Shown here in pieces: positions 1 to 64,000 of a stretch of 64,000 bases of DNA. This DNA is from Miscanthus floridulus (taxonomy: Eukaryota > Streptophyta > Magnoliopsida > Poales > Poaceae). The notes under the pieces were generated by a model. It saw only the letters and a program-made list of their open reading frames with translations. It did not search any database and was not told the DNA's origin. The stretch lies in assembly GCF_019320115.1 (NCBI RefSeq), contig NC_089582.1:117884657-117948656 (forward strand), read 5' to 3'. Positions within the stretch are counted from its first letter, which is position 1, and the number at the start of each line of letters is the position of its first letter. The translations under genes were made by a program, and so were the position numbers.

Positions 1-144
1 AGCATCCTGAGGTTTTAAGAAGCCTTGTGAGGCGGCTCTAAGAATACCAACATCTAGAGCTTCCAAATACGCCTCCATGCAAATTTTCCAATAAGAAAAA
101 TCATCTTCCTCAAAGATAGGAGGAGGTCCATCCCTGTGAGATAT
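1..144 (-). pseudogene. Copia (SIRE/Maximus-type) gag N-terminus, runs off window
   Basis: Read on the minus strand this encodes the start of a Ty1/copia gag: SHRDGPPPIFEEDD then FSYWKICMEAYLEALDVG, the usual opening of SIRE/Maximus-lineage gag in grasses, where the Y-W-K-x-x-M-E core begins the capsid region. The expected initiator codon in front of Ser-His-Arg-Asp reads ATA (plus 142-144) and a stop lies shortly upstream, so the start seems lost. The frame is open from 141 to base 1 and continues outside the window. It sits about 50 bases downstream of the primer-binding site, as expected. I see only about 47 codons, so nothing can be said about pol. Confidence 0.8.
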
Positions 145-182
145 CTTGCTCTAGGCGGTTAAGCCTAAAAATGTGAGCACAA

Positions 183-197
183 GGCCTCAATACCAAT
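183..197 (-). other. Primer-binding site of the minus-strand copia element
   Basis: Directly next to the LTR end the minus strand reads ATTGGTATTGAGGCC, a diverged form of the TGGTATCAGAGC primer-binding site used by many plant copia elements (complementary to initiator tRNA-Met). Its side of the LTR fixes the element's direction: the LTR at 198-1658 is the 5' LTR and the body lies to the left. Confidence 0.75.
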
Positions 198-1658
198 TGA
201 AAGGATCAAGATGCCTAAGAGGGAGGTGAATTGGGCTAATTCTAAATTTCTTTGCAATAATTAAATCCTATGGTTAGCCCAATTAACCCCTTGTGCTTAG
301 AAAGTGTTTCTAAGTGTTCTACCACACAAAAGACTTGCAACCTAAGTTCTAATCCTACTCTAGCATGGCAATTCTATGAATGTAAAGACAAGTATTGAAT
401 TGCTCAAAGTAAATGCTCAAAGTAAATAGAGAGGGAGGAACATGGCGATATTTTGCCGAGGTATCAGAGAGTCACCACTCCCCACTAGTCCTCGTTGGAG
501 CACCCACGCAAGGGTGTAGCTCTCCCTTGATCCACGTAAGGATCAAGTGCTCTCTACGGGTTGATTCTTCGACACTCCGTCGCGGTGAATCACCCACAAC
601 CGCTCACAACTTGAGTTGGGTCATCCACAAGCTCTCCAGATGATCACCAAGCTCCCAATCACCACCAAGCCGTCTAAGTGATGGCCATCACCAAGAGTAA
701 CAAGCACAAACTCTCACTTGACCACGACAAGCCTAATGAGAAGGGTGGATGCACACTTTGCTACTCTTGATCTCACTAATGAGGGCTCTCTTTGGGATTC
801 TCAAATCTCAATCGCCTCACTAGGACCTTGCTCTTCTTGGCACTCTCTAAGGTGTTTCTCAGCTGTTGGAATGAGCAAAAGTACCCCCACACACGAGTGG
901 AGGTTGTATTTATAACACCGACTGAAAAACAAACCGTTATGTGCCTTTGCGGGGTGACTGGACGCTCCAGTCATGTTGACCGGACGCTCCGGTCAGTATA
1001 CCCCAAACTCCAGTGTTTACAGTGTGACCGAACGTTGGCCAGCATCCGATCAGCACTGACCGAACGTGTCCAGTCATGATTTTCCCTCTCTGGAACCTTA
1101 CTGGAGTCGACCGGATGCTGCCTCTCAGCGTCCGATCAAACCAGACGCAATCACCTTGGTCAAATGAACTGACCGGACCCTGAGCCAGCGTCCGATCACT
1201 CCAGAGCCAGCATCCGGTCAGTATTTGACCCTCTATTCACTTCCAACTCTCGATCATATGTGAATAAAGTTTGCTCTATTGGATCTAAGAGCTATTTTAG
1301 AGCTACCTAGTGCTAGTTTTAACAAGTGTGCACCACACCTAACTCACTAAACTCACCTAGATCAAGCTACCCATCCATACCCCCTTAATAGTATGACCAA
1401 AGGAAAAACAAAGTCCTAAACTACTCTAAGTGTCTCTCCAACTCCAATCGACACTTAGAACTAGTCCATCCTTAACCTTGTCGTCCATCCATTGTAAACC
1501 AAAATGATTTCCATCATAGGGGCATGACCACCTCGATTGCCCAATCGATCTCCATTACCATGACCTAACTTAATTACCTCTGCAAAACACATGTTAGTCA
1601 TAGTAATCTTGTATTGTCATTAATAACTGAAACCCAACTAGGGGCCTAGATGCTTTCA
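198..1658 (-). mobile_element. 5' LTR of a SIRE/Maximus-type copia element
   Basis: The segment is bounded by TGAAAG and CTTTCA (the minus strand begins TGAAAGCATCTAGG and ends CTTGATCCTTTCA), a TG...CA LTR of 1461 bp. The PBS and gag start follow it on the minus strand. The region around 950-1230 holds many diverged copies of GACCGGACGC, including an inverted repeat at 978-994. The right boundary cuts directly into PMD-type coding sequence at 1659, so this is the insertion point. The other LTR and the target-site copy lie outside the window. Confidence 0.85.
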
Positions 1659-3181
1659 GAGGGAATGCGAGGCGTAAGTACAGGGAGTATACTGATGGTC
1701 TCGACGTCCTGACATAGCACCAGGCTACGCTCTCTTTACTATCATACCTGTGTCTTGTTTGATGTATACTATATCACAACCTAACTCAATTATGAAATTT
1801 TAGGTGCATTGGTGTCCTTGGGATGCTTCGGAGCTCCAATACTATCTCAGTCCTGTCACTAGGGATGAGTCAGACGAGTATCGCTGCGACGTCCCTCTTA
1901 TTTTCTTCCATGTGGTCGAGATTCACTTGCCCATCAGGGTCTGCAGATAGTTTGGAAGAATGATAGGCTGTCCACCACCGCTTTACTCCACCAACCAAGC
2001 ATTGCACGGGGGTGTTATCGATTAATAACAAAGCTACAATTCAGAGGTGTGTGGTACAACTAACATCGTTTTGTTGCAGGTATGACCGCAGGAAGAGGTA
2101 CAAGACCAAGGATTGGCGCGTGACACACAGCGCACACATCCATTTGTGGCAGAATAGGGTACAACATCCGGTCCATGCGGGTCCTCCACACGACCAACAT
2201 ACCTTCGATGAGTATCTACGGTGGCTTCATAGGTCTACGAGGACACATATGAAGCCCTCGTACACTGAGGAGGTGATTGACGAGGACTCGGAGGAAGATG
2301 TCATCGAAGATGTGTATGACGTTACCACTAGAGAGGACATACAACTACAGAGAGCCCCACTTCAAAGATACGTGGTAAGATACTTGAATAGTACAATTTG
2401 TTATCCTTTTGGTATTAAGTATGTGTACTAAAACTGTCCAACCGCATTTCTGTACCCAGGCGACACAATTGTCAAGGCTGTCCAACGAAGCAGCGTTTCA
2501 GCTTCATGAGTCTAGGGGGCAGGGGCTAGGCGTTCTCGCGGCTTTTATGGAGGTAAACATAAACTTGTCTGTTCCAAAAATATTTGTTCAGTGTATATGC
2601 GTTTAGAAAATGCACTAACTTTAACGTCTATTTATGCAAAAGGTGAAGAAGAGCTACAGGAAGCTAGCTCAGAAGCTGAGCTACATAGACACTCCTTATG
2701 AGGAATCGTCACTCCCGGCGTGGTCGGGTGGCACGTCTTCAGCCTCTTTGAGGACACCAGCCAGCTCTTCTTAGCAGATGATAGGTGCCACTTCTGTGGT
2801 GCATACACTACCACATCATAGCGTTGGAAAGGACCCTGCAACCGAGGACGACGATGACCCCCCGGGCTTCCGCAGACAGCACGACCAGTGGGACGATTGG
2901 GCGCAGGACGAGATTGGCATGTCTCAGCTAGGTGGTGTCCCGCTTGGTACCCAAGGAGCCTCACAGGTACTAACAAAGGTAGTTTCTTTAAATACGTATG
3001 CTCCATGAACTAACGATCATAAAGAATTATAAGTAATCATGCGTATCATATATACTTGTAGGGTACGAGCCATACGCACCGTCGACGCGACCATACCGAC
3101 GTTGGCTACACTCCCAATGTGTTGCCAACAAATTCAAGGAGACAGAGGCGTCCGAGGGATCCTTACACTCCTGGGTCTTAG
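1659..3181 (+). pseudogene. Plant mobile domain (PMD, MAIN/MAIL-like) gene relic, 5' truncated
   Basis: Exon-like pieces match the grass PMD family often labelled 'serine/threonine phosphatase 7 long form homolog' or 'aminotransferase-like'. They are 1659-1723 (ARRKYREYTDGLDVLT), 1804 to about 2010 (WCPWDASELQYYL, then PLIFFHVVEIHLP), 2080-2374 (RRKRYKTKDWRVTHSAHIH), 2460-2552 (SNEAAFQLHESRGQG), 2643-2966 and 3062-3181 (RRQRRPRDPYTPGS, then stop). Most junctions have GT...AG; the first donor reads GC. Stops lie inside the frame near 1714, 1951 and at 2772. The 5' half is missing because the copia LTR was inserted at 1658/1659. PMD proteins are thought to act in TE silencing and are often carried on transposons, so this could be a host gene or a captured copy. 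No function is expected now. Confidence 0.7.
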
Positions 3182-4613
3182 TTTGTTAGGTCGAACTATT
3201 ATTGGCGTCCGAAACTTGCAGGCTAAGCTGATTATGCTATGTCGATTTTATGTCAAACCAATGAAAATGTTGTGTGGTAGCTTGTGAACTTGCGCACGGA
3301 CTTTATTTATTTGCTTCATATTCGTTTCTATGCGTCGCGGCAGCACTGCCGTCATGATTAGTTTTTCTAGCATCCTAAGATACTACACAACAGATGAGCA
3401 CCGAATAACAATTGAGGATCGCAGCTTTATAGTTGCATTTCTATCTATTCTATGGAGCTGAAAAGATAGACAGGGAGGAGGAGGCCAGAAGTTGAAAGCA
3501 TCTGATGAACTTCCACGATGAGTGCATACGTATATATCCTATGAGTTGTTAAAGAGCAACACCACGAGTCCACGAGTGTTTGTGATCGATTGATTCACCT
3601 ATAATTAATGTGAGAGACGTATAAAGAGGAACTGAAGACCAGTTATTATGATGGTTAATATGGGCGGTCGTTAAAAGGGAAAACACATGAAACATACATC
3701 TGAAACGCGTGAAACATCCGGTTGCAAAAGGCTCGTCAACACGGAGCTCGACGCCGGTGCAGAGTTCGATGCCATGGAGTGACGGGGTGGTCGCCGGTGC
3801 GAAGTTCATTGACGGCACAGGCCTCGGTAGTGGCCGCAATAGGTGGATGGGCGCGTGGCCGCGGCGAGTGGCGCAGTTCCAAGCACGAGGCACGGTGGAG
3901 GCGGTAAACCGTCCAGGTACCGTTACGCCATGCGCTGTGGCGCGGCAGATCGGTGGCACGGCAGGCCCTACCCCGTCAGCGGTCAGCGATTTCGGTCGCC
4001 GTCACGTCAGCCCTCTGCCGCACCACCATACATGGCGCGGCACAGGCATTTGGCCACGCCAGGGCAATAGGCACGGCAAAAAATACTAGTTTAAAAAAAT
4101 CGACCATGTTAGATTTAAAATTAGTTTTCAAAAAAGGTTAAAATTAAAAAAAAATCCATCTACTCCCAGTCCTCCCAAACATGTGGTAATTAAATAATAT
4201 TAATATAATACAAGCGATTTGTTCGTTTCAAAGAAAATGTATACTATCGATTTCAGTCAGTAAACAAAACGCCCCGATGGATCCATCCATCAACCCTGTG
4301 GTTCGTGAAGCGAGCACCTATCGTCCTTCCAGTCGTCGTCGCTGTCATGTCCCAGTGGCAGATTTGCACTCCCTGTAAAATAACATTTCACGTACTGGTC
4401 TCTTCTGCAGGAGTTCCTGTCGTCCAAGATGATCAAGATGTGTGCATCTCACTGGCGTTTCAAGTTTCTTGGATCCGGCTTCCGATCGCGTAAGGGTGAT
4501 GGGGCTAATGAGGTAATCAGGCGCCGGGCCCAAGGACAACACTACAGCCCGCGTTCGGGACGTCTGGACGGTGACTTGCCTTGGAGCTGTGTTTTCAGGT
4601 GATCTTCTACTTG
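3182..4613. other. Spacer 3' of the PMD relic with a GC-rich patch
   Basis: The first few hundred bases could be former 3' UTR of the PMD locus. From about 3709 to 4080 the composition turns GC-rich with repeated GGCGCGGCA/TGGCACGGCA-like words. Several overlapping frames stay open there, but none looks like a known protein and the openness is explained by base composition. AT-rich sequence follows. From 4300 to 4600 I recognise nothing. Confidence 0.5.
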
Positions 4614-4856
4614 GGCCTTGTTTAGATGCCACCAAAATTCCAAGTTTTTTCACTCTCTCTCCATCACATCAATTTTTAGCCGTTTGCATGGAGTATTAAA
4701 TGTAGGTAAAAAAAATAACTAATTACACAGTTTAGTTGGAAATCACGAGATAAATCTTTTGAGCCTAGTTGATCTACGATTGGACAATATTTATCAAATA
4801 AGACGAAAGTGGTACTATTCATCGGGTTGAAATTTTTTCAGCATCTAAACGAGGCC
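4614..4856. mobile_element. MITE with GGCCTTGTTTAG ends
   Basis: Terminal inverted repeats GGCCTTGTTTAGATGC (4614-4629) and GCATCTAAACGAGGCC (4841-4856) differ at one position and bracket 243 bp. The flanking trinucleotide TTG is present on both sides (4611-4613 and 4857-4859), consistent with a 3-bp target-site duplication. The interior (CATGGAGTATTAAATGTAG, GGAAATCACGAGA, GACGAAAGTGGTACTATTC) is that of a very common sorghum/maize MITE family. It is too short to code for protein. Confidence 0.9.
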
Positions 4857-6430
4857 TTGATCGGTAGACTGTGTGTGTTTTCTATTTCCTGACATGACAT
4901 GCTACATGGAGCAGGCATTACATGGGTCAGTGGGTCACAGCTTCCGAACGTCCACAAGCTTTTCCTACCATTTTACATCACCGAACCAGTGCAATAATAG
5001 GACGATGATGATAACTGAACGACGGCGCTCCTGTCTCCTCAGCCGTCACAAGCCACACAAAACTGCACAGTTTAGGTACTCTCTACGCCGCTCTCACCAT
5101 CGATTTTGCCTGAACCCGCCACCCCCACCCCCCTCGGATTGGCTATTATACCAGCAGTGCAGTGCAGCAAACAAATCGAGTAAACACAATTATACAAGAT
5201 GTGCTTGTTTACCAGGGTTTCTTTGCAACCGTTTCGCCTAGGGTCTAGGGAGTTAGCAGAACAGGAGAAATCACGTTTAAACGGCTTCTCTTGATTTTTC
5301 TGCAGAACGTACCGTTCACTGAGTTACTAGTATTTTTGCCGTGTTTCACCTTCACCTAAGAAAGAAACCAGAAAATAAACAACCCGAGTCCTGTCAAACA
5401 CACCGTAAGCCCACGGCAAGCCTGAACCTGAATCAGCTGCAAGTCCGTCCTTCCTCTTCCCAGTTGTGCTAAAAAGGGGTTTGGCGAGGTCAACGGGTTC
5501 CAGTACCGGCTCCTGGTCGCTGGGGACTGGAAAAACGGCTGCCGGCCGGCGGCTGCGCGGAAAAGATTTGGACAGCGATAATCAGCCGTTGGATGCGCCC
5601 GGCGGCTGCTGTTCGGTGGCTTGCAGATGCAGGGAGCGGAAACGGACTTTGGCGATGATTACAGTCTTTTTATTTAAATATAAGAAAGTTCTGCTCGATA
5701 TTTTCTTTATATACAGAGAGAGTCACCATCGTTGCCATTGCCGTTATACCATGCGATTTTCAACTTTTGGAAGGTGTTTCTATTGTTAAAAATCAGAACG
5801 CTAACTAAACAAACTAATCCAAAACTGTTTTTTAAAAGCAGCTGCTTTCACATAGTATAACTTTTACAACACTTTAGATCATGCTTTTAGTTTTCAACTT
5901 TTTCAGATGGAGCTACGTGATACAGAGTTTTTCATCCTTTAAGTGACTCTCGCGTCTCTATTTTTTAGGGTCGAGGACAAAAATCAAGCTCCACAGGGCC
6001 TATACTTAAGCCCCAAATCTTCCCTTAGACCTTTATTTCTAAGGAATCACCCCAAGATGTATAGTTTTTAGTTTTCATCCGTCTTTCCACCTGTTAATGC
6101 ATGGACTCATGCCAGCACCCCCTCTCGTGTGCCGCCCCACCCCCGTTGGCTTCGATTTTGACTACTAGATCCACACTCTCCGCCAACCGGAATTGGCTCC
6201 CTGATCTTTTGCGCGCCCTACACCCGCTTTTCCTGTTCAATTTGGGCTTGCAGGAACCCTACCATTGGGCATGTCCTCCAAGCCTGGCTAGCCTCTACCT
6301 CCTATATTCCCTTAGCTCAAGCTCCGATCGGCGCTGAGCAGCGACCACTCCATACTCTGGTCTTCCCCGAGTGTCACCCGACCTCAAGTCGTCCCTAGTT
6401 CCAAGCTGACTCGAGCTTGAGCTCCTCAGG
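4857..6430. other. Unannotated spacer
   Basis: I see no convincing gene, RNA gene or element here. A GC-rich stretch at about 5480-5640 and short open frames (4873-5241, 5466-5789, 6101-6337) lack recognisable motifs. The region may hold old, eroded transposon sequence. Confidence 0.4.
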
Positions 6431-8383
6431 TGTCGGTGCGAAAAGTGACCAACTAGTAAATATTTGTCGTTTTGTCGTACATTGTGATCGGATGTGGCCT
6501 AGCACTCAATGACACATGGTTTATACTGGTTCAGGCAACGTGCCCTACGTCTAGTCTGAGTCGGTCGGAAACTTTATTCCTAAGCCCAGGTGCTCAAAGT
6601 TTGTTGTGGGGTTACAAACGAGAAGGAGTAAGATGGGGGGTATCAGAGGTCCGGTCGGACTCCGGACCGAAGGGCCAAGAGTGACGGGAGCTCCGACGTG
6701 CGCTAAGTGTTCGAACGTATGCTTTGTTTGGCTTTAGAGTTCTAGAGCCAAGCAGAGAGAATCGAAATCAGTTGTCTGAATCGTTTGATGGTTGTTCGAC
6801 TCGATCCGAATCGATCTTCCTTTTGGAGAGAGCGCATCCCCTTTTATAGTTAAAGGGGACGACTTTATAAGAGAGTGTGAGAGAAAGAGAGTGTGTGTGC
6901 TACCTAGCCTTGTTGCCCACGTCGTCGGGTACAAGGTGGTTTATTGGCGCCCACAATACTCTTGATGGCTGGATGTATGTGGTTGGTTCCACCGTGTTCT
7001 TCTGGTATGGCAAATGTCAGTGCCTACCATACCGTAGGTCAAATGTTGGCGCCCACAACACTGTTGGCGTTCTGACATACCTAGAAGGTTATAACGTACC
7101 CTTCTGACATGACCTGACAGTACTGTCTTGCAGGTGTGCAGGGTATGGTCCTTGGTATTGCGATTGAATAGAGTGCCATGCCTTACTTGCTATGTCCCTT
7201 CTGGCCTGTCGTTAGGTTTTTTGGGCCAGTCCAGGAGTTGCACGTCGTTCACAACGTTGTCTGCTGGGATGAGCTTTTGCTGGGAAGCAGGCCCATGAGG
7301 GACCCCAGGTTTATGAACCCGACAGGAGCCCCCAAGCCTCCAGGCCATTTGGGTAGAATCGTCTGAGGGATTTTTTTTGTCTTGACAGCGAGTGCACGCG
7401 AGCGCACCCACGGGTGTAGCCCCTAAGCCCCAAGGTGATTCGGGTAGAATCGTCTAGTTTTTTTGTTTTGACAGCGGGTGCGCGCGAGCGCACCCACATG
7501 TGTAGCCCCCGAGCCTACGTTCGACTGGTGAGTCGGTTGGAGGCTGAGCAACTTGGTACTCTTTCCTAGGGCCGCAGATTGCAGTTCGAGGTGTTTGCCC
7601 GTGTTTGTCTCGCTCGTGACTTGCACGGTCGGTTGATTTCCTGAGTCAGTGTCGGGCGACCGGAGCCCCTGTGCCCCATTGGGATCGATAGGGGTTGGTC
7701 TAGTTTTGTGCGTTACCCCGTCTGCGGTTTTCGCAACCGGAGGGGCCAAGCTAACGTCGTTTGCCTCGATGGCTCGAGCGACGCGCTCGGTGAGCTCGCT
7801 AACGGGTACGTTCGTGTGGAATCCGGGTCTGTCGTTCGTGACGGGGTCGGCATAGCCCTCATGTGGCATTCCACTACTCCTTAACCCGCGTCTCGGCAGA
7901 TGCCTGGGTCATTCTGGAGACCGACCCAGGTGGCCCATTGGCCTACCCTCGATGGAGATTCTATAGGCATGCCTCGAGGTTTGGATTGAACTAAAAGGTT
8001 GAGATGACCCTGTCTGCTTCGTAGCAGATTGGGTGAGGGCCGCAGGGGCTCATATGTGTTTTCTCTCTTGGCTCTGTTTGATGCGAGGCGGCCTTGAGCC
8101 CTTCCCGGGCTGGTCTTCGAACCCCGGTCGGTCGTTGCTCATGTTGAATGAGGCAACTACCGCTTTGTGATGCAACATGAAGCGTTGTGATGCATCAATT
8201 GCATATGCGATGCTTTGGATGTATGAGATGAATGAATGGCTGTATAAATGAATGTGTGTATGAGAATGGATGAATGAATGATCATGCATCAGAAAAAATA
8301 AAGTAAGAGGGATCGGTAAAGTTACCTTGATGACTCGAGTGACAGGCTTGAGGAGTTTTTATCAGATATGTCTGAATAGGATC
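6431..8383 (-). mobile_element. Truncated Retand/Tat-type gypsy end (3' LTR plus adjoining body)
   Basis: An LTR at 6431-7324 begins TGTCGGTGCG and ends ATGAACCCGACA (894 bp). It is homologous to both LTRs of the full Retand-type element further right. The body sequence from 7325 to 8383, with GTAGAATCGTCTGAGGG and an ATGAATGAATG stretch near 8230-8280, matches 15778-16960 of that element. So this is the 3' (minus-sense) end of a second copy. It stops at 8383, where element T1 begins. Unlike the other copy's LTRs, this LTR lacks the tandem array described at 15120-15645. Confidence 0.85.
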
Positions 8384-9563
8384 TGATGAGGACATGCCAC
8401 CATCGGATACGACCATTGTTTATAAGGTGAGCTCGTTCTTATATTTGCATAGTGATTTTTGGTATAATTCATTTGGTTCCACATGTACATGTCGTTATTT
8501 GAATGTAGGTACAAATGTGTCTCAACGTGTAAGTTCATCAAAGTTGAATTTTAGGTTCATCGGCAGCTCGACGGTGCTTTATTGGAAAGGCCATAACTCA
8601 GCCATCCGGAGTGCGATCGAAGTCAATAAGCACTTGATGGAAAGCTTGTTTGATAAGCTTTCAAATAGATCTAGTCTCATCTCAATATCACATCGGCAAG
8701 GCCTCCAAACCATCAAGATATTCTGTCGCTGTTTCTGTCGAGAGATACACTATCGTCATGGGCTTGTTATTCAACCTTGGGACCCTAGCCCAAGTGGGAG
8801 CACACCCCAAGGACTTAGAGAACCCACTAAGGAAGTCCTTAGACGTCCTCCTCCTTGGCCACCACCTTAGGAGGCTAGCAAGGACGTCCAAGCCAAGCCA
8901 GAGGCCCAGTCCAATCCAAGTTCGAGTCTGCCTCGGCCGTCAGGACCAGTCTACAATAAACGGACGTCTAGGACACATCCGAACTCTGTTTTCTATGATC
9001 CACATATGGATGGAAAGCTAATTTGATAAGGAAGCCAATCCAAGTGGTTTCACGTCAAAACCTCTTCGGAATCAACAGGAATAGTCGAAAATAAGTCAGC
9101 GTCCAGAATCTGCCAGGGTGCTGCGACACCTACTTTTGGTCCGTTGGACCGTGTATCGTGTTTGGGCCCATTAGGGGGCGCGTCCAGGGTAGGCGATGAC
9201 CCTAAGACCTTTATAATCATACGACACCGCCGTCATTAGGTTTTGGGTTTTGCTTAGATTATTCTGTCAAGAAACAGTTTCGCCGTTCTTCGGTTTGTGA
9301 GACCCCACCTCGTGAGATTAATCATTCATCTGTAATTTGGTTGCTTTCTTTCTTGTTCTTGCTTGTGTTCTTCGTTGCGCAGGCAGGGATTAGCCTTCTT
9401 GGCAAGGTCAACCTGGTCCGAGACTTGGTTGATAACCAGAGGAGCTGTGGTGCTAAGATTGTAGGGTTCGATCTTTCGATCTGAAGCCGGATCAGTGTGT
9501 CATTCTCCGCCACAACGATAGTTACCATCACCTGATGGAAGATCGGGATCCCCATCTCCATTA
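8384..9563 (+). repeat. 5' LTR of T1
   Basis: It starts TGATGAGGACATGCC and ends near CATCTCCATTA, just before the PBS. Alignment to T2 (ending CATCA at the same place) suggests the terminal CA has become TA. About 1180 bp. The first 600 bp match the second T1 LTR closely. Confidence 0.8.
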
Positions 9564-9565
9564 AG

Positions 9566-9579
9566 TGGTAATCAGAGCT
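9566..9579 (+). other. Primer-binding site of T1
   Basis: TGGTAATCAGAGCT follows the LTR end by two bases. It is a one-base-inserted relative of the tRNA-Met type PBS TGGTATCAGAGC. The same motif stands next to the T2 LTR on the minus strand at 36224-36237. Confidence 0.7.
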
Positions 9580-10517
9580 AAGGTATACCGTCAGGTTCAC
9601 ATTTATTCCCTAGTTTGAGTGTTTCGCATTCGTCCCATAGTCCAGTGCCATATTTGTTTCCTATCCTATAACCATCCGCGCCATAGCCTTTGCATGATTC
9701 AGTTTCAGAGTCCGCTTTGTTGAGTTTGTGTCCTAGGTCAAAGTCTTGTTGCTGGTTTAGATTGTGTTCTTTTCTAGTTTGTGTTGATCCCTTCACCCGC
9801 CGCTATTCCGTATCATCATCGGTTTGCATCTTGTGTCCACTAAATCCCTGATTCAAGCAGCTTCCTTAAAACAGTCAACTTTTGCATCCAAACTCGAAAC
9901 AGGAGAAGTTTTATATCTACGGAGAACGCCAGAAAATTTTAGATCTATTTCATCCCAGCATAGTTGGGTTCGCAAAAATTAGATTTGTGAAATTCGATTA
10001 GGAAAATTGAGTTTCTAGGCCCACAAGTTTTAGTATGCTTTTTAGCAGAGTCCTAATTTTCTATAGGCCACATCATTTATTCAATTGAGCTCAAATTTTT
10101 TGTGGTTTATTCTTGTGTGCTCCTTGCTGAGAAAAAATATCAAAAGAGCAAAAGCAACTAGGACAAGTGCTCTGGACATTTATTCAATATTGCTGTCTGT
10201 CACTGACTTGTGTGCCACATATACATATTTGTTCTTTTGCGTGCCTCCCAAGCTCCACATATACTTCAGATCGGTACAGAAAAAGACCCTTGCAATCTCA
10301 GTACCACTGCCTCACAGGTATCACAAACCAGCCGCCGGTTGTACCGCCACTGCTTGCGTTGGTAAGAACTTTGTAAGAGTTTGGTAAGACGCTTCCACTT
10401 GCTGTGAAAAGTGACACCACTGCAACCACATAGTCATTTGGTAGGGATAACTTTCACCGTTTGTTCCTTGTTTTTGTGTTTACAATGACAGGTTGTTCGT
10501 ATCCACTGACTTATGAT

Positions 10518-11571
10518 GATATAGGTGCTGATAAGTACATGGAGTAGGAAATTGCCATCAATAACATATTTGCTACTCGCTTTATGTGTCCAAGGAGGAA
10601 GGTAAAAAATGCAGCTAGTGTTTTGCGACATTCTGCTTTATCTTGGTGGGAGTCTTTAGATCCTTCTGATAAACCTCAAACTTGGAATGATATGAAACTT
10701 CTTATGCGAGAAACCTTTGTTAATCCACCTCCTGTTTTTATTTTATATGATGAGGTGCACCATTTGGAGGAAGAATTTGTTGTTATTCCTCTTGCTATGA
10801 CTAACCTTTTGCAGGATAATATCCATAAGCAAGAGGATGACATGGAAGAAAATGAGGAGCTCACAACCTCATATGCAAATTCAGAACCATCACTTCACAA
10901 TGCACCTATTACTCCTGCTGAGAACACATGTAATGCCCATGGTGCTACACTCATGGAAGGTGAAAATTGTCTTAATGTACTAAATTTTTCCACAAACCAT
11001 GCTATCATAGAGCAATTATTAGTGGAACCCTCTCTTGATTTATCTTTGTCCCGTGATAATTTGCTTGATGTTCCTTGTGATAAAGATGAATTAGTTGATG
11101 ATGCTTCAGTTTTCCATGTTTTGGAACCAATTACTTATGCTGAACATAAATGTTTGCTTCCCATTGCTACCGAAAAAAAGAAAAGAAATTATTGTATTCT
11201 TCAAATACTTTGGGTTATATTGAGTTTGATACTTTATATGCTCTTAGTAGTTTAGAAGAGAAACTTAAATGTGTTGAATTGCCATGGTTGTCTACTTGTA
11301 CATATCATTTTATTGGAAAATATAATTATAAAGGAGAGTATATGGTGCATCGTGTCTATATTTGTTCAAATATGAAATCTCCTAATATTGCGCAAAAGTA
11401 TGATCAACCAAAGGATTGCAATTGCTATAATCTTGTCATGTCGAGTTTCCCTAGTTTTGTCTTAAAGAAACATGATAAATTTCAAGAAGGAGAGCAATGT
11501 TGGCTACTACCAACAACGTTTCCTTCAGCTAATCCCAAACCGAGGACGGTTTGTTGTCAAGAAGGGGAGGA
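10518..11571 (+). pseudogene. T1 gag-like frame plus conserved 3' domain, frameshifted
   Basis: The first part has retrotransposon capsid features: RRKVKNAASVLRHSALSWW, then WNDMKLLMRETFVNPP, as in gypsy gag proteins of grasses. An in-frame TAG sits at 10545. A long acidic, low-complexity stretch follows (EEEFVVIP, EDDMEENEEL, CDKDELVDD). Around 11176-11186 an A-rich run (GAAAAAAAGAAAAG) shifts the frame. In the new frame a domain follows with TLGYIEFDTLYALSSLEEK, YHFIGKYN, GEYMVHRVYICS and EGEQCWLLPTTF, running up to the polypurine tract. T2 carries the same C-terminal domain in line with its upstream frame, so the shift is damage in T1. I do not recognise that domain. The PR region present in T2 is absent here. 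Confidence 0.6.
11558..11571 (+). other. Polypurine tract of T1
   Basis: The purine run AAGAAGGGGAGGA ends directly at the second TGATGAGG LTR start. The T2 copy has the same tract on the minus strand at 33709-33721, which supports both LTR boundaries. Confidence 0.8.
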
Positions 11572-12167
11572 TGATGAGGACATGCCACCATCGGATACGA
11601 CCATTATTTATAAGGTGGGCTCGTTCTTATATTTGCATAGTGATTTTTGGTATAATTCACTTGGTTCCACATGTACATGTCGTTATTTGAATGTAGGTAC
11701 AAATGTGTCTCAACGTGCAAGTTCATTAAAGTTGAATTTTAGGTTCATTGGCAGCTCGACAGTGCTTTATTGGAAAGGCCATAACTCAGCCATCCGGAGT
11801 GCGATCGAAGTCAATAAGCACTTGATGGAAAGCTTGTTTGATAAGCTTTCAAATAGATCTGGTCTCATCTCAATATCACGTCGGCAAGGCCTCCAAACCA
11901 TCAAGATATTCTGTCGCTGTTTCTGCCGAGAGATACACTGTCGTCATGGGCTTGTTATTCATCCTTGGGACCCTGGCCCAAGTGGGAGCACACCCCAAGG
12001 ACTTGGAGAACCCACTAAGGAAGCCCTTAGATGTCCTCCTCCTTGGCCACAACCTTAGGAGGCCAGCAAGGACGTCTAAGCCAAGCCAGAGGCCCAGTCC
12101 AATTCGAGTTCGAGTCTGCCTCGACCGTCAGGACCAGTCTGTAATAAAATGGACGTCCAGGACGCAC
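11572..12167 (+). repeat. 3' LTR of T1, truncated by the gap
   Basis: This repeats the first 600 bases of the 8384 LTR with scattered substitutions and then enters the N run. The reading frame through the LTR is an extension of the upstream frame, not an extra gene. Confidence 0.85.
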
Positions 12168-12267
12168 NNNNNNNNNNNNNNNNNNNNNNNNNNNNNNNNN
12201 NNNNNNNNNNNNNNNNNNNNNNNNNNNNNNNNNNNNNNNNNNNNNNNNNNNNNNNNNNNNNNNNNNN
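12168..12267. other. Assembly gap (100 N)
   Basis: Exactly 100 N, the usual placeholder for a gap of unknown size. It falls between a T1 LTR and the 3' end of an unrelated copia element. The rest of the T1 LTR and most of that copia element may be hidden here, or the join may be wrong. Confidence 0.98.
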
Positions 12268-13876
12268 CATCATATAACCTTGCCCTTTGCATTGCATCCT
12301 AGCAAGTAGATAGTTTTTAAATTCCAAAATTTTTATTATTTGCTTGCTTTGGTCGTGTTGTCATCGATCACCAAAAAGGGGAAGATTGTAAGAAAAATGG
12401 ACCCTAGGCCCATTTACTTTGGATTTTGGTGTTTGATGACCAACACAACCAAATTGGACTAATGAGTTTACAAGTGATTGTTTTGTAGTTCAATAGGGTG
12501 CAAGACATGACTTGAATGAAGGCGACATGGTGATCCCACGATCAACACCATAAGCAAGAGCCTAGAAGCACAAGAGAACACCCAAGATATCAAGCAAAGT
12601 CCAAGCACAAATATAAGAACCAAGCCAGACGTAAGATCATGAAGAAACGAGCTCACAGAGTTGATCGGACGCAGTGACCGGACACAACCCTTATAGGGAC
12701 CGGACGTGTCCAATTAGTTGCTCGGCAACAGCAGGCATCAATAGCAGCGATTGGACACTGAGGACTGAAAGTGACCGGATGCACTGATGGCACTATTCAT
12801 CATCCGGGCAACACATTCAGCACTAACCGGACGCTGGTGGATAATCGACTAGACGCAGGAACTGCAACATCTAGTACATAGAGGTTCTAGAGCAGCAAAA
12901 TTATGACCGGACGCATTCAGTGGCATGTGACCAGACACCATCAGCATCTGATCAGTTGATCACGCGCTCCAATGGTTAGGACGACCGGACGCGTCCGGTC
13001 AGGACGAAAGCAGCGTCCGGTCAATAGCAGAAAAGCGGGTTTCGTCCCTAATGGCTACTTTCTCAGTGGGGTTATAAATAGACCCCCCAACCGGCTATTT
13101 GAGAGGTGTGGAGCTAAAGAATCAGATCAAGGGTGTTGATACACCATTTTAGTGATTTCCACTTGCATAGTGCTTAGTGATTCATTAGGTGATTAGCGTA
13201 GGTGCTTTTACAAAGTGCTTAGGTTGATTAGACCACTGCTTATGCACTTGCTCTAGATTTAGGTCTAGTGTTTAGTGAGGTATACATACCTCTTACAACT
13301 CGGTGCTTGTCACACTATTATTGTACATCGAAGGGCTTATAGTCTTGTGAGATCACACCAACCGCGTTTGTGGTATGGCCGCCACCGTATACCAGAGGAA
13401 ACAAGTCCCACGACATTTCGATCGAAAGCTTGATAGTGAAGACAGTAGGGAGCGGTCTAGGAGAGGCTTGTCGAAAGGCACACTAGAGACCCACTTACAT
13501 GTGGGGAAGGCCTTGGGCTATCCACGAAGTTACCCAACCAGGAGCTTGGCCCTTGTGAGGGATTCCTTGTGAGGGGCTCCAACGAGGACTAGGAGGAAGC
13601 TTGTGCGCTTCTCAATATCTCGGTAAAAAATACCAAAGTCATTGACAGGAGTTTGCATACCTCTACCTTACTCTTAGCTTCCGCATTTACATTGATTGCA
13701 TAACTCCTTTTGTGATAGAGATAGCAACACACTAGCAAAACTGTAGTTGCACATTTAGATAGTTTATCTTTTGCATAGGTTTTGGTAAAGATAGAAAAAG
13801 AGGCCATAGCTTTGAGTCAGAGTTTTTAAGTTGCCTAATTCACCCCCCCCCCTCTTAGGTGTTATGGTCCCCTACA
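12268..13876 (+). mobile_element. 3' end of a SIRE/Maximus-type copia element (body end, PPT, LTR)
   Basis: Bases 12268-12386 are the untranslated tail of a copia body and end in the polypurine tract AAAAAGGGGAAGATTG. The LTR follows at 12387-13876 (1490 bp), from TGTAAGAAAAATGG to GGTCCCCTACA. Like the LTR at 198-1658 it holds clusters of GACCGGACGC, here with a perfect 18-base palindrome at 12983-13000. The direction is plus. The 5' LTR, gag and pol are not in view. It abuts a T2 LTR piece at 13877, which suggests it was inserted into T2. Confidence 0.8.
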
Positions 13877-14183
13877 CTAGGGTCCCAAGGATGAATAACA
13901 AGCCCATGACGATGATGTAGCTCTCAATAGAAATAGCGATAGAATATCTTGTTGATTTAGAGGTCTTGCTGATGTGATATTGATGTGAGACCAGATCTAT
14001 TTAAAAGCTTATCAAACAAGCTTTCTATCAAGTGCTCATTGACCTCAATCGCACACTGGATGGATGAGTTATGGCCTTCCCAATGATGTATTGTCGGGCC
14101 ACTAATAAATTGAAAGTTTAACTTTGATGGACTTGCACTTTGAGACACATTTGTACCTACAAGCAAATAATGACAAGTACATG
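13877..14183 (-). repeat. T2 3' LTR, distal piece
   Basis: This is the reverse complement of the T1 LTR (for example AATAACAAGCCCATGACGATG here against the opposite strand near 11950). It ends at 14183 with the ACATG duplication that reappears at 33606-33610. Confidence 0.85.
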
Positions 14184-14223
14184 TGTAGGGTCAAGATGGC
14201 GGACTAGAGGGGGTGAATAGTCC
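14184..14223 (-). mobile_element. Copia solo LTR, left piece
   Basis: The first 40 bases of an LTR, TGTAGGGTCAAGATGG..., interrupted by the Retand-type element at 14224 and continued at 31246. A 5-bp repeat ACATG precedes it (14179-14183). Strand is uncertain. Confidence 0.75.
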
Positions 14224-15777
14224 TGTCAGTGCGAAAAATGACCAATACGTAAATATTTGTAGTTTTATCGTACGTTGTGATTGGATGTGGACTAGCACTC
14301 AATGATGCGGGGTTTATACTGGTTCAGGCAATGTGCCCTACATCCATTTTGAGTCGGTCGGTGACTTTATTCCTAAGCCTAGATGCTCAAAGTTTGTTGT
14401 GGGGTTACAAACAAGAGGGAGTAAGATGGGGGTGCAAGAGGTCCAGTCGGACTCTAGACTAAAGGGCTGAGAGAGATGGGAGCTCCTACGTGCGCTAAGT
14501 ATTTGAGCATGTGCTCTGTTGGAGTTGTTTGAATATTGATCGATCTTGGTGGTTGAATCGTTTGTTGATCCATGAATCGATCGTCCTTTTGGAGAGAGTG
14601 CATCCCCTTTTATAGATGAAGGGGACGGTTTTACAAGAGAGAGAGAGTGTGAGAGAAAGAGAGTGTGTGTGTTTCCTAGTCTTGTTGCCCACATTGTCGG
14701 GTACAAGGTGGTTTGTCGGCGCCCACAACACTGTTGATGTCCGGATGCATATGGTAGGCACCATCGTGATCTTTTGGTATGGCCAATGTCGGCGCCTACC
14801 ATACTATAGGGTAAATGTCGACGCCCACAACACTATTGGTGTTCTGACATGTCTGGAAGGTTGCAGTGCATCCTTCTAACACGGCCTGATAGTACTATCC
14901 TACAAGTGCCCAGGGTATGGTCCTTGATATTATGGTTGACTGGAGCGCCCTGCCTTACTTGCTCTGTCCGTTTCCTGGGTCTTCACCGAGCGGGTGTCCC
15001 CGGTCGATCGTTCCCCTATCAGCTCTGGCCTCCTGGTCGGAGAAGAGCTGTAAGCAAAGGTTCGGTGTATTCCTGGTCGGGGAAGCGAGTCAGAGTTAGA
15101 GGCGAGCATCGTCCTTTCTCGGCCAGGCCTTCCGATCAGAGAGGCGGGCCGGAGTCAGAAGCGAGTTGGAGTCAGAGGCGAGCATCGTCCCTTCTTGACC
15201 AGACCTTTTGGTCAAAGAGGCAGGCCAGAGTCGGAAGTGACAGAAGTGAGCACCGTTCCTCCTTGGCTAGGCCTTCCGGTCGGAGAGGCGAGCTAGAGTC
15301 AGAAGCGAGCATCATCCTTTCTCGGCCAGGCCTTTCAGTTGGAGAGGTGGGCCGGAGTTAGAAGCGATGAAAGTGAGCATTATTCCTCCTTGGCTAGGCC
15401 TTCTGGTCAGAGAGGTGGGCTAGAGTCAGAAGTGAGTGTCAGAGTCAGAAGCGAGTGTCGGAGTCGGAGGCGAGCTGGCCAGGCCTTCTAGTCGGAGAGG
15501 CAGGCCAAAGTTGGAAGCAAGTGCCATTCCTCCTTGGCCAGGCCTTCTGGTCAGAGAGGCGGGCCAGAGTCAAAAGTGAGCACCGTTCCTCCTTGGCCAG
15601 GCCTTCCGGTCGAAGAGGTGGGCCGGAGTCAGAAGCGAGCCATGATCGCCCTTCTAGCCCGTCGTTAGGTTTTTTGGTTTGGCCCAGGAGTTGCGCATCG
15701 TTCGCAACATTGTTTGTTGGGCCGAGCTTTTCTTAGGAAGCAGGTCCCTGAGGGACCCTAGGTTTATGAACCTGATA
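14224..15777 (-). repeat. 3' LTR of the Retand-type element
   Basis: Begins TGTCAGTGCG and ends ATGAACCTGATA (expected CA now TA). 1554 bp, 95 bp longer than its partner, mainly through the tandem array. A GA/GT-rich stretch lies near 14636-14672. Confidence 0.9.
15120..15645. repeat. Tandem repeat array in the left Retand LTR
   Basis: About eight diverged copies of a unit of roughly 58-75 bp, built on GGCCAGGCCTTCCGGTC, then GGAGAGGCGGGCCGGAGTC, then AGAAGCGAGC. The partner array is at 30680-31105. The related LTR at 6431-7324 lacks it. Confidence 0.85.
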
Positions 15778-17580
15778 GGAGCCCCTGAGCCCCTGAGCGA
15801 TTCAGGTAGAATCGTCTAGGGGATTTTTGTCTTGATGGTAGGTGCGCGTGAGCTCATCCATGGGTGTAGCCTCGAGCCCCTAGGTGATTTGGGTAGAATC
15901 ATCTAGGGGTTTTCATGTTGCCAGTGGGGGAATTTTTGTTTTGATGACGGGTGTGCATGAGCGCACCCGCGGGTGTAGCCCCTAGGCGATTCGGATAGAA
16001 TCATCTAGTTTTTTTTTGTCTTTGTAGCGGGGGGATTTTTGTTTTGACAGCGGGTATGCGTGAGTGCACCCATGGGTGTAGCCCCTGAGCCTATGTCTAA
16101 CTAGCAAGTCGGTTGGAGGCTAAGCATCTTGGTACTCTTTCCTAGGACTGCAGACTGTCGTTCGGGGTGCTTGCCCGTGTTTGTCTCGTCCGTGACTTAC
16201 GCGATCAGTTGATTTCCTGAGTCGATATCGAGCGACCTGAGCCCTCGAGCCCCATTGGGCTTGGTAGGGGTTGGTCTAGTTCCATGCGTTCCCCAGTCTG
16301 TGGTTTCCGCAACTGGTGGGGCTGAGCTAACATTGCTTGCCTCGATGGCTCGAGCGATGCGCTCGGTGAGCTCGCTAACGGGGCATGTTAGAGTGGAATC
16401 AGGGTCCATTATTCATGATGAGGTTAGCATAGCCCTCATATGGCATTCCACTGCTTCTTAACCCACGTCCCGATAGATGTTTGGGTTGTTCTTGAGACCG
16501 GCCTAGGTGGTCCGCTGGCCTTCCCTCGATGGAGATTCTGTGGGCATGGCTTGAGGTTAGGATCAAACGAGAAGGTTGAGATGACCTTGTCTGCTTCAAA
16601 GCAAACTAGGCGAGGGCCGCTGGGGCTCATCTACATTTTCTCCCCTGGCTCTGTTTGACATGAGGCAGCCTTGAGCCCTTCGTTGGCTAGCCTTTGAACC
16701 TCGGTCGATCGTTGCTCATGTTGAATGAGGCAACTATAGTTTTGTGACGCAACACGAAGCGTTGTGATGCATTAGCTGCATATGCGATGCTTTGGATGTA
16801 TGGAATAAATGAATGATTGTGTGAATGAATGCGTGAATGCATGTTTGAGTATAGATGAATGAATGATCATGTATCAGAAAAATAAAGTATGAGGTATTGG
16901 TAGAGTTACCTTGATGACCCGAGTGACAGGCCTGAGGAGTTTTTACCAGATATGTTCAAACAGGATCCATGCTCGTCGTTTATGATGGAGTCAACATGGC
17001 CTACATGGGTAGCCCTCTGCTCCTTACCTATCCCTTGGTGTTCGCTTGAGCCGTTCGATTGACTTAGGAAGCCCGTTGGTCTCTCTTTGGTGGAGATCCC
17101 GTTGTTGGGCCCTTCTAAGTCTTGCTTGGGAAGGCACAGAGCCGCCTATGTGCAGTCGTGCCTTGTTTCTTGCTCTCAGCATGCTGTAGTGGTGGGCCAT
17201 GCCTAGGCCACATCCCATCTAACCAGGCACCGTCTCGTCGGGCAGGGCACATCCAATCGGTCAAGACGCGTCTCATTGAATTCCATCCGCATTGAATGGG
17301 GGAAGGGAGAGGGTTTTTGCTCCAATCCTTCACCTTTCCCCAACTGCTATGCCTCCTCTTTAAATAGGGGAAGGGAGAGGGCTTTTGTCTTGTTCCTTCG
17401 CCTATTCCCCATCTGCCACCTTTCTTCCTTCTTTCTTCTCACCAAGAGCGTTCATGAGCTACGGCGGTTCCTAGGAGAAGAAGGGAAGAGCGTGGGAGAG
17501 GAGAAACTCATAGATCTATTTGTGAATCTAGACTGCAATGTCAAGCTGGAGGTCATCTTGTGTAAGCGAGTCGGTGCTAG
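15778..17580. other. Retand untranslated region next to the 3' LTR
   Basis: Non-coding body sequence shared with 7325-8383. It has repeated GGGTGTAGCCCCTGAGCC-like words and an ATGAATGAATG-type run near 16800-16865. The minus strand beside the LTR reads CAGGGGCTCC, a plausible polypurine tract. From 17270 there is pyrimidine-rich sequence on the plus strand leading to the antisense gene, possibly its promoter and leader. Confidence 0.55.
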
Positions 17581-17589
17581 CTGCCTTCG

Positions 17590-20500
17590 TTAAGAAGGGA
17601 GTGCTACCATCGAAGGAGGTGGCGCACTAGAGGGCTCCTGTGGGGGAGGATTCCCATGCCCTCGGGCTAGCGAGGTTGTCTCCTTCCTCGCCTTCCATGA
17701 GCATGGGTTAGGATACCCCATGCACTGGTTCCTATGTGGGCTCCTCAATGAGTGAGGCCTAGAGCTGCAGCACCTCAATCCGACTGGGGTGCTGCACATC
17801 GCCGGATTCATCACCGTGTGTAAGGCCTTCCTCAAGATGGAGCCACACATGGACTTCTTCTAGCAAATCTTCATTGGGTGAGCTTTGTCAGAGGGGAAGC
17901 TGGCTAGGACCACGCCAGTTGGTGGCTTCGCCCTACAGAAGAAGCCAAGCTCGTCGGGCTCGTACCCCACATACACCCCCTACGATTCCAATCAGGGGTG
18001 GCATGGAGAATGGTTCTACATCAGGAACCTAGTGGAGGCACCATTCCCACCTTTCACTGGTAGGAGGCCGGAGAGGCAGGGAGCTGGTTGTGGGGCCCCG
18101 CTAGCTGATAGAACAAGCTGGAGATTATCAGGGCAGAGCTCCAAAAGCTGATGTGACATGGCCTTGACAGGGTGTGGGTGTTCCACACCTTCTTCCACCA
18201 TTGGGTCGCTCCACTGGCAGAAAGGACACGACCGATGTGTATGTACACTGGCCCGATGGATCTCGATCGAGCGTCACTGGAGGAGTTGGTGACGGATGAG
18301 GTCTAGAGTCCGCTCGATCGAGTGTTGCAAGTGAGGGCCAAAGAGACCCTTGATGGAAAGCCCAGACCTCTTCACACCACGAAACTATCCAATCTAGTAT
18401 GCTCCCCTCTCCATACCCTATGTTCTCTTCCTTTTTGCTCTCCTATATCTAGACTTTGAGTTGTCCGTTTCGTAGGGACTCAAAGGTTACAAGTCCTGGC
18501 CATATCTTCTGAAGGGGCCAGAGGGCATGGCAAGGCAAGCCACCCTAAAGGAGGTGGCGGTCGAGAAGAAGAAGAGAGCTAAGAAGGCTCAGAGGTGGCA
18601 CCATAAGGAGCAGGATATCGCCCGGCACATGTGGGCCAGGGAGAATAGGAGCGACGTCAAGGTAGAGCTCGAGTTGGAGGATCCCATGGAGATGGGTGAT
18701 GACATGATCTCCTCTGAGGATGAGGGGGCTAGGAGGTCATCGTGACCTTTGTGGAGCGTCATGAGCCTGCGGCTGTGTCTACCGGTGGTGGGCGGGAGGT
18801 AGAGAGGCGTGGCGACGTTCCCATGCAGGGGAAGCATGCCGCCAGCTCAAACGATGTCAGTGAATGGGAGGTGAACCAGACACGGTCGCGGTGCCCTTTA
18901 GAGGCATTGTCGGCCTTGTCCCCGCCTGCTCCAGGGTAGGGCAGGTGATCGGAAGAGCGGGCTCACACCCGCGCATCATCAGGGGCCGGTGCCATTATGT
19001 GACCCTCAATGGGAGGATGCCCCACCAACTGCTCCAATGGGTGTGCCTCAAGCCAGCGATCACGTTGACTCGTGGGCCAGTCGGGAACTGACCGGGTCGA
19101 CTCCCCCCGGTCATAGTGATGGGGCGTGGGTCGTGGCCCATGAGCGGTCCTCACCTGACGGGCCCATTGCTAGTGGGTCGAGGCTTGAGAGCCGTGCCGC
19201 TTATGTCCTGGTATGCACTATTTGATCTCATAGTTTGAGTTTTTTTAGTGTGACTGACCTATACTTGTTTTGACACCGGCCAGATGTTGATGGGGTTGAG
19301 CATTGCCCCAACTCCCATGCGGGTGGAGTGGACACCTAGCCTGCATCAAGCCATGATGAGTGGTGGGGAGAGCAGGCTAGTGGTGGTGGGTCCTTCCCCT
19401 TCGAAGGTTGTGGCTTCCCAGCCAGTCGCAAGTACGATAGTGGTAGTAGAGGTGATGGTGGCGATCTCAGCGGCGACGGAGGCTGGGTCAGAGGTGACCC
19501 TCATGATCCCTCCCACACTGGCTACAGCGGAAGAGGGGAGGGAGACCGGGCTCCCTGCCTCACTAGTTGGAGGGCCGCACGGATCACCCTCCTGGTCGGA
19601 GCTGAAGGTGTCGGGGGGAGATGCAGCCAAGCTGGAGGCAGAACGTCCATCGGCAGGCCATGAAATCAAGATAGTGGAGGTCTCCTCCAACAGCAAAGTA
19701 GGTGATAGGGTGGAGCCACCAGTGCCATCATAGGAACTGGCGGTGGTCCGATCATCGGCTGGGCCTTCCAGCGGGCTAGGGGCAACCACTGACCTGGTGT
19801 GGCCCTGCCCCAAGGACCTGAGGAAGGTTCGGTTCATCCTTCAGGATGAGCAGGAGGATCAGCTCTAGGACATGCTTGGGGGAGAGGACTCGCCATGGAG
19901 TCTAATCTTGCCCAAACCAGGGTGAAGCTCGAGGAGGCCCTAGAGTGGGTCAAGTCCATCCAGCATGTAGTTACTATCGACCTGCCCCGCATCACAGAGG
20001 TAGGTTTTCTGCATTCATCCTTGGCTCCTTGGTCTTCCATTGGTTATCTCAGCATGTTTGCCTCTTGTGTTGTAGGGCTTGGAGGAGATGTCGAGCTATA
20101 AGTCTCACTTCTTCTAGGAGGAGCATGCCTGGGAGGCCACGATGTCGCGGTGGGTTGCCGAGCTCATGGCAAGCTGGAGTCCGCCCGCCATGAGTCTCAA
20201 GGCCGAGCGATTGAGGCGACAAAGGTGCGGGTGGCAAAGCTGCTCGCAGCAGAGTGGGCAACCCCCACTAAGCGGGGGCTTGAGGCGGCGAAGGTTTGCC
20301 AGGCGTAGACTAAGGCGGCACTCCAAAAGTCCTTGGTGGAGACCAAGGCGGCGCTCTAGAGTTCCCTAGAGGCCCTAGAGTTAGAGCGGAATGCCCGATC
20401 AGAGGTCGACTAGGAAGTGCTCGCGCTCTAGGGCCAGGTGCTTAGGATGGAGGAGGCAAACACTCAGCTGTGCGAGCAGGTGACTTGGCAGGAGGAAGGG

Positions 20501-21240
20501 CTCTCCATTCTTGAGAACACCTGGCTCGGTACATACATTTTCTGCTTTTGGTTGATGTCTTGGTTTTTCCTTTAACTTGCTTCTGAGCCCATCATCCTTC
20601 TTCCAGAACTAGGCAGAAAGGTTGGGTTGTTGGAGCAGGACCTAGAGATGGCCAAGGCGATGATCGGTTGGAATGCAGAGGCACTGGCCAAGTCCCTTAA
20701 AGAGTGATGTGCTCTCAAGGGGGAGCTTGACTAGATCTACAATGTCACCCAGGTCGTCATCACGGAGGTGTTCAGGTCAGCACCGAGCACCAGCACGCCT
20801 GCCACCCGACTGACGGAGGTCCCGGATGAAGTTCAGGTGCTCATCACTGATAGGATGTTCTACAGGACATTGGGAGTGCTGACTTCGGTGGTGACACACC
20901 ACCCATATCTGGACTTTGCCGCCACCTATAGTGGGTATGCCGATAGCTGGAGCCCGGAGGCCATCCATGTTCTCAGGGAAAGCTTGCTACCACATGCACA
21001 GTTGATGGCCAAGCAAGTCTCCGCGTAGTGGGTGATGGATGCCCGCTGTGCGAACATGGCTAAAGGCGCACACCAGGAGGACATCGCCTAGCCTACGGAT
21101 GGAGTGGAGCCTAGGTCGGAAGCAAACATCGCCCCGCCTTTGACCAAGCCAAGTGTTGTCTAGCCAGAGAGCGAGCAACCCCTACCTTCGCCGATCGCGC
21201 CGTCAGTCGATACCGCCGGGCAACCACAGTAGGAATTAGA
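17590..21240 (+). pseudogene. Antisense additional ORF of Retand (PF04195-type domain), spliced, decayed
   Basis: On the strand opposite to gag-pol, fragments in shifting frames match the 'putative gypsy type transposon' protein of grasses: VVSFLAFHEHGLGYP, HLNPTGVLHIAGF, GWHGEWFYIRN, WVFHTFFHHWVAPLAERT. A Lys/Arg-rich and acidic segment follows (KKKRAKKAQRWHHKEQ, DMISSEDEGA), then a long Ala/Val/Ser-rich linker, a Glu/Leu-rich coiled-coil-like stretch near 19880-20720 and an end segment (VVTHHPYLDFAATYSGYADSW). Likely introns with GT...AG: 18397-18475, 19211-19283, 20000-20075, 20529-20606. Many stops break the frame. Such antisense frames are known from Tat-lineage elements; their role is not settled. 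Confidence 0.75.
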
Positions 21241-21779
21241 GTAAAAGTAGTTTAGCAGATGTAAAAGTTAAGTTCATGGGGGAGCCCCCATGTGAACAGT
21301 TTGTATTTATGAATACATCCATTTCATTTTTGTGATGAATCACTTTGTTCAGGGAAGCTTGTCCCATCCGTTCCTTATTTTTACCCTAGCATAACTTTGT
21401 TTTTTATTCTTTCTTTTTTGCACCTGCTCGTTTGAACCATAGGCTACAACCTTAAGAACCCGAGCGTGGCCCACAAGGCTTAGCTGCTCATAACCCTAGG
21501 TCATGGCAGGGTGTGATTGGTCAGAATGTTTAAAGCAAAGTTACATAAGGCAATTAAAGAAATGGATTACCCTTTCGTTCGGGTAGAAAAGTATTTATCA
21601 TAAGATAGTAAAAAAGATAGGTGGTATCACACCCTTGTGGAGCCCCTAAGTGACCTGGGCTGAGAGTGTTCGGGCCAGGGCGCTTATGGGAGCAAACATT
21701 AAGTGAAAGAAAGCGGTAAGACCATATTTTTAGGGGAAGAAATAATGTAACTGTTTGATATTCCAAGTGTTGGTGAGAA

Positions 21780-22872
21780 CATTGCCATTGTCGTACTTCA
21801 GTCAGTAGGTGCCCCGTTGGATCACTTTGCTCACTGTATAGGGTCCTTCCCATGGCGGAGAGAGTTTGTGCTTCTCCTTGGTCGATTAGGTCCTTCGAAG
21901 CACTAGGTCTCTGACCTCAAGGATTCTCCCTCTGATTTTCCTCTCATGGTACCTGCAGAGAGTCTACTAGTAGCGAGCGGAGTGGATGACAGTCGTCTTG
22001 TGGGCCTCCTTGAGTAGGTCGACTGTGTCTTGTTGAGCCTCCATAGCTTGGTCACGGTCGAAGGCCGTCACTCTTGGGGCACCATGATCGAGGTCAGAGG
22101 GCAGCACTACTTTAGCTCTATAGGCCAGGAAGAAGGATGTGAACCCTGTGGATCGATTTGGGGTCATTCTCAGTCTCTAGAGGATCACTGGGACCTCTAC
22201 AACCCATCACCCGATGTACTTGTTGAGTCGGTCAAAAATGCATGGCTTGAGTCCTTGGAGGACCATGCCATTGGCACGCTCGACCTGACCATTAGTTCGT
22301 GGATGTTCGACCGAGGCCCAGTCGATCCTGATGTCGTATTCATCACTAAAGTCTAGAAACTTCTTCCCTATGAAGTTAGTTCTGTGGTCAGGGATTATAC
22401 AGTTAGGAACACTGAATCGGTAGATGATGTTAAGGAAGAACTTGACTTCCTCTTCTGAGTGGATGTTGGTGATGGGCTTTGCCTCTATCTACTTGGTGAA
22501 TTTATCGACCGCTATGACTAGGTGAGTGAAGCCGCCTGAGCCCTTTTTAATGGGTCCTACCATGTCAAGGCCCTAGACCACGAATAGCTAGGTGATGGGG
22601 ATGGTTTGGAGCTCTTGTGCTGGCAAATGAGTTTGCTGAGCGTAGAACTAGCATCCTTCACACCTGCAGATGACCTCCTCTGCATCTCGTAGCATGTTGG
22701 GCCAGTAAAAACCTTGGCAAAAGGCTTTTCTAACCAGCAACCTTAGGGCCACGTGATGTCCACAGATTGTAGCATGGACCTCGAGGAGGAGCTGCTTGCC
22801 TTGGTTGGTAGGGACACACTTAATGAGTACTCCTGAAGGACTCCATTTGTAGAGTTTGTTTCCGATCACGAT
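21780..22872 (-). pseudogene. Retand integrase remnant
   Basis: The minus strand encodes an HHCC zinc-binding region (HATICGHHVALRLLVRKAF, FYWPNML, then CRCEGC). A catalytic core follows with GLDMVGPIKKGSGGFTH (first Asp), FLNIIYRFSVPNCIIPDH (where the second Asp is expected, in a changed TDNG-type context) and HPRTNGQVERANG (the Glu). A C-terminal part ends near 21780. Integrase would join the cDNA to host DNA. Stops interrupt the frame, for example in the core near 22495, so it is dead. Confidence 0.85.
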
Positions 22873-23216
22873 GAATGTCTTGGCACATCGAGCGATCTAT
22901 CATGCTTCAGTCCTTTTGGGTGGGAGATCCTCCTTGAGGAGATAGGCGAGTAGCGACACTCGCCAGTTAGCTTGATCGAGTGCCAGCACGGTGACGTCGG
23001 TGGGCGACGTTGTCACGGAGCCACTAGGGTCGAGCCCCCGAGCGCTAGGTCGACATCGGGGTGTGCCCAGATCGAACCTTCTAGGATGCGAGTAGACGGT
23101 TCATGAAGGTCATTGATGAAGACCCCGTCCAGAGACCGAACCTGCCTGGCAGCCAATTTTGTGAGAAAATTGGAGGCATTGCTATCCTTTCAGTGGACAT
23201 GGTGTAGCTCGATCCC

Positions 23217-23601
23217 CTAGAATTTGTCCTTGAACTTGTGCACCTCCTGGCAGTATGCTGCCATGAGGTGGCTTTTGCAAAAGGACTCCTTCATGACCTG
23301 GTCGATGACCAGCTCTGAGTCATCATGGATGTAGAGCCACGTAGCGCCAAGGTTGATGGTGATGCGCAGTCCATTGATGAGGGCCTCGTATTCTGCAGTG
23401 TTGTTTGAGGGTGAAAAGTGGAGGCGGATTGCATAGCGGAGCCTACTCCTATCTGGGGAGATCAGAACCACTCTAGCCCCCCCAAGCCAGGCCCCATTAT
23501 GGAGCTGTCAAAGTACATTGTCCAGTACTCGTGGGTGTCGTCTAGGGTCGAAAGCTGGATCTTCATCCATTCGGCGACAAAGTCCGCGAGAGCCTAAGAT
23601 T
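23217..23601 (-). pseudogene. Retand additional (archaeal-type) RNase H
   Basis: On the minus strand the connecting segment ALADFVAEW is followed by YWTMYFDSS (first catalytic Asp), then SNNTAEYEALINGLR (Glu) and LYIHDDSELVIDQV (Asp). This second RNase H after RT-RNase H marks the Tat lineage. The Harbinger-type element at 23605 separates it from the upstream polyprotein, and a TAG stop sits just before ALADF. Confidence 0.85.
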
Positions 23602-23604
23602 TAG

Positions 23605-25257
23605 GCCCTGTTTGGCATGGCTCCAACTCTGGGTGGAGCTGCTCTACTCCAGAACTCTAGGTGGAGTCAGCTCTGGGTGGAGTTGGAGCTGTCTGATGTA
23701 GGTGTTTGGCTGGGAGGGTGTCCCCAGCTCCAGAAAAGCAGAGTTTGAAGGTGAATTGTCATTATTGCCCCCAACTTATGGTCCCACCTGTCATCCTCAT
23801 ATTCCCCTTTTCTTCTTCCTTAGGTAGCCAAGTAGCTAAAACTTTTTCATATTTATTAAAAATTATTTACTGACTTCAAACAAATTACTCTAAACTAGAT
23901 CAGTTCAGATTGAAAAGGCCGGAAGCAGCATTAAAACGGAAGAAAATGGCACGTTACGACTTCGATTCGTGAGCTGCTCTTCATCCCTGTCTTCTTCTTA
24001 TTTCTCTGACCAAGTACTGAATCATAGAACTTTAAAACAATGACATAATAATGACACAACAGGTGCCATATGCAGATCGATAGGTTTAGCATTTCACTCA
24101 CTGAATCCTAACTCGGTTTTTCTTATTTCTCCGACCAAGTACTGAATCATAGAACTTTAAAATTTATCTTTCTAGCCAAGCACTGAATCATAGAAATGTT
24201 TTTTTTTCTAATTTATCTTCCCAGAACCAAGCACCGAGTCGTAACTTCACCTGAAACTACTACATGTATCCCTACCACGAATACGCAACAAAAGAAAAAT
24301 GCTCGGAGTCTACAAGAGACAACTCGAATTGAATCGGGAGGTGGCATTTCGACATAAAACTCGATTGTCGTACCCCACGGATGCCACAGCTAGAGAGCGA
24401 ACACAACCACCCGCAGGCAACCAAGCACCGTCGGCACGTCGCAGCGAGAGAGCGAGAGGCACCGTCGGCATTCGCAGCCCAGTTGCGGCCGGGAGAGGGA
24501 GCGGCGGCGGCGGCGACAGGTTTAAGTGGGAGGGGCCGAGGGAGTGGGAGCGTGCTGGAGCACAGTCGGCCTCAGAGGGTGACCTCGGCTCAGACACGAT
24601 GGTCTTTCTTCTTCCCTAACGCGTGCAGGAGGAGGAGGGCGGGCGCATGTTAGTGGAGCTCCGGTGGCTTCCACTGCCACAGGGAGGGCGGGCAGGCGGG
24701 CAGGGCATGACTATCGACTCCCATGGCTGGAGGCATGGGGCGGCATAGCCATTGCTGTCTCTCGTGAGGAGCTTGTGCGGGGCCGGCGTGGCCAGAGCTC
24801 GCGTAACCAATGTGGCCATGGCTGCCTCCGCGAGGACCTCCGGGGAGCGTGTAGAGCTAGTCGCGTGGTGGCGTGGGGAGCATGTGGGTCCAGTGCGGCC
24901 GGCAAGGGGGCGGGCGTGGCCAGCATGGGCAGACGGGCTCGCCGGCGATGTCTTTGCGATGACGAGCTCAGGACGTGTTCGCGACGGAGATGCAAGAGGA
25001 GAAAGAAAAGAACATAACAGTTCGTAGCCAAATGTGTGTAACGAGTGGCAGTGGTGGGTAATTACCACCAACTCCACAAGGAGGTTTAAAAGAGGAGGTT
25101 TTGGAGTAGCAAAAGAGGTGCTCCAAAACTCCATCTCCATTTGCACTACAGCTCCATAGAGTTGGCAGCTTCATGGAGTTTTGGAGTTATGGTGTTTGGC
25201 TGTATTTTTTTGTTGGAGTTGCTGGAGTTGTGGAGTGGAGCCATCCCAAACAGGCCC
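23605..25257. mobile_element. Harbinger/PIF-type non-autonomous DNA transposon nested in Retand pol
   Basis: The ends GGCCCTGTTTGGCATGGCTCC and, inverted, GGGCCTGTTTGGGATGGCTCC differ at two positions. TTA stands on both outer sides (23602-23604 and 25258-25260), the target preferred by PIF/Harbinger (Tourist) elements. Size 1653 bp. Subterminal GGAGTTGGAGCT-type repeats occur at both ends. The interior includes two direct repeats of ACCAAGTACTGAATCATAG near 24010 and 24138 and a GC-rich block at 24380-25000 in which several frames are open. No transposase motif is visible. The insertion splits the Retand polyprotein between the segments IRYIPHTAIK and ALADFVAEW. Confidence 0.88.
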
Positions 25258-26640
25258 TTAATAGCAGTATGAGGAATATACCTAATGTTGTGGCCCATTA
25301 GCTCAAGTGCCCACTTGGAGATTTGTCCCGCGGCATCGCGGTTGTGGATCATGTCTCTGAGCGGGTATGAAGTGATGACCGAGACTTCATAGTCGGTGAA
25401 GTAGTACAGGAGCTTTTGGGTCACCATCAGCATGGCGTATAGGAGTTTTTGCACCTAGGGGTACCAGACCTTGGGGTCAGTGAGTACCTCCCTGATGAAG
25501 TATATGGGTCATTGGACCTTAAGGTGGTGTCCCGGCTCCTCCCTTTCAATGACTAGGGCAGCGCTTAGCACGTGGTTGCTTGCCACGATGTAGAGGAGGA
25601 GGGGTTCTCCCTATTCGGGAGCGACGAGGATTAGGGCCAACGTCAGAGACGCTTTGAGGCTCTCCAAAGCCTATTGTGCTTCCTCAGTCTAGATAAAAGC
25701 ATCTATCTTTTTTAGAAGCTTATAGAGTGGCATCCCTCGTTCGTCGAGCCGGGCGATGAATCGGCTTAGGTCGGCCAAACAGCCGGTGAGCCTTTGTATG
25801 CCCTTGACATTGCGTATAGGGCCTATGTTGGAGATGGCCATGATTTTTTTAGGGTTGGCCTCGATGTCGCATTCGAACACTATGTATCCAAGCAGCTTCC
25901 CCTTTGGAACCCCAAAAACATATTTTTCAGGATTCAATTTGATGTTGAACCTACAGAGGTTCATGAATGTTGAGGCCAAGTTTACGATCAGGTCACAAGC
26001 TTGAGCCATTTTGACCACTATGTCATCAACGTAGACGGCAATTGTTGGTCTCAGCCGCTCGACTTGGTTAGGCTGATCTAGCGGGTCGATTTGGTTAGCG
26101 AAGCATTGCTGCATGCACCGTTGATAGGTGGCGCCAGCGTTCTTTAGACCAAAAGGCATAGTTACATAATAGTATGAACCATACGAGGTGATGGATGAAG
26201 TCACAAGCTGGTTGGACTCTTTCATCGTGATCTGGTGACAGCCTGAATAGGCATCTAGAAAGGAGAGGATTTCTCATCCTAAGGTGGAGTAGACTATCTG
26301 GTCTATGCATGGTAAAGGAAAATGGTCCTTTGGACATGCCTTGTTGAGGCCACTATAATGAACGCACATTCTCCATCTCCTGGTCTTCTTTTTAACAAGA
26401 ATAGGATTGGCAAGCCAGTCGGAGTGGTATACCTCTCTGATGAATCCGGCTGCTATGAGTTTGGTGACCTCCTCGCTTATGGCCCTACGCCTCTCATCGT
26501 CAAAGCGACGTAGGCGTTGCTTGGCTAGCTTTGAGCCTAGGACAAGGCATAGTGTGTGCTCGGTGACCTCCCACGGTATGCCTAGCATGTCAAAAGGCTT
26601 CCATGCAAAGAGATCGTGATTGGCGCATAGAAATTCGGTG
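25258..26640 (-). pseudogene. Retand reverse transcriptase and RNase H
   Basis: On the minus strand: LRRFDDERRRAISEEVTKL, ILVKKKTRRWRMCVHYSGLN (RT fingers), CPKDHFPLPCIDQIV, then LSFLDAYSGCHQI (first catalytic Asp), TMPFGLKNAGATYQR and AVYVDDIVVK (YVDD active site). The thumb and connection (LNPEKYVFGVPKGKLLGYIV) follow, then LTGCLADLSRFI and a degenerate RNase H ending IRYIPHTAIK. The frame is broken near 26274 and again below 25689 by stops. This enzyme copies the element's RNA into DNA. It is recognisable but not functional. Confidence 0.9.
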
Positions 26641-26758
26641 AGCTCGCATTCCTATTTGGCCAGGAGCTGGGTCTCGATCCGCACCGTCTTGGTAGGGTCA
26701 GTGGGGTCGATCCCCACCACCTTAGTTTCCTCGAGTGGGCAAAAGGTAGTCGAGGAGG

Positions 26759-27250
26759 TTAGCTTGTGTAGTCTAGGACTACTGGGGTCGACAACTCCCT
26801 GAGCCACGGGATCTCAGAAGAGTTGATGATGGCAGTAGCGAGCTCAAAATGCTCATGGTCACACATGTAGGCGTGTGAAAAGGTGCAACCCATAGTGATG
26901 ATGCCGTTCGGTCCCAGCATCTTTAGCTTCAGGTAGGTGTTGTTGGGGACTGCCATGAATTTGTCATAGCATGGCCGCCCCAAGATGGCATGGTAAGACC
27001 CTAGGAAGTACACCACCTCGAAGGTGAGTACCTCCGAGCAGAAGTTATCTCGGTCGCCAAATGTGACGGGTAGGTTGATCTGCTTGAGAGAGTATGCCTA
27101 CGTCCCCAAGATCACGCCGTGGAAGGGAGAGCTCATTTGGTGGAGCTCCGATCGGGGGATGCGCATGGCGTCGAGGGTGTCAACGTAGAGGATGTTGAGG
27201 CCACTGCCTCTGTCCATCTACACCTTGGTGATGCGCTTCTTGAGGACAAT
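26759..27250 (-). pseudogene. Retand protease region
   Basis: Between gag and RT the minus strand encodes the region occupied by the aspartic protease in Tat elements: LIIDPIVLKKRITKV, then LNILYVDTLDAM, LPVTFGD and YFLGSYHAILGRPCYDKFM (the hydrophobic-ILGR motif near the end of retropepsins). The DT/SG active-site triplet is not clear, since its place holds a changed DRGSGLN context. It would process the polyprotein. Confidence 0.75.
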
Positions 27251-29270
27251 GGGGTCAATGATGAGCGGGTAGCGACTCGGTCTGGAGACGTGGGAAGGGT
27301 GGTCCCTCTGATCCAAGGTGGAGATTCCAACCAGCAAAGGAAGGTGGGGACGGCCGTCTCGGCGATGCATGCCTCTCTGTAGTGCACTTTGTGCTGGCAT
27401 TTGGAGTAGATAGCATCGGATCCTCGAAGATCATGATGCATTCCTTAGGGTTGGGAAAGTCGTCCCCATCCTTGTCCACCACGCCTCCTTTCTTGGCTGC
27501 TGCCTCCTTGCCCTTTCCTTCTTTTGACCCATTGGCCTGTCGTAGTAAGTGCTTGAGGAGCTCACAGTCCTTGTAGAGGTGCTTGATAGGGTAGGCATGG
27601 TTGGTGCATGGACTATCCATGAGCTTGTCAAAGTGGCCAGGCTAGCCCTACTGGGGCTGCTTACCCGCGCGATCAGCCACGGCAAGTTGGTCAGTCAGCG
27701 CCGATCCTTCTTGTTCTTTTTGCCCCTCTGTGTGGAGGGGCCGTTGTCTTGATCCTCGTGCTTAGCCTTGCCCTTGTCCTAGCCTTCATTGAAGATCACT
27801 CTGACCACCTCCTCACTAGAGGCATGGTTCATGGTGACGTCGAGCAGGTCATAGGTGGTTTCGGGCTTTAGGCAACCAAGCTTGTCGATCAGGGACTCAT
27901 AGGTTGTCCAAGAGAGGAACGCGCTGATGACGTCTACGTCGATGACATCAGGAAGAGAGTTGCATTGTTTGGAGAACCTATGGATGTAATCATGCAAGGA
28001 CTCGTTGGGCTCCTGTTGGCAGCTCTTGAGGTCCCAGGAGTTCCTAGGGTGGACATACATCCCCTAGAAATTCCTGACGAAGATCCTCTTGAGGTCCACC
28101 TAGTCGTGGATGATATTATGTGGGAGGAATTTGAGCCAAGCTTGAACATGTTCCCCCACATAGATAAAGAGGTACTGAATGATGAAGTGGTCATCATCCA
28201 CACCCCTGGCTCGGTAGGTGAGATAGAAGTCTTTGAGCCATATATTGGGGTTCGTCTCCCTAGTATACTTGGTGATGTTGGTAGGCGGTCCGGAAGTGCT
28301 GCGGGAACGGTGCTCTTTAGATGCATCGTCCAAAGGCCCATGGTCCTAGGCCATCTGGGCTAGGACTCTAGTCGTCGGGTTAGCAACCATGCCTAGGGCG
28401 TGTCTCGTCGGTCCCCTTGATGGTCCGGTTGTAGCCCATGCTGCCTGCTCTCATCACCGTCCAATGGACATCATCGTCATGCCAGGCCTATTGCCGGTTA
28501 TTGATGACGCTATGAGCATCTCGATTTGGCCTAAGGCATTCGCACACAGGCGGCTGGTGTGGAGCAGAAGCCATGTCAGGCCATGGTGCAGCTACGACCT
28601 CCTATTCCATGCCCGATGGCTATAGAGGTGAGAGGATGGAGCAATGCGTCTAGTGTGTCCCCGCTCCCCTAGTGGGGAGAGAGGCCGTGAGTCGATGTTG
28701 CGACGTGAAGCTCTCCACCTATTGAACAACGGTGGTTTCCACCAGTGCCCAAAGGTTCTGGTGGACCGATTGCTCCTGGGGGTCATCAGGCTTTGGAAGG
28801 CCACACAAAAGCATCGCCACAACGGTGATGTTCTAGCTAGCCCGAGCGAACTATGGGGGATCGTTCCCTCCATCCATGATGTTGCGCTGGACCTGGCAGG
28901 CATGACCCTAGGCGGCGCTCGCTGGGTCATGTGCATGGGGCACAGCATGCTGCGCTGAGTGTGCTAGTCTAGGTGGCGGCTGGTTCTACCGCCTTTATCA
29001 TAGCTCCTCACCGTGCTCTTGTGCACATGCAAGGGCCTCTGCGTGAGGTTCAAGAGGGGTGTGGGTCTATAGAGACTTCACCACCACCGGTGGCTGTCCC
29101 AGAGCATCCGCCATAGCATACTCATAGGAAAGAGGGTGGCTAGGCACCACGATGTCGCTGATGCTGGAGCCATCGCTCTCAACCTCATCATCCATGAGGT
29201 CATGGAAAGAGGTAGGAGCATAGCTCGCCATCCCCATGAATTTAGATGTGAGAGGGGGTGGCGCCAGCAT
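27251..29270 (-). pseudogene. Retand gag
   Basis: The minus strand opens with MASYAPTSFHDLMDDEVES and DIVVPSHPLSYE (N-terminal region, near 29250-29120). It continues through a broken middle and then the capsid core at 27779-28333: ITKYTRETNPNIWLKDFYL, FIIQYLFIYVGEHVQAWL, WDLKSCQQEPNESLHDYI, FSKQCNSLPDV. A nucleic-acid-binding part near 27600 reads CTNHAYPIKHLYKDCELLK, a C-x-x-H...C arrangement. Several stops and frame changes interrupt it. Gag forms the particle in which reverse transcription takes place. Confidence 0.85.
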
Positions 29271-29768
29271 CCTTCAGAGCCCTTGGGCGTATGCATCTAT
29301 GGGGGACACGAGGCCATAGGAGAACTGGTCATATGACGGTCACAGCAGGGACAATGGGGTCCCTCAAGAGAGTCGGCATAAAATTTGAAAAAGCAAGTAA
29401 AGAACAGTATGTACATTACTCACAGTGGGGTTTGAGCCTAGCATGGGCTCAAAGCGAAGGGGGATGCCTCATCGTTGAGGTCGCTGGTTGGTCCAGAGCC
29501 ATCGGAGGGCGCTCCTCCTCTGACGGGTGTTGTGAAAAGTGCCTCCTCTTGGAGGTGAAGCACGCCAAGCCAGTCAGTGACAAAGTCTAGGCTTCTAAAG
29601 AGGAAGGCCTAGGATGGCTCAAAGCCAGGCATAACCCACATCCCAATAGGTGGGAGCGCGGGAAACTCTAGCGAGCCATAGCGAGTCGTATCGCTTGAGC
29701 CCTCCATGGCGAAGGTGGCAGAAAGATGGGCCATCTGATGACCAAAAGCGTGAACCTACGGTGTCCTC

Positions 29769-29786
29769 CCCATGGACGGTGCCAAC
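29769..29786 (-). other. Primer-binding site of the Retand element
   Basis: Directly inside the right LTR the minus strand reads GTTGGCACCGTCCATGGG, the TGGCACCGTC-type site usual for Tat/Retand elements. It identifies the right LTR as the 5' LTR. Confidence 0.8.
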
Positions 29787-31245
29787 TGTCGGTGCGAAAA
29801 GTGACCAACACATAAATATTTGTAGTTTTGTCGTACGTTGTGATCATATGTGGCCTAGCACTCAATGACGCGGGGTTTATACTAGTTCAGGCAATGTGCC
29901 CTACGTCTAGTTTGAGTCGGTCGATGACTTTATTCCTGAGCCCATGTGCTCAAAGATTGCTGTGGGGTTATAAATGAGAGGGAGTAAGATGGGGGGTGCA
30001 AGAGGTCCAGTCGGACTCTAGACCAAAGGGCTGAGAGAGCTGGGTGCTCCTACGTGTGCTAAGTATTTGAGCATGTGCTCTGTTGGAGTCGTTTGAATAT
30101 TTATCGATCCTGGTGGTCGAATCATTTGTTGATCCATGAATCGATCGTCCTTTTGGAGAGAGTGCATCCCTTTTTATAGATGAAGGGACGGTTTTACAAG
30201 AGAGAGTGAGTGTGAGAGAAAGAGAGTGTGTGTGTTTCCTAGTCTTATTGACCACGCCATCGGGTACAAGGGGGTTTGTTGGCGCCCACAACATTATTGA
30301 TGTCCGGATGCATGTGGTAGGCTCCATCATGATCTTCCGGTATGGCCAATGATGGCGCCTACCATACTATAGGGTAAATGTCGACGCCCACAACACTGTT
30401 GGTGTTCTGACATGTCTAGAAGGTTGCGGTGCATCCTTCTGACATGGCCTGATAGTACTATCCTATAGCTGCGCACGGTATGGTCCTTGATATTGTGGTT
30501 GACTGGAGCGCCCTGCCTTACTTGCTCTGTCCATTTCCTAGGTCTTCACCGAGTAGGCATCCCCGGTCGGTCGTTCCCCAGTCAGCTCTAGCATCCTAGT
30601 CAGAGAAGAGCTGTAAGCAGAGGTTCGGTATATTCCCGGTCGAGGAAGCGAGTTGGAGTCAGAGGCGAGCGTCGTCCCTTCTTGATCAGGCCTTCCAGTA
30701 GGAGAGGCGGGCCAGAGTCAAAAGCGACAGAAGTGAGCGCCATTCCTTCTTAGCCAGGCCTTTCGGTTGGAGAGGCGGGCTAGAGTCAGAAGCGAGCGTT
30801 GTCCCTTCTTGATAAGGCCTTCTAGTCAGAGAGGTGGGCCAGAGTCAAAAGCAACAGAAGTGAGCATCGTTCCTCCTTGGCTAGGCCTTTTGGTCGAAGA
30901 GGCGGGCTGGAGTCAAAAGCGAGTGTCGGAGTCAGAGGCGAGCTGGCTAGGCCTTCTAGTTAGAGAGGTGGGCTAGAGTTGGAAGCAAGCGTCGTTCCTC
31001 CTTGGCTAGGCCTTCCAGTCAAAGAGGCGGGCTAGAGTTAGAAGCGAGCGTCGTTCCTCCTTGGCCAGGCCTTCTGGTCGGAGAGGCAGGCCAGAGTCAG
31101 AAGTGAGCCGGGATCGCCCTTCTAGCCTATTGTTAGGTTTTTGGGGCCGGCCCAGGAGTTGTGCGTCATTCACAACATCATCTACTGGGCTGAGCTTTTG
31201 ATGGGAAGCAGGTCCCTGAGGGACCCTGGGTTTATGAACCTAACA
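29787..31245 (-). repeat. 5' LTR of the Retand-type element
   Basis: From TGTCGGTGCG to ATGAACCTAACA, 1459 bp. Homologous to 14224-15777 over its whole length, with about seven instead of eight tandem units. The two LTRs differ at many positions, so the insertion is not recent. Confidence 0.9.
30680..31105. repeat. Tandem repeat array in the right Retand LTR
   Basis: About seven copies of the GGCCAGGCCTTC...GAGAGGCGGGCC...GAGTC unit seen in the left LTR, in the same position. Confidence 0.85.
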
Positions 31246-33605
31246 TGTCCTTTCTAAAATTAATCGCGTCGGCTAACTGTAACAAATGTGGTATTAAAAC
31301 CATTGGTCTAGCCAAGACTACACCTCCTTTATCTAAGTTATCAAGCACCTTGAAAAGATTCTAAACAAGCAACCAAGGTGCCAGGCTAGCTAGAGCTCAC
31401 CTAACCAATTCTACGAGCAAGGTCACACAAGCCTATGCCACTAGTACTTCAAGCATGGGGAGCTCCTACACAACTAGTAAGCAAAAGCACAAAGCTCCTA
31501 AGCTCACTAGCAATGCTCAATAACAATGCAACTAATGCCAAATTAAAGAGCTCAAATTACTTAGCTACACAAACAAAGCAATATGACTAATAAGATTACT
31601 AAAACCAAATTAGGCACATAAGGGAGCTACTTCTATGGTACACAAGCAAGAAGGTAACTAGCAAGCTACATAAGCAAACTAATTACAAGAGCACCTACAC
31701 AAGCATAATGTATTTGAAAGTAAATACAAGCTTGTGTAATGGGGATGGAAACCAACGGGAAGATAAGGATGACATGGTGATTTTTCTCCCGAGGTTCACG
31801 TGCTTACCAACATGCTAGTCCCTATTGTGTCGACCGCTCACTTGGTGGTTCGACGGCTAATTGGCATCACCCACCAAACCCACACGTTGGACGCCACAAG
31901 AACATACCCTAAAAGTGAGGGTAGCTCAATGACACGCTCTACTAGAGTTGCTCTTCGCGATTCCCATGGGGTAAGCACAATCCCCCTCACAAATCCTCCT
32001 CCAGAGCACCACACAATCTTCTCATGTGCTTCAATGGAGTCACAAGCCACTAAACCATCTAGGAAGTGGCAACCTCCAAGAGTAACAAGCACCGCTAGCT
32101 TGCAACTCAATCACCTAGTGCCACTCGATGCAACCTTAGGATGCAATCGCACTAGAATTACTCACTCACTCGATCGGATGAACACTACCAAGCATGAGTG
32201 AGTTAGAGGGCTTCGAAGCACCACCACACAAGCCACCAAGGCTCTAGTGTGCTCAGCTACTGGCCAAGGCCGGCCAACACTTGGTTTTATAGCCCCCATA
32301 AAAAAGAGCCATTGTACCCCTTGACTGGGCACACTGCGATGTGACCAGATGCACCTCTATATAATGACTGGATGTAGCATAGTGGAGTCTGGTCGCCATG
32401 ATGCTACCATGTGTCGCTCAGATTCAACGTCGTGCATCGATCTCCAACGGTCGGCTCCTTTACCCCACGTGGTTAGTAGCGACCGGACGCACCGACCCAG
32501 TGATTGGACGTGCCCACGCCCCCAAGCCTACCGACCTGACGTGCCACCTGATGACCGGACGCTCCTCCACCATGAGTCAGGTCACTTCTAGAGACAGTCC
32601 AGAAAGGAGAAATCATGACTTGACGCATCCAGTCAATGGCAACTTGATGCGGTCAGCGTCCGGTCTCTCACTCTCTTCACTCCGCGCGCTAGAACACCGC
32701 CACATCATCTATCGTCAGCAACGATCGGACTCGCCTCCTACGCGTCCGATCACTTTCAGCGCCGCTCACTGGAACACATGACTGGACACGCAGGTCCAAC
32801 CGAGGCCTATGTCCAGTCACCTCAAGTGACCTATTTCATCTTTGTTTCTTCATCGAGTTGATCCATTTCAACTCCAACTTCTTCTCCTTTGCAAATGTGC
32901 CAACACCACCAAGTGTATACCACCATGTGTATGTGTGTTAGCATTTCATAAACATTTTTCAAAGGATTAGCCACTCAACTTGCCATGCCACTCGATCCTA
33001 GCAATGATGCAAAGTTAGATCACTCGAGTGGCACTAGATGACCGATATGCAAACAAGTTTACCCCTCTTGATAGTACGACCATCTATCCTAAACCCAGTC
33101 ATCAACTTCTCTACACACCTATAACCGGTGAAATGAAATGCCCTAGGTTATACCTTTGTCTTGCGCATTCTATTCCAACTCCTCTAATGTCGATGCAACA
33201 CATGCACCAACATGATCAACAATAATATAATTCACTCCATATTATCACGTGACCATATTAGTTCATCGATCTTGACTTCACTTGCTCTTCGCCGTTGCTT
33301 TGGTCCATCAACACCAAGTCATCACTCAACTTGACCTTCACACTTGCAACCGGTCCATCGAGCCAAGTCATGTCTTGATCTTCTCCACCTTGATCACATG
33401 ACTCAATGTCATGTCTCACGTGCAATGGGCTCCTTCATCATCACATGTGTGAGCTTTGCAACATCTTCAAGCTATCTTCACCGTCATGGCATATATTGCT
33501 CACACACATATACTTGTGTACTAATCACCTGTGTATCCCACTCAAGCACATATTAGTCCACCTAAGGTTGTCACTCAATTACTAAAACTAAACAAGGACC
33601 TTTCA
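31246..33605 (-). mobile_element. Copia solo LTR, right piece
   Basis: Continues the LTR begun at 14184 after the Retand insertion. The join ...GGGTGAATAGTCC with TTTCTAAAATTAATCGCG restores a continuous sequence. It ends AAGGACCTTTCA at 33605 and is followed by the ACATG duplication (33606-33610). Restored length is about 2.4 kb. A block at 32330-32830 holds many GACCGGACGC-like words, as in the other SIRE-type LTRs here. No copia body adjoins either end, so it is a solo LTR. The assigned strand is tentative. Confidence 0.75.
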
Positions 33606-33708
33606 ACATGTGGAACCAAGTGAATTGTACCAAAAATCACTATGCAAATATAGGAGCGAGCTCACCTTATAATCAAAGGTTGTATCCAAAGGTCTCATGT
33701 CCTCATCA
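33606..33708 (-). repeat. T2 3' LTR, proximal piece
   Basis: Reverse complement of the first 100 bases of the T1 LTR, ending at the TGATGAGG start (plus 33708). Next to it lies the polypurine tract AAGAAGGGGAGGA on the minus strand (33709-33721). Confidence 0.85.
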
Positions 33709-34642
33709 TCCTCCCCTTCTTGACAATAAATCATCCTCGGTTTGAGCTTTGTTGGAGGGCAGGTTGTAGGTAGTAGCCAATATTGCTCCGCTTCTTGAAA
33801 TTTAACCTGTTTCTTTATAACAAAATTTGGAGATCTCTACATGACACGATTATAACTAATGCATCCCTCTAGTTGATTGTATTTTTGCACAATAAAAGGA
33901 GATTTCATATCTGAACAAATATAGACACGATGCACCATATACTCTCCTTTACAATTATATTTGCCAATAAAATGATATGTACATCTAGATAACTATGGCA
34001 ATTCAACACATTTAAATTTCTCCTCCAAACTACTAAGAGCACATAGAGTATCAAACTCAATATAACCCTAAGTATTTAGAGAAGACAATAATTTTAGCTC
34101 ATCTTTTTCAGCATTAATGGGAAGCAATTTCTTATTTTCAGCACAAGTATTTTGTTCCAAAACAAAAGAATCATTTTCATTCACTGGTTGTGGCACATGA
34201 ATAATCATACCACTATCACACAACTCATCTTTATCACAAAGATCAGTACAATATTCATCATGTGACAAAGGTAAAACAATAGAAGGTTTTAGTATAGAAT
34301 TATTAGCATCATTGGTGGGAAAGTTCAACACATCAAGAGAGCTCTTAACTGATACATTTACCTGTTCTTTCTCAATAACCTTGTCCTTTTTTTAGATACA
34401 TGCTACAAAGATATTAGTTCCGACAAGAGGCAAAGTAATATCTTCAGTTTGTAAAAAAAATCATATTTAGATGAAGGTATTGTAACATTTGAAATAACCC
34501 ATTCTTTTCTAAAAGGCTCATTCTTTCTCCTCTTGGCCCTTAGGAGATCTTCCCTTAAAATTTGAGCAGTAGTCATAAGTATAAGTGTAATTTTTGTACC
34601 ATTATATTTGAACAAATATTTATTAGTAATTGTATTGTGCAC
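33709..34642 (-). pseudogene. T2 conserved 3' domain (function unknown)
   Basis: On the minus strand the frame after protease runs through KYNGTKITLILMTTAQILRED and RAKRRKNEPFRKEW, then an acidic linker (DLCDKDELCDSG, AENKKLLPINAEKDE). It ends in the domain shared with T1: GYIEFDTLCALSSLEEK, TYHFIGKYN, GEYMVHRVYICS, EAEQYWLLPTT, up to the polypurine tract. A few stops interrupt it. I cannot match the last domain to a known family by eye. Its position where RT and integrase are normally found, and its presence in both T copies, suggest a constant part of this family. Confidence 0.6.
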
Positions 34643-35177
34643 AACATTTTTTTAGATATCCATGGTTACCAAATAACAACTGACATGATTGCATAGGTAC
34701 TATATCAAATTCAGCGCTATCCTTATACGGACCTAGGGAAAACTCAATGCGTGCAATTTCAGTTACCTTTATCTTATCCCAAGTATCTACCCATTGAATG
34801 TAATATGGATGTGGATGCGGCTCTATGGTCAGACCAAGCTTCTCAACCATCTCTAAGCTTGCGAGGTTGTTGCAAGTCTCCCCATCAATCATAACACGAC
34901 AACACCATTCCTTCACAACAAAGTATGTTTGGAACAAGTTGTAGGACTGGTTTTGCTCCGCCTTCTCTATTTGAGAACTGAGCACTCGCTGTGCAAACTC
35001 CGTAGTACATGCGGGAGGTGGCGGTGATGACGTCGCTGTAGCAGCAAAGGAGGGCGGTCGTGTGCACGCTCTAGTGTCTACTTTTGTAATTATTTCATCC
35101 ATCCTTGTAGATAGTCGGTCCATGATATCCTGCAATTCACTCTTAAAAAGAAGCTCGTTGTTTGGCATTGTCAGCAA
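34623..35177 (-). pseudogene. T2 N-terminal region and retropepsin-like domain
   Basis: A 184-codon minus-strand frame. Residues 1-40 have a coiled-coil look (SELQDIMDRLSTRMDEIITK), followed by a Pro-rich linker (SSPPPPACT). From about residue 80 a gypsy-type aspartic protease fold is visible: NLFQTYFVVKEWCCRVMIDG (the IDG stands at the active-site place), NNLASLEMVEKLGL, HPHPYYIQWVD, IARIEFSLGPYKDSAEFDIV and MQSCQLLFGNHGYL (LLLGRPW position). The capsid region kept in T1 is missing. The start chosen is the first Met. The frame then runs into the 34403-34642 segment. Confidence 0.65.
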
Positions 35178-36238
35178 TCAAAATAAATGCCCTATGAACT
35201 ATTTATGGGTCAGTGGAATCACACTCCCACACGTCTTACCAAGCTCTTACAAGTGTTCTTACCAAAGCAAAGTAGTGGATGATACAACTGGTGGCTGGTT
35301 CATGATACTTGTGAGGGCACGTCACCAAGATTGCAAGGGTCTTTTTCTGTACTGATCTGAAGTATATGTGTAGCTTGGGAGGCACACAAAAGAACAAATA
35401 TGTATATGTGGCACACAAGTCAATAACAGATAGCAACATTGAATAAATGTCTAGAGCACTTATCCTAGTTGCTGGCCTATATGTGCTCCTAGCACCAGTT
35501 GTGACAAATGAGTGAAACAAGTATGAATGGAAACAAGTATGAAAGGGAGCAACGGAAATACAGACAAGGCAAAAAGGCACCACAAAGAATAGAGCTATTG
35601 AGTGTTCCTTATATGCTCCTTTTTGATCTCTTCTTTTTTGTCTTGCTTTTGCTCTTTTGATATTTTCTCTCAGCAAGGAGCACATAAGAATAAACCATAA
35701 AAAATTTGAGCTCAATTGAATAAAAGATGTGGCGTATAGAAAATCAAGACTGTGCTCCAAAAAGCATACCAAAACTTGTGCACCTAGAAACTCTATTTTC
35801 CTAATTGAATTTCGCAAATCTAATTTTTGCGAACCCAGCAACGCTGGGATGAAACAGATCTAAAATTTTTTGGCGTTCTCTGTAGATATAAAATTTGCTC
35901 CATTTCGAGTTCGGATGCAAAAGTTATGACAGTTTTAAGGAAGCTACTCGAATAAGGGTTTTAGTGGACACAAGATGCAAACCGATGGTGATATGAGATG
36001 GTGGCGGTTAGAGGGATCAACACAAACTAGAGAACACAATCTAAACCAATGACAAGATCTTGACCTAGGACATAAACTTAACATGGCAGACTCTAAAGTT
36101 GAATTATACAAAGGCTATGGCGTGGATGGTTCTAGGACAGGAAACAAATATGACAATGGACTATGGAACGAAGGCAAAAAGACTCAAGCTAAGGATAGAT
36201 GCGGAACTGATGGTATACCTAAAGCTCTGATTACCATT

Positions 36239-36251
36239 TGATGTGGACGAG
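36239..36251 (-). repeat. T2 5' LTR, last 13 bases
   Basis: TGATGTGGACGAG on the plus strand, between the T2 PBS (36224-36237) and the Tekay solo LTR. The final ACGAG is the target-site copy repeated at 40897-40901. Confidence 0.75.
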
Positions 36252-39200
36252 TGTGGCAGAACTGCCTAATCTAATGTCTCCCAGGAGTACTTGTGTTTCA
36301 TTAGACACTAAGTACTCAAGAGAGGACACTAAACTACGTAGTTCCATTGAGCACACCCCAAGGGAGAACTAAAAAATCCAAATTTTTTCATTAGGATCAT
36401 AAATGAGAGAATAAAGCTTACAACATTCTAAAGTTATTTCTTACATCACTTTATTACAATAGTAGAATATTATCTCAATTAATTATAACAGTGAAATATA
36501 ACAATATTGTCAGAGTTACAAAGAAAGCAAAGATTAATTTAACGACATGGTGGAGTATTAACATAGTGGATATTTATATACGAGAGATGCTAGCAGATTT
36601 TACATATTTTCTTATAAAAGCCTTTAGTGAGGGTTTTAAATAAACACTATGGTCATAGCGTGAAAGGAATCCTCTCTGAGCCCACCAGCAGATTTCCACA
36701 CACAAGAGTCAGCTCTATGTATCCTCCGATCACCTACAACAGGGAGAATAAAACCCTGCGTACTTGATTGTACTCAGCGAGACTTACCCGACAGAAGGAA
36801 ATTAAAAGACTCTAAGGATATGCAAGGTTTATTTGGCTTGTGGGTTATTGCATCTGCAGAAGCACGTCCTTATATTAAATTTTATTAGTAGTCATCATTA
36901 GGCCATTAACTATCCATTCTATGTAAGCTCCTATGCTACTTTCAAGCAGGTGGTTAGCAATTAGAACCATTTTACCATCTTTCATATTCCGGATCTTACT
37001 ACGATGCTAGACCATAGCCAAGTCGATACCATCTCATAGAAACGGTGATTCATGAATCAATGTATGTCAGCTGGGTACCCCAAAACACATGCCACGTTTG
37101 TACTCCAGGCACAAATAAGACCAACCAATTCCACTCTTATCTAGGGGTCTAGGTCTCTGTTCAAACTTGGACTCCAAGCCCCACACTTGAGACCTGGTCT
37201 CAATATGGTGCTTAGACCTTTTCTCACCTCCAATCAGTCAGTCTGGAAAGAGCCAAAACCTATGACAAGAATGTAACGAGTCTTTCCGCTCCCATAAGCA
37301 AGTATGTGCTTAAGATATTAAGTCTGTGACCTGACTACCAACCATAGCAACGGACGGTCCTCAATCAACATAGGCAGAACACGTGCAAGCCGAGCCTCAC
37401 TCGAATGCCTAACCAAGTCTAGATCCAAAGTACCATTTCGTCCGGTCTCCAATTATCATTCATATATATTCCATGTGATAGTAATATAATAACAACAATA
37501 ATATCTTTCCTATCTCTCACGAGTGACAGGTAATCACTCGACTTCTACCAGATCATATAGCATAGCAATCTACATGATCCTGACATACTAGTAGGACTCA
37601 TAGGATAAGAATATATATATATATATATATGCAAGTGGGTTTCATTCAACTCCTCAAAACTTAATGCACAAGCATAAAATAAAGTGCAGAATAATAGAGG
37701 TTGTGCATCGGAGCTTGTCTGGGTAAGATCTAACCAAAAGTTAGCATTCCATCATGGTGACATGATCATCAAGGCACCATGCTTTCCGCTACTCCAATCG
37801 TCTCCATGATCCATCGTTGTTCCTATTATGATATACGTGGATGCAACATAGAGACGTAAATAATCAACGGCAACCAAAACTCATAGAAATACGATTATGC
37901 CTCTCAAGCTAATGAGCTAGCTCTAATGACTAACGTACTAGGCTACGTACCACGTTGTCGAGCAAGGCTTCGTCTCCAGAAAATGTTCTAGTTTTAAAAA
38001 TCCCAATGTGTTTTGGCTTCTATTGATTAAATTTATATATTCGAACTAGAGCTCATTTAGCTACCTTAACAAATTAATTATCATGGAGCTACAAAAATTA
38101 TAGTGAGCACCTCATAATATTAGGAAGCTACTGTAAAATTTCTAGAATTAACACTAGCACTGATTAATCATAAAAAATTCTACAAGTTTATACCTTAACA
38201 ATATTAAATATCTCAATTTAATTAGATAACTCTTGAAAATACTATGAAACTATGTGAAGAAGATATACTGGCAAATAGATCATGATTTTAGGAACCTAAC
38301 AAAATTAATTTCACAATTTTTAGTCAACTACACAAATTTATATTGAATTTACAAGTTTGCTCAGAAACTAAATTAGGAAATGCTTTAGAAAAAGAAAAGG
38401 GTCAGTGGCAACTAATTCGGCCCAGCAACCTGGCTTGGTCCAACGCAGGACGCGGGCACGCGCAACAAGCCGGCCACGGCCCAAAGCGGGGAGTTTGCGC
38501 ACGTGGCTCTTTTGCAAAAGAGACCCTAATCTTGTCTAAAACTACGTCGTAGTTTGTTTACTATTTCCCTCTCTTTCAGACTAATTCATTTCAACCCCTA
38601 GCGTCTTCCTAATTTCCCCACGCATGTCCTCGAAGCAGGATGCCCTACGGCGCGATGAACACGGACACTGAGCGGTCACACCAGCCATCTAGGATTCACG
38701 CGGACTTACCTAGAGCATCGATCGCAATCCCTAACCTAAGCGGCTACGCTGGGTGGCGGTTGGGAGCTTAACAGTGCACTACCGAAGCCTAGCCTCAACG
38801 ATGGTAGAACCGAGCGATGGCGTGACTGTTCCGGTGGCCCTAGGCACTATTGGGGTGGTGGAGATAGTGAGTAAGCACTAGTAGCTCATTGGAATTCATG
38901 TTGCGGTGGTGGTTGAGGTGGAGGAGTGCTGAGGTGGCCTAGCCACGTGCGCAGTGATATTGAAGGCGCTCCATGGTTGACGCCGATGCGTCAAGTCCTC
39001 ACTCATGTCGTTCCTAGTCAAACAAAGACGAGCAACAACATGAGGGGACCAAGGTGAGCTTATAGGAACAACTAGTTGAACCCCTGTCAAGGGGTAGGGC
39101 CTTACCCCAAGTCATGCTCTGTTTTGGAGGTGTGATGACCAGCGGTCGTGGAAACCCTAAATCTGTCCATGCCAAGGCGCGACAAAGCCTCGATCAAAGT

Positions 39201-40896
39201 CGCCTGGCTAGTAGACTTCCTAGGCCACTTGCTAGTGCAAGGAATTGAACTACGATGCTCTGAGCTAAGCGAATCGAGAGGCAGAGCGCATGGTGCTCCT
39301 GCTATGGTCATGTCATGGAGAGGCACATGAGTGAGCTCGAGTGGATTAAGATGGTGGCTTCGACCGATAGCTATAGTAAGAGCACGTGCGCATAGTTGAT
39401 GAGACAGGGAAGGGCTTGGCACGATGCACTTGAATTGGAGTGGCCGGACCCGAGCAGGTCGCACCGGCATCAGCTAGTGGGGCAGACAGGGAAGCGTCTC
39501 ATCACCACGGTGACGGGGGTCATCGACCTAGACGTGGCGGTAGCACCACATGCCCAGAGGCTCGACATGGTAGGTAGGATGAAGGGTGGGGCAAGCGCCA
39601 TGTCATCAAGGTGGCGACCGTCGCAGCTCCGCCATGCCCCCGCGCATGGCTCGGTGGTTGAACGTTGGCACGCGCAGACCGTGGTAGTGGGACCAGACCA
39701 CCGCAGTCGGGTCGGGCCACGCAAGGCCTGGGCGTAGCATGACATTGGCCTAGCACACGCGTGGGCCGGCGGCCATGGCTTGGTTGCGACGTGACCCCGA
39801 CGTCAACTGCGTTGTGCCCGCGGTGACTGTGAACACCGTCTGAACGGCTGCCCTAGGTGATGTGCACGTGTTTTAAAGCATAGCAAAAGTTACTAACGAT
39901 CACATTTGAGATTCAACTAACTCTCCTATCGTAAAGTCCACATTGCCAACATCCTAGCAACACCATGGCCATGACCAGAGAGCAACCAGGGAAGGAGATA
40001 GATGGATGCCAATATGAGCTCGTCGCGCTGAACGCCAGTTCGTGAACAGAGCGCCCACAACATGATTTCACACGTTTTAACGACGTTTGAGCAATTTTAA
40101 AGGAGGGCAACGCGACGTACAACACACCCATGACCCACACCATACCCAAGTACTCACTTAGAAGCAAACAACAATACCAAAACATGAAACTAGTGTTTAA
40201 GTATTTTAGTTAGAACTTAAATGTCAAAATAGCATTGTCTACCATCCTTCCATACTTAGAAACATTAAGGGTTTTCAATTGGGACTAAGTAGCCATTAAC
40301 TATTTTGTTACAATTTTTAAAAGGTCCAAACCGTGTTAACTTCAACCAACAAATACTTCATGCAATGTCCATACCTTATACTAACCCATAGGAGCAAAAT
40401 ATTTAAGCACTATTTAACTATTTTGCTCAATATAATTCACCAAAAATGGTATTTTAACAATAGTTCAAGTATTTGCCGACTTAACGAAAAGAGCTTATCT
40501 TAACGTCAAATTTGATTTTGAGCTCCCAAGAGCACTAGTTAACACTATTTATTTTCACAAATTAAAGTTGCATCTTCAACTACACCACTTGCTCGTTATC
40601 TTTACTTATGTATTACACACAAGTTATATTTTATTTTTGTTTATATAAATTGTTTCTCGTGCCAAACAATTAAAACGACTTATCTCATGTTTCTCGTTAG
40701 GATTTTCATCAGCACTTTTTACGCACCAAGTAAGTTAACTTGGATATTTATTTGAGTCCATAAAAGTGAGTCACATAGGATTCACTTATCATTTCGCGTG
40801 CATTATAAATTTTAAAAACCCAAAAACTTGTTTGGCTAATTCCTCTTGGACCTAAATCTCGGTGCTAAGCAAGCTCGTAACATCAGAGGTGTTACA
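36252..40896 (-). mobile_element. Tekay-type gypsy solo LTR
   Basis: On the minus strand it begins TGTAACACCTCTGATGTTACG and shortly after reads AGCACCGAGATTTAGGTCC and CCAAACAAGTTTTTGGG, the usual start of Tekay/Del chromovirus LTRs in grasses. It ends CAGTTCTGCCACA. Length 4645 bp. A perfect 5-bp duplication ACGAG flanks it (36247-36251 and 40897-40901), and T2 LTR sequence continues on both sides. No second LTR or body exists, so it is a solo LTR left by recombination. Inside are an AT dinucleotide run (37611-37630) and a GC-rich stretch at about 38430-39850 without recognisable coding content. Confidence 0.88.
37611..37630. repeat. AT dinucleotide microsatellite
   Basis: About ten AT units in the Tekay solo LTR. 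Confidence 0.95.
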
Positions 40897-42048
40897 ACGA
40901 GGTTCCTGATCTTCCGTCAGGTTGAGATAGCTATCGATTTGGGCGAAAAGCGACACACCGATCCAGCTTTAGATCACAAAGACCTAAACCCTGCAACCTT
41001 AGCAGCACGTCTCCTCTAGTTATCAACCGTCACACAAACCAGTTGACCTCACCAAGAAGTCTAATCCCTGCTGCGAATCGAAGAACACGAGCAAGAATAA
41101 GATAAAACGCAACTCAAGTAAAGTGACAATTGCGGATATATGATTAAGCAATCGAATGTGTGGTTTCACAAACTCATAATGGCGACTATTTAAAGACAGA
41201 TTGATCTAAAATAAAATCTAAACCCTCACGATGGTGGTGGCGGCTGAATATAAGGTCTAAGGGTCGTCACTCCCCCTAGACACGCCCCCCTAACGGGCTC
41301 AAAAATGATACACGCTGGAGCAGCACCTGACAGATTCTGGACGCTAACTTGTTTCGATGGTTTCTATTAACTCCGGTGGAATTTGGACTTCGAACCAAAT
41401 TCATTGGTTAGCTTATGAAATTATCTTTCTATCCATATGTGGATCATCGAAAACGGAGTTCGGATGCGTCCTGAGCGTCTGTTTTATTGCAGATTGGTCC
41501 TGAAGGCCGTGGCAGACTCGAACTCGAGTTGCACTGGGCCTTCGAATTGGCTTGGACGCCCTTGCTGGCCTCCTAAGGAGGCGGCCAAGGAGGAGGACGT
41601 CCAAGGGCTTCCTTTGTGAGTTCTACATCTCCTTGGAGCGTGCTCTCACTTGGGCCAGGGTCCCCAGGATGAATAACAAGCCCATAACGATGATGTAGCT
41701 CCTGACAGAAATAGCGACATAATATCTTGTTGAATTGGAGGCCTTATTGATGTGGGACCAGATCTATTTAAAAGCTTATTAAACAAGCTTTTCATCAAGT
41801 GCTCATTGACCTCAATCGCACTTTGGATGGATGAGTTATGATCTTCCCAATGAAGTATTGTCGGGCCGCCGATAAACTAGAAGTTCAACTTTAATGGACT
41901 TACACTTTGAGACACATTTGTACCTACAAGCAAATAATGACATGTACATGTGGAACCAAGTGAATTATACCAAAAATCACTATACAAATGTAGGAACAAG
42001 CTTACCTTATAATCAAAGGTCGTATCCGAAGGTCTCATGTCATCATCA
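40897..42048 (-). repeat. T2 5' LTR, main part
   Basis: Reverse complement of the T1 LTR, from the part near its end (GATCTTCCGTCAGG) to its start TGATGATGACATG at plus 42048. With the 13 bases at 36239 it makes about 1160 bp, close to the 1180 bp of T1. Confidence 0.85.
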
Positions 42049-43834
42049 AATTCTGTCAAAATTGTTGGTTTTATCAATTTTGGATAAAACCCAAACCCTA
42101 ACCCGAAATATTGGGAAATGCCTTTTAGGGACAGACATCGAGTAGTAATTTCTAATGGCCGAATTTTCAATTACTCGACCCCAAATCTGTGGATTATTAC
42201 CCTAGTGCCCATCCAACGGGGTCCACTCGACACGTTTCATGCCACTGAGGGCGCGAGCGTGCTGGTCAAACATTCGTTTTGAAGTACAGTTTTCAGTCAA
42301 AACATGGTTTGATCGAAAGGCTCTTGGATGTCTTACAAAACTCGGGTTTAACCCAACCCATGCCACTCCAGCCACCAACTCCGAGGTTAATCCTCTGCCG
42401 GCAGCGGGAGCCGCGAACAATCGCACACCGCCGCGCGTGTAGTCTCGGGGAGCCGCGAGGCCGCGAACAAATGACCAGCCGCCACACGCACCCGCTGCTC
42501 TCCCAGCAGGGGCACGACACCGGGCGCGCGCCAGGACAAGGGGGCGCCGCGGAAATCCACGCGCACTGGCACCGTCCCGCCTCCCCGGCCCTCCCCCCAG
42601 TCGTGAACTTGCGACAGGCACGGTCACGTAGGCCGGCAACCCGGTGCATCGAATGGAACTACACGAGCGCCCGGTCCTGCTGCTCCGCGCGAGCGCGGAG
42701 CACGATGCGATGCTCGTGTCCCGCGAGGAGCAGTGCGCGCTTTGCCGGACACGGCGGCGGCGAGGCCTCGCGCTGTCGAGCCAGCGCCCGGCACCGCGCG
42801 CGGGGACCAGCGGCTGCCGCGGGCTGCGAAACAAACACGGGCAGGGGAGGAGGAAGCCGACTTGGCTTCGTGCGGTGCGGGCACGTCGCTGCTGCTGCGT
42901 GCTGCGGCCCCCGGCTGCGTTCATGCACATACGCGACTCGGGTCTTCAGCGGCGTGAACCAGTGTCACGGAGGGAACATGCACGTAGCCGGCTCCCACGC
43001 GCCCACTTGCGGCCTTGCGAGGGCGGCTGTCCCCTACCCCCTCGCCAGAACCCGGATCTACTGTGGCGGCTTCCATGGACCATGTGTGGAAATGGCTACT
43101 CTACGTACTGATTGATATTGGCTGCTATACTACTTGAAAAATGAAGGCGCTTTGCGGTATGAGGATAATGGGTTACCCTTACAAGTCTGAACATTAGTAA
43201 AAGTATAAAAACATCCTTGTTCGGGGTCATTCAGAGTATTGTATTCATAACCAGGTTGTACTGATGATAGTCTGCCACTGCAGTCTTCCGTTAGATTCGC
43301 CACTGAAATCTATAGTACTACCGGTCAAGAATATATTAGCCCTCAATCGTAAATTCTAGATACAGGAGTAGGAGTATCGTCATTAGCTGGCCGTAAATAT
43401 GATTAGGCTGCCTGTGACACACTAACCAGCGCCTGAGCATTGAGCACTGGCTACGTACAGGAGCAATGGCGCCACACCAGATTCTGGCCCGGGCAGCCAC
43501 GGTGGCACGCGACGTGAGGCAGGAGACCAGGGCGTCTACCTGGCAACTCCCGGTCGGCCCCACGAAGGACACCGTGCCAGGGTTCATGCCGGCCGGCTGC
43601 GGTGCCTGCCCGCACCGCACCCAACCCAACCGCCGGCGCTCCCGCCAGGCTCCGCAGCCGTGCGGCTGTCCCCGGCCCAACGACCCAACCGGAAACCGGA
43701 TCCTCTGCAGCCACAGTCACGCTGCCGCCGCCGTATCGTATCTTCCTGCTTGGCACGATGCCGCCTGCTCCCTCCACTCCACAGAGGATCTCGTGCCCAG
43801 GACACCCTGTGAGCCGCCGCCGCACCAACGACGG
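42049..43834. other. Upstream region of the Aux/IAA gene
   Basis: No gene is supported. A telobox-like AAACCCTAA lies near 42090. A very GC-rich block at 42400-43070 leaves overlapping frames open on both strands, and another at 43460-43830 runs into the promoter. Neither contains a recognisable domain. The GC-rich blocks may be promoter-proximal host sequence. Confidence 0.5.
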
Positions 43835-43841
43835 TATATAG
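43835..43841 (+). promoter_or_regulatory. Probable TATA box of the Aux/IAA gene
   Basis: TATATAG at 43835 in an otherwise GC-rich promoter, about 180 bases before the start codon. This would leave a 5' UTR of about 150 bases, which contains pyrimidine-rich ACCTTCCACCACCTTC. A TGTCGG-type auxin response motif (as CCGACA) lies in the UTR near 43967; that single short match is weak evidence. Confidence 0.5.
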
Positions 43842-44016
43842 ACGGGTGCCGCCCAGAGCTGGAGCTCTCGATCACTTCCACCTTCCACCACCTTCACGCT
43901 TCACGATTAGCGCCTCCACCTCAGGTCCTCAGCTTGTCGCCGGCCGTTCGTCGTCGACGTACACAGGCCGACATCGATTGGGACGGAGCACGAAGCTAGC
44001 TGAGAGCCTGGAACGC

Positions 44017-44804
44017 ATGGCGGGCTACGGCGACGACGGCGTGGACCTCACCGAGCTGACGCTGGGGCCACCCGGCGTCAATGCGCGCAAGGCGAGACGA
44101 GCCAGGAAGAACGGCCAGCAGCCGTCGTCGTCGTCCGCCATGTACGTTGTTAGCTCTCCTCCTCGGTCCTGCCGCATTTCTCGCGGTTGACCCGGTCGCA
44201 TGTTGACTGCTGTGGGGTGGCATGCACGTAGTTCTGTCTGTCTGACTGACCGACCGGACGATTGCGAGCAGGATGCAAGCGTTCGTGAAGGTGAGCATGG
44301 ACGGGACGCCGTACCTCAGGAAGGTGGACGTGGCGGCGTACGATGACTACGGCGAGCTCGTGGAGGCGCTCAATGAGCTGTTCTGCTGCTGCTCAATCGG
44401 TAAGCTTGCTGCAATGTTGTGCGAGATCGACGGCGTTCTTGCATATATATAATAATAATGTAAGCCTCGGGGAGAATGGAAACTAAGAAGAATTGCACTT
44501 TCTGTTTCGTTTTGTGCAGGGCTGATGGACGGGTACGGCGACTGGGAGCTCGCCGTGGTGTACGAGGACGGTGACGGCGACTGGATGCTCGTCGGCGACG
44601 TGCCGTGGGAGTACGCACCCTCGCTGAAACTGCACTGCCACTATATATTGGACGATTGTACTGGAGTAAAGATGATAGGCTCTCTAACAAATGCCCAATT
44701 CACGTGTTTGGTTTGGTTTGGTTTGCAGGATGTTCGTGTCCTCGTGCAAGAGGATGAGGGTGATGCGATCGTGCGAGGCGAGAGGGTTGAGCTCCAACGC
44801 CTGA
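44017..44804 (+). CDS. Aux/IAA protein lacking the degron domain
   Basis: Four exons with GT...AG introns: 44017-44141, 44272-44399, 44520-44610 and 44729-44804. The joined frame is 420 nt, 139 residues plus TGA, with no defect. Domain I is TELTLGPPG (residues 12-20), a variant of TELRLGLPG with the EAR core weakened to LTLGP. A basic nuclear-localisation-like KARRARKN follows. Domain II (the GWPPV degron bound by TIR1/AFB) is absent. Domain III is FVKVSMDGTPYLRKVDV with the PB1 basic face, and domain IV is ELAVVYEDG then DGDWMLVGDVPWEMF with the acidic OPCA motif, then CKRMRVMRSCEARGL. Aux/IAA proteins repress ARF transcription factors in the nucleus by PB1 pairing. Without a degron this one should be stable to auxin. 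It belongs to the short non-canonical Aux/IAA group of grasses; I cannot assign the number. Confidence 0.93.
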
Positions 44805-45267
44805 CAGGCATGCCGCGCCTCACAGCATTGAGAACAGAATGACAGAGGTGAGGGGGTCAGGTGTTCAGAAATGTGATGTTTTTACTCCACATGTGGTTAC
44901 GCTGAATCACAGAATCGGCAATAACACGTTCAGAAATATGTTCTTCTTTCCCTGTTTTAAAAAGAATCAAAGCTTTTGTTTTTGAAGGGCACCAATCAGC
45001 GCAGAAAAGGTTGACCTCAGAAACGCAAACGCTATACATGGTAGTAGCATTGATCACACATCAAAGTTACTACACCAAAAACAACATCATAACAGAAACA
45101 ACTACATGTTTATCGAACTTAAACTCGAACAACTGGAACATTTTTGTCGCCGCTGAGCATTTCAGCCATGTCCATTCTTTCCCTCTGTATATAGTAAGTA
45201 AAACACTGATTGGCTGTCAGTTTGGTTTCAGATCCGAATGTGCAGAGGCATCATCTATCCGAATTTA
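44805..45267. other. 3' flank of the Aux/IAA gene
   Basis: Likely 3' UTR and downstream spacer. No clear polyadenylation signal stands out, and I see nothing else. Confidence 0.45.
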
Positions 45268-45509
45268 GCCCTTGTTTAGTTCGTGAAAAGTTTTTCCAAA
45301 AAGTGCTACAGTATCCATCACATCGAATCTTGCGATACGTGCATGGAGCATTAAATGTAGACGAAAAAAAATTAATTGCACAGTTTGGTTGGAAATTGCG
45401 AGACGAACGTTTTGAGCTTAATTAGTCCATGATTAAATACTAATTGCCAAATAAAAACGAAAGTGCTACAGTAGCCAAATTTCCAACTTTTCACCCACTA
45501 AACACGGGC
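45268..45509. mobile_element. Tourist-like MITE (TTA target site)
   Basis: The ends GCCCTTGTTTAGT (45268-45280) and ACTAAACACGGGC (45497-45509) are inverted repeats with one mismatch. TTA lies outside both ends (45265-45267 and 45510-45512). 242 bp, with the interior words GTGCTACAGT, CATGGAGCATTAAATGTAG and GAAAGTGCTACAGTAGCC of the large grass MITE family. It lies 0.46 kb downstream of the Aux/IAA stop. Confidence 0.92.
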
Positions 45510-45917
45510 TTAAACTTGCACTGCTGCACATAGCTAGCTCAAGTGGCGAGGAAGCTGACGAAGGTGGTGACGACGCAATTCTGAATGAGGCAATGCAAGT
45601 ACGATTCCATCTACACAAAGACTGCACTGCACATGATTAGTGGGAATAAAAGTTAGTTGACGCCGCCAAGAACGTACGATCTCCTCCGGCTTGCCGCTCC
45701 TCACATGAGCAGGGATACGGTTGACTTCCCTGAGATCCAAATATTTTAGTAGTTCCATCTCCCTGCGGATCAACAAACACCTACCACCCCAGCTCATGTC
45801 AAACTGCTCTTCTTATTGTATGTCACATGTACATGAATCAAGAGTCGTTGCACCTCCCGAATTTTGACACAAGTTGCATTGCCACCGTGAATGGAGATCT
45901 CGGGTTGAGGCGTTGAG
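45510..45917. other. Spacer between MITE and copia remnant
   Basis: A minus-strand frame at 45534-45797 contains LLKYLDLREVNRIPAHV, faintly like one leucine-rich repeat of an NLR, but nothing else supports a gene. Confidence 0.35.
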
Positions 45918-46112
45918 TGTTAGCTCCTGGATCTCCGGCACGGGTGAGTCGACCACTCATCATCGTTGCCGACCACGCACGGTTATTACCGACCACACAC
46001 TATGGCTAGAGGTAGAAGAAGGGAGGAAGAACATAGCACACACAGCACAAGCACCAGCGTTAGTCGGAGCTCTGCAGAGGAGATGGCAAACTGAACTCGC
46101 TCCCTTCTTCTA
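45918..46112 (-). repeat. Inverted copy of the copia LTR end
   Basis: From TGTTAGC through CATCATCGTTGCCGA, TATGGCTAGAGGTAGAAGAAG and CACACACAGCACAAGCACCAG to AACTCGCTC, this is the reverse complement of about 62570-62730 with moderate divergence. It stands where a direct 5' LTR would be expected. Confidence 0.8.
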
Positions 46113-46693
46113 CGCACGGTGCGGGAGGTCAGCGGCACCAGTTGCCCGACACAAACTCGCACCAACTATGGCGAGTGGTCGGTAAGTATGAAGGTTAAGC
46201 TCAGAGCCCGACGGCTCTAGAATGCTGTTGACAAGGGCACCGACAACGAAAAAGACGATATGTCAGCGTTAGAGGCTATCCTCGCTGCTGTGCCAGTGGA
46301 GTACAGGAAGCCGTTGGAGGCGAAAAGCTCAGCTAAGGAGGCGTGGGAGGCCATTGCGGCGATGTGCATCGAGTCTGACCGCGCAAAGAAGACGGCCCAG
46401 CTTCTGAAGCAGGAGTACGCTAACCTCAAGTTCAAGGATGGTGAAGCGGTGCAGGATTTCTTCCTCCGCCTACAGACGCTCATCAGCAAGCTGAGGAGCC
46501 ACAGCATCATCATCGATGAAGAAGAGGCGGTCTCCAAATACCTCCAATCTATGCCGACGAAGTACATCCAGATTGCTCTCACCATAGAGACGATGTTGGA
46601 CTTATCCACCCTCACCGTTGAGGATGTGACAGGCCGTCTACGGGCGGTGGACGAGCGCATGGAGCAGACCACAACAACGAAGGACAACGGCAA
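46113..46693 (+). pseudogene. Copia gag, first part
   Basis: Frame: TRTNYGEWSVSMKVKLRA (the Y-x-x-W core of copia gag), a TAG in place of Trp near 46216, then MSALEAILAAVPVEY, AKEAWEAIAAMCIESD, LLKQEYANLKFKDGEAVQDF, LRLQTLISKLRSHSIIIDEE and YLQSMPTKYIQIALTIET. This is a typical UBN2-type gag. It ends at KDNG where the Tekay element entered. The same frame continues at 61151 (LLLIEEEWATRRN) after removal of the insertion and one GGCAA copy. Confidence 0.9.
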
Positions 46694-49600
46694 TGTAACA
46701 CCTCGGTGTTAAACATGCATTACCATTTCATCCCATGAGCATAATCATCATCACCTCATGCATAAGCATCATTCATGCATTTCATTTCGAAAGAAATGAA
46801 GTATCATTTCATGTGGTGCTTGAATTGATTGAAATTCATTTATGTTTAAAACAATATGAAATGCCATGCTCATGTTTGGATGCCATGATTTCTTGTTTTG
46901 ATCACTAAGATATCTTATAAATATTTAGGATACAATTTGGAGCAAAGTTCATGTTTAAATTTTTGCCAAATTTTGCCTTTAAAAATAATTCTTCAAAATT
47001 AGGGTTTTGAATTAATATTGATTTTTATTTTGTAATTCAAAATCGATTTGGAATTTGACTTTGGTCATAAAAGCAAAGTTGTAGATCTTGAAAAATGGAA
47101 CAACTTTCATTTTTACACCAACTTTTGAAACTGCTTTGAAATAGTTCAAAAATTCGTTTGAATGAAAAAGCAATTGAAAATAATTTGAAAAAGATCATTT
47201 CACCTAAGTGGGCCTCACGCCTCGCTTCCGGCCCAGCCGCGCAGACCGGCCCGGCCTGCCCCGCGCCTCGCCCGCTCGGCAGCGCGTCGTGCCCGACCGG
47301 CGTCAGGCCGCAGCCGCCGCGTGGCCGCCGAACGCCGGTGATGGCGTACGGGTGGCACCCCGGTGGGCCCCGCCACTCCACGCGCTCGCCTTCACTTGCC
47401 CGACCACGCCGCGCTCCTCCCCACTCCTCCACTTCGCTCTCTCATCCGCCAGCGCAAGCAGCAGCTGCAGCGCTCGCCTCTGCCATCGCCCGCACCAGCA
47501 GCTCGCCGGAGTTGGCCGTTCCGGCTGCTCTAGTTCGTCTGAGCTATCTCCATCTTGCCCTGAGCATTGCCTCTTCCTCGCGCACCTCGTGCTCGCCTCG
47601 GTAAGCTATGGGAAGCTCCCCTTCCCCGGGAATCCCTCGCCGGAGTACTCCGCTCCGTGGACCTCACCTCTCCGTCCTTCTTCTCGCTCTCCCTTCACGC
47701 GCACGAGCACCGCCCGAGCTCGGTGAAGCTCCCACGCCCCATCTCACGCCCCTTCTCGGCCGGAGATGGTCGGCCGACGGTGAGCCGCACCACCGCACCG
47801 CCATGGCCGCTGGCCAGCTCGCTCTCGAGCTCCTCCAGCCCTGCTACTTGCACTAACGTGTCCGCCTTGTCAAAGTGGTCACGTTGGTGGTGACCTCGTC
47901 GCCGGCCACCTTGCCGACGGCGAGCTCACGCCGGTCAGCGCGGCCTCCTCTGCCTTAGGGGCTGGCAGGTGGGGCCGGCTAACCTGCGGGGGCCACTGTC
48001 AGCCATAGGGGTGCACGCCTGGGTAGAAATCCGGGTGGATCTAGCAGTTTTGAACATGGATTTTCAGAAAGAATTTAAGAAATGATTTTCAGATTTCCAT
48101 TTAGATGCTTTGGGAATTTATAACTTGCTCAAAATGGCTCCAAATTTGTTGAAATTTTTTTTGTTGTGTTCCTTATCACCAGATCTACATGATAAAAATA
48201 TTGCATGTCATTTCTGAGATACTTTAATGTAGAGCTTTATTTAATTCTTGATATTGCTGATATCTTGTGAAATGTGTAGTAAATTCTATATGTATCAGAA
48301 AAATATGATTCCAAATTGGGTAGTCTATTCTTGAGATGTACTTTCTGTGAAAAATATATGTCATGCAGGTTATGTGGAAAAATATGGCTAGGTAGGTTAT
48401 GTGTATTAATTACTGATTTCTTATAAAATTGCTAGGGCTAAAAATATGAATAATACATGTAGGTGAAACTTTTTGTACAGTGATTGTATGCTCTGTAGAT
48501 CATGGGAAAAATACCAAATTTGTTGTTTGACACTTTTCGTAGTACAAAGTATTTTCATGCTCAATTATCCACCATAGCTTGTCATTTTTGTGTAGGCTGT
48601 TATACTTATCTAACTGCAATGAAAATTTTATGGTAGTCTACTTAGAGTAGTACTATGCTACTGTAATTTTCTGAAATTTATATGAGCACCAGAAATATAT
48701 GTTGCTGTTGTAGCCCTAGTTTAAAATGAAATAAACAAATCTTCTTTAACGCATGATTAGTTAATAATGTTTGCTTTGGTGTATCTTTGAAGCATCTTAG
48801 ATTGCTGTGGTGACTTGGCATGTTAGTACCGTGGTTGTAGTAGTTGTATAGTAGTACATGTTCTTGGATGATGTTGGCTACCTTGTAGAAGTGCTTTACT
48901 TCTACTATGCACAATACAGTTGAACATATTCATCTACATTTCATGTATCATGATCATTACATGTCATCTCTTCGATGCACCTATGCATTAGCACTCATAC
49001 ATCTGCATCATATAGGATCACAGGAGGAGTTGCTAGCAGTAGTTCAGGAAGAGCAGACCAGGACAGATCCACAAAAAGTCCAGGCACAGGAGGTGCCAGA
49101 GGAAAAGAGTCGGGAGAGGACTTGCCCGAGTGCGTGGATCATCAACCTAGTTCGTTCGAACGAGGCAAGCCCCGAAGCATTCTAAGTCTCCTACTTTATA
49201 AAAGCAATTCTTTCTATATATACGAGTTTATAGATTGTTGCATTAAGTGGTAGGAGTTGATTGAAACCGTTGATGCATTTATTACTATCCTTACCTACCT
49301 TACTACCTTGTTACCCTGTTAGGTCAGGATCGAATAACTGCTTAGCCTTGCTTAGACCGGTAGCAATCGGTGATAATCCGATCACCTACATTATAGGTGG
49401 TTACTAGAAGAATTTAGCTATGGAAAGAATGATATCCTGGAATTAACCATGTGTGATGGATAATTGGAGACCAGACGGAAAAAGTTGGAGGCAACCAGAC
49501 AGGGTTCTGAGGTGCTGTTAGTTTCCGTCTGTGTCAATTAAGGACCGATCATTGCTTGTTCCTCTTGTCATGTTGAACGCATGCCTCACATTTAGCTAGC

Positions 49601-50412
49601 CAAATAAAGTACCTTTCGACCGCGAAGCTAGTGACACTATTTGAGCCGGGATAAACCTGGATTGGCAAACTGGTGCTGAAGGGCGTATGATGGGGACGCG
49701 AAGAGTGAGCCCAAGGTGCGTCCTGACAGTCGGGCGGTCCCTGGGTAGTGCGGTCCCGGCAGTTATCCCGCGGCTACTTGGAAAGGTTATAATAAAGATG
49801 ACGCAAAGTACTTAGAATGGTTTCTTCATGATAGCTTAGGCTTTTCGTAAACAAGTCAGCTAGCCTACTAAAGAAAGCCTTGCATAATCCTTGGTGTCAT
49901 TTTATTTTGGTTTAAGATGGGTAAGTCTAGCTGAGTACCTTCTCGTACTCAGGGCGTTGTTCCCATTGTTGTTGTAGATGGTCAAATGTACTACGGCTGT
50001 TGCATTAAATGCCTATACCCAGCGATGGGTGACAACTAGGATCAAGGGCAATGGTCACTCCGTATCTCTTATCTGATGCTTTTATTGGAGATGACTACTC
50101 ACTGGCACTGTATTGGAATTAAAAGTGTGTGTGTGTGACTTGAAAACTATTTGCTTCCGCTCTTTCAGATTAGACCTAGTTTGTAATAACTTTATATTCT
50201 AAACTCTGATGTATCCTACTGTCATTGTGAACTTTATGTAACATGTGACGGTACTTGCTAAACTTGTATGATCTTGGTTTGTATGTCGATTGGTTTGAAA
50301 TCCTTCGTGGTTTCACGGACTACCGGGTTATACGGGCTTAAGTTTGCTAAATTATCTACTTCGACAGAAGATTTCCTTGCTTAATCTTATATAATTGGTC
50401 GGTTCTGTTACA
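46694..50412 (+). repeat. 5' LTR of the Tekay chromovirus
   Basis: 3719 bp. It contains a GC-rich block at about 47210-47990 in otherwise AT-rich sequence. Relative to the 3' LTR it lacks about 262 bp (60255-60516 of the partner) and 21 bp (near 58094-58114). A TG run lies near 50126-50137. Confidence 0.92.
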
Positions 50413-50414
50413 GC

Positions 50415-50427
50415 TGGCATCAGAGCA
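50415..50427 (+). other. Primer-binding site of the Tekay element
   Basis: TGGCATCAGAGCA, two bases after the LTR end. It is the tRNA-Met type site TGGTATCAGAGC with one change. Confidence 0.85.
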
Positions 50428-50714
50428 AGGTTTAGTAGGTTACTATTCATGCATGTATTTAAAACAAAAGGGTTTTGTGTTACAAAACTAATTGCAAACT
50501 ATAGTATATAGGTGTTTCAACCTCTAATTAAAAACTTAAGAGTGTGCCAGTGGTCATATCCTTTATGCCCAGTTAAGAACTCTAGGTGGCTTATTTAAGT
50601 ACTAACTTGGGGGTCTTTGCATCATATTTCTATTTCATTGCTCATACGACGTGCTATTGTATGAGTGCCATTCACTTGAGTGGTAATGTATGGATCCATT
50701 GCCTCTACGCCTCG

Positions 50715-51247
50715 GTAAGTGAGAGTTGTGAGAGCATGATCGGATACACTGCTGATCTAGAGAAGTGCTTATATGAAGCTAGATTATTTACATGCCATAC
50801 GCGTGTTTGTATGAAGGTATCCAATGTGTGGGGAAATTCTGTCCTGTGGTGATGATGCCGTTGATAGGACGATGGTTCGGGTAGTTGCTACCGTTGTACG
50901 TGTATCTGGGGATGCGTGTAGAATGAGTAGATTACTTTACTGCTTTCGTGCATATTTTTCATACTGTCAGGGTTTGGGCTAAAGTGGATCTTTTGTAGGT
51001 ACATAACAGCGCTATCGTATAGTACGTATTAGCTTTGTTATCAGAGACCGTTGTATGCCACCGTCTATGCCGCTAGCAATTGTTGTTTTTCCTAAGTTTG
51101 TGAGAACGTACAGAACATGCATGCATCATGTTGTTACATATCATTCATGGCATATTGTTCCTCCTCTTATAAGTTGATTATCTCATTTTGATAAAAATGA
51201 CAACTTAACCTTGTTCTCACGTGAGTAATAAAACAAATTTGCTACAG
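50715..51247 (+). other. Candidate 5' leader intron before the H3-like frame
   Basis: The donor context TCG-GTAAGTGAG at 50715 matches the plant 5' splice consensus very well. TTTGCTACAG ends at 51247, directly before the ATG of the accessory frame. A second acceptor-like AAATATGCAG ends at 52673, directly before the gag ATG. Splicing from the same donor to either acceptor would place each ATG first. This is inferred from sequence only. Confidence 0.45.
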
Positions 51248-52303
51248 ATGGCACTTACAAAGCAGACCGCTCGCAAGTCCACCGGAGGCAGAGCTCCCCG
51301 CCATCAGCTTGCTCCATGTACCCGTCAGCGCCACAAGTTTCTTAGAGAGTTTGGGATGCCTACACTCTTGTGGAGGGTGCTCAGCTATGTAGGTTATCCT
51401 GATGGAATGGAGCCCCATTACTTCTAGACAAATGAGCAATTGGGAGAAGGTCTCTTGGTTACTGTGGAGGCCGTTGTTTGTCCTCGAGGTGACAGTTATG
51501 AGTGGACTAGTTGGCATTATGAGTCAACTGGTAGGACCGCTGAAGAAGCAGCTGACAGGGTAGCCTTTGGAATACTGAGGGATATCATGGATCGTTTTCC
51601 TCAAAAGTTGGCAGCCACTCTAGTTGGAGTCTTTCCGAGGGGCAACCCCTCCACTGACTCATGGCAGCAAGCAAGAGGAAGATCTATAGAGATTAGTGTA
51701 GTAGAAGGATAGAACAGTGATAGCCCAGCCATGAGCGCCATGTTTATAGTGATGAAGGCTTTCAATGGAGTAGAAGGTAGCCTAAGACATGTGTTTGGTG
51801 CTCTTGGTCATGCCCGCGATGACCGACGTCAGCTTCAGAGGGATCACGACGCCGAGATTGAGAGCCTCAATGCAGAGATGGCCCAGTTGACTTGTTAGAG
51901 GGATCAGGCGACCTAGAGGACTGGAGCCTATGAGGGAGATGTGCGTGCACTGAGAGAGTAGGTCGAGCGTCTGACCATCGCCAATAGGAACGTTGAGCGC
52001 ATGTTGATCCATGTGCTCCACCAGAGAAATGAAGCCTGGTCCGCAGAAGATGTTCTGAGAGCTCGACAGATTGAGCTGGAGCAGCAGCTAGCCAATGCAG
52101 AAGAGTACAATGACAACCTACATGAGGAGGTTCATCAGCTGAATAACCAACTCCACCCTTACGTTCTGCCTGGAGCCGCAGAGATGGATCTAGATGAGGA
52201 CGAGGATCCCGAAGAGCCTAAGGCACCAGCTAATGACGACGATGATGATGTAGATAGTGACGATGTTGACATCTCTGACCTAGACAGCGACCACGATGAG
52301 TAG
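51248..52303 (+). pseudogene. Accessory ORF of Tekay with a histone H3 tail-like N-terminus
   Basis: One frame of 351 codons plus final TAG, broken by five TAG stops (51425, 51710, 51896, 51914, 51959). After Met it reads ALTKQTARKSTGGRAPR, matching the H3 tail at 18 of 21 positions. K4, R8, K9, S10 and the GG are kept; R2 is Leu, K14 Arg and K18 His. The MA start would expose Ala as in H3. Next come LRRE-like basic residues and FGMPTLLWRVLSYVGYPDG. A middle part follows (YEWTSWHYESTGRTAEEAADRV) whose strand-strand-helix pattern recalls double-stranded RNA-binding domains, weakly. Then a Gln/Glu-rich helical region (EQQLANAEEYNDNLHEEVHQL) and an acidic tail (DLDEDEDPEEP, DDDDDVDSDDVDISD). The histone core fold is absent, so it is not a histone gene. 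Function unknown. Confidence 0.8.
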
Positions 52304-52673
52304 GCTAGTAGTTGTTGCGCTAGCTACTAGGGTTTCGTTTGCGATGACCTTTTGCATGGTTGACATGTTTGGCATGTACTCCTGAGTAGAAAGACTAAGA
52401 CCTTGATGTAATGTTGGAAAACTTGGATGTGTTTGTGGCGATATCTGAACGTCAAAAGTCCAGTGTATGTATGCTGGCAATTTGGTTGTATTGGACGCGA
52501 TGTGTGCGTTTCCGTAATCTAATTAGTCATGTTGTGTTAATTGGAATGGCTTATTGTGCCCCTGTTTTATTGTATGAAATTATTCTCTCCAGTGAATTTA
52601 GTATGGCATAATTTTTTATTCACTTGTAATTTCTACAACATCGCCTAATAATTACTGTTGTTGAAATATGCAG

Positions 52674-53826
52674 ATGCCGAACACTCGTCGTACTGTGTAT
52701 GTCGCAACTGAGGCAGGTGGTAGTGCCGTCGAGAATGAAAACCATGATCCACCACCACCGCCTCCTCCTCCACCATACACCGCGGAACAGTTCTTCGCAC
52801 AGTTCCTTGGAAGTCAACGCAACATGGAGGGCATGCAGCAGAATATGGAAGCTACATTGCGCCATATTGCTGACAACACCTGCCGTGGGTTAAACCTAGG
52901 TGGACATGAAGCGAATTAGCATAGCAGTTTTAAGGACTTTATGGACACCAGACCACTAATTTTTAAGGAAGCGGCAGAGCCCTTGGATGCAGAAGAGTGG
53001 ATAAACACCATGGAAGATAAGTTTTGTATTCTAAGGATGATAGAAGTACTAAAGACGGAGTATGCAGCTCATCAGCTGCAAGGCCCTGCAGGAATGTGGT
53101 GGAAGCACCACCGCACCACTTTTCCTCCCAATGCCCACATTACTTGGAGGGAATTCACTAAGGCCTTTCATGGAGTTTACATTCCCCCTGGTTTGACCGA
53201 AATGAAGTTTGGAGAATTTCTAGCACTGAACCAAGGCACCAAGACGATGACCCAGTATCTACATGCCTTCAATAATCTAAGTCGCTATGCCTCTGACATG
53301 GTGAATACCGATGCCAAAAAGATCGCTAGTTTCAAGAGAGGCCTGAATCCCAAGATGATGAAGCACGTGGGTACCAACACAAGAACTGGTTTCAATGACT
53401 TTGTTAGTGACTGCTTAAAGCAAGAAAAGAACAACAATGTTTATGCTACATCCAAGACTCGCAAGAGGGCTTTTGAGTCAGGTCCGTCCTAGCCAAGGGC
53501 CCTAATGGCAAATTGTTCTGCGTATCATCCGCCTACCCCTAGTGCAAGGTTTAGGTCACCCCAACGGAGGAATCAGAATGCCCAGCAACCTCAGAGGAAC
53601 TAGAAGCCATTTAAGATGGTGGTGCCACAAGCCAAGACTGGACAAGGCAGTTCATCTGGAGCTGCTACTCAAGTAAGAGGACCGTGTTTCAACCGCAATC
53701 AAACTGGGCACTTTGCAAAGTTTTGCCCATATCCCAAGAGGCAGCAGAATCAGTACCAAGCTCGTGTGCACCACACCACCATTGATGACATCCTAGAAGG
53801 AGAGCCCATGACAGCCGGTATGTTTT
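52674..53826 (+). pseudogene. Tekay gag
   Basis: Starts MPNTRRTVYVATEAGG at 52674, right after CAG; an ATG six bases earlier is in frame too. A Pro run (nine residues) is followed by the capsid: FKDFMDTRPLIFKEAAEP, AEEWINTMEDKFCI, AAHQLQGPAGMWW, ITWREFTKAFHGVYIPPGL, FGEFLALNQGTKTMTQYL. The zinc knuckle reads CFNRNQTGHFAKFC, in which the second Cys has become Arg. TAG stops lie at 52917, 53490 and 53601. The same frame runs on into protease, so gag and pol are one polyprotein. Confidence 0.9.
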
Positions 53827-54290
53827 CTATCAACAATCATCCTACAGTTGTTTTGTTTGATTCTGGATCATCGCATTCATTCATAAGTCAAGTATTTGCA
53901 AGAAAGTATGAGCAAAAGATAGTTGAATTGGAATGTGCTTATCGGATTAGTTCAACTAGGGCTGATCTGTTAACTAATCAGATAATCCGGGGGATAACCC
54001 TATGTATAGCAGACAGGTAGTATATGCTTAACTTGATAGTTATGCCAGGACTAGTTCTGGATGTGATTATAGGAATGAACTGGATGACTAAGATGGGAGT
54101 AGTAATTGATGTGGGAGGAAGAAGCATTTCTCTCAAAGAACCTATTGGAGAAGGTACATTTCAAGTAACCTTACCTCAGAGAATAGATCTGACCAGTACA
54201 ACTTGTGCAGTCCAAACTACTCTTCTAGCCAAGATTCCGGTAGTGTGCGAGTTTCTAGACGTGTTTCCGGATGAGTTACCTGGTCTTCCA
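53827..54290 (+). pseudogene. Tekay protease
   Basis: VVLFDSGSSHSFIS carries the retropepsin active-site [22 protein letters not shown] is the hydrophobic-hydrophobic-GMNW element near the end of the domain. A TAG at 54018 interrupts it. In frame with gag and RT. Confidence 0.9.
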
Positions 54291-55560
54291 CCTGACAGAG
54301 ATGTTGAGTTTGCCATTAAGTTAATCCCTGGAACACCACCGATCTCAAAAAGGCCTTATCGGATGCCTCCAAATGAATTAGCCAAGTTGAAGAAACAACT
54401 CCAAGATTTGTTGACTAAGGGTTTGATTCGCCCAAGTTCATCAGAATGGGGATGTCCCACACTATTCGTGAAGAAGAAGAAGGATAATTCCTTACGGATG
54501 TGCGTGGACTACCGGCCACTGAATGCGGTAACAATTAAAAACAAGTATCCTCTACCTCGGATTGATATCTTGTTTGATCAATTGTCCAAAGCCAAAGTGT
54601 TCTCCAAAATAGATTTGAGATCAGGGTACCATCAGATCAAGATTAGACCATAAGATATACCCAAAACAGCGTTCTCCACTAGATATGGTTTGTACGAGTA
54701 TCTTGTCATGTCCTTTGGTTTGACAAATGCTCCTACATACTTTATGTATCTGATGAATTCGGTCTTTATGCCGGAGTTGGATAAGTTTGTGATTGTGTTT
54801 ATTGATGACATTCTAGTGTACTTAGAGAATGAATAGGATCATGAAGAGCATCTAAGAATTGTTTTGACTAGACTCAGAGATCACCAGCTGTATGCTAAGT
54901 TTAGTAAATGTGAGTTCTGGCTGAAGATAGTTCCTTTTCTCGGTCATGTGCTATCTGAGAATGGAATCTCAGTGGATCCTAGTAAGGTACAAGAGGTTAT
55001 GGACTGGAAGGCACCAAGCACAGTTCATGAGGTTTAGAGTTTTCTTGGATTAGCCGGTTACTATCGTTGTTTTATATCAGACTTTTCGAAGATTGCCAAG
55101 CCAATGACAAGTTTGCTACAAAAGGATCATAAGTTCATTTGGACAGAGGAGTGTGAGGCAGCTTTCTGCACCTTGCAGAATTTGCTAACCACTGCTTCTG
55201 TTCTAGCGCAACCGGATATAGAGAAGCCGTTTGATGTGTTTTGCGATGCATCAAAGAATGGCTTAGGATGTGTTCTAATGCAAGATGGAAGGGTCATTGC
55301 TTATGCCTCACGTCAGTTGAGGAAGCATGAGGTTAACTATCCTACGCACGATTTAGAGCTTGCGGCTGTTGTGCATGCTCTAAAGATTTGGAGACACTAC
55401 TTGCTTGGGAATGTGTGCAATATCTTTACAGATCATAAGAGTCTCAAGTACATATTTACTCAGTCTAAGTTGAATATGCAACAAAGAAGATGGTTAGAGC
55501 TAATAAAGGATTATAATCTGAATGTGCACTATCATCCGAGAAAAGGCAAATGTAGTGGCA
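54291..55560 (+). pseudogene. Tekay reverse transcriptase and RNase H
   Basis: [19 protein letters not shown], then [13 protein letters not shown] and [36 protein letters not shown] gives the first catalytic Asp, [12 protein letters not shown] follows, and [11 protein letters not shown] is the active-site FIDD. Then [16 protein letters not shown] and the RNase [37 protein letters not shown] and [13 protein letters not shown] with its D, E, D residues. Stops: TAA 54651, TAG 54834, TAG 55035. A run of four A at 55541-55544 has one base too many and shifts the frame just before the ADALSRKS motif. Confidence 0.92.
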
Positions 55561-56900
55561 GATGCCTTAAGTAGAAAGTCGCATTCTCTTGCTGTGCAAC
55601 CATTGTTTGAAGATGGGTTTAATTTGTTGCATCCTGTGGTGTTGCATAGTATCTAGGTTAGTTGTACCTTGGAAAGCAAGATCATTGAGGGTCAAAAAAC
55701 AGATAAGGGAATATTCCATATCAAGGAGAAAATAAAGAAAGAACCGTCCAAGCACTTTAGAGTGGATGAACAAGGAGTGTTATGGTTTAATGACCGTCTG
55801 GTTGTACCTAAGGATCGAGAGCTCAAGAACAAATTGATGGATGAAGCTCATCACTCTAAGCTGTCTATCCATCCTAGAAGTAACAAAATGTACCAAGAAT
55901 TGAGACCTCATTATTGGTGGACAAAGATGAAGGAGATTGCAGCATATGTTGCTCGTTGCAACATGTGTTGTAGAGTGAAAGCTCTTCACATGAGACCCAC
56001 AGGAATGTTGCAACCTTTGTCAGTACTAGATTGGAAATGGGATGATATAAGTATGGATTTTATCACCGGTTTCCCCACCACACAAAAAGGGAATGATTCA
56101 ATTTGGGTAATTGTAAATCGCCTTACCAAATCAGCTCACTTTTTACCAGTCAAAACAACATTTTGACCACCTCAGTATGCTGAGAAGTACATTGCTAAGA
56201 TTGTCCGATTACATGGAATACCAAAGACTATCGTGTCTGACCGTGGGTCACAGTTTACCACTCATTTTTTGGAGCATCTTCATAAAGGTTTGGGTACTAG
56301 CTTGATTCGGAGTACAGCTTACCACCCACAGACAGATGGGAAGATAGAGCGAGTTAATGATATCCTAGAAGATATGCTTAGAGCTTGTGTGTTATCATCT
56401 AAAGGTTCATGGGAATCATGGTTACCTTTGGCAGAGTTTGCTTACAATAACAGTTACCAAGAGAGTATCAAGATGGCTCCATTTGAAGCATTGTATGGTA
56501 GGAAATGTAGGACACCATTTAATTAGGTTGAGCCTGGAGAAAGAAGGTTCTACGGAATCGATTTTGTTGACGAGGCTGAGAAAAAGGTCCGTATTATCCA
56601 ACAAAACATGAAAGCGGCACGGTCACGCCAGAAGAGTTATGCCGATAAGAGAAAGAGACCGCTTGAGTTTGAGGTAGGTGACTACGTTTATCTGAAGGTT
56701 ACTCCAATGAAGAAAGTACAACGGTTTGGAGTTAAGAGAAAACTTGCTCCTAGATTTGTAGGACCATACAAGATCATAGAGAAGAAGGGTCACGTGGCTT
56801 ATAAGTTACAATTATCGGAAGCGATGGGTTCGATCTTCCTAGTCTTCCATGTATCACAATTGAAGAAGTGCTTGCATGTTCCGGAAGAGAGAATAGAACC
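55561..56900 (+). pseudogene. Tekay integrase
   Basis: In the frame after the shift: [14 protein letters not shown] at 55654, then the HHCC domain (DEAHHSKLSIHPRSNKMYQ, RCNMCCRVKALH). The core follows: WDDISMDFITGFPTTQKGND (Asp), IVSDRGSQFTTHF (Asp) and STAYHPQTDGKIERVN (Glu). Next are LPLAEFAYNNSYQESIKMAP and the GPY/F region LAPRFVGPYKIIEKKGHVAY. TGA at 56164 and TAG at 56524 interrupt. All three catalytic acids are kept despite the stops. Confidence 0.92.
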
Positions 56901-57132
56901 TCAGAGCATTCAGCTCAAGTCAGACTTGGAATACCGTGAGCAACCGGTTTGAGTTTTGGACACTAAGGACCGAGTCACTCGTAACAAAGTGGTGAGAACA
57001 TATAAGATATAGTGGAGTCATCACGATGATGGTGATGCGACGTGGGAAACAGAAGAATATCTGCAAAATGCTTATAATGATTTTTATAACAAATGGTTCG
57101 TAACTCAAAATCTCAGGACGAGATTCTTATAA
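56901..57132 (+). pseudogene. Tekay chromodomain-like C-terminus
   Basis: VLDTKDRVTRNKVVRTYKI, then WSHHDDGDATWETEEYLQ up to the TAA at 57130-57132. Chromovirus integrases end in a chromodomain thought to direct insertion to marked chromatin. The Tekay/Del type keeps the W...ATWE part but lacks part of the aromatic cage of cellular chromodomains. TGA at 56950 and TAG at 57010 lie inside. Confidence 0.8.
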
Positions 57133-57143
57133 GTAGGGAGGGC
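57133..57143 (+). other. Polypurine tract of the Tekay element
   Basis: GTAGGGAGGGC lies between the polyprotein stop and the 3' LTR start TGTAACACC. Confidence 0.75.
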
Positions 57144-60100
57144 TGTAACACCTCGGTGTTAAGCATGCATTACCATTCATCCCATGAGCATAATCATCAT
57201 CACCTCATGCATAAGCATCATTCATGCATTTCATTTCGAAAGAAATGAAGTATCATTTCATGTGGTGCTTGAATTGATTGAAATTCATTTATGTTTAAAA
57301 CAATATGAAATGCCATGCTCATGTTTGGATGCCATGATTTCTTGTTTTGATCACTAAGATATCTTATAAATATTTAGGATACAATTTGGAGCAAAGTTCA
57401 TGTTTAAATTTTTGCCAAATTTTGCCTTTAAAAATAATTCTTCAAAATTAGGGTTTTGAATTAATATTGATTTTTATTTTGTAATTCAAAATCGATTTGG
57501 AATTTGACTTTGGTCATAAAAGCAAAGTTGTAGATCTTGAAAAATGGAACAACTTTCATTTTTACACCAACTTTTGAAACTGCTTTGAAATAGTTCAAAA
57601 ATTCGTTTGAATGAAAAAGGAATTGAAAATAATTTGAAAAAGATCATTTCACCTAAGTGGGCCTCGCGCCTCGCTTCCAGCCCAGCCGCGCAGACCGGCC
57701 TGGCCTGCCCCATGCCTCGCCCGCTTGCCAGCGTGCCGCGCCTGACCGGTGTCAGGCCGCAGTCGCCGCGTGGCCATCGAACGCCGGCGACGCCGTACGG
57801 GTGGCACCCCGGTGGGCCCCGCCACTCCATGCGCTCGCCTTCACCTGCCCGACCGCGCCGCGCTCCTCCCCACTCCTCCACTTCGCTCTCTCATCCACCA
57901 GCGCAAGCAGCAGCTACAGCGCTCGCCTCCGCCACCGCCAGCACCAGCAGCTCGCCGGAGTTGGCCGTTCCGGCTACTCCAGTTCGCCTGAGCTATCTCC
58001 ATCTTGCCCTGAGCATCGCCTCCTCCTCGCGCACCTCGTGCTCACCTCGGTAAGCCATGGGTAGCTCCCCTTCCCTGGGAATCCCTCGTCGGAGTCGTGG
58101 TCGAGCTCGCCGGAGTACTCCGCTCCGTGGACCTCGCCCCTCCGTCCTTCTTCTCGCTCTCCCTTCATGCGCACGAGCACCGCCCGAGCTCGGTGATGCT
58201 CCCACGCCACATCTCACGCCCCTTCTCGGCCGGAGATGGCTGACCAACGGTGAGCCGCACCACCACGCCACAATGGCCGCTGGCCAGCTCGCTCTCGAGC
58301 TCCTCTGGCCCTATCGCTTGCACTAACATGTCCGCCTTGTCAAGGTGGTCACGTTGGTGGTGACCTCGTCGCCGGCCACCTCGTCGACGGCGAGCTCACG
58401 CCGGTCAGCGCAGCCTCCTCTGCCTCAGGGGCTAGTAGGTGGGGCCGACTGACCCACGAGGGCCACTGTCAGCCATAGGGGTGCACGCCTGGGTAGAAAT
58501 CCAGGTGGATCTAGCAGTTTTGACACATGGATTTTTAGAAAGAATTTAAGAAATGATTTTTAGATTTCTATTTAGATGCTTTGGGAATTTATAACTTGCT
58601 CAAAATGGCTCCAAATTTGTTGAAATAAATTTTGTTGTGTTCCTTGTCACCAGATCTACATGATAAAAATATTGCATGTCATTTTTGAGATACTTTAATG
58701 TAGAGCTTTATTTAATTCTTGATATTGCTGATATCTTATGAAATGTGTAGTAAATTATATATGTATCAGAAAAATATGATTCCAAATTGGGTAGTCTATT
58801 GTTGAGATGTACTTTCTGTGAAAAATATATGTCATGTAGGTTATGTGGAAAAATATGGCTAGGTAGGTTATGTGTATTAATTGCTGATTTCTTGTAAAAT
58901 TGCTAGGGCTAAAAATATGAATAATACATGTAGGTGAAACTTTTTTGTACAATGATTGTATGCTTTGTAGATCATGGGAAAAATACCAAATCTATTGTTT
59001 GACACTTTTTGTAGTACAAAGTATTTTCATGCTCAATTATCCACCATAGCTTGTTATTTTTGTGTAGGCTGTTATACTTATCTAATTGCAATGAAAATTT
59101 TATGGTAGTCTACTTAGAGTAGTACTATGCTACTGTAATTTTCTCAGATTTATATGAGCATCAGAAATATATGTTGCTGTTGTAGCCCTAGTTTAAAATG
59201 AAATAAACAAATCTTCTTTAACGCATGATTAGTTAATAATGTTTGATTTGGTGTATCTTTGAAGCATCTTTGATTACTGTGGTGACTTGGCATGTTAGTA
59301 CCATGGTTGTAGTAGTAGTATAGTAGTACATGTTCTTGGATGATGTTGGCTACCTTATAGAAGTGCTTTACTTCTACTATGCACAATACAGTTGAACATA
59401 TTCATCTACATTTCATGTATCATGATCATTACATGTCATCTCTTCGATGCACGTATGCATTAGCACTCATACATCTGCATCATATAGGATCGCAGGAGGA
59501 GTTGCTAGCAGTAGTTCAGGAAAAGCAGACCGGGATGGATCCACAAGAAGTCCAGGCATAGGAGGTGCCAGAGGAAGAGGAGTTGGGAGAGGACTTGCCC
59601 AAGTGTGTGGATCATCAACCTAGTTCGTTCGAACGAGGCAAGCCCCGAAGCATTCTAAGTCTTCTACTTTATAAAAGCAATTCTTTCTATATATATGAGT
59701 TTATATATTGTTGCATTAAGTGGTAGGAGTTGATTGAAACCGTTGATGCATTTATTACTATCCTTACCTACCTTACTACCTTGTTACCCTGTTAGGTCAG
59801 GATCGAATAACTGCTTAGCCTTGCTTAGACCGGTAGCAATCGGTGATAATCCGATCACCTACATTATAGGTGGTTACTGGAAGAATTTAGCTATGAAAAG
59901 AATGATATCCTGGAATTAACCATGTGTGATGGATAATTGGAGACCGGACGGAAAAAGTTGGAGGCAACCAGACAGGGTTCTGGGGTGCTGTTAGTTTTCA
60001 TCTGTGTCGATTAAGGACCGATCGTTGCTCGTCCCTCTTGTCATGTTGAACGCATGCCTCACATTTAGCTGGCCGAATAAAGTACCTTTCGACCGCGAAG

Positions 60101-61145
60101 CTAGTGACACTATTCGAGCCGGGATAAACCCGGATTGGTAGACTGGTACTAAAGGCGTATGACGGGGACACGAAGAGTGAGCCCAAGGTGCGTCCTGGCA
60201 GTCGGGCGGTCCTTGGGTAGTGCGGTCCCGGCAGTTATCCCGCGGTTACTTGGGAAGTGTCATTGGTGATCTAAGTGACCCTAACGGGGGAAGCATGGTT
60301 TGTGTGAGGAATAAATCACCAGCTGGTTAGGAATCGATTCCAATCGCCATCGCTCCTGGATAGTGAGCACTTGACTCGAGCTACGGCATCATAGTAATTA
60401 TTATGGAACAATGATGGTTATCTGGATAGTATGGGATATGCTAAATCTAAATTGGTAACTAAATGTTATTGGTTAATCAAGTGATTGCTATAGTACAGGT
60501 GCTTACCTAGATGGATAGGTTATAATAAAGATGACGCAAAGTACTTAAAATGGTTTCTTCATGATAGCTTAGGCTTTTCGCAAACAAGTCAGCTAGCCCA
60601 CTAAAGAAAGCCTTACATAATCCTTGGTGTCATTTTATTTTGGTTTAAGACGGATAAGTCTAGCTGAGTATCTTCTCGTACTCAGGACATTGTTCCTATT
60701 ATTGTTGCAGATGGTCAAATGCACTATGGCTATTGCATTAAATGCATGTACCCGGCGATGGGTGACAACTAGGATCAAGGGCAATGGTCACTCCGTATCT
60801 CTCATCTGATGCTTTTGTTGGAGATGACTACTTACTGGCACTGTATTGGAACTAAAAGTGTGTGTGTGTGACTTGAAAACTATTTGCTTCCGCTCTTTCA
60901 GATTGGACCTGGTTTGTAATAACTTTATATTCTAAACTCTGATATATCCTACTGTCATTGCGAACTTTATGTAACATATGATGGTACTTGCTAAACTTGT
61001 ATGATCTTGGTTTGTATGTCGATTGGTTTGAAATCCTTCGTGGTTTCACGGACTACCGGGTTATACGGGCTTAAGTTTGCTAAATTATCTGCTTCGGTGG
61101 AAAATTTCCTTACTTAATCTCGTATAATTGGTCGGTTCTGTTACA
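57144..61145 (+). repeat. 3' LTR of the Tekay chromovirus
   Basis: 4002 bp. It is homologous to 46694-50412 over its length, with many substitutions and two extra segments, at about 58094-58114 and 60255-60516. GGCAA follows at 61146. Confidence 0.92.
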
Positions 61146-61150
61146 GGCAA

Positions 61151-61640
61151 GCTGCTGCTGATAGAGGAGGAGTGGGCTACCCGGAGGAACTCTGGGGAAG
61201 CCTCCTCCAGCCGCGGTGGCGATGGCAAGCATCGCGGCAAGTCTTCTTCAGAGAAGAAGAAGAAGGTCGACCCCAACGTCTGCCGACACTGCGGGAAGAT
61301 GGGTCATTGGACAAAGGAGTGCCTAAATCGCAAGCAAGAGGAAAAGGTCGAGGCTCATCTAGCGTAGGCTGATGATGATGATGAGGCCACTCTTCTGATG
61401 GCGACGTTCTATGCACTGCACGACGTTGAGACCAAGGAGAAGGGAGAGGTGATGGCGGTGAAAGGGCCCGAGAACTCTCTAAAAGCTGTCTACCTTAACG
61501 AACCGCACGCACAAGTCCACCTCGGACGTGTGGGCGGCGAGCAGGAGCAGCGGTGGTACCTGGACTCTGGCGTCAGCAACCACATGATGGGCTCTAAGGC
61601 AGCCTTCTCCGAGCTCGACGATGACATGACCGGTAAGCTG
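61151..61640 (+). pseudogene. Copia gag end and protease start
   Basis: The frame continues from 46693: LLLIEEEWATRRNSGEASSS, then a Lys-rich linker, CRHCGKMGHWTKEC (CCHC zinc knuckle, complete), a TAG near 61366, ATLLMATFYALHDVE and WYLDSGVSNHMMGSKAAF, the copia protease start with the DSG active site. At about 61640 the sequence jumps to the late RT, so an internal deletion has removed the rest of protease, integrase and most of RT. Confidence 0.88.
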
Positions 61641-62390
61641 TTGGAGCGGAGTAGCATGGCTGAGTGCAAGCCGTGCGTGACTCTAATGGAGGAGCCGCTG
61701 AAGCTGACGAAGGCCAGTACTGCGGCGAAGGTAAATACAACACTCTACCAGAGCATCGTCGGTGGTTTACGCTACCTAATGCATATGAGGCTGGACATTG
61801 CGTTTATCGTGGGCTACGCCAGCCGCTTCATGGAGAATCCCCGAGAGGATCACTGGGCTGTGGTGAAACGGCTGCTGCGCTACATCAAGAGAGCGGTGGA
61901 TCAGGGGATCGTCTTCCCCAAGACCGACGAGAGTAGGCTGCAGCTCACTGTGTTCAGCGATGCAGACATGGCGGGGGAATTTGACGGACGACGGAGCACC
62001 TCTGGCATGCTTTTTTTTCCTCGGGTCAGCCCCAATCTCATGGCTGTCGCTGAAACAGAAGGTGGTGTCGCTGTCCACGTGCGAGGCAGAGTACGTGGCG
62101 GTGACCACAGCGGCGTGCCAAGCTATGTGGCTGAGCCGGTTGCTGGACGAGCTGACCGGTGTGGAAGCTCACCCACCAGCACTGATGGTGGACAACCAGC
62201 TCGCCATCGCCCTCGCGAAGAATCCAATTCTTTACGACCAGAGCAAGCACATCGACATCACGTTCCACTTTCTCAAGGACTTTATCGATGGAGGGCAGAT
62301 CGTCATCGAGTTCGTCGAAACTGATCGGCAACTCGTGGACGTCCTCACCAAGCCGCTCGGCCGCTGTGTGAACGCATGGCAGGGACAGGC
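61641..62390 (+). pseudogene. Copia RT C-terminus and RNase H
   Basis: LLERSSMAECKPCVTLME, LYQSIVGGLRYLMHMRLDIA, VGYASRFMENPREDHWAVVK and RLLRYIKRAVDQGIVF, then RNase H: LTVFSDADMAGEFDGRRSTS (D), CEAEYVAVTTAACQAMW (E), ALMVDNQLAIALAKNP (D), KHIDITFHFLKD and ETDRQLVDVLTKPLG. A run of eight T at about 62010-62017 moves the frame between the ...RSTSGML and the WLSLKQKVVSLST parts. It ends atypically after TKPLGR. Confidence 0.9.
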
Positions 62391-62412
62391 GACGCCGAAA
62401 AAGGCTCCCTGC

Positions 62413-62730
62413 TGTTACACTGTAGCAGCTGCAGGGGTAGGCGTCAAAGTCAGCCCTGCTGTCACATCTAGTCACTATAGTAGCATGACAGTCTGACATG
62501 TCTGTGTACTAGGATTAGATTGGTAGAGTTGTATATATAGTTTGCCACTGCAACTCAGTAAAGAGAGCGAGTTATGTTTGACATCTCCTCTGTAGAGCTC
62601 TGATCAACGCTGGTGCTTGTGCTGTGTGTGCTTTGTTCTCCCTCTCTTCTTCTACCTCTAGCCATAATATGTGATTGACAACAACAGTGCCTGATCGGCA
62701 ACGATGATAAATGATCGCCAGCGGCTAACA
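62413..62730 (+). repeat. 3' LTR of the copia element
   Basis: From TGTTACACTGTAGC to GCGGCTAACA, 318 bp. It has a TATA-like TATATATA at 62532-62539 and a pyrimidine-rich CTCCCTCTCTTCTTCTACC after it, a common layout of copia LTR promoters. A GAAAAAGG purine run lies just upstream. No direct 5' partner is found; only an inverted end at 45918. Confidence 0.7.
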
Positions 62731-63925
62731 TAGAGCTCAGAACGGTTTTGTTTCGCGTCGATTCAGCTGTCCGGATATCGTGTGACAATGGCTAGCTGCC
62801 TAGCTGCATTTGGAGGTCTTGCGTATAGGCAGAGCTGAGAGCAGTGGACTTCCAATTTTCCAAAGCGTGGAAGTAGCGGAAAGAATCTTTGATGCGTGAA
62901 TAGTGGACCTAGCAAGTGGCCGTGTAGGTTAAGGATAGGATACGATCGTGCCAATCTTACTAAATGAGGTACAGTCCTCCCTCTGTTATGATAAAATTCA
63001 GGAACAAGTTAATCTATCTATTATTTTTGTACTTGCCTTGGCCAACAAAATAATTTACCATGTTAATTGTCGACACCTCAAATTATACCATGTTATTTGG
63101 ATAAAATAAATTTAATACGCAAACTTAAATGTTGTAACTTACCCATCACAATTATTGGCTCATTATTGCAACAAAAAAAGAGCTTAACTAAAAAAGAAAG
63201 CCATTCTAGTTTTATTCTGAAGTCAAACTATTGTAAATTTGGTCAAGTTTATATACAATATATTATCAGTATTTATTACACAAAATAGTCATACTATGAA
63301 TATGGCTGGATCTATTTGTACTTCTATGAATAGACAGGTTCTAGCCAGTTTTTTGTTTAACGGGATTGAAAAAAAAAAAGGAAATTGACGGATGAACTTC
63401 CGTGGTCATGAGCTGGCCTACTTTTTTTTTTTTTTGAGAAACATGAGCTGGACCGGTGAAACATGTACTCTGTTGGTGTGAGGCCCTTACTCCTAACGGG
63501 CCGCGGCCCCGGAGGTACGAAGAAGCACAATAAGCCCACCTCTGTGCGGAAACGGGCCAGCAAGCACACACGGCGAGCTGCATGCCGCAAGAGCCCGATG
63601 ACGACGGCACACGGATTCATTCTGCCGTGACGGGACGCATGAATCGTGGCTCGGGCCGCGTACGTGCGCCGCGCGCGCCCTCCTATCTCGAGCCGTGCGC
63701 CGCTCGCCGCGCCCCGTGATCCGTCGGTGGCGAACTTTGCCATCTGTGACAGGGTTAAACGCCGTTGCTTCGCGACCGTGCCTAGGCTTTTTCAACTTTT
63801 AGATTAGATGCATCATCGTCGGTATATTATGCTTTGGACTCTCGCACGCAAAGACCTGCGCAGGTTGCACTGGAGTGTCACGCATGGTGTCTCGCAAAAC
63901 GGAGGCCTGTTCCGTGAGAAAGCGT
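62731..63925. other. Spacer at the right side
   Basis: No supported gene. Around 62970 the words CAGTCCTCCCTCTGTTATG resemble a Stowaway/Mariner MITE end, but no matching right end is seen. A poly-T run lies at 63422-63435 and a GC-rich block at 63500-63770, where minus-strand frames are open without motifs. Confidence 0.4.
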
Positions 63926-63929
63926 AAGC

Positions 63930-64000
63930 CTGGGCAAAATACCGATACCCATTATCCGTACCCGAATTATCCGAACCCGAACTCGAATTACCCGAACCCG
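63930..64000. repeat. Degenerate CCCGAA-type repeat at the window edge
   Basis: From AAGCCTGGGCAAAATACC the sequence passes into ACCCATTATCCG, ACCCGAATTATCCG, AACCCGAACTCG and AATTACCCGAACCCG, up to the last base. Such (A)ACCCGAATT runs occur at the ends of some hAT-like elements in grasses. The rest lies outside, so the type is uncertain. Confidence 0.5.

Follow-up and report, generated by a model that had tools for sequence, protein, structure and literature searches.

A histone H3-like tail at the N-terminus of ORF0 in a grass Tekay-type retrotransposon, a candidate mimic of the H3K9 region

Why should a protein encoded by a retrotransposon begin as histone H3 begins? The question is raised by the window, the whole 64,000-nt stretch of Miscanthus floridulus DNA that was analysed, in which a 5′ accessory frame (ORF0; 51248..52303, + strand) begins MALTKQTARKSTGGRAPRHQLA. 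Its translation reads MALTKQTARKSTGGRAPRHQLAPCTRQRHKF and then runs on to an acidic end. The initial Met plus 21 residues (51248..51313, +) form the H3-like tail; of the residues that follow Met, 18 in 21 are identical to H3, the differences being R2L, K14R, and K18H. This count agrees with that of an earlier note on the same DNA, which had placed the tail correctly and ended it at 51310, one codon short. When the window was resampled 60 times with a first-order Markov model and read in six frames, the top tail match reached 7–10 of 21 residues, compared with 18 of 21 in the window itself; judged by this comparison, the likeness to H3 exceeds chance, as the note had also held. The likeness stops at residue 21. 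No match to the histone fold (PF00125) was found in three pieces of ORF0 or in the related proteins P0016, P0001, P0010, and P0012, and a 21-residue tail alone is not expected to give one.

The layout of the element that carries ORF0 fits a grass Tekay-type LTR retrotransposon, Tekay being the name used in the earlier note. The element is bounded by GGCAA target site duplications (46689..46693 and 61146..61150). The 5′ LTR (TGTAACA...TGTTACA; 46694..50412, +) is 3719 bp long and the 3′ LTR (57144..61145, +) is 4002 bp long, including about 255 bp absent from the 5′ LTR; over two aligned blocks (3116 and 634 columns) the pair shows 176 mismatches, corresponding to 94–95% identity there. The primer-site candidate TGGCATCAGAGC (50415..50426, +) is one base off what we take to be the plant initiator-tRNA-Met primer site. 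The Ty3/gypsy order of gag, protease, reverse transcriptase, RNase H, and integrase is present (PF03732, PF08284, PF00078, PF17917, and PF17921), with the gag part at 52674..53600 (+; PF03732, E 1.7e-18) and the reverse transcriptase at 54474..54950 (+; PF00078, E 4.7e-34), the aspartyl protease lying upstream of the latter. In the window copy, which is decayed, the integrase core (PF00665) fails to reach its cut-off (E 0.0022). The integrase had been said to end in a chromodomain; a PF00385 match does lie there (56971..57081, +), and it is weak (E 0.0078, below the Pfam cut-off). By eye, this chromodomain-like part was judged to be of type II, following the description in the available text of PMC3350952. 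An extra frame between the end of the 5′ LTR (50412) and the gag ATG (52674) is found here as in grass Tekay ORF0. A frame with a Ty1/copia-like reverse transcriptase stretch, recognized by eye (61398–62324), adjoins the right side of the element.

The window copy cannot make the full ORF0 protein, because the frame is broken by five in-frame TAG stops (51425, 51710, 51896, 51914, and 51959), which the earlier note had passed over. Stops in ORF0 are mostly TAG, in the window as well as in other long-form copies. Changes from CAG to TAG fit the loss of methylated C in CHG context, and the silencing mark itself may drive the decay.

Is the tail peculiar to this copy? At least 40 DNA matches were scored, together with at least 123 protein-level matches of the window's long form and at least 150 of a related short form. 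Copies were drawn from the top of the score lists: 50 of the at least 123 listed long copies (L039–L088), eight from the DNA matches (L001–L008), and the best 30 of the at least 150 short copies (L009–L038), of which 21 are stop-free. Two of the 88 loci scored (L039 and L067) were dropped because their Met is out of place, leaving 86 (56 long and 30 short). K4, K9, G13, and L20 are each present in 86/86 copies, R14 and H18 each in 84/86, and R2 in 78/86, while Q5, T11, and Q19 mark the positions where the short form differs. Two of the three substitutions seen in the window, K14R and K18H, are thus features of the family; R2L, which had been listed as a trait of the tail, proved private to the window copy, since 48 of 56 long and 30 of 30 short copies retain R2. 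To avoid a choice based on the tail, the tail-less protein P0001 was used as a query, which gave 126 matches in the genome; 20 of these, chosen among those absent from the long-form list, were read upstream, and a tail was found in 17 of them (15–20 of 22 letters, Met included), the exceptions being L100, L104, and L114.

At the protein level, a first search returned 35 proteins and a profile search 191, of which the best 120 were listed. The tail is carried at 13 or more of 21 positions by 24 of 132 proteins, many of them short-form and closely alike, with Met directly before Ala1 in all 24. A1, A7, S10, G13, and L20 are kept in 24/24, K9 and H18 in 23/24 each, and K4 in 21/24; position 14 is Arg in 22, Cys in one, Gln in one, and never Lys. 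The replacement of the acetylation sites, which the earlier note had emphasized, therefore extends across the family, with lysine at position 14 in 2 of 86 copies and at position 18 in none of the 86, and at neither position in the 24 proteins. Reading of the alignments points to five tail-bearing subfamilies, namely the window's long form, the short form, P0089 (kin to P0010), P0086 (kin to P0012), and P0016 with P0051, the last three being represented by one or two tail-bearing proteins each. The guess that the tail might be family-wide is borne out by its presence in other copies and in several subfamilies. K4 and the ARKS surroundings of K9 had both been described as kept; K9 is indeed nearly constant, but K4 is replaced by Arg in two of the five subfamilies (P0016 and P0051; P0089), making K9 the steadier feature. 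The best genome matches of P0010 and P0016 are 63% and 51% identical, respectively, so these proteins probably come from other plants. Scans of viral contigs (with P0001 and P0025) and of genome contigs (with P0010), whose reach is limited to close relatives, returned no copies. A protein search with the tail alone (residues 1–42) returned no candidate, a negative that is not trusted, as P0035 shares several five-residue words with the query.

These residue counts bear on the most serious alternative, that the basic tail is only a nuclear localization or nucleic-acid-binding segment whose H3 likeness was inherited from a captured exon and kept for its charge. The tail is basic, and 5′ accessory proteins of Poaceae Tekay elements are reported as predicted nuclear in the available text of PMC11728184. 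Charge would not, however, explain why the uncharged A1, A7, S10, G13, and L20 are retained in all 24 proteins while two lysines are lost, and we regard this explanation as unlikely.

An H3-like tail would be exposed as an N-terminus if translation began at its Met, and the leader offers a way for this to happen. A splice-donor-like GTAAGT lies in the leader at 50715..50720 (+), an acceptor-like CAG directly precedes the ORF0 ATG (51245..51247, +), and a second acceptor-like CAG directly precedes the gag ATG (52671..52673, +). Of the copies examined, 30 of 36 long and 30 of 30 short ones carry the leader GTAAGT within the expected interval, and no other 20-column stretch of the leader is as well conserved between the long and short forms as the one that starts with GTAAGTG at -533 (0.87). 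Before the ORF0 ATG, 49 of the 56 long copies have CAG, six TAG, and one CAA, and of the 30 short copies 26 have CAG and four TAG; the sequence TTGCTACAG at this place is common to both forms, and the three preceding windows are conserved at 0.24–0.35. Before the gag ATG, CAG is present in 26 and TAG in two of 36 long copies, and CAG in 24 and TAG in six of 30 short copies. We infer that a single leader may be alternatively spliced to ORF0 or to gag. Given the conservation of these splice-like sites, the tail would be the N-terminus of the protein. A second leader block conserved between long and short forms (0.83–0.85) lies at 51094–51133, inside the predicted intron and roughly 154 to 115 nt ahead of the ORF0 ATG.

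Behind the tail, ORF0 is predicted to contain a double-stranded RNA-binding domain (dsRBD)-like fold, a coiled coil, and an acidic end. The dsRBD-like domain, with an alpha-beta-beta-beta-alpha order, is present in the predicted structure of P0016; by alignment to this model it corresponds to residues about 36–121 of the window frame (51353..51610, +), and the coiled coil approximately to 51725..52153 (+). The acidic C-terminal stretch (52181..52300, +) was delimited by eye. Pfam searches of ORF0 gave nothing above cut-off, and no dsRBD match was found in four ORF0 proteins at E 0.1. The likeness to plant dsRNA-binding domains of the DRB and DCL kind (DRB7.2 and DCL4) lies in the predicted fold; ORF0 differs from them in the missing Pfam match, in a best Foldseek E of just 0.017, and in the absence of the domain from the short form. 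Because the short form does without it, the domain appears unneeded for the role of the tail there, and a mechanism combining the tail with dsRNA cannot be general. The model shows the tail itself as disordered, with a pLDDT of about 32 over residues 1–10, and the tail would thus be accessible. One annotated Miscanthus floridulus gene at NCBI (P0024) fuses the SH3-like end of an integrase to the ORF0 coiled coil; gene prediction has probably merged two parts of an element here.

Where could such a tail have come from? Four intron-containing H3 genes of the host were read, and in each the first coding exon is 72 nt long, running from Met to K23 and followed by GT (AAG|GT), the splicing of these genes being deduced from their sequence. 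The exon ATG is directly preceded by atgcag in L091 and L092 and by gactag in L089 and L090, where the acceptor is less clear. The L091 gene carries T31, Y41, H87, and L90, which we take to mark it as H3.3. The longest exact nucleotide run shared by the ORF0 tail with these exons has a median of 14 (long form) or 15 (short form) and a maximum of 23, compared with a median of 8 for three intronless H3 genes; tail pS is 0.57 against H3.3 and 0.67–0.71 against intronless H3, a modest preference. The start of the ORF0 tail coincides with the start of the H3.3 exon (AG|ATG), and its end falls two codons short of the exon end. The AG directly before the ATG, the exon end at K23, and runs of 14–15 nt rather than 8 make exon capture the likely origin of the tail, the source being the first coding exon of an H3.3 gene of the host. 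Short ARKS or ARKT mimics are known in viruses and in host proteins, and the tail could in principle have arisen by independent convergence on such a motif; a match of 18–19 of 21 residues from Met-Ala1 onwards, the AG|ATG border, and the H3.3-like codons make this quite improbable.

Whether the captured segment has been kept for its peptide was addressed in a codon alignment of 55 long and 29 short copies, two of the 86 being left out. Between the long and short forms, pS is 0.677 and pN 0.139 in the tail, compared with a pS of 0.658 and a pN of 0.350 in the other shared codons, in a comparison whose silent divergence is saturated and whose pairs are not independent. A pN as low as that of the tail was reached by 13 of 20000 random sets of 21 codons from the rest, and by 29 of 142 contiguous 21-codon windows; the five windows with the lowest pN start at alignment columns 274–285, behind the globular part. 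The lower pN of the tail, at equal pS between old subfamilies, speaks for selection acting on the peptide. Codons 7–10 and 12 of the tail (51269–51280 and 51284–51286) are nearly unchanged at silent sites (pS 0.039), so that the peptide cannot be named as the cause of constraint at these positions; codons 7–10 have the second lowest pS among 158 four-codon windows and are therefore not outstanding. In the remaining tail codons, silent change has reached saturation (pS 0.88) and pN is 0.17.

Within subfamilies, the picture is different in that neither pairwise ratios nor shared variants, with few changes to count, revealed added constraint in the tail. In the long form, the pairwise ratio stands at 0.48 for tail codons and 0.40 for the others, and in the short form at 0.37 and 0.20, respectively. 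For variants shared by at least three copies, where numbers are small, the ratios are 0.51 versus 0.29 (long) and 0.41 versus 0.18 (short). Variants shared by at least five copies are expected to be older than insertion for the most part; they give 0.23 versus 0.27 (long) and 0.21 versus 0.22 (short), on eight and three tail changes. The case for selection thus comes from the old divergence of the long and short forms, according to which the tail may have been kept by selection on the peptide. The earlier note had proposed a check for neutral evolution of the tail codons; they are non-neutral between the two subfamilies, but within subfamilies their ratio is not clearly lower than that of the rest. 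If the tail were a passive, functionless remnant of the captured exon, decay after insertion (one to nine stops in each of at least 123 long-form copies) and the ordinary constraint within subfamilies would be expected, yet its retention by several subfamilies and a between-subfamily pN far under pS and under that of the rest of the protein render this very unlikely. It is very improbable that the likeness acts at the RNA level, with small RNAs of the element also touching H3.3 transcripts and the nucleotide match kept instead of the peptide, for although the silent invariance of codons 7–10 and 12 and the longest exact runs to H3.3 would suit such a role, typical runs are shorter than a small RNA of 21–24 nt and the remaining tail codons are silent-saturated with a low pN.

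The reading that we favour, with moderate confidence, is that ORF0 of this grass Tekay element carries a tail taken from an H3.3 exon and kept as an H3-tail mimic aimed at H3K9 silencing or heterochromatin factors. Splicing from the leader donor to CAG|ATG, as the conserved sites suggest, would start ORF0 at the tail Met. Met-Ala ends are normally trimmed, and trimming would give ORF0 a free Ala1, as in H3. The coiled coil would make the tail multivalent, and the tail could then dock on host H3K9 factors, either writers of the SUVH4/KYP kind or readers of the SHH1, CMT3, and HP1-like kind. Once docked, it might occupy these factors and soften the silencing of the element (a decoy), or tether element complexes to heterochromatin; the decoy is slightly favoured, and the data fit both. 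Since Arg14 and His18 would bar acetylation and ubiquitylation at both sites, it is the heterochromatic state that the mimic would represent. The steady surroundings of K9, the probable free N-terminus, the loss of K14 and K18, and the coiled coil together fit a protein that would present itself to H3K9 writers and readers as heterochromatic H3.

A more tentative extension is also possible, in which the captured H3.3 exon serves as a lasting pseudo-histone tail that is written by plant H3K9 methyltransferases and read by heterochromatin readers, perhaps including the element's own type II chromodomain. If so, the element would carry both a mark-bearing tail and its own reader. A partner for the type II chromodomain is reported as not found in the available text of PMC3350952, and the tail is a candidate for what plant type II chromodomains bind. 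More broadly, if old branches of the family have preserved a histone-tail mimic, ORF0 would have a concrete and testable part in the conflict of silencing with transposition, and a mobile element would have acquired an exon from a histone gene. Grass genomes contain Tekay elements in abundance.

The ORF0 frame itself is known. As far as the available text of PMC3485330 goes, a 5′ accessory ORF occurs in the grass Tekay elements Retrosat2, RIRE3, RIRE8, and FRetro3, and its function is described as unknown or, on the strength of homology models, surmised to be enzymatic; the window element resembles these in the site of ORF0 between the 5′ LTR and gag, in LTRs longer than 3 kb, and in its grass host. 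A dsRBD-like likeness (TM 0.35–0.37) is reported for maize and sorghum accessory proteins in the accessible part of PMC11728184. The word 'histone' is absent from the main text of both papers in the form available, and a literature search, judged by titles and the beginnings of abstracts, found no description of an H3 tail in a retrotransposon. The H3 tail in ORF0 is apparently newly described, and we rate it a strong candidate for experiment. The probable H3.3 exon origin, the splice-site layout, and the dsRBD-like domain with its absence from one subfamily are further additions to the earlier note.

With host H3.3, ORF0 shares most of residues 1–21, several core codons, and the AG|ATG border, while differing in the end of the likeness at residue 21, the lack of a histone-fold match, and the replacement of K14 and K18. 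Influenza NS1 (ARSK) and G9a (ARKT) are said to be histone mimics. The hepatitis delta antigen is also presented as one in the available text of PMC6972770. In ORF0, as in these proteins, a histone motif appears copied into a non-histone protein; unlike them, ORF0 reproduces 18–19 of 21 residues from Ala1 onwards, does so at the N-terminus, probably by exon capture, and does so in a retrotransposon.
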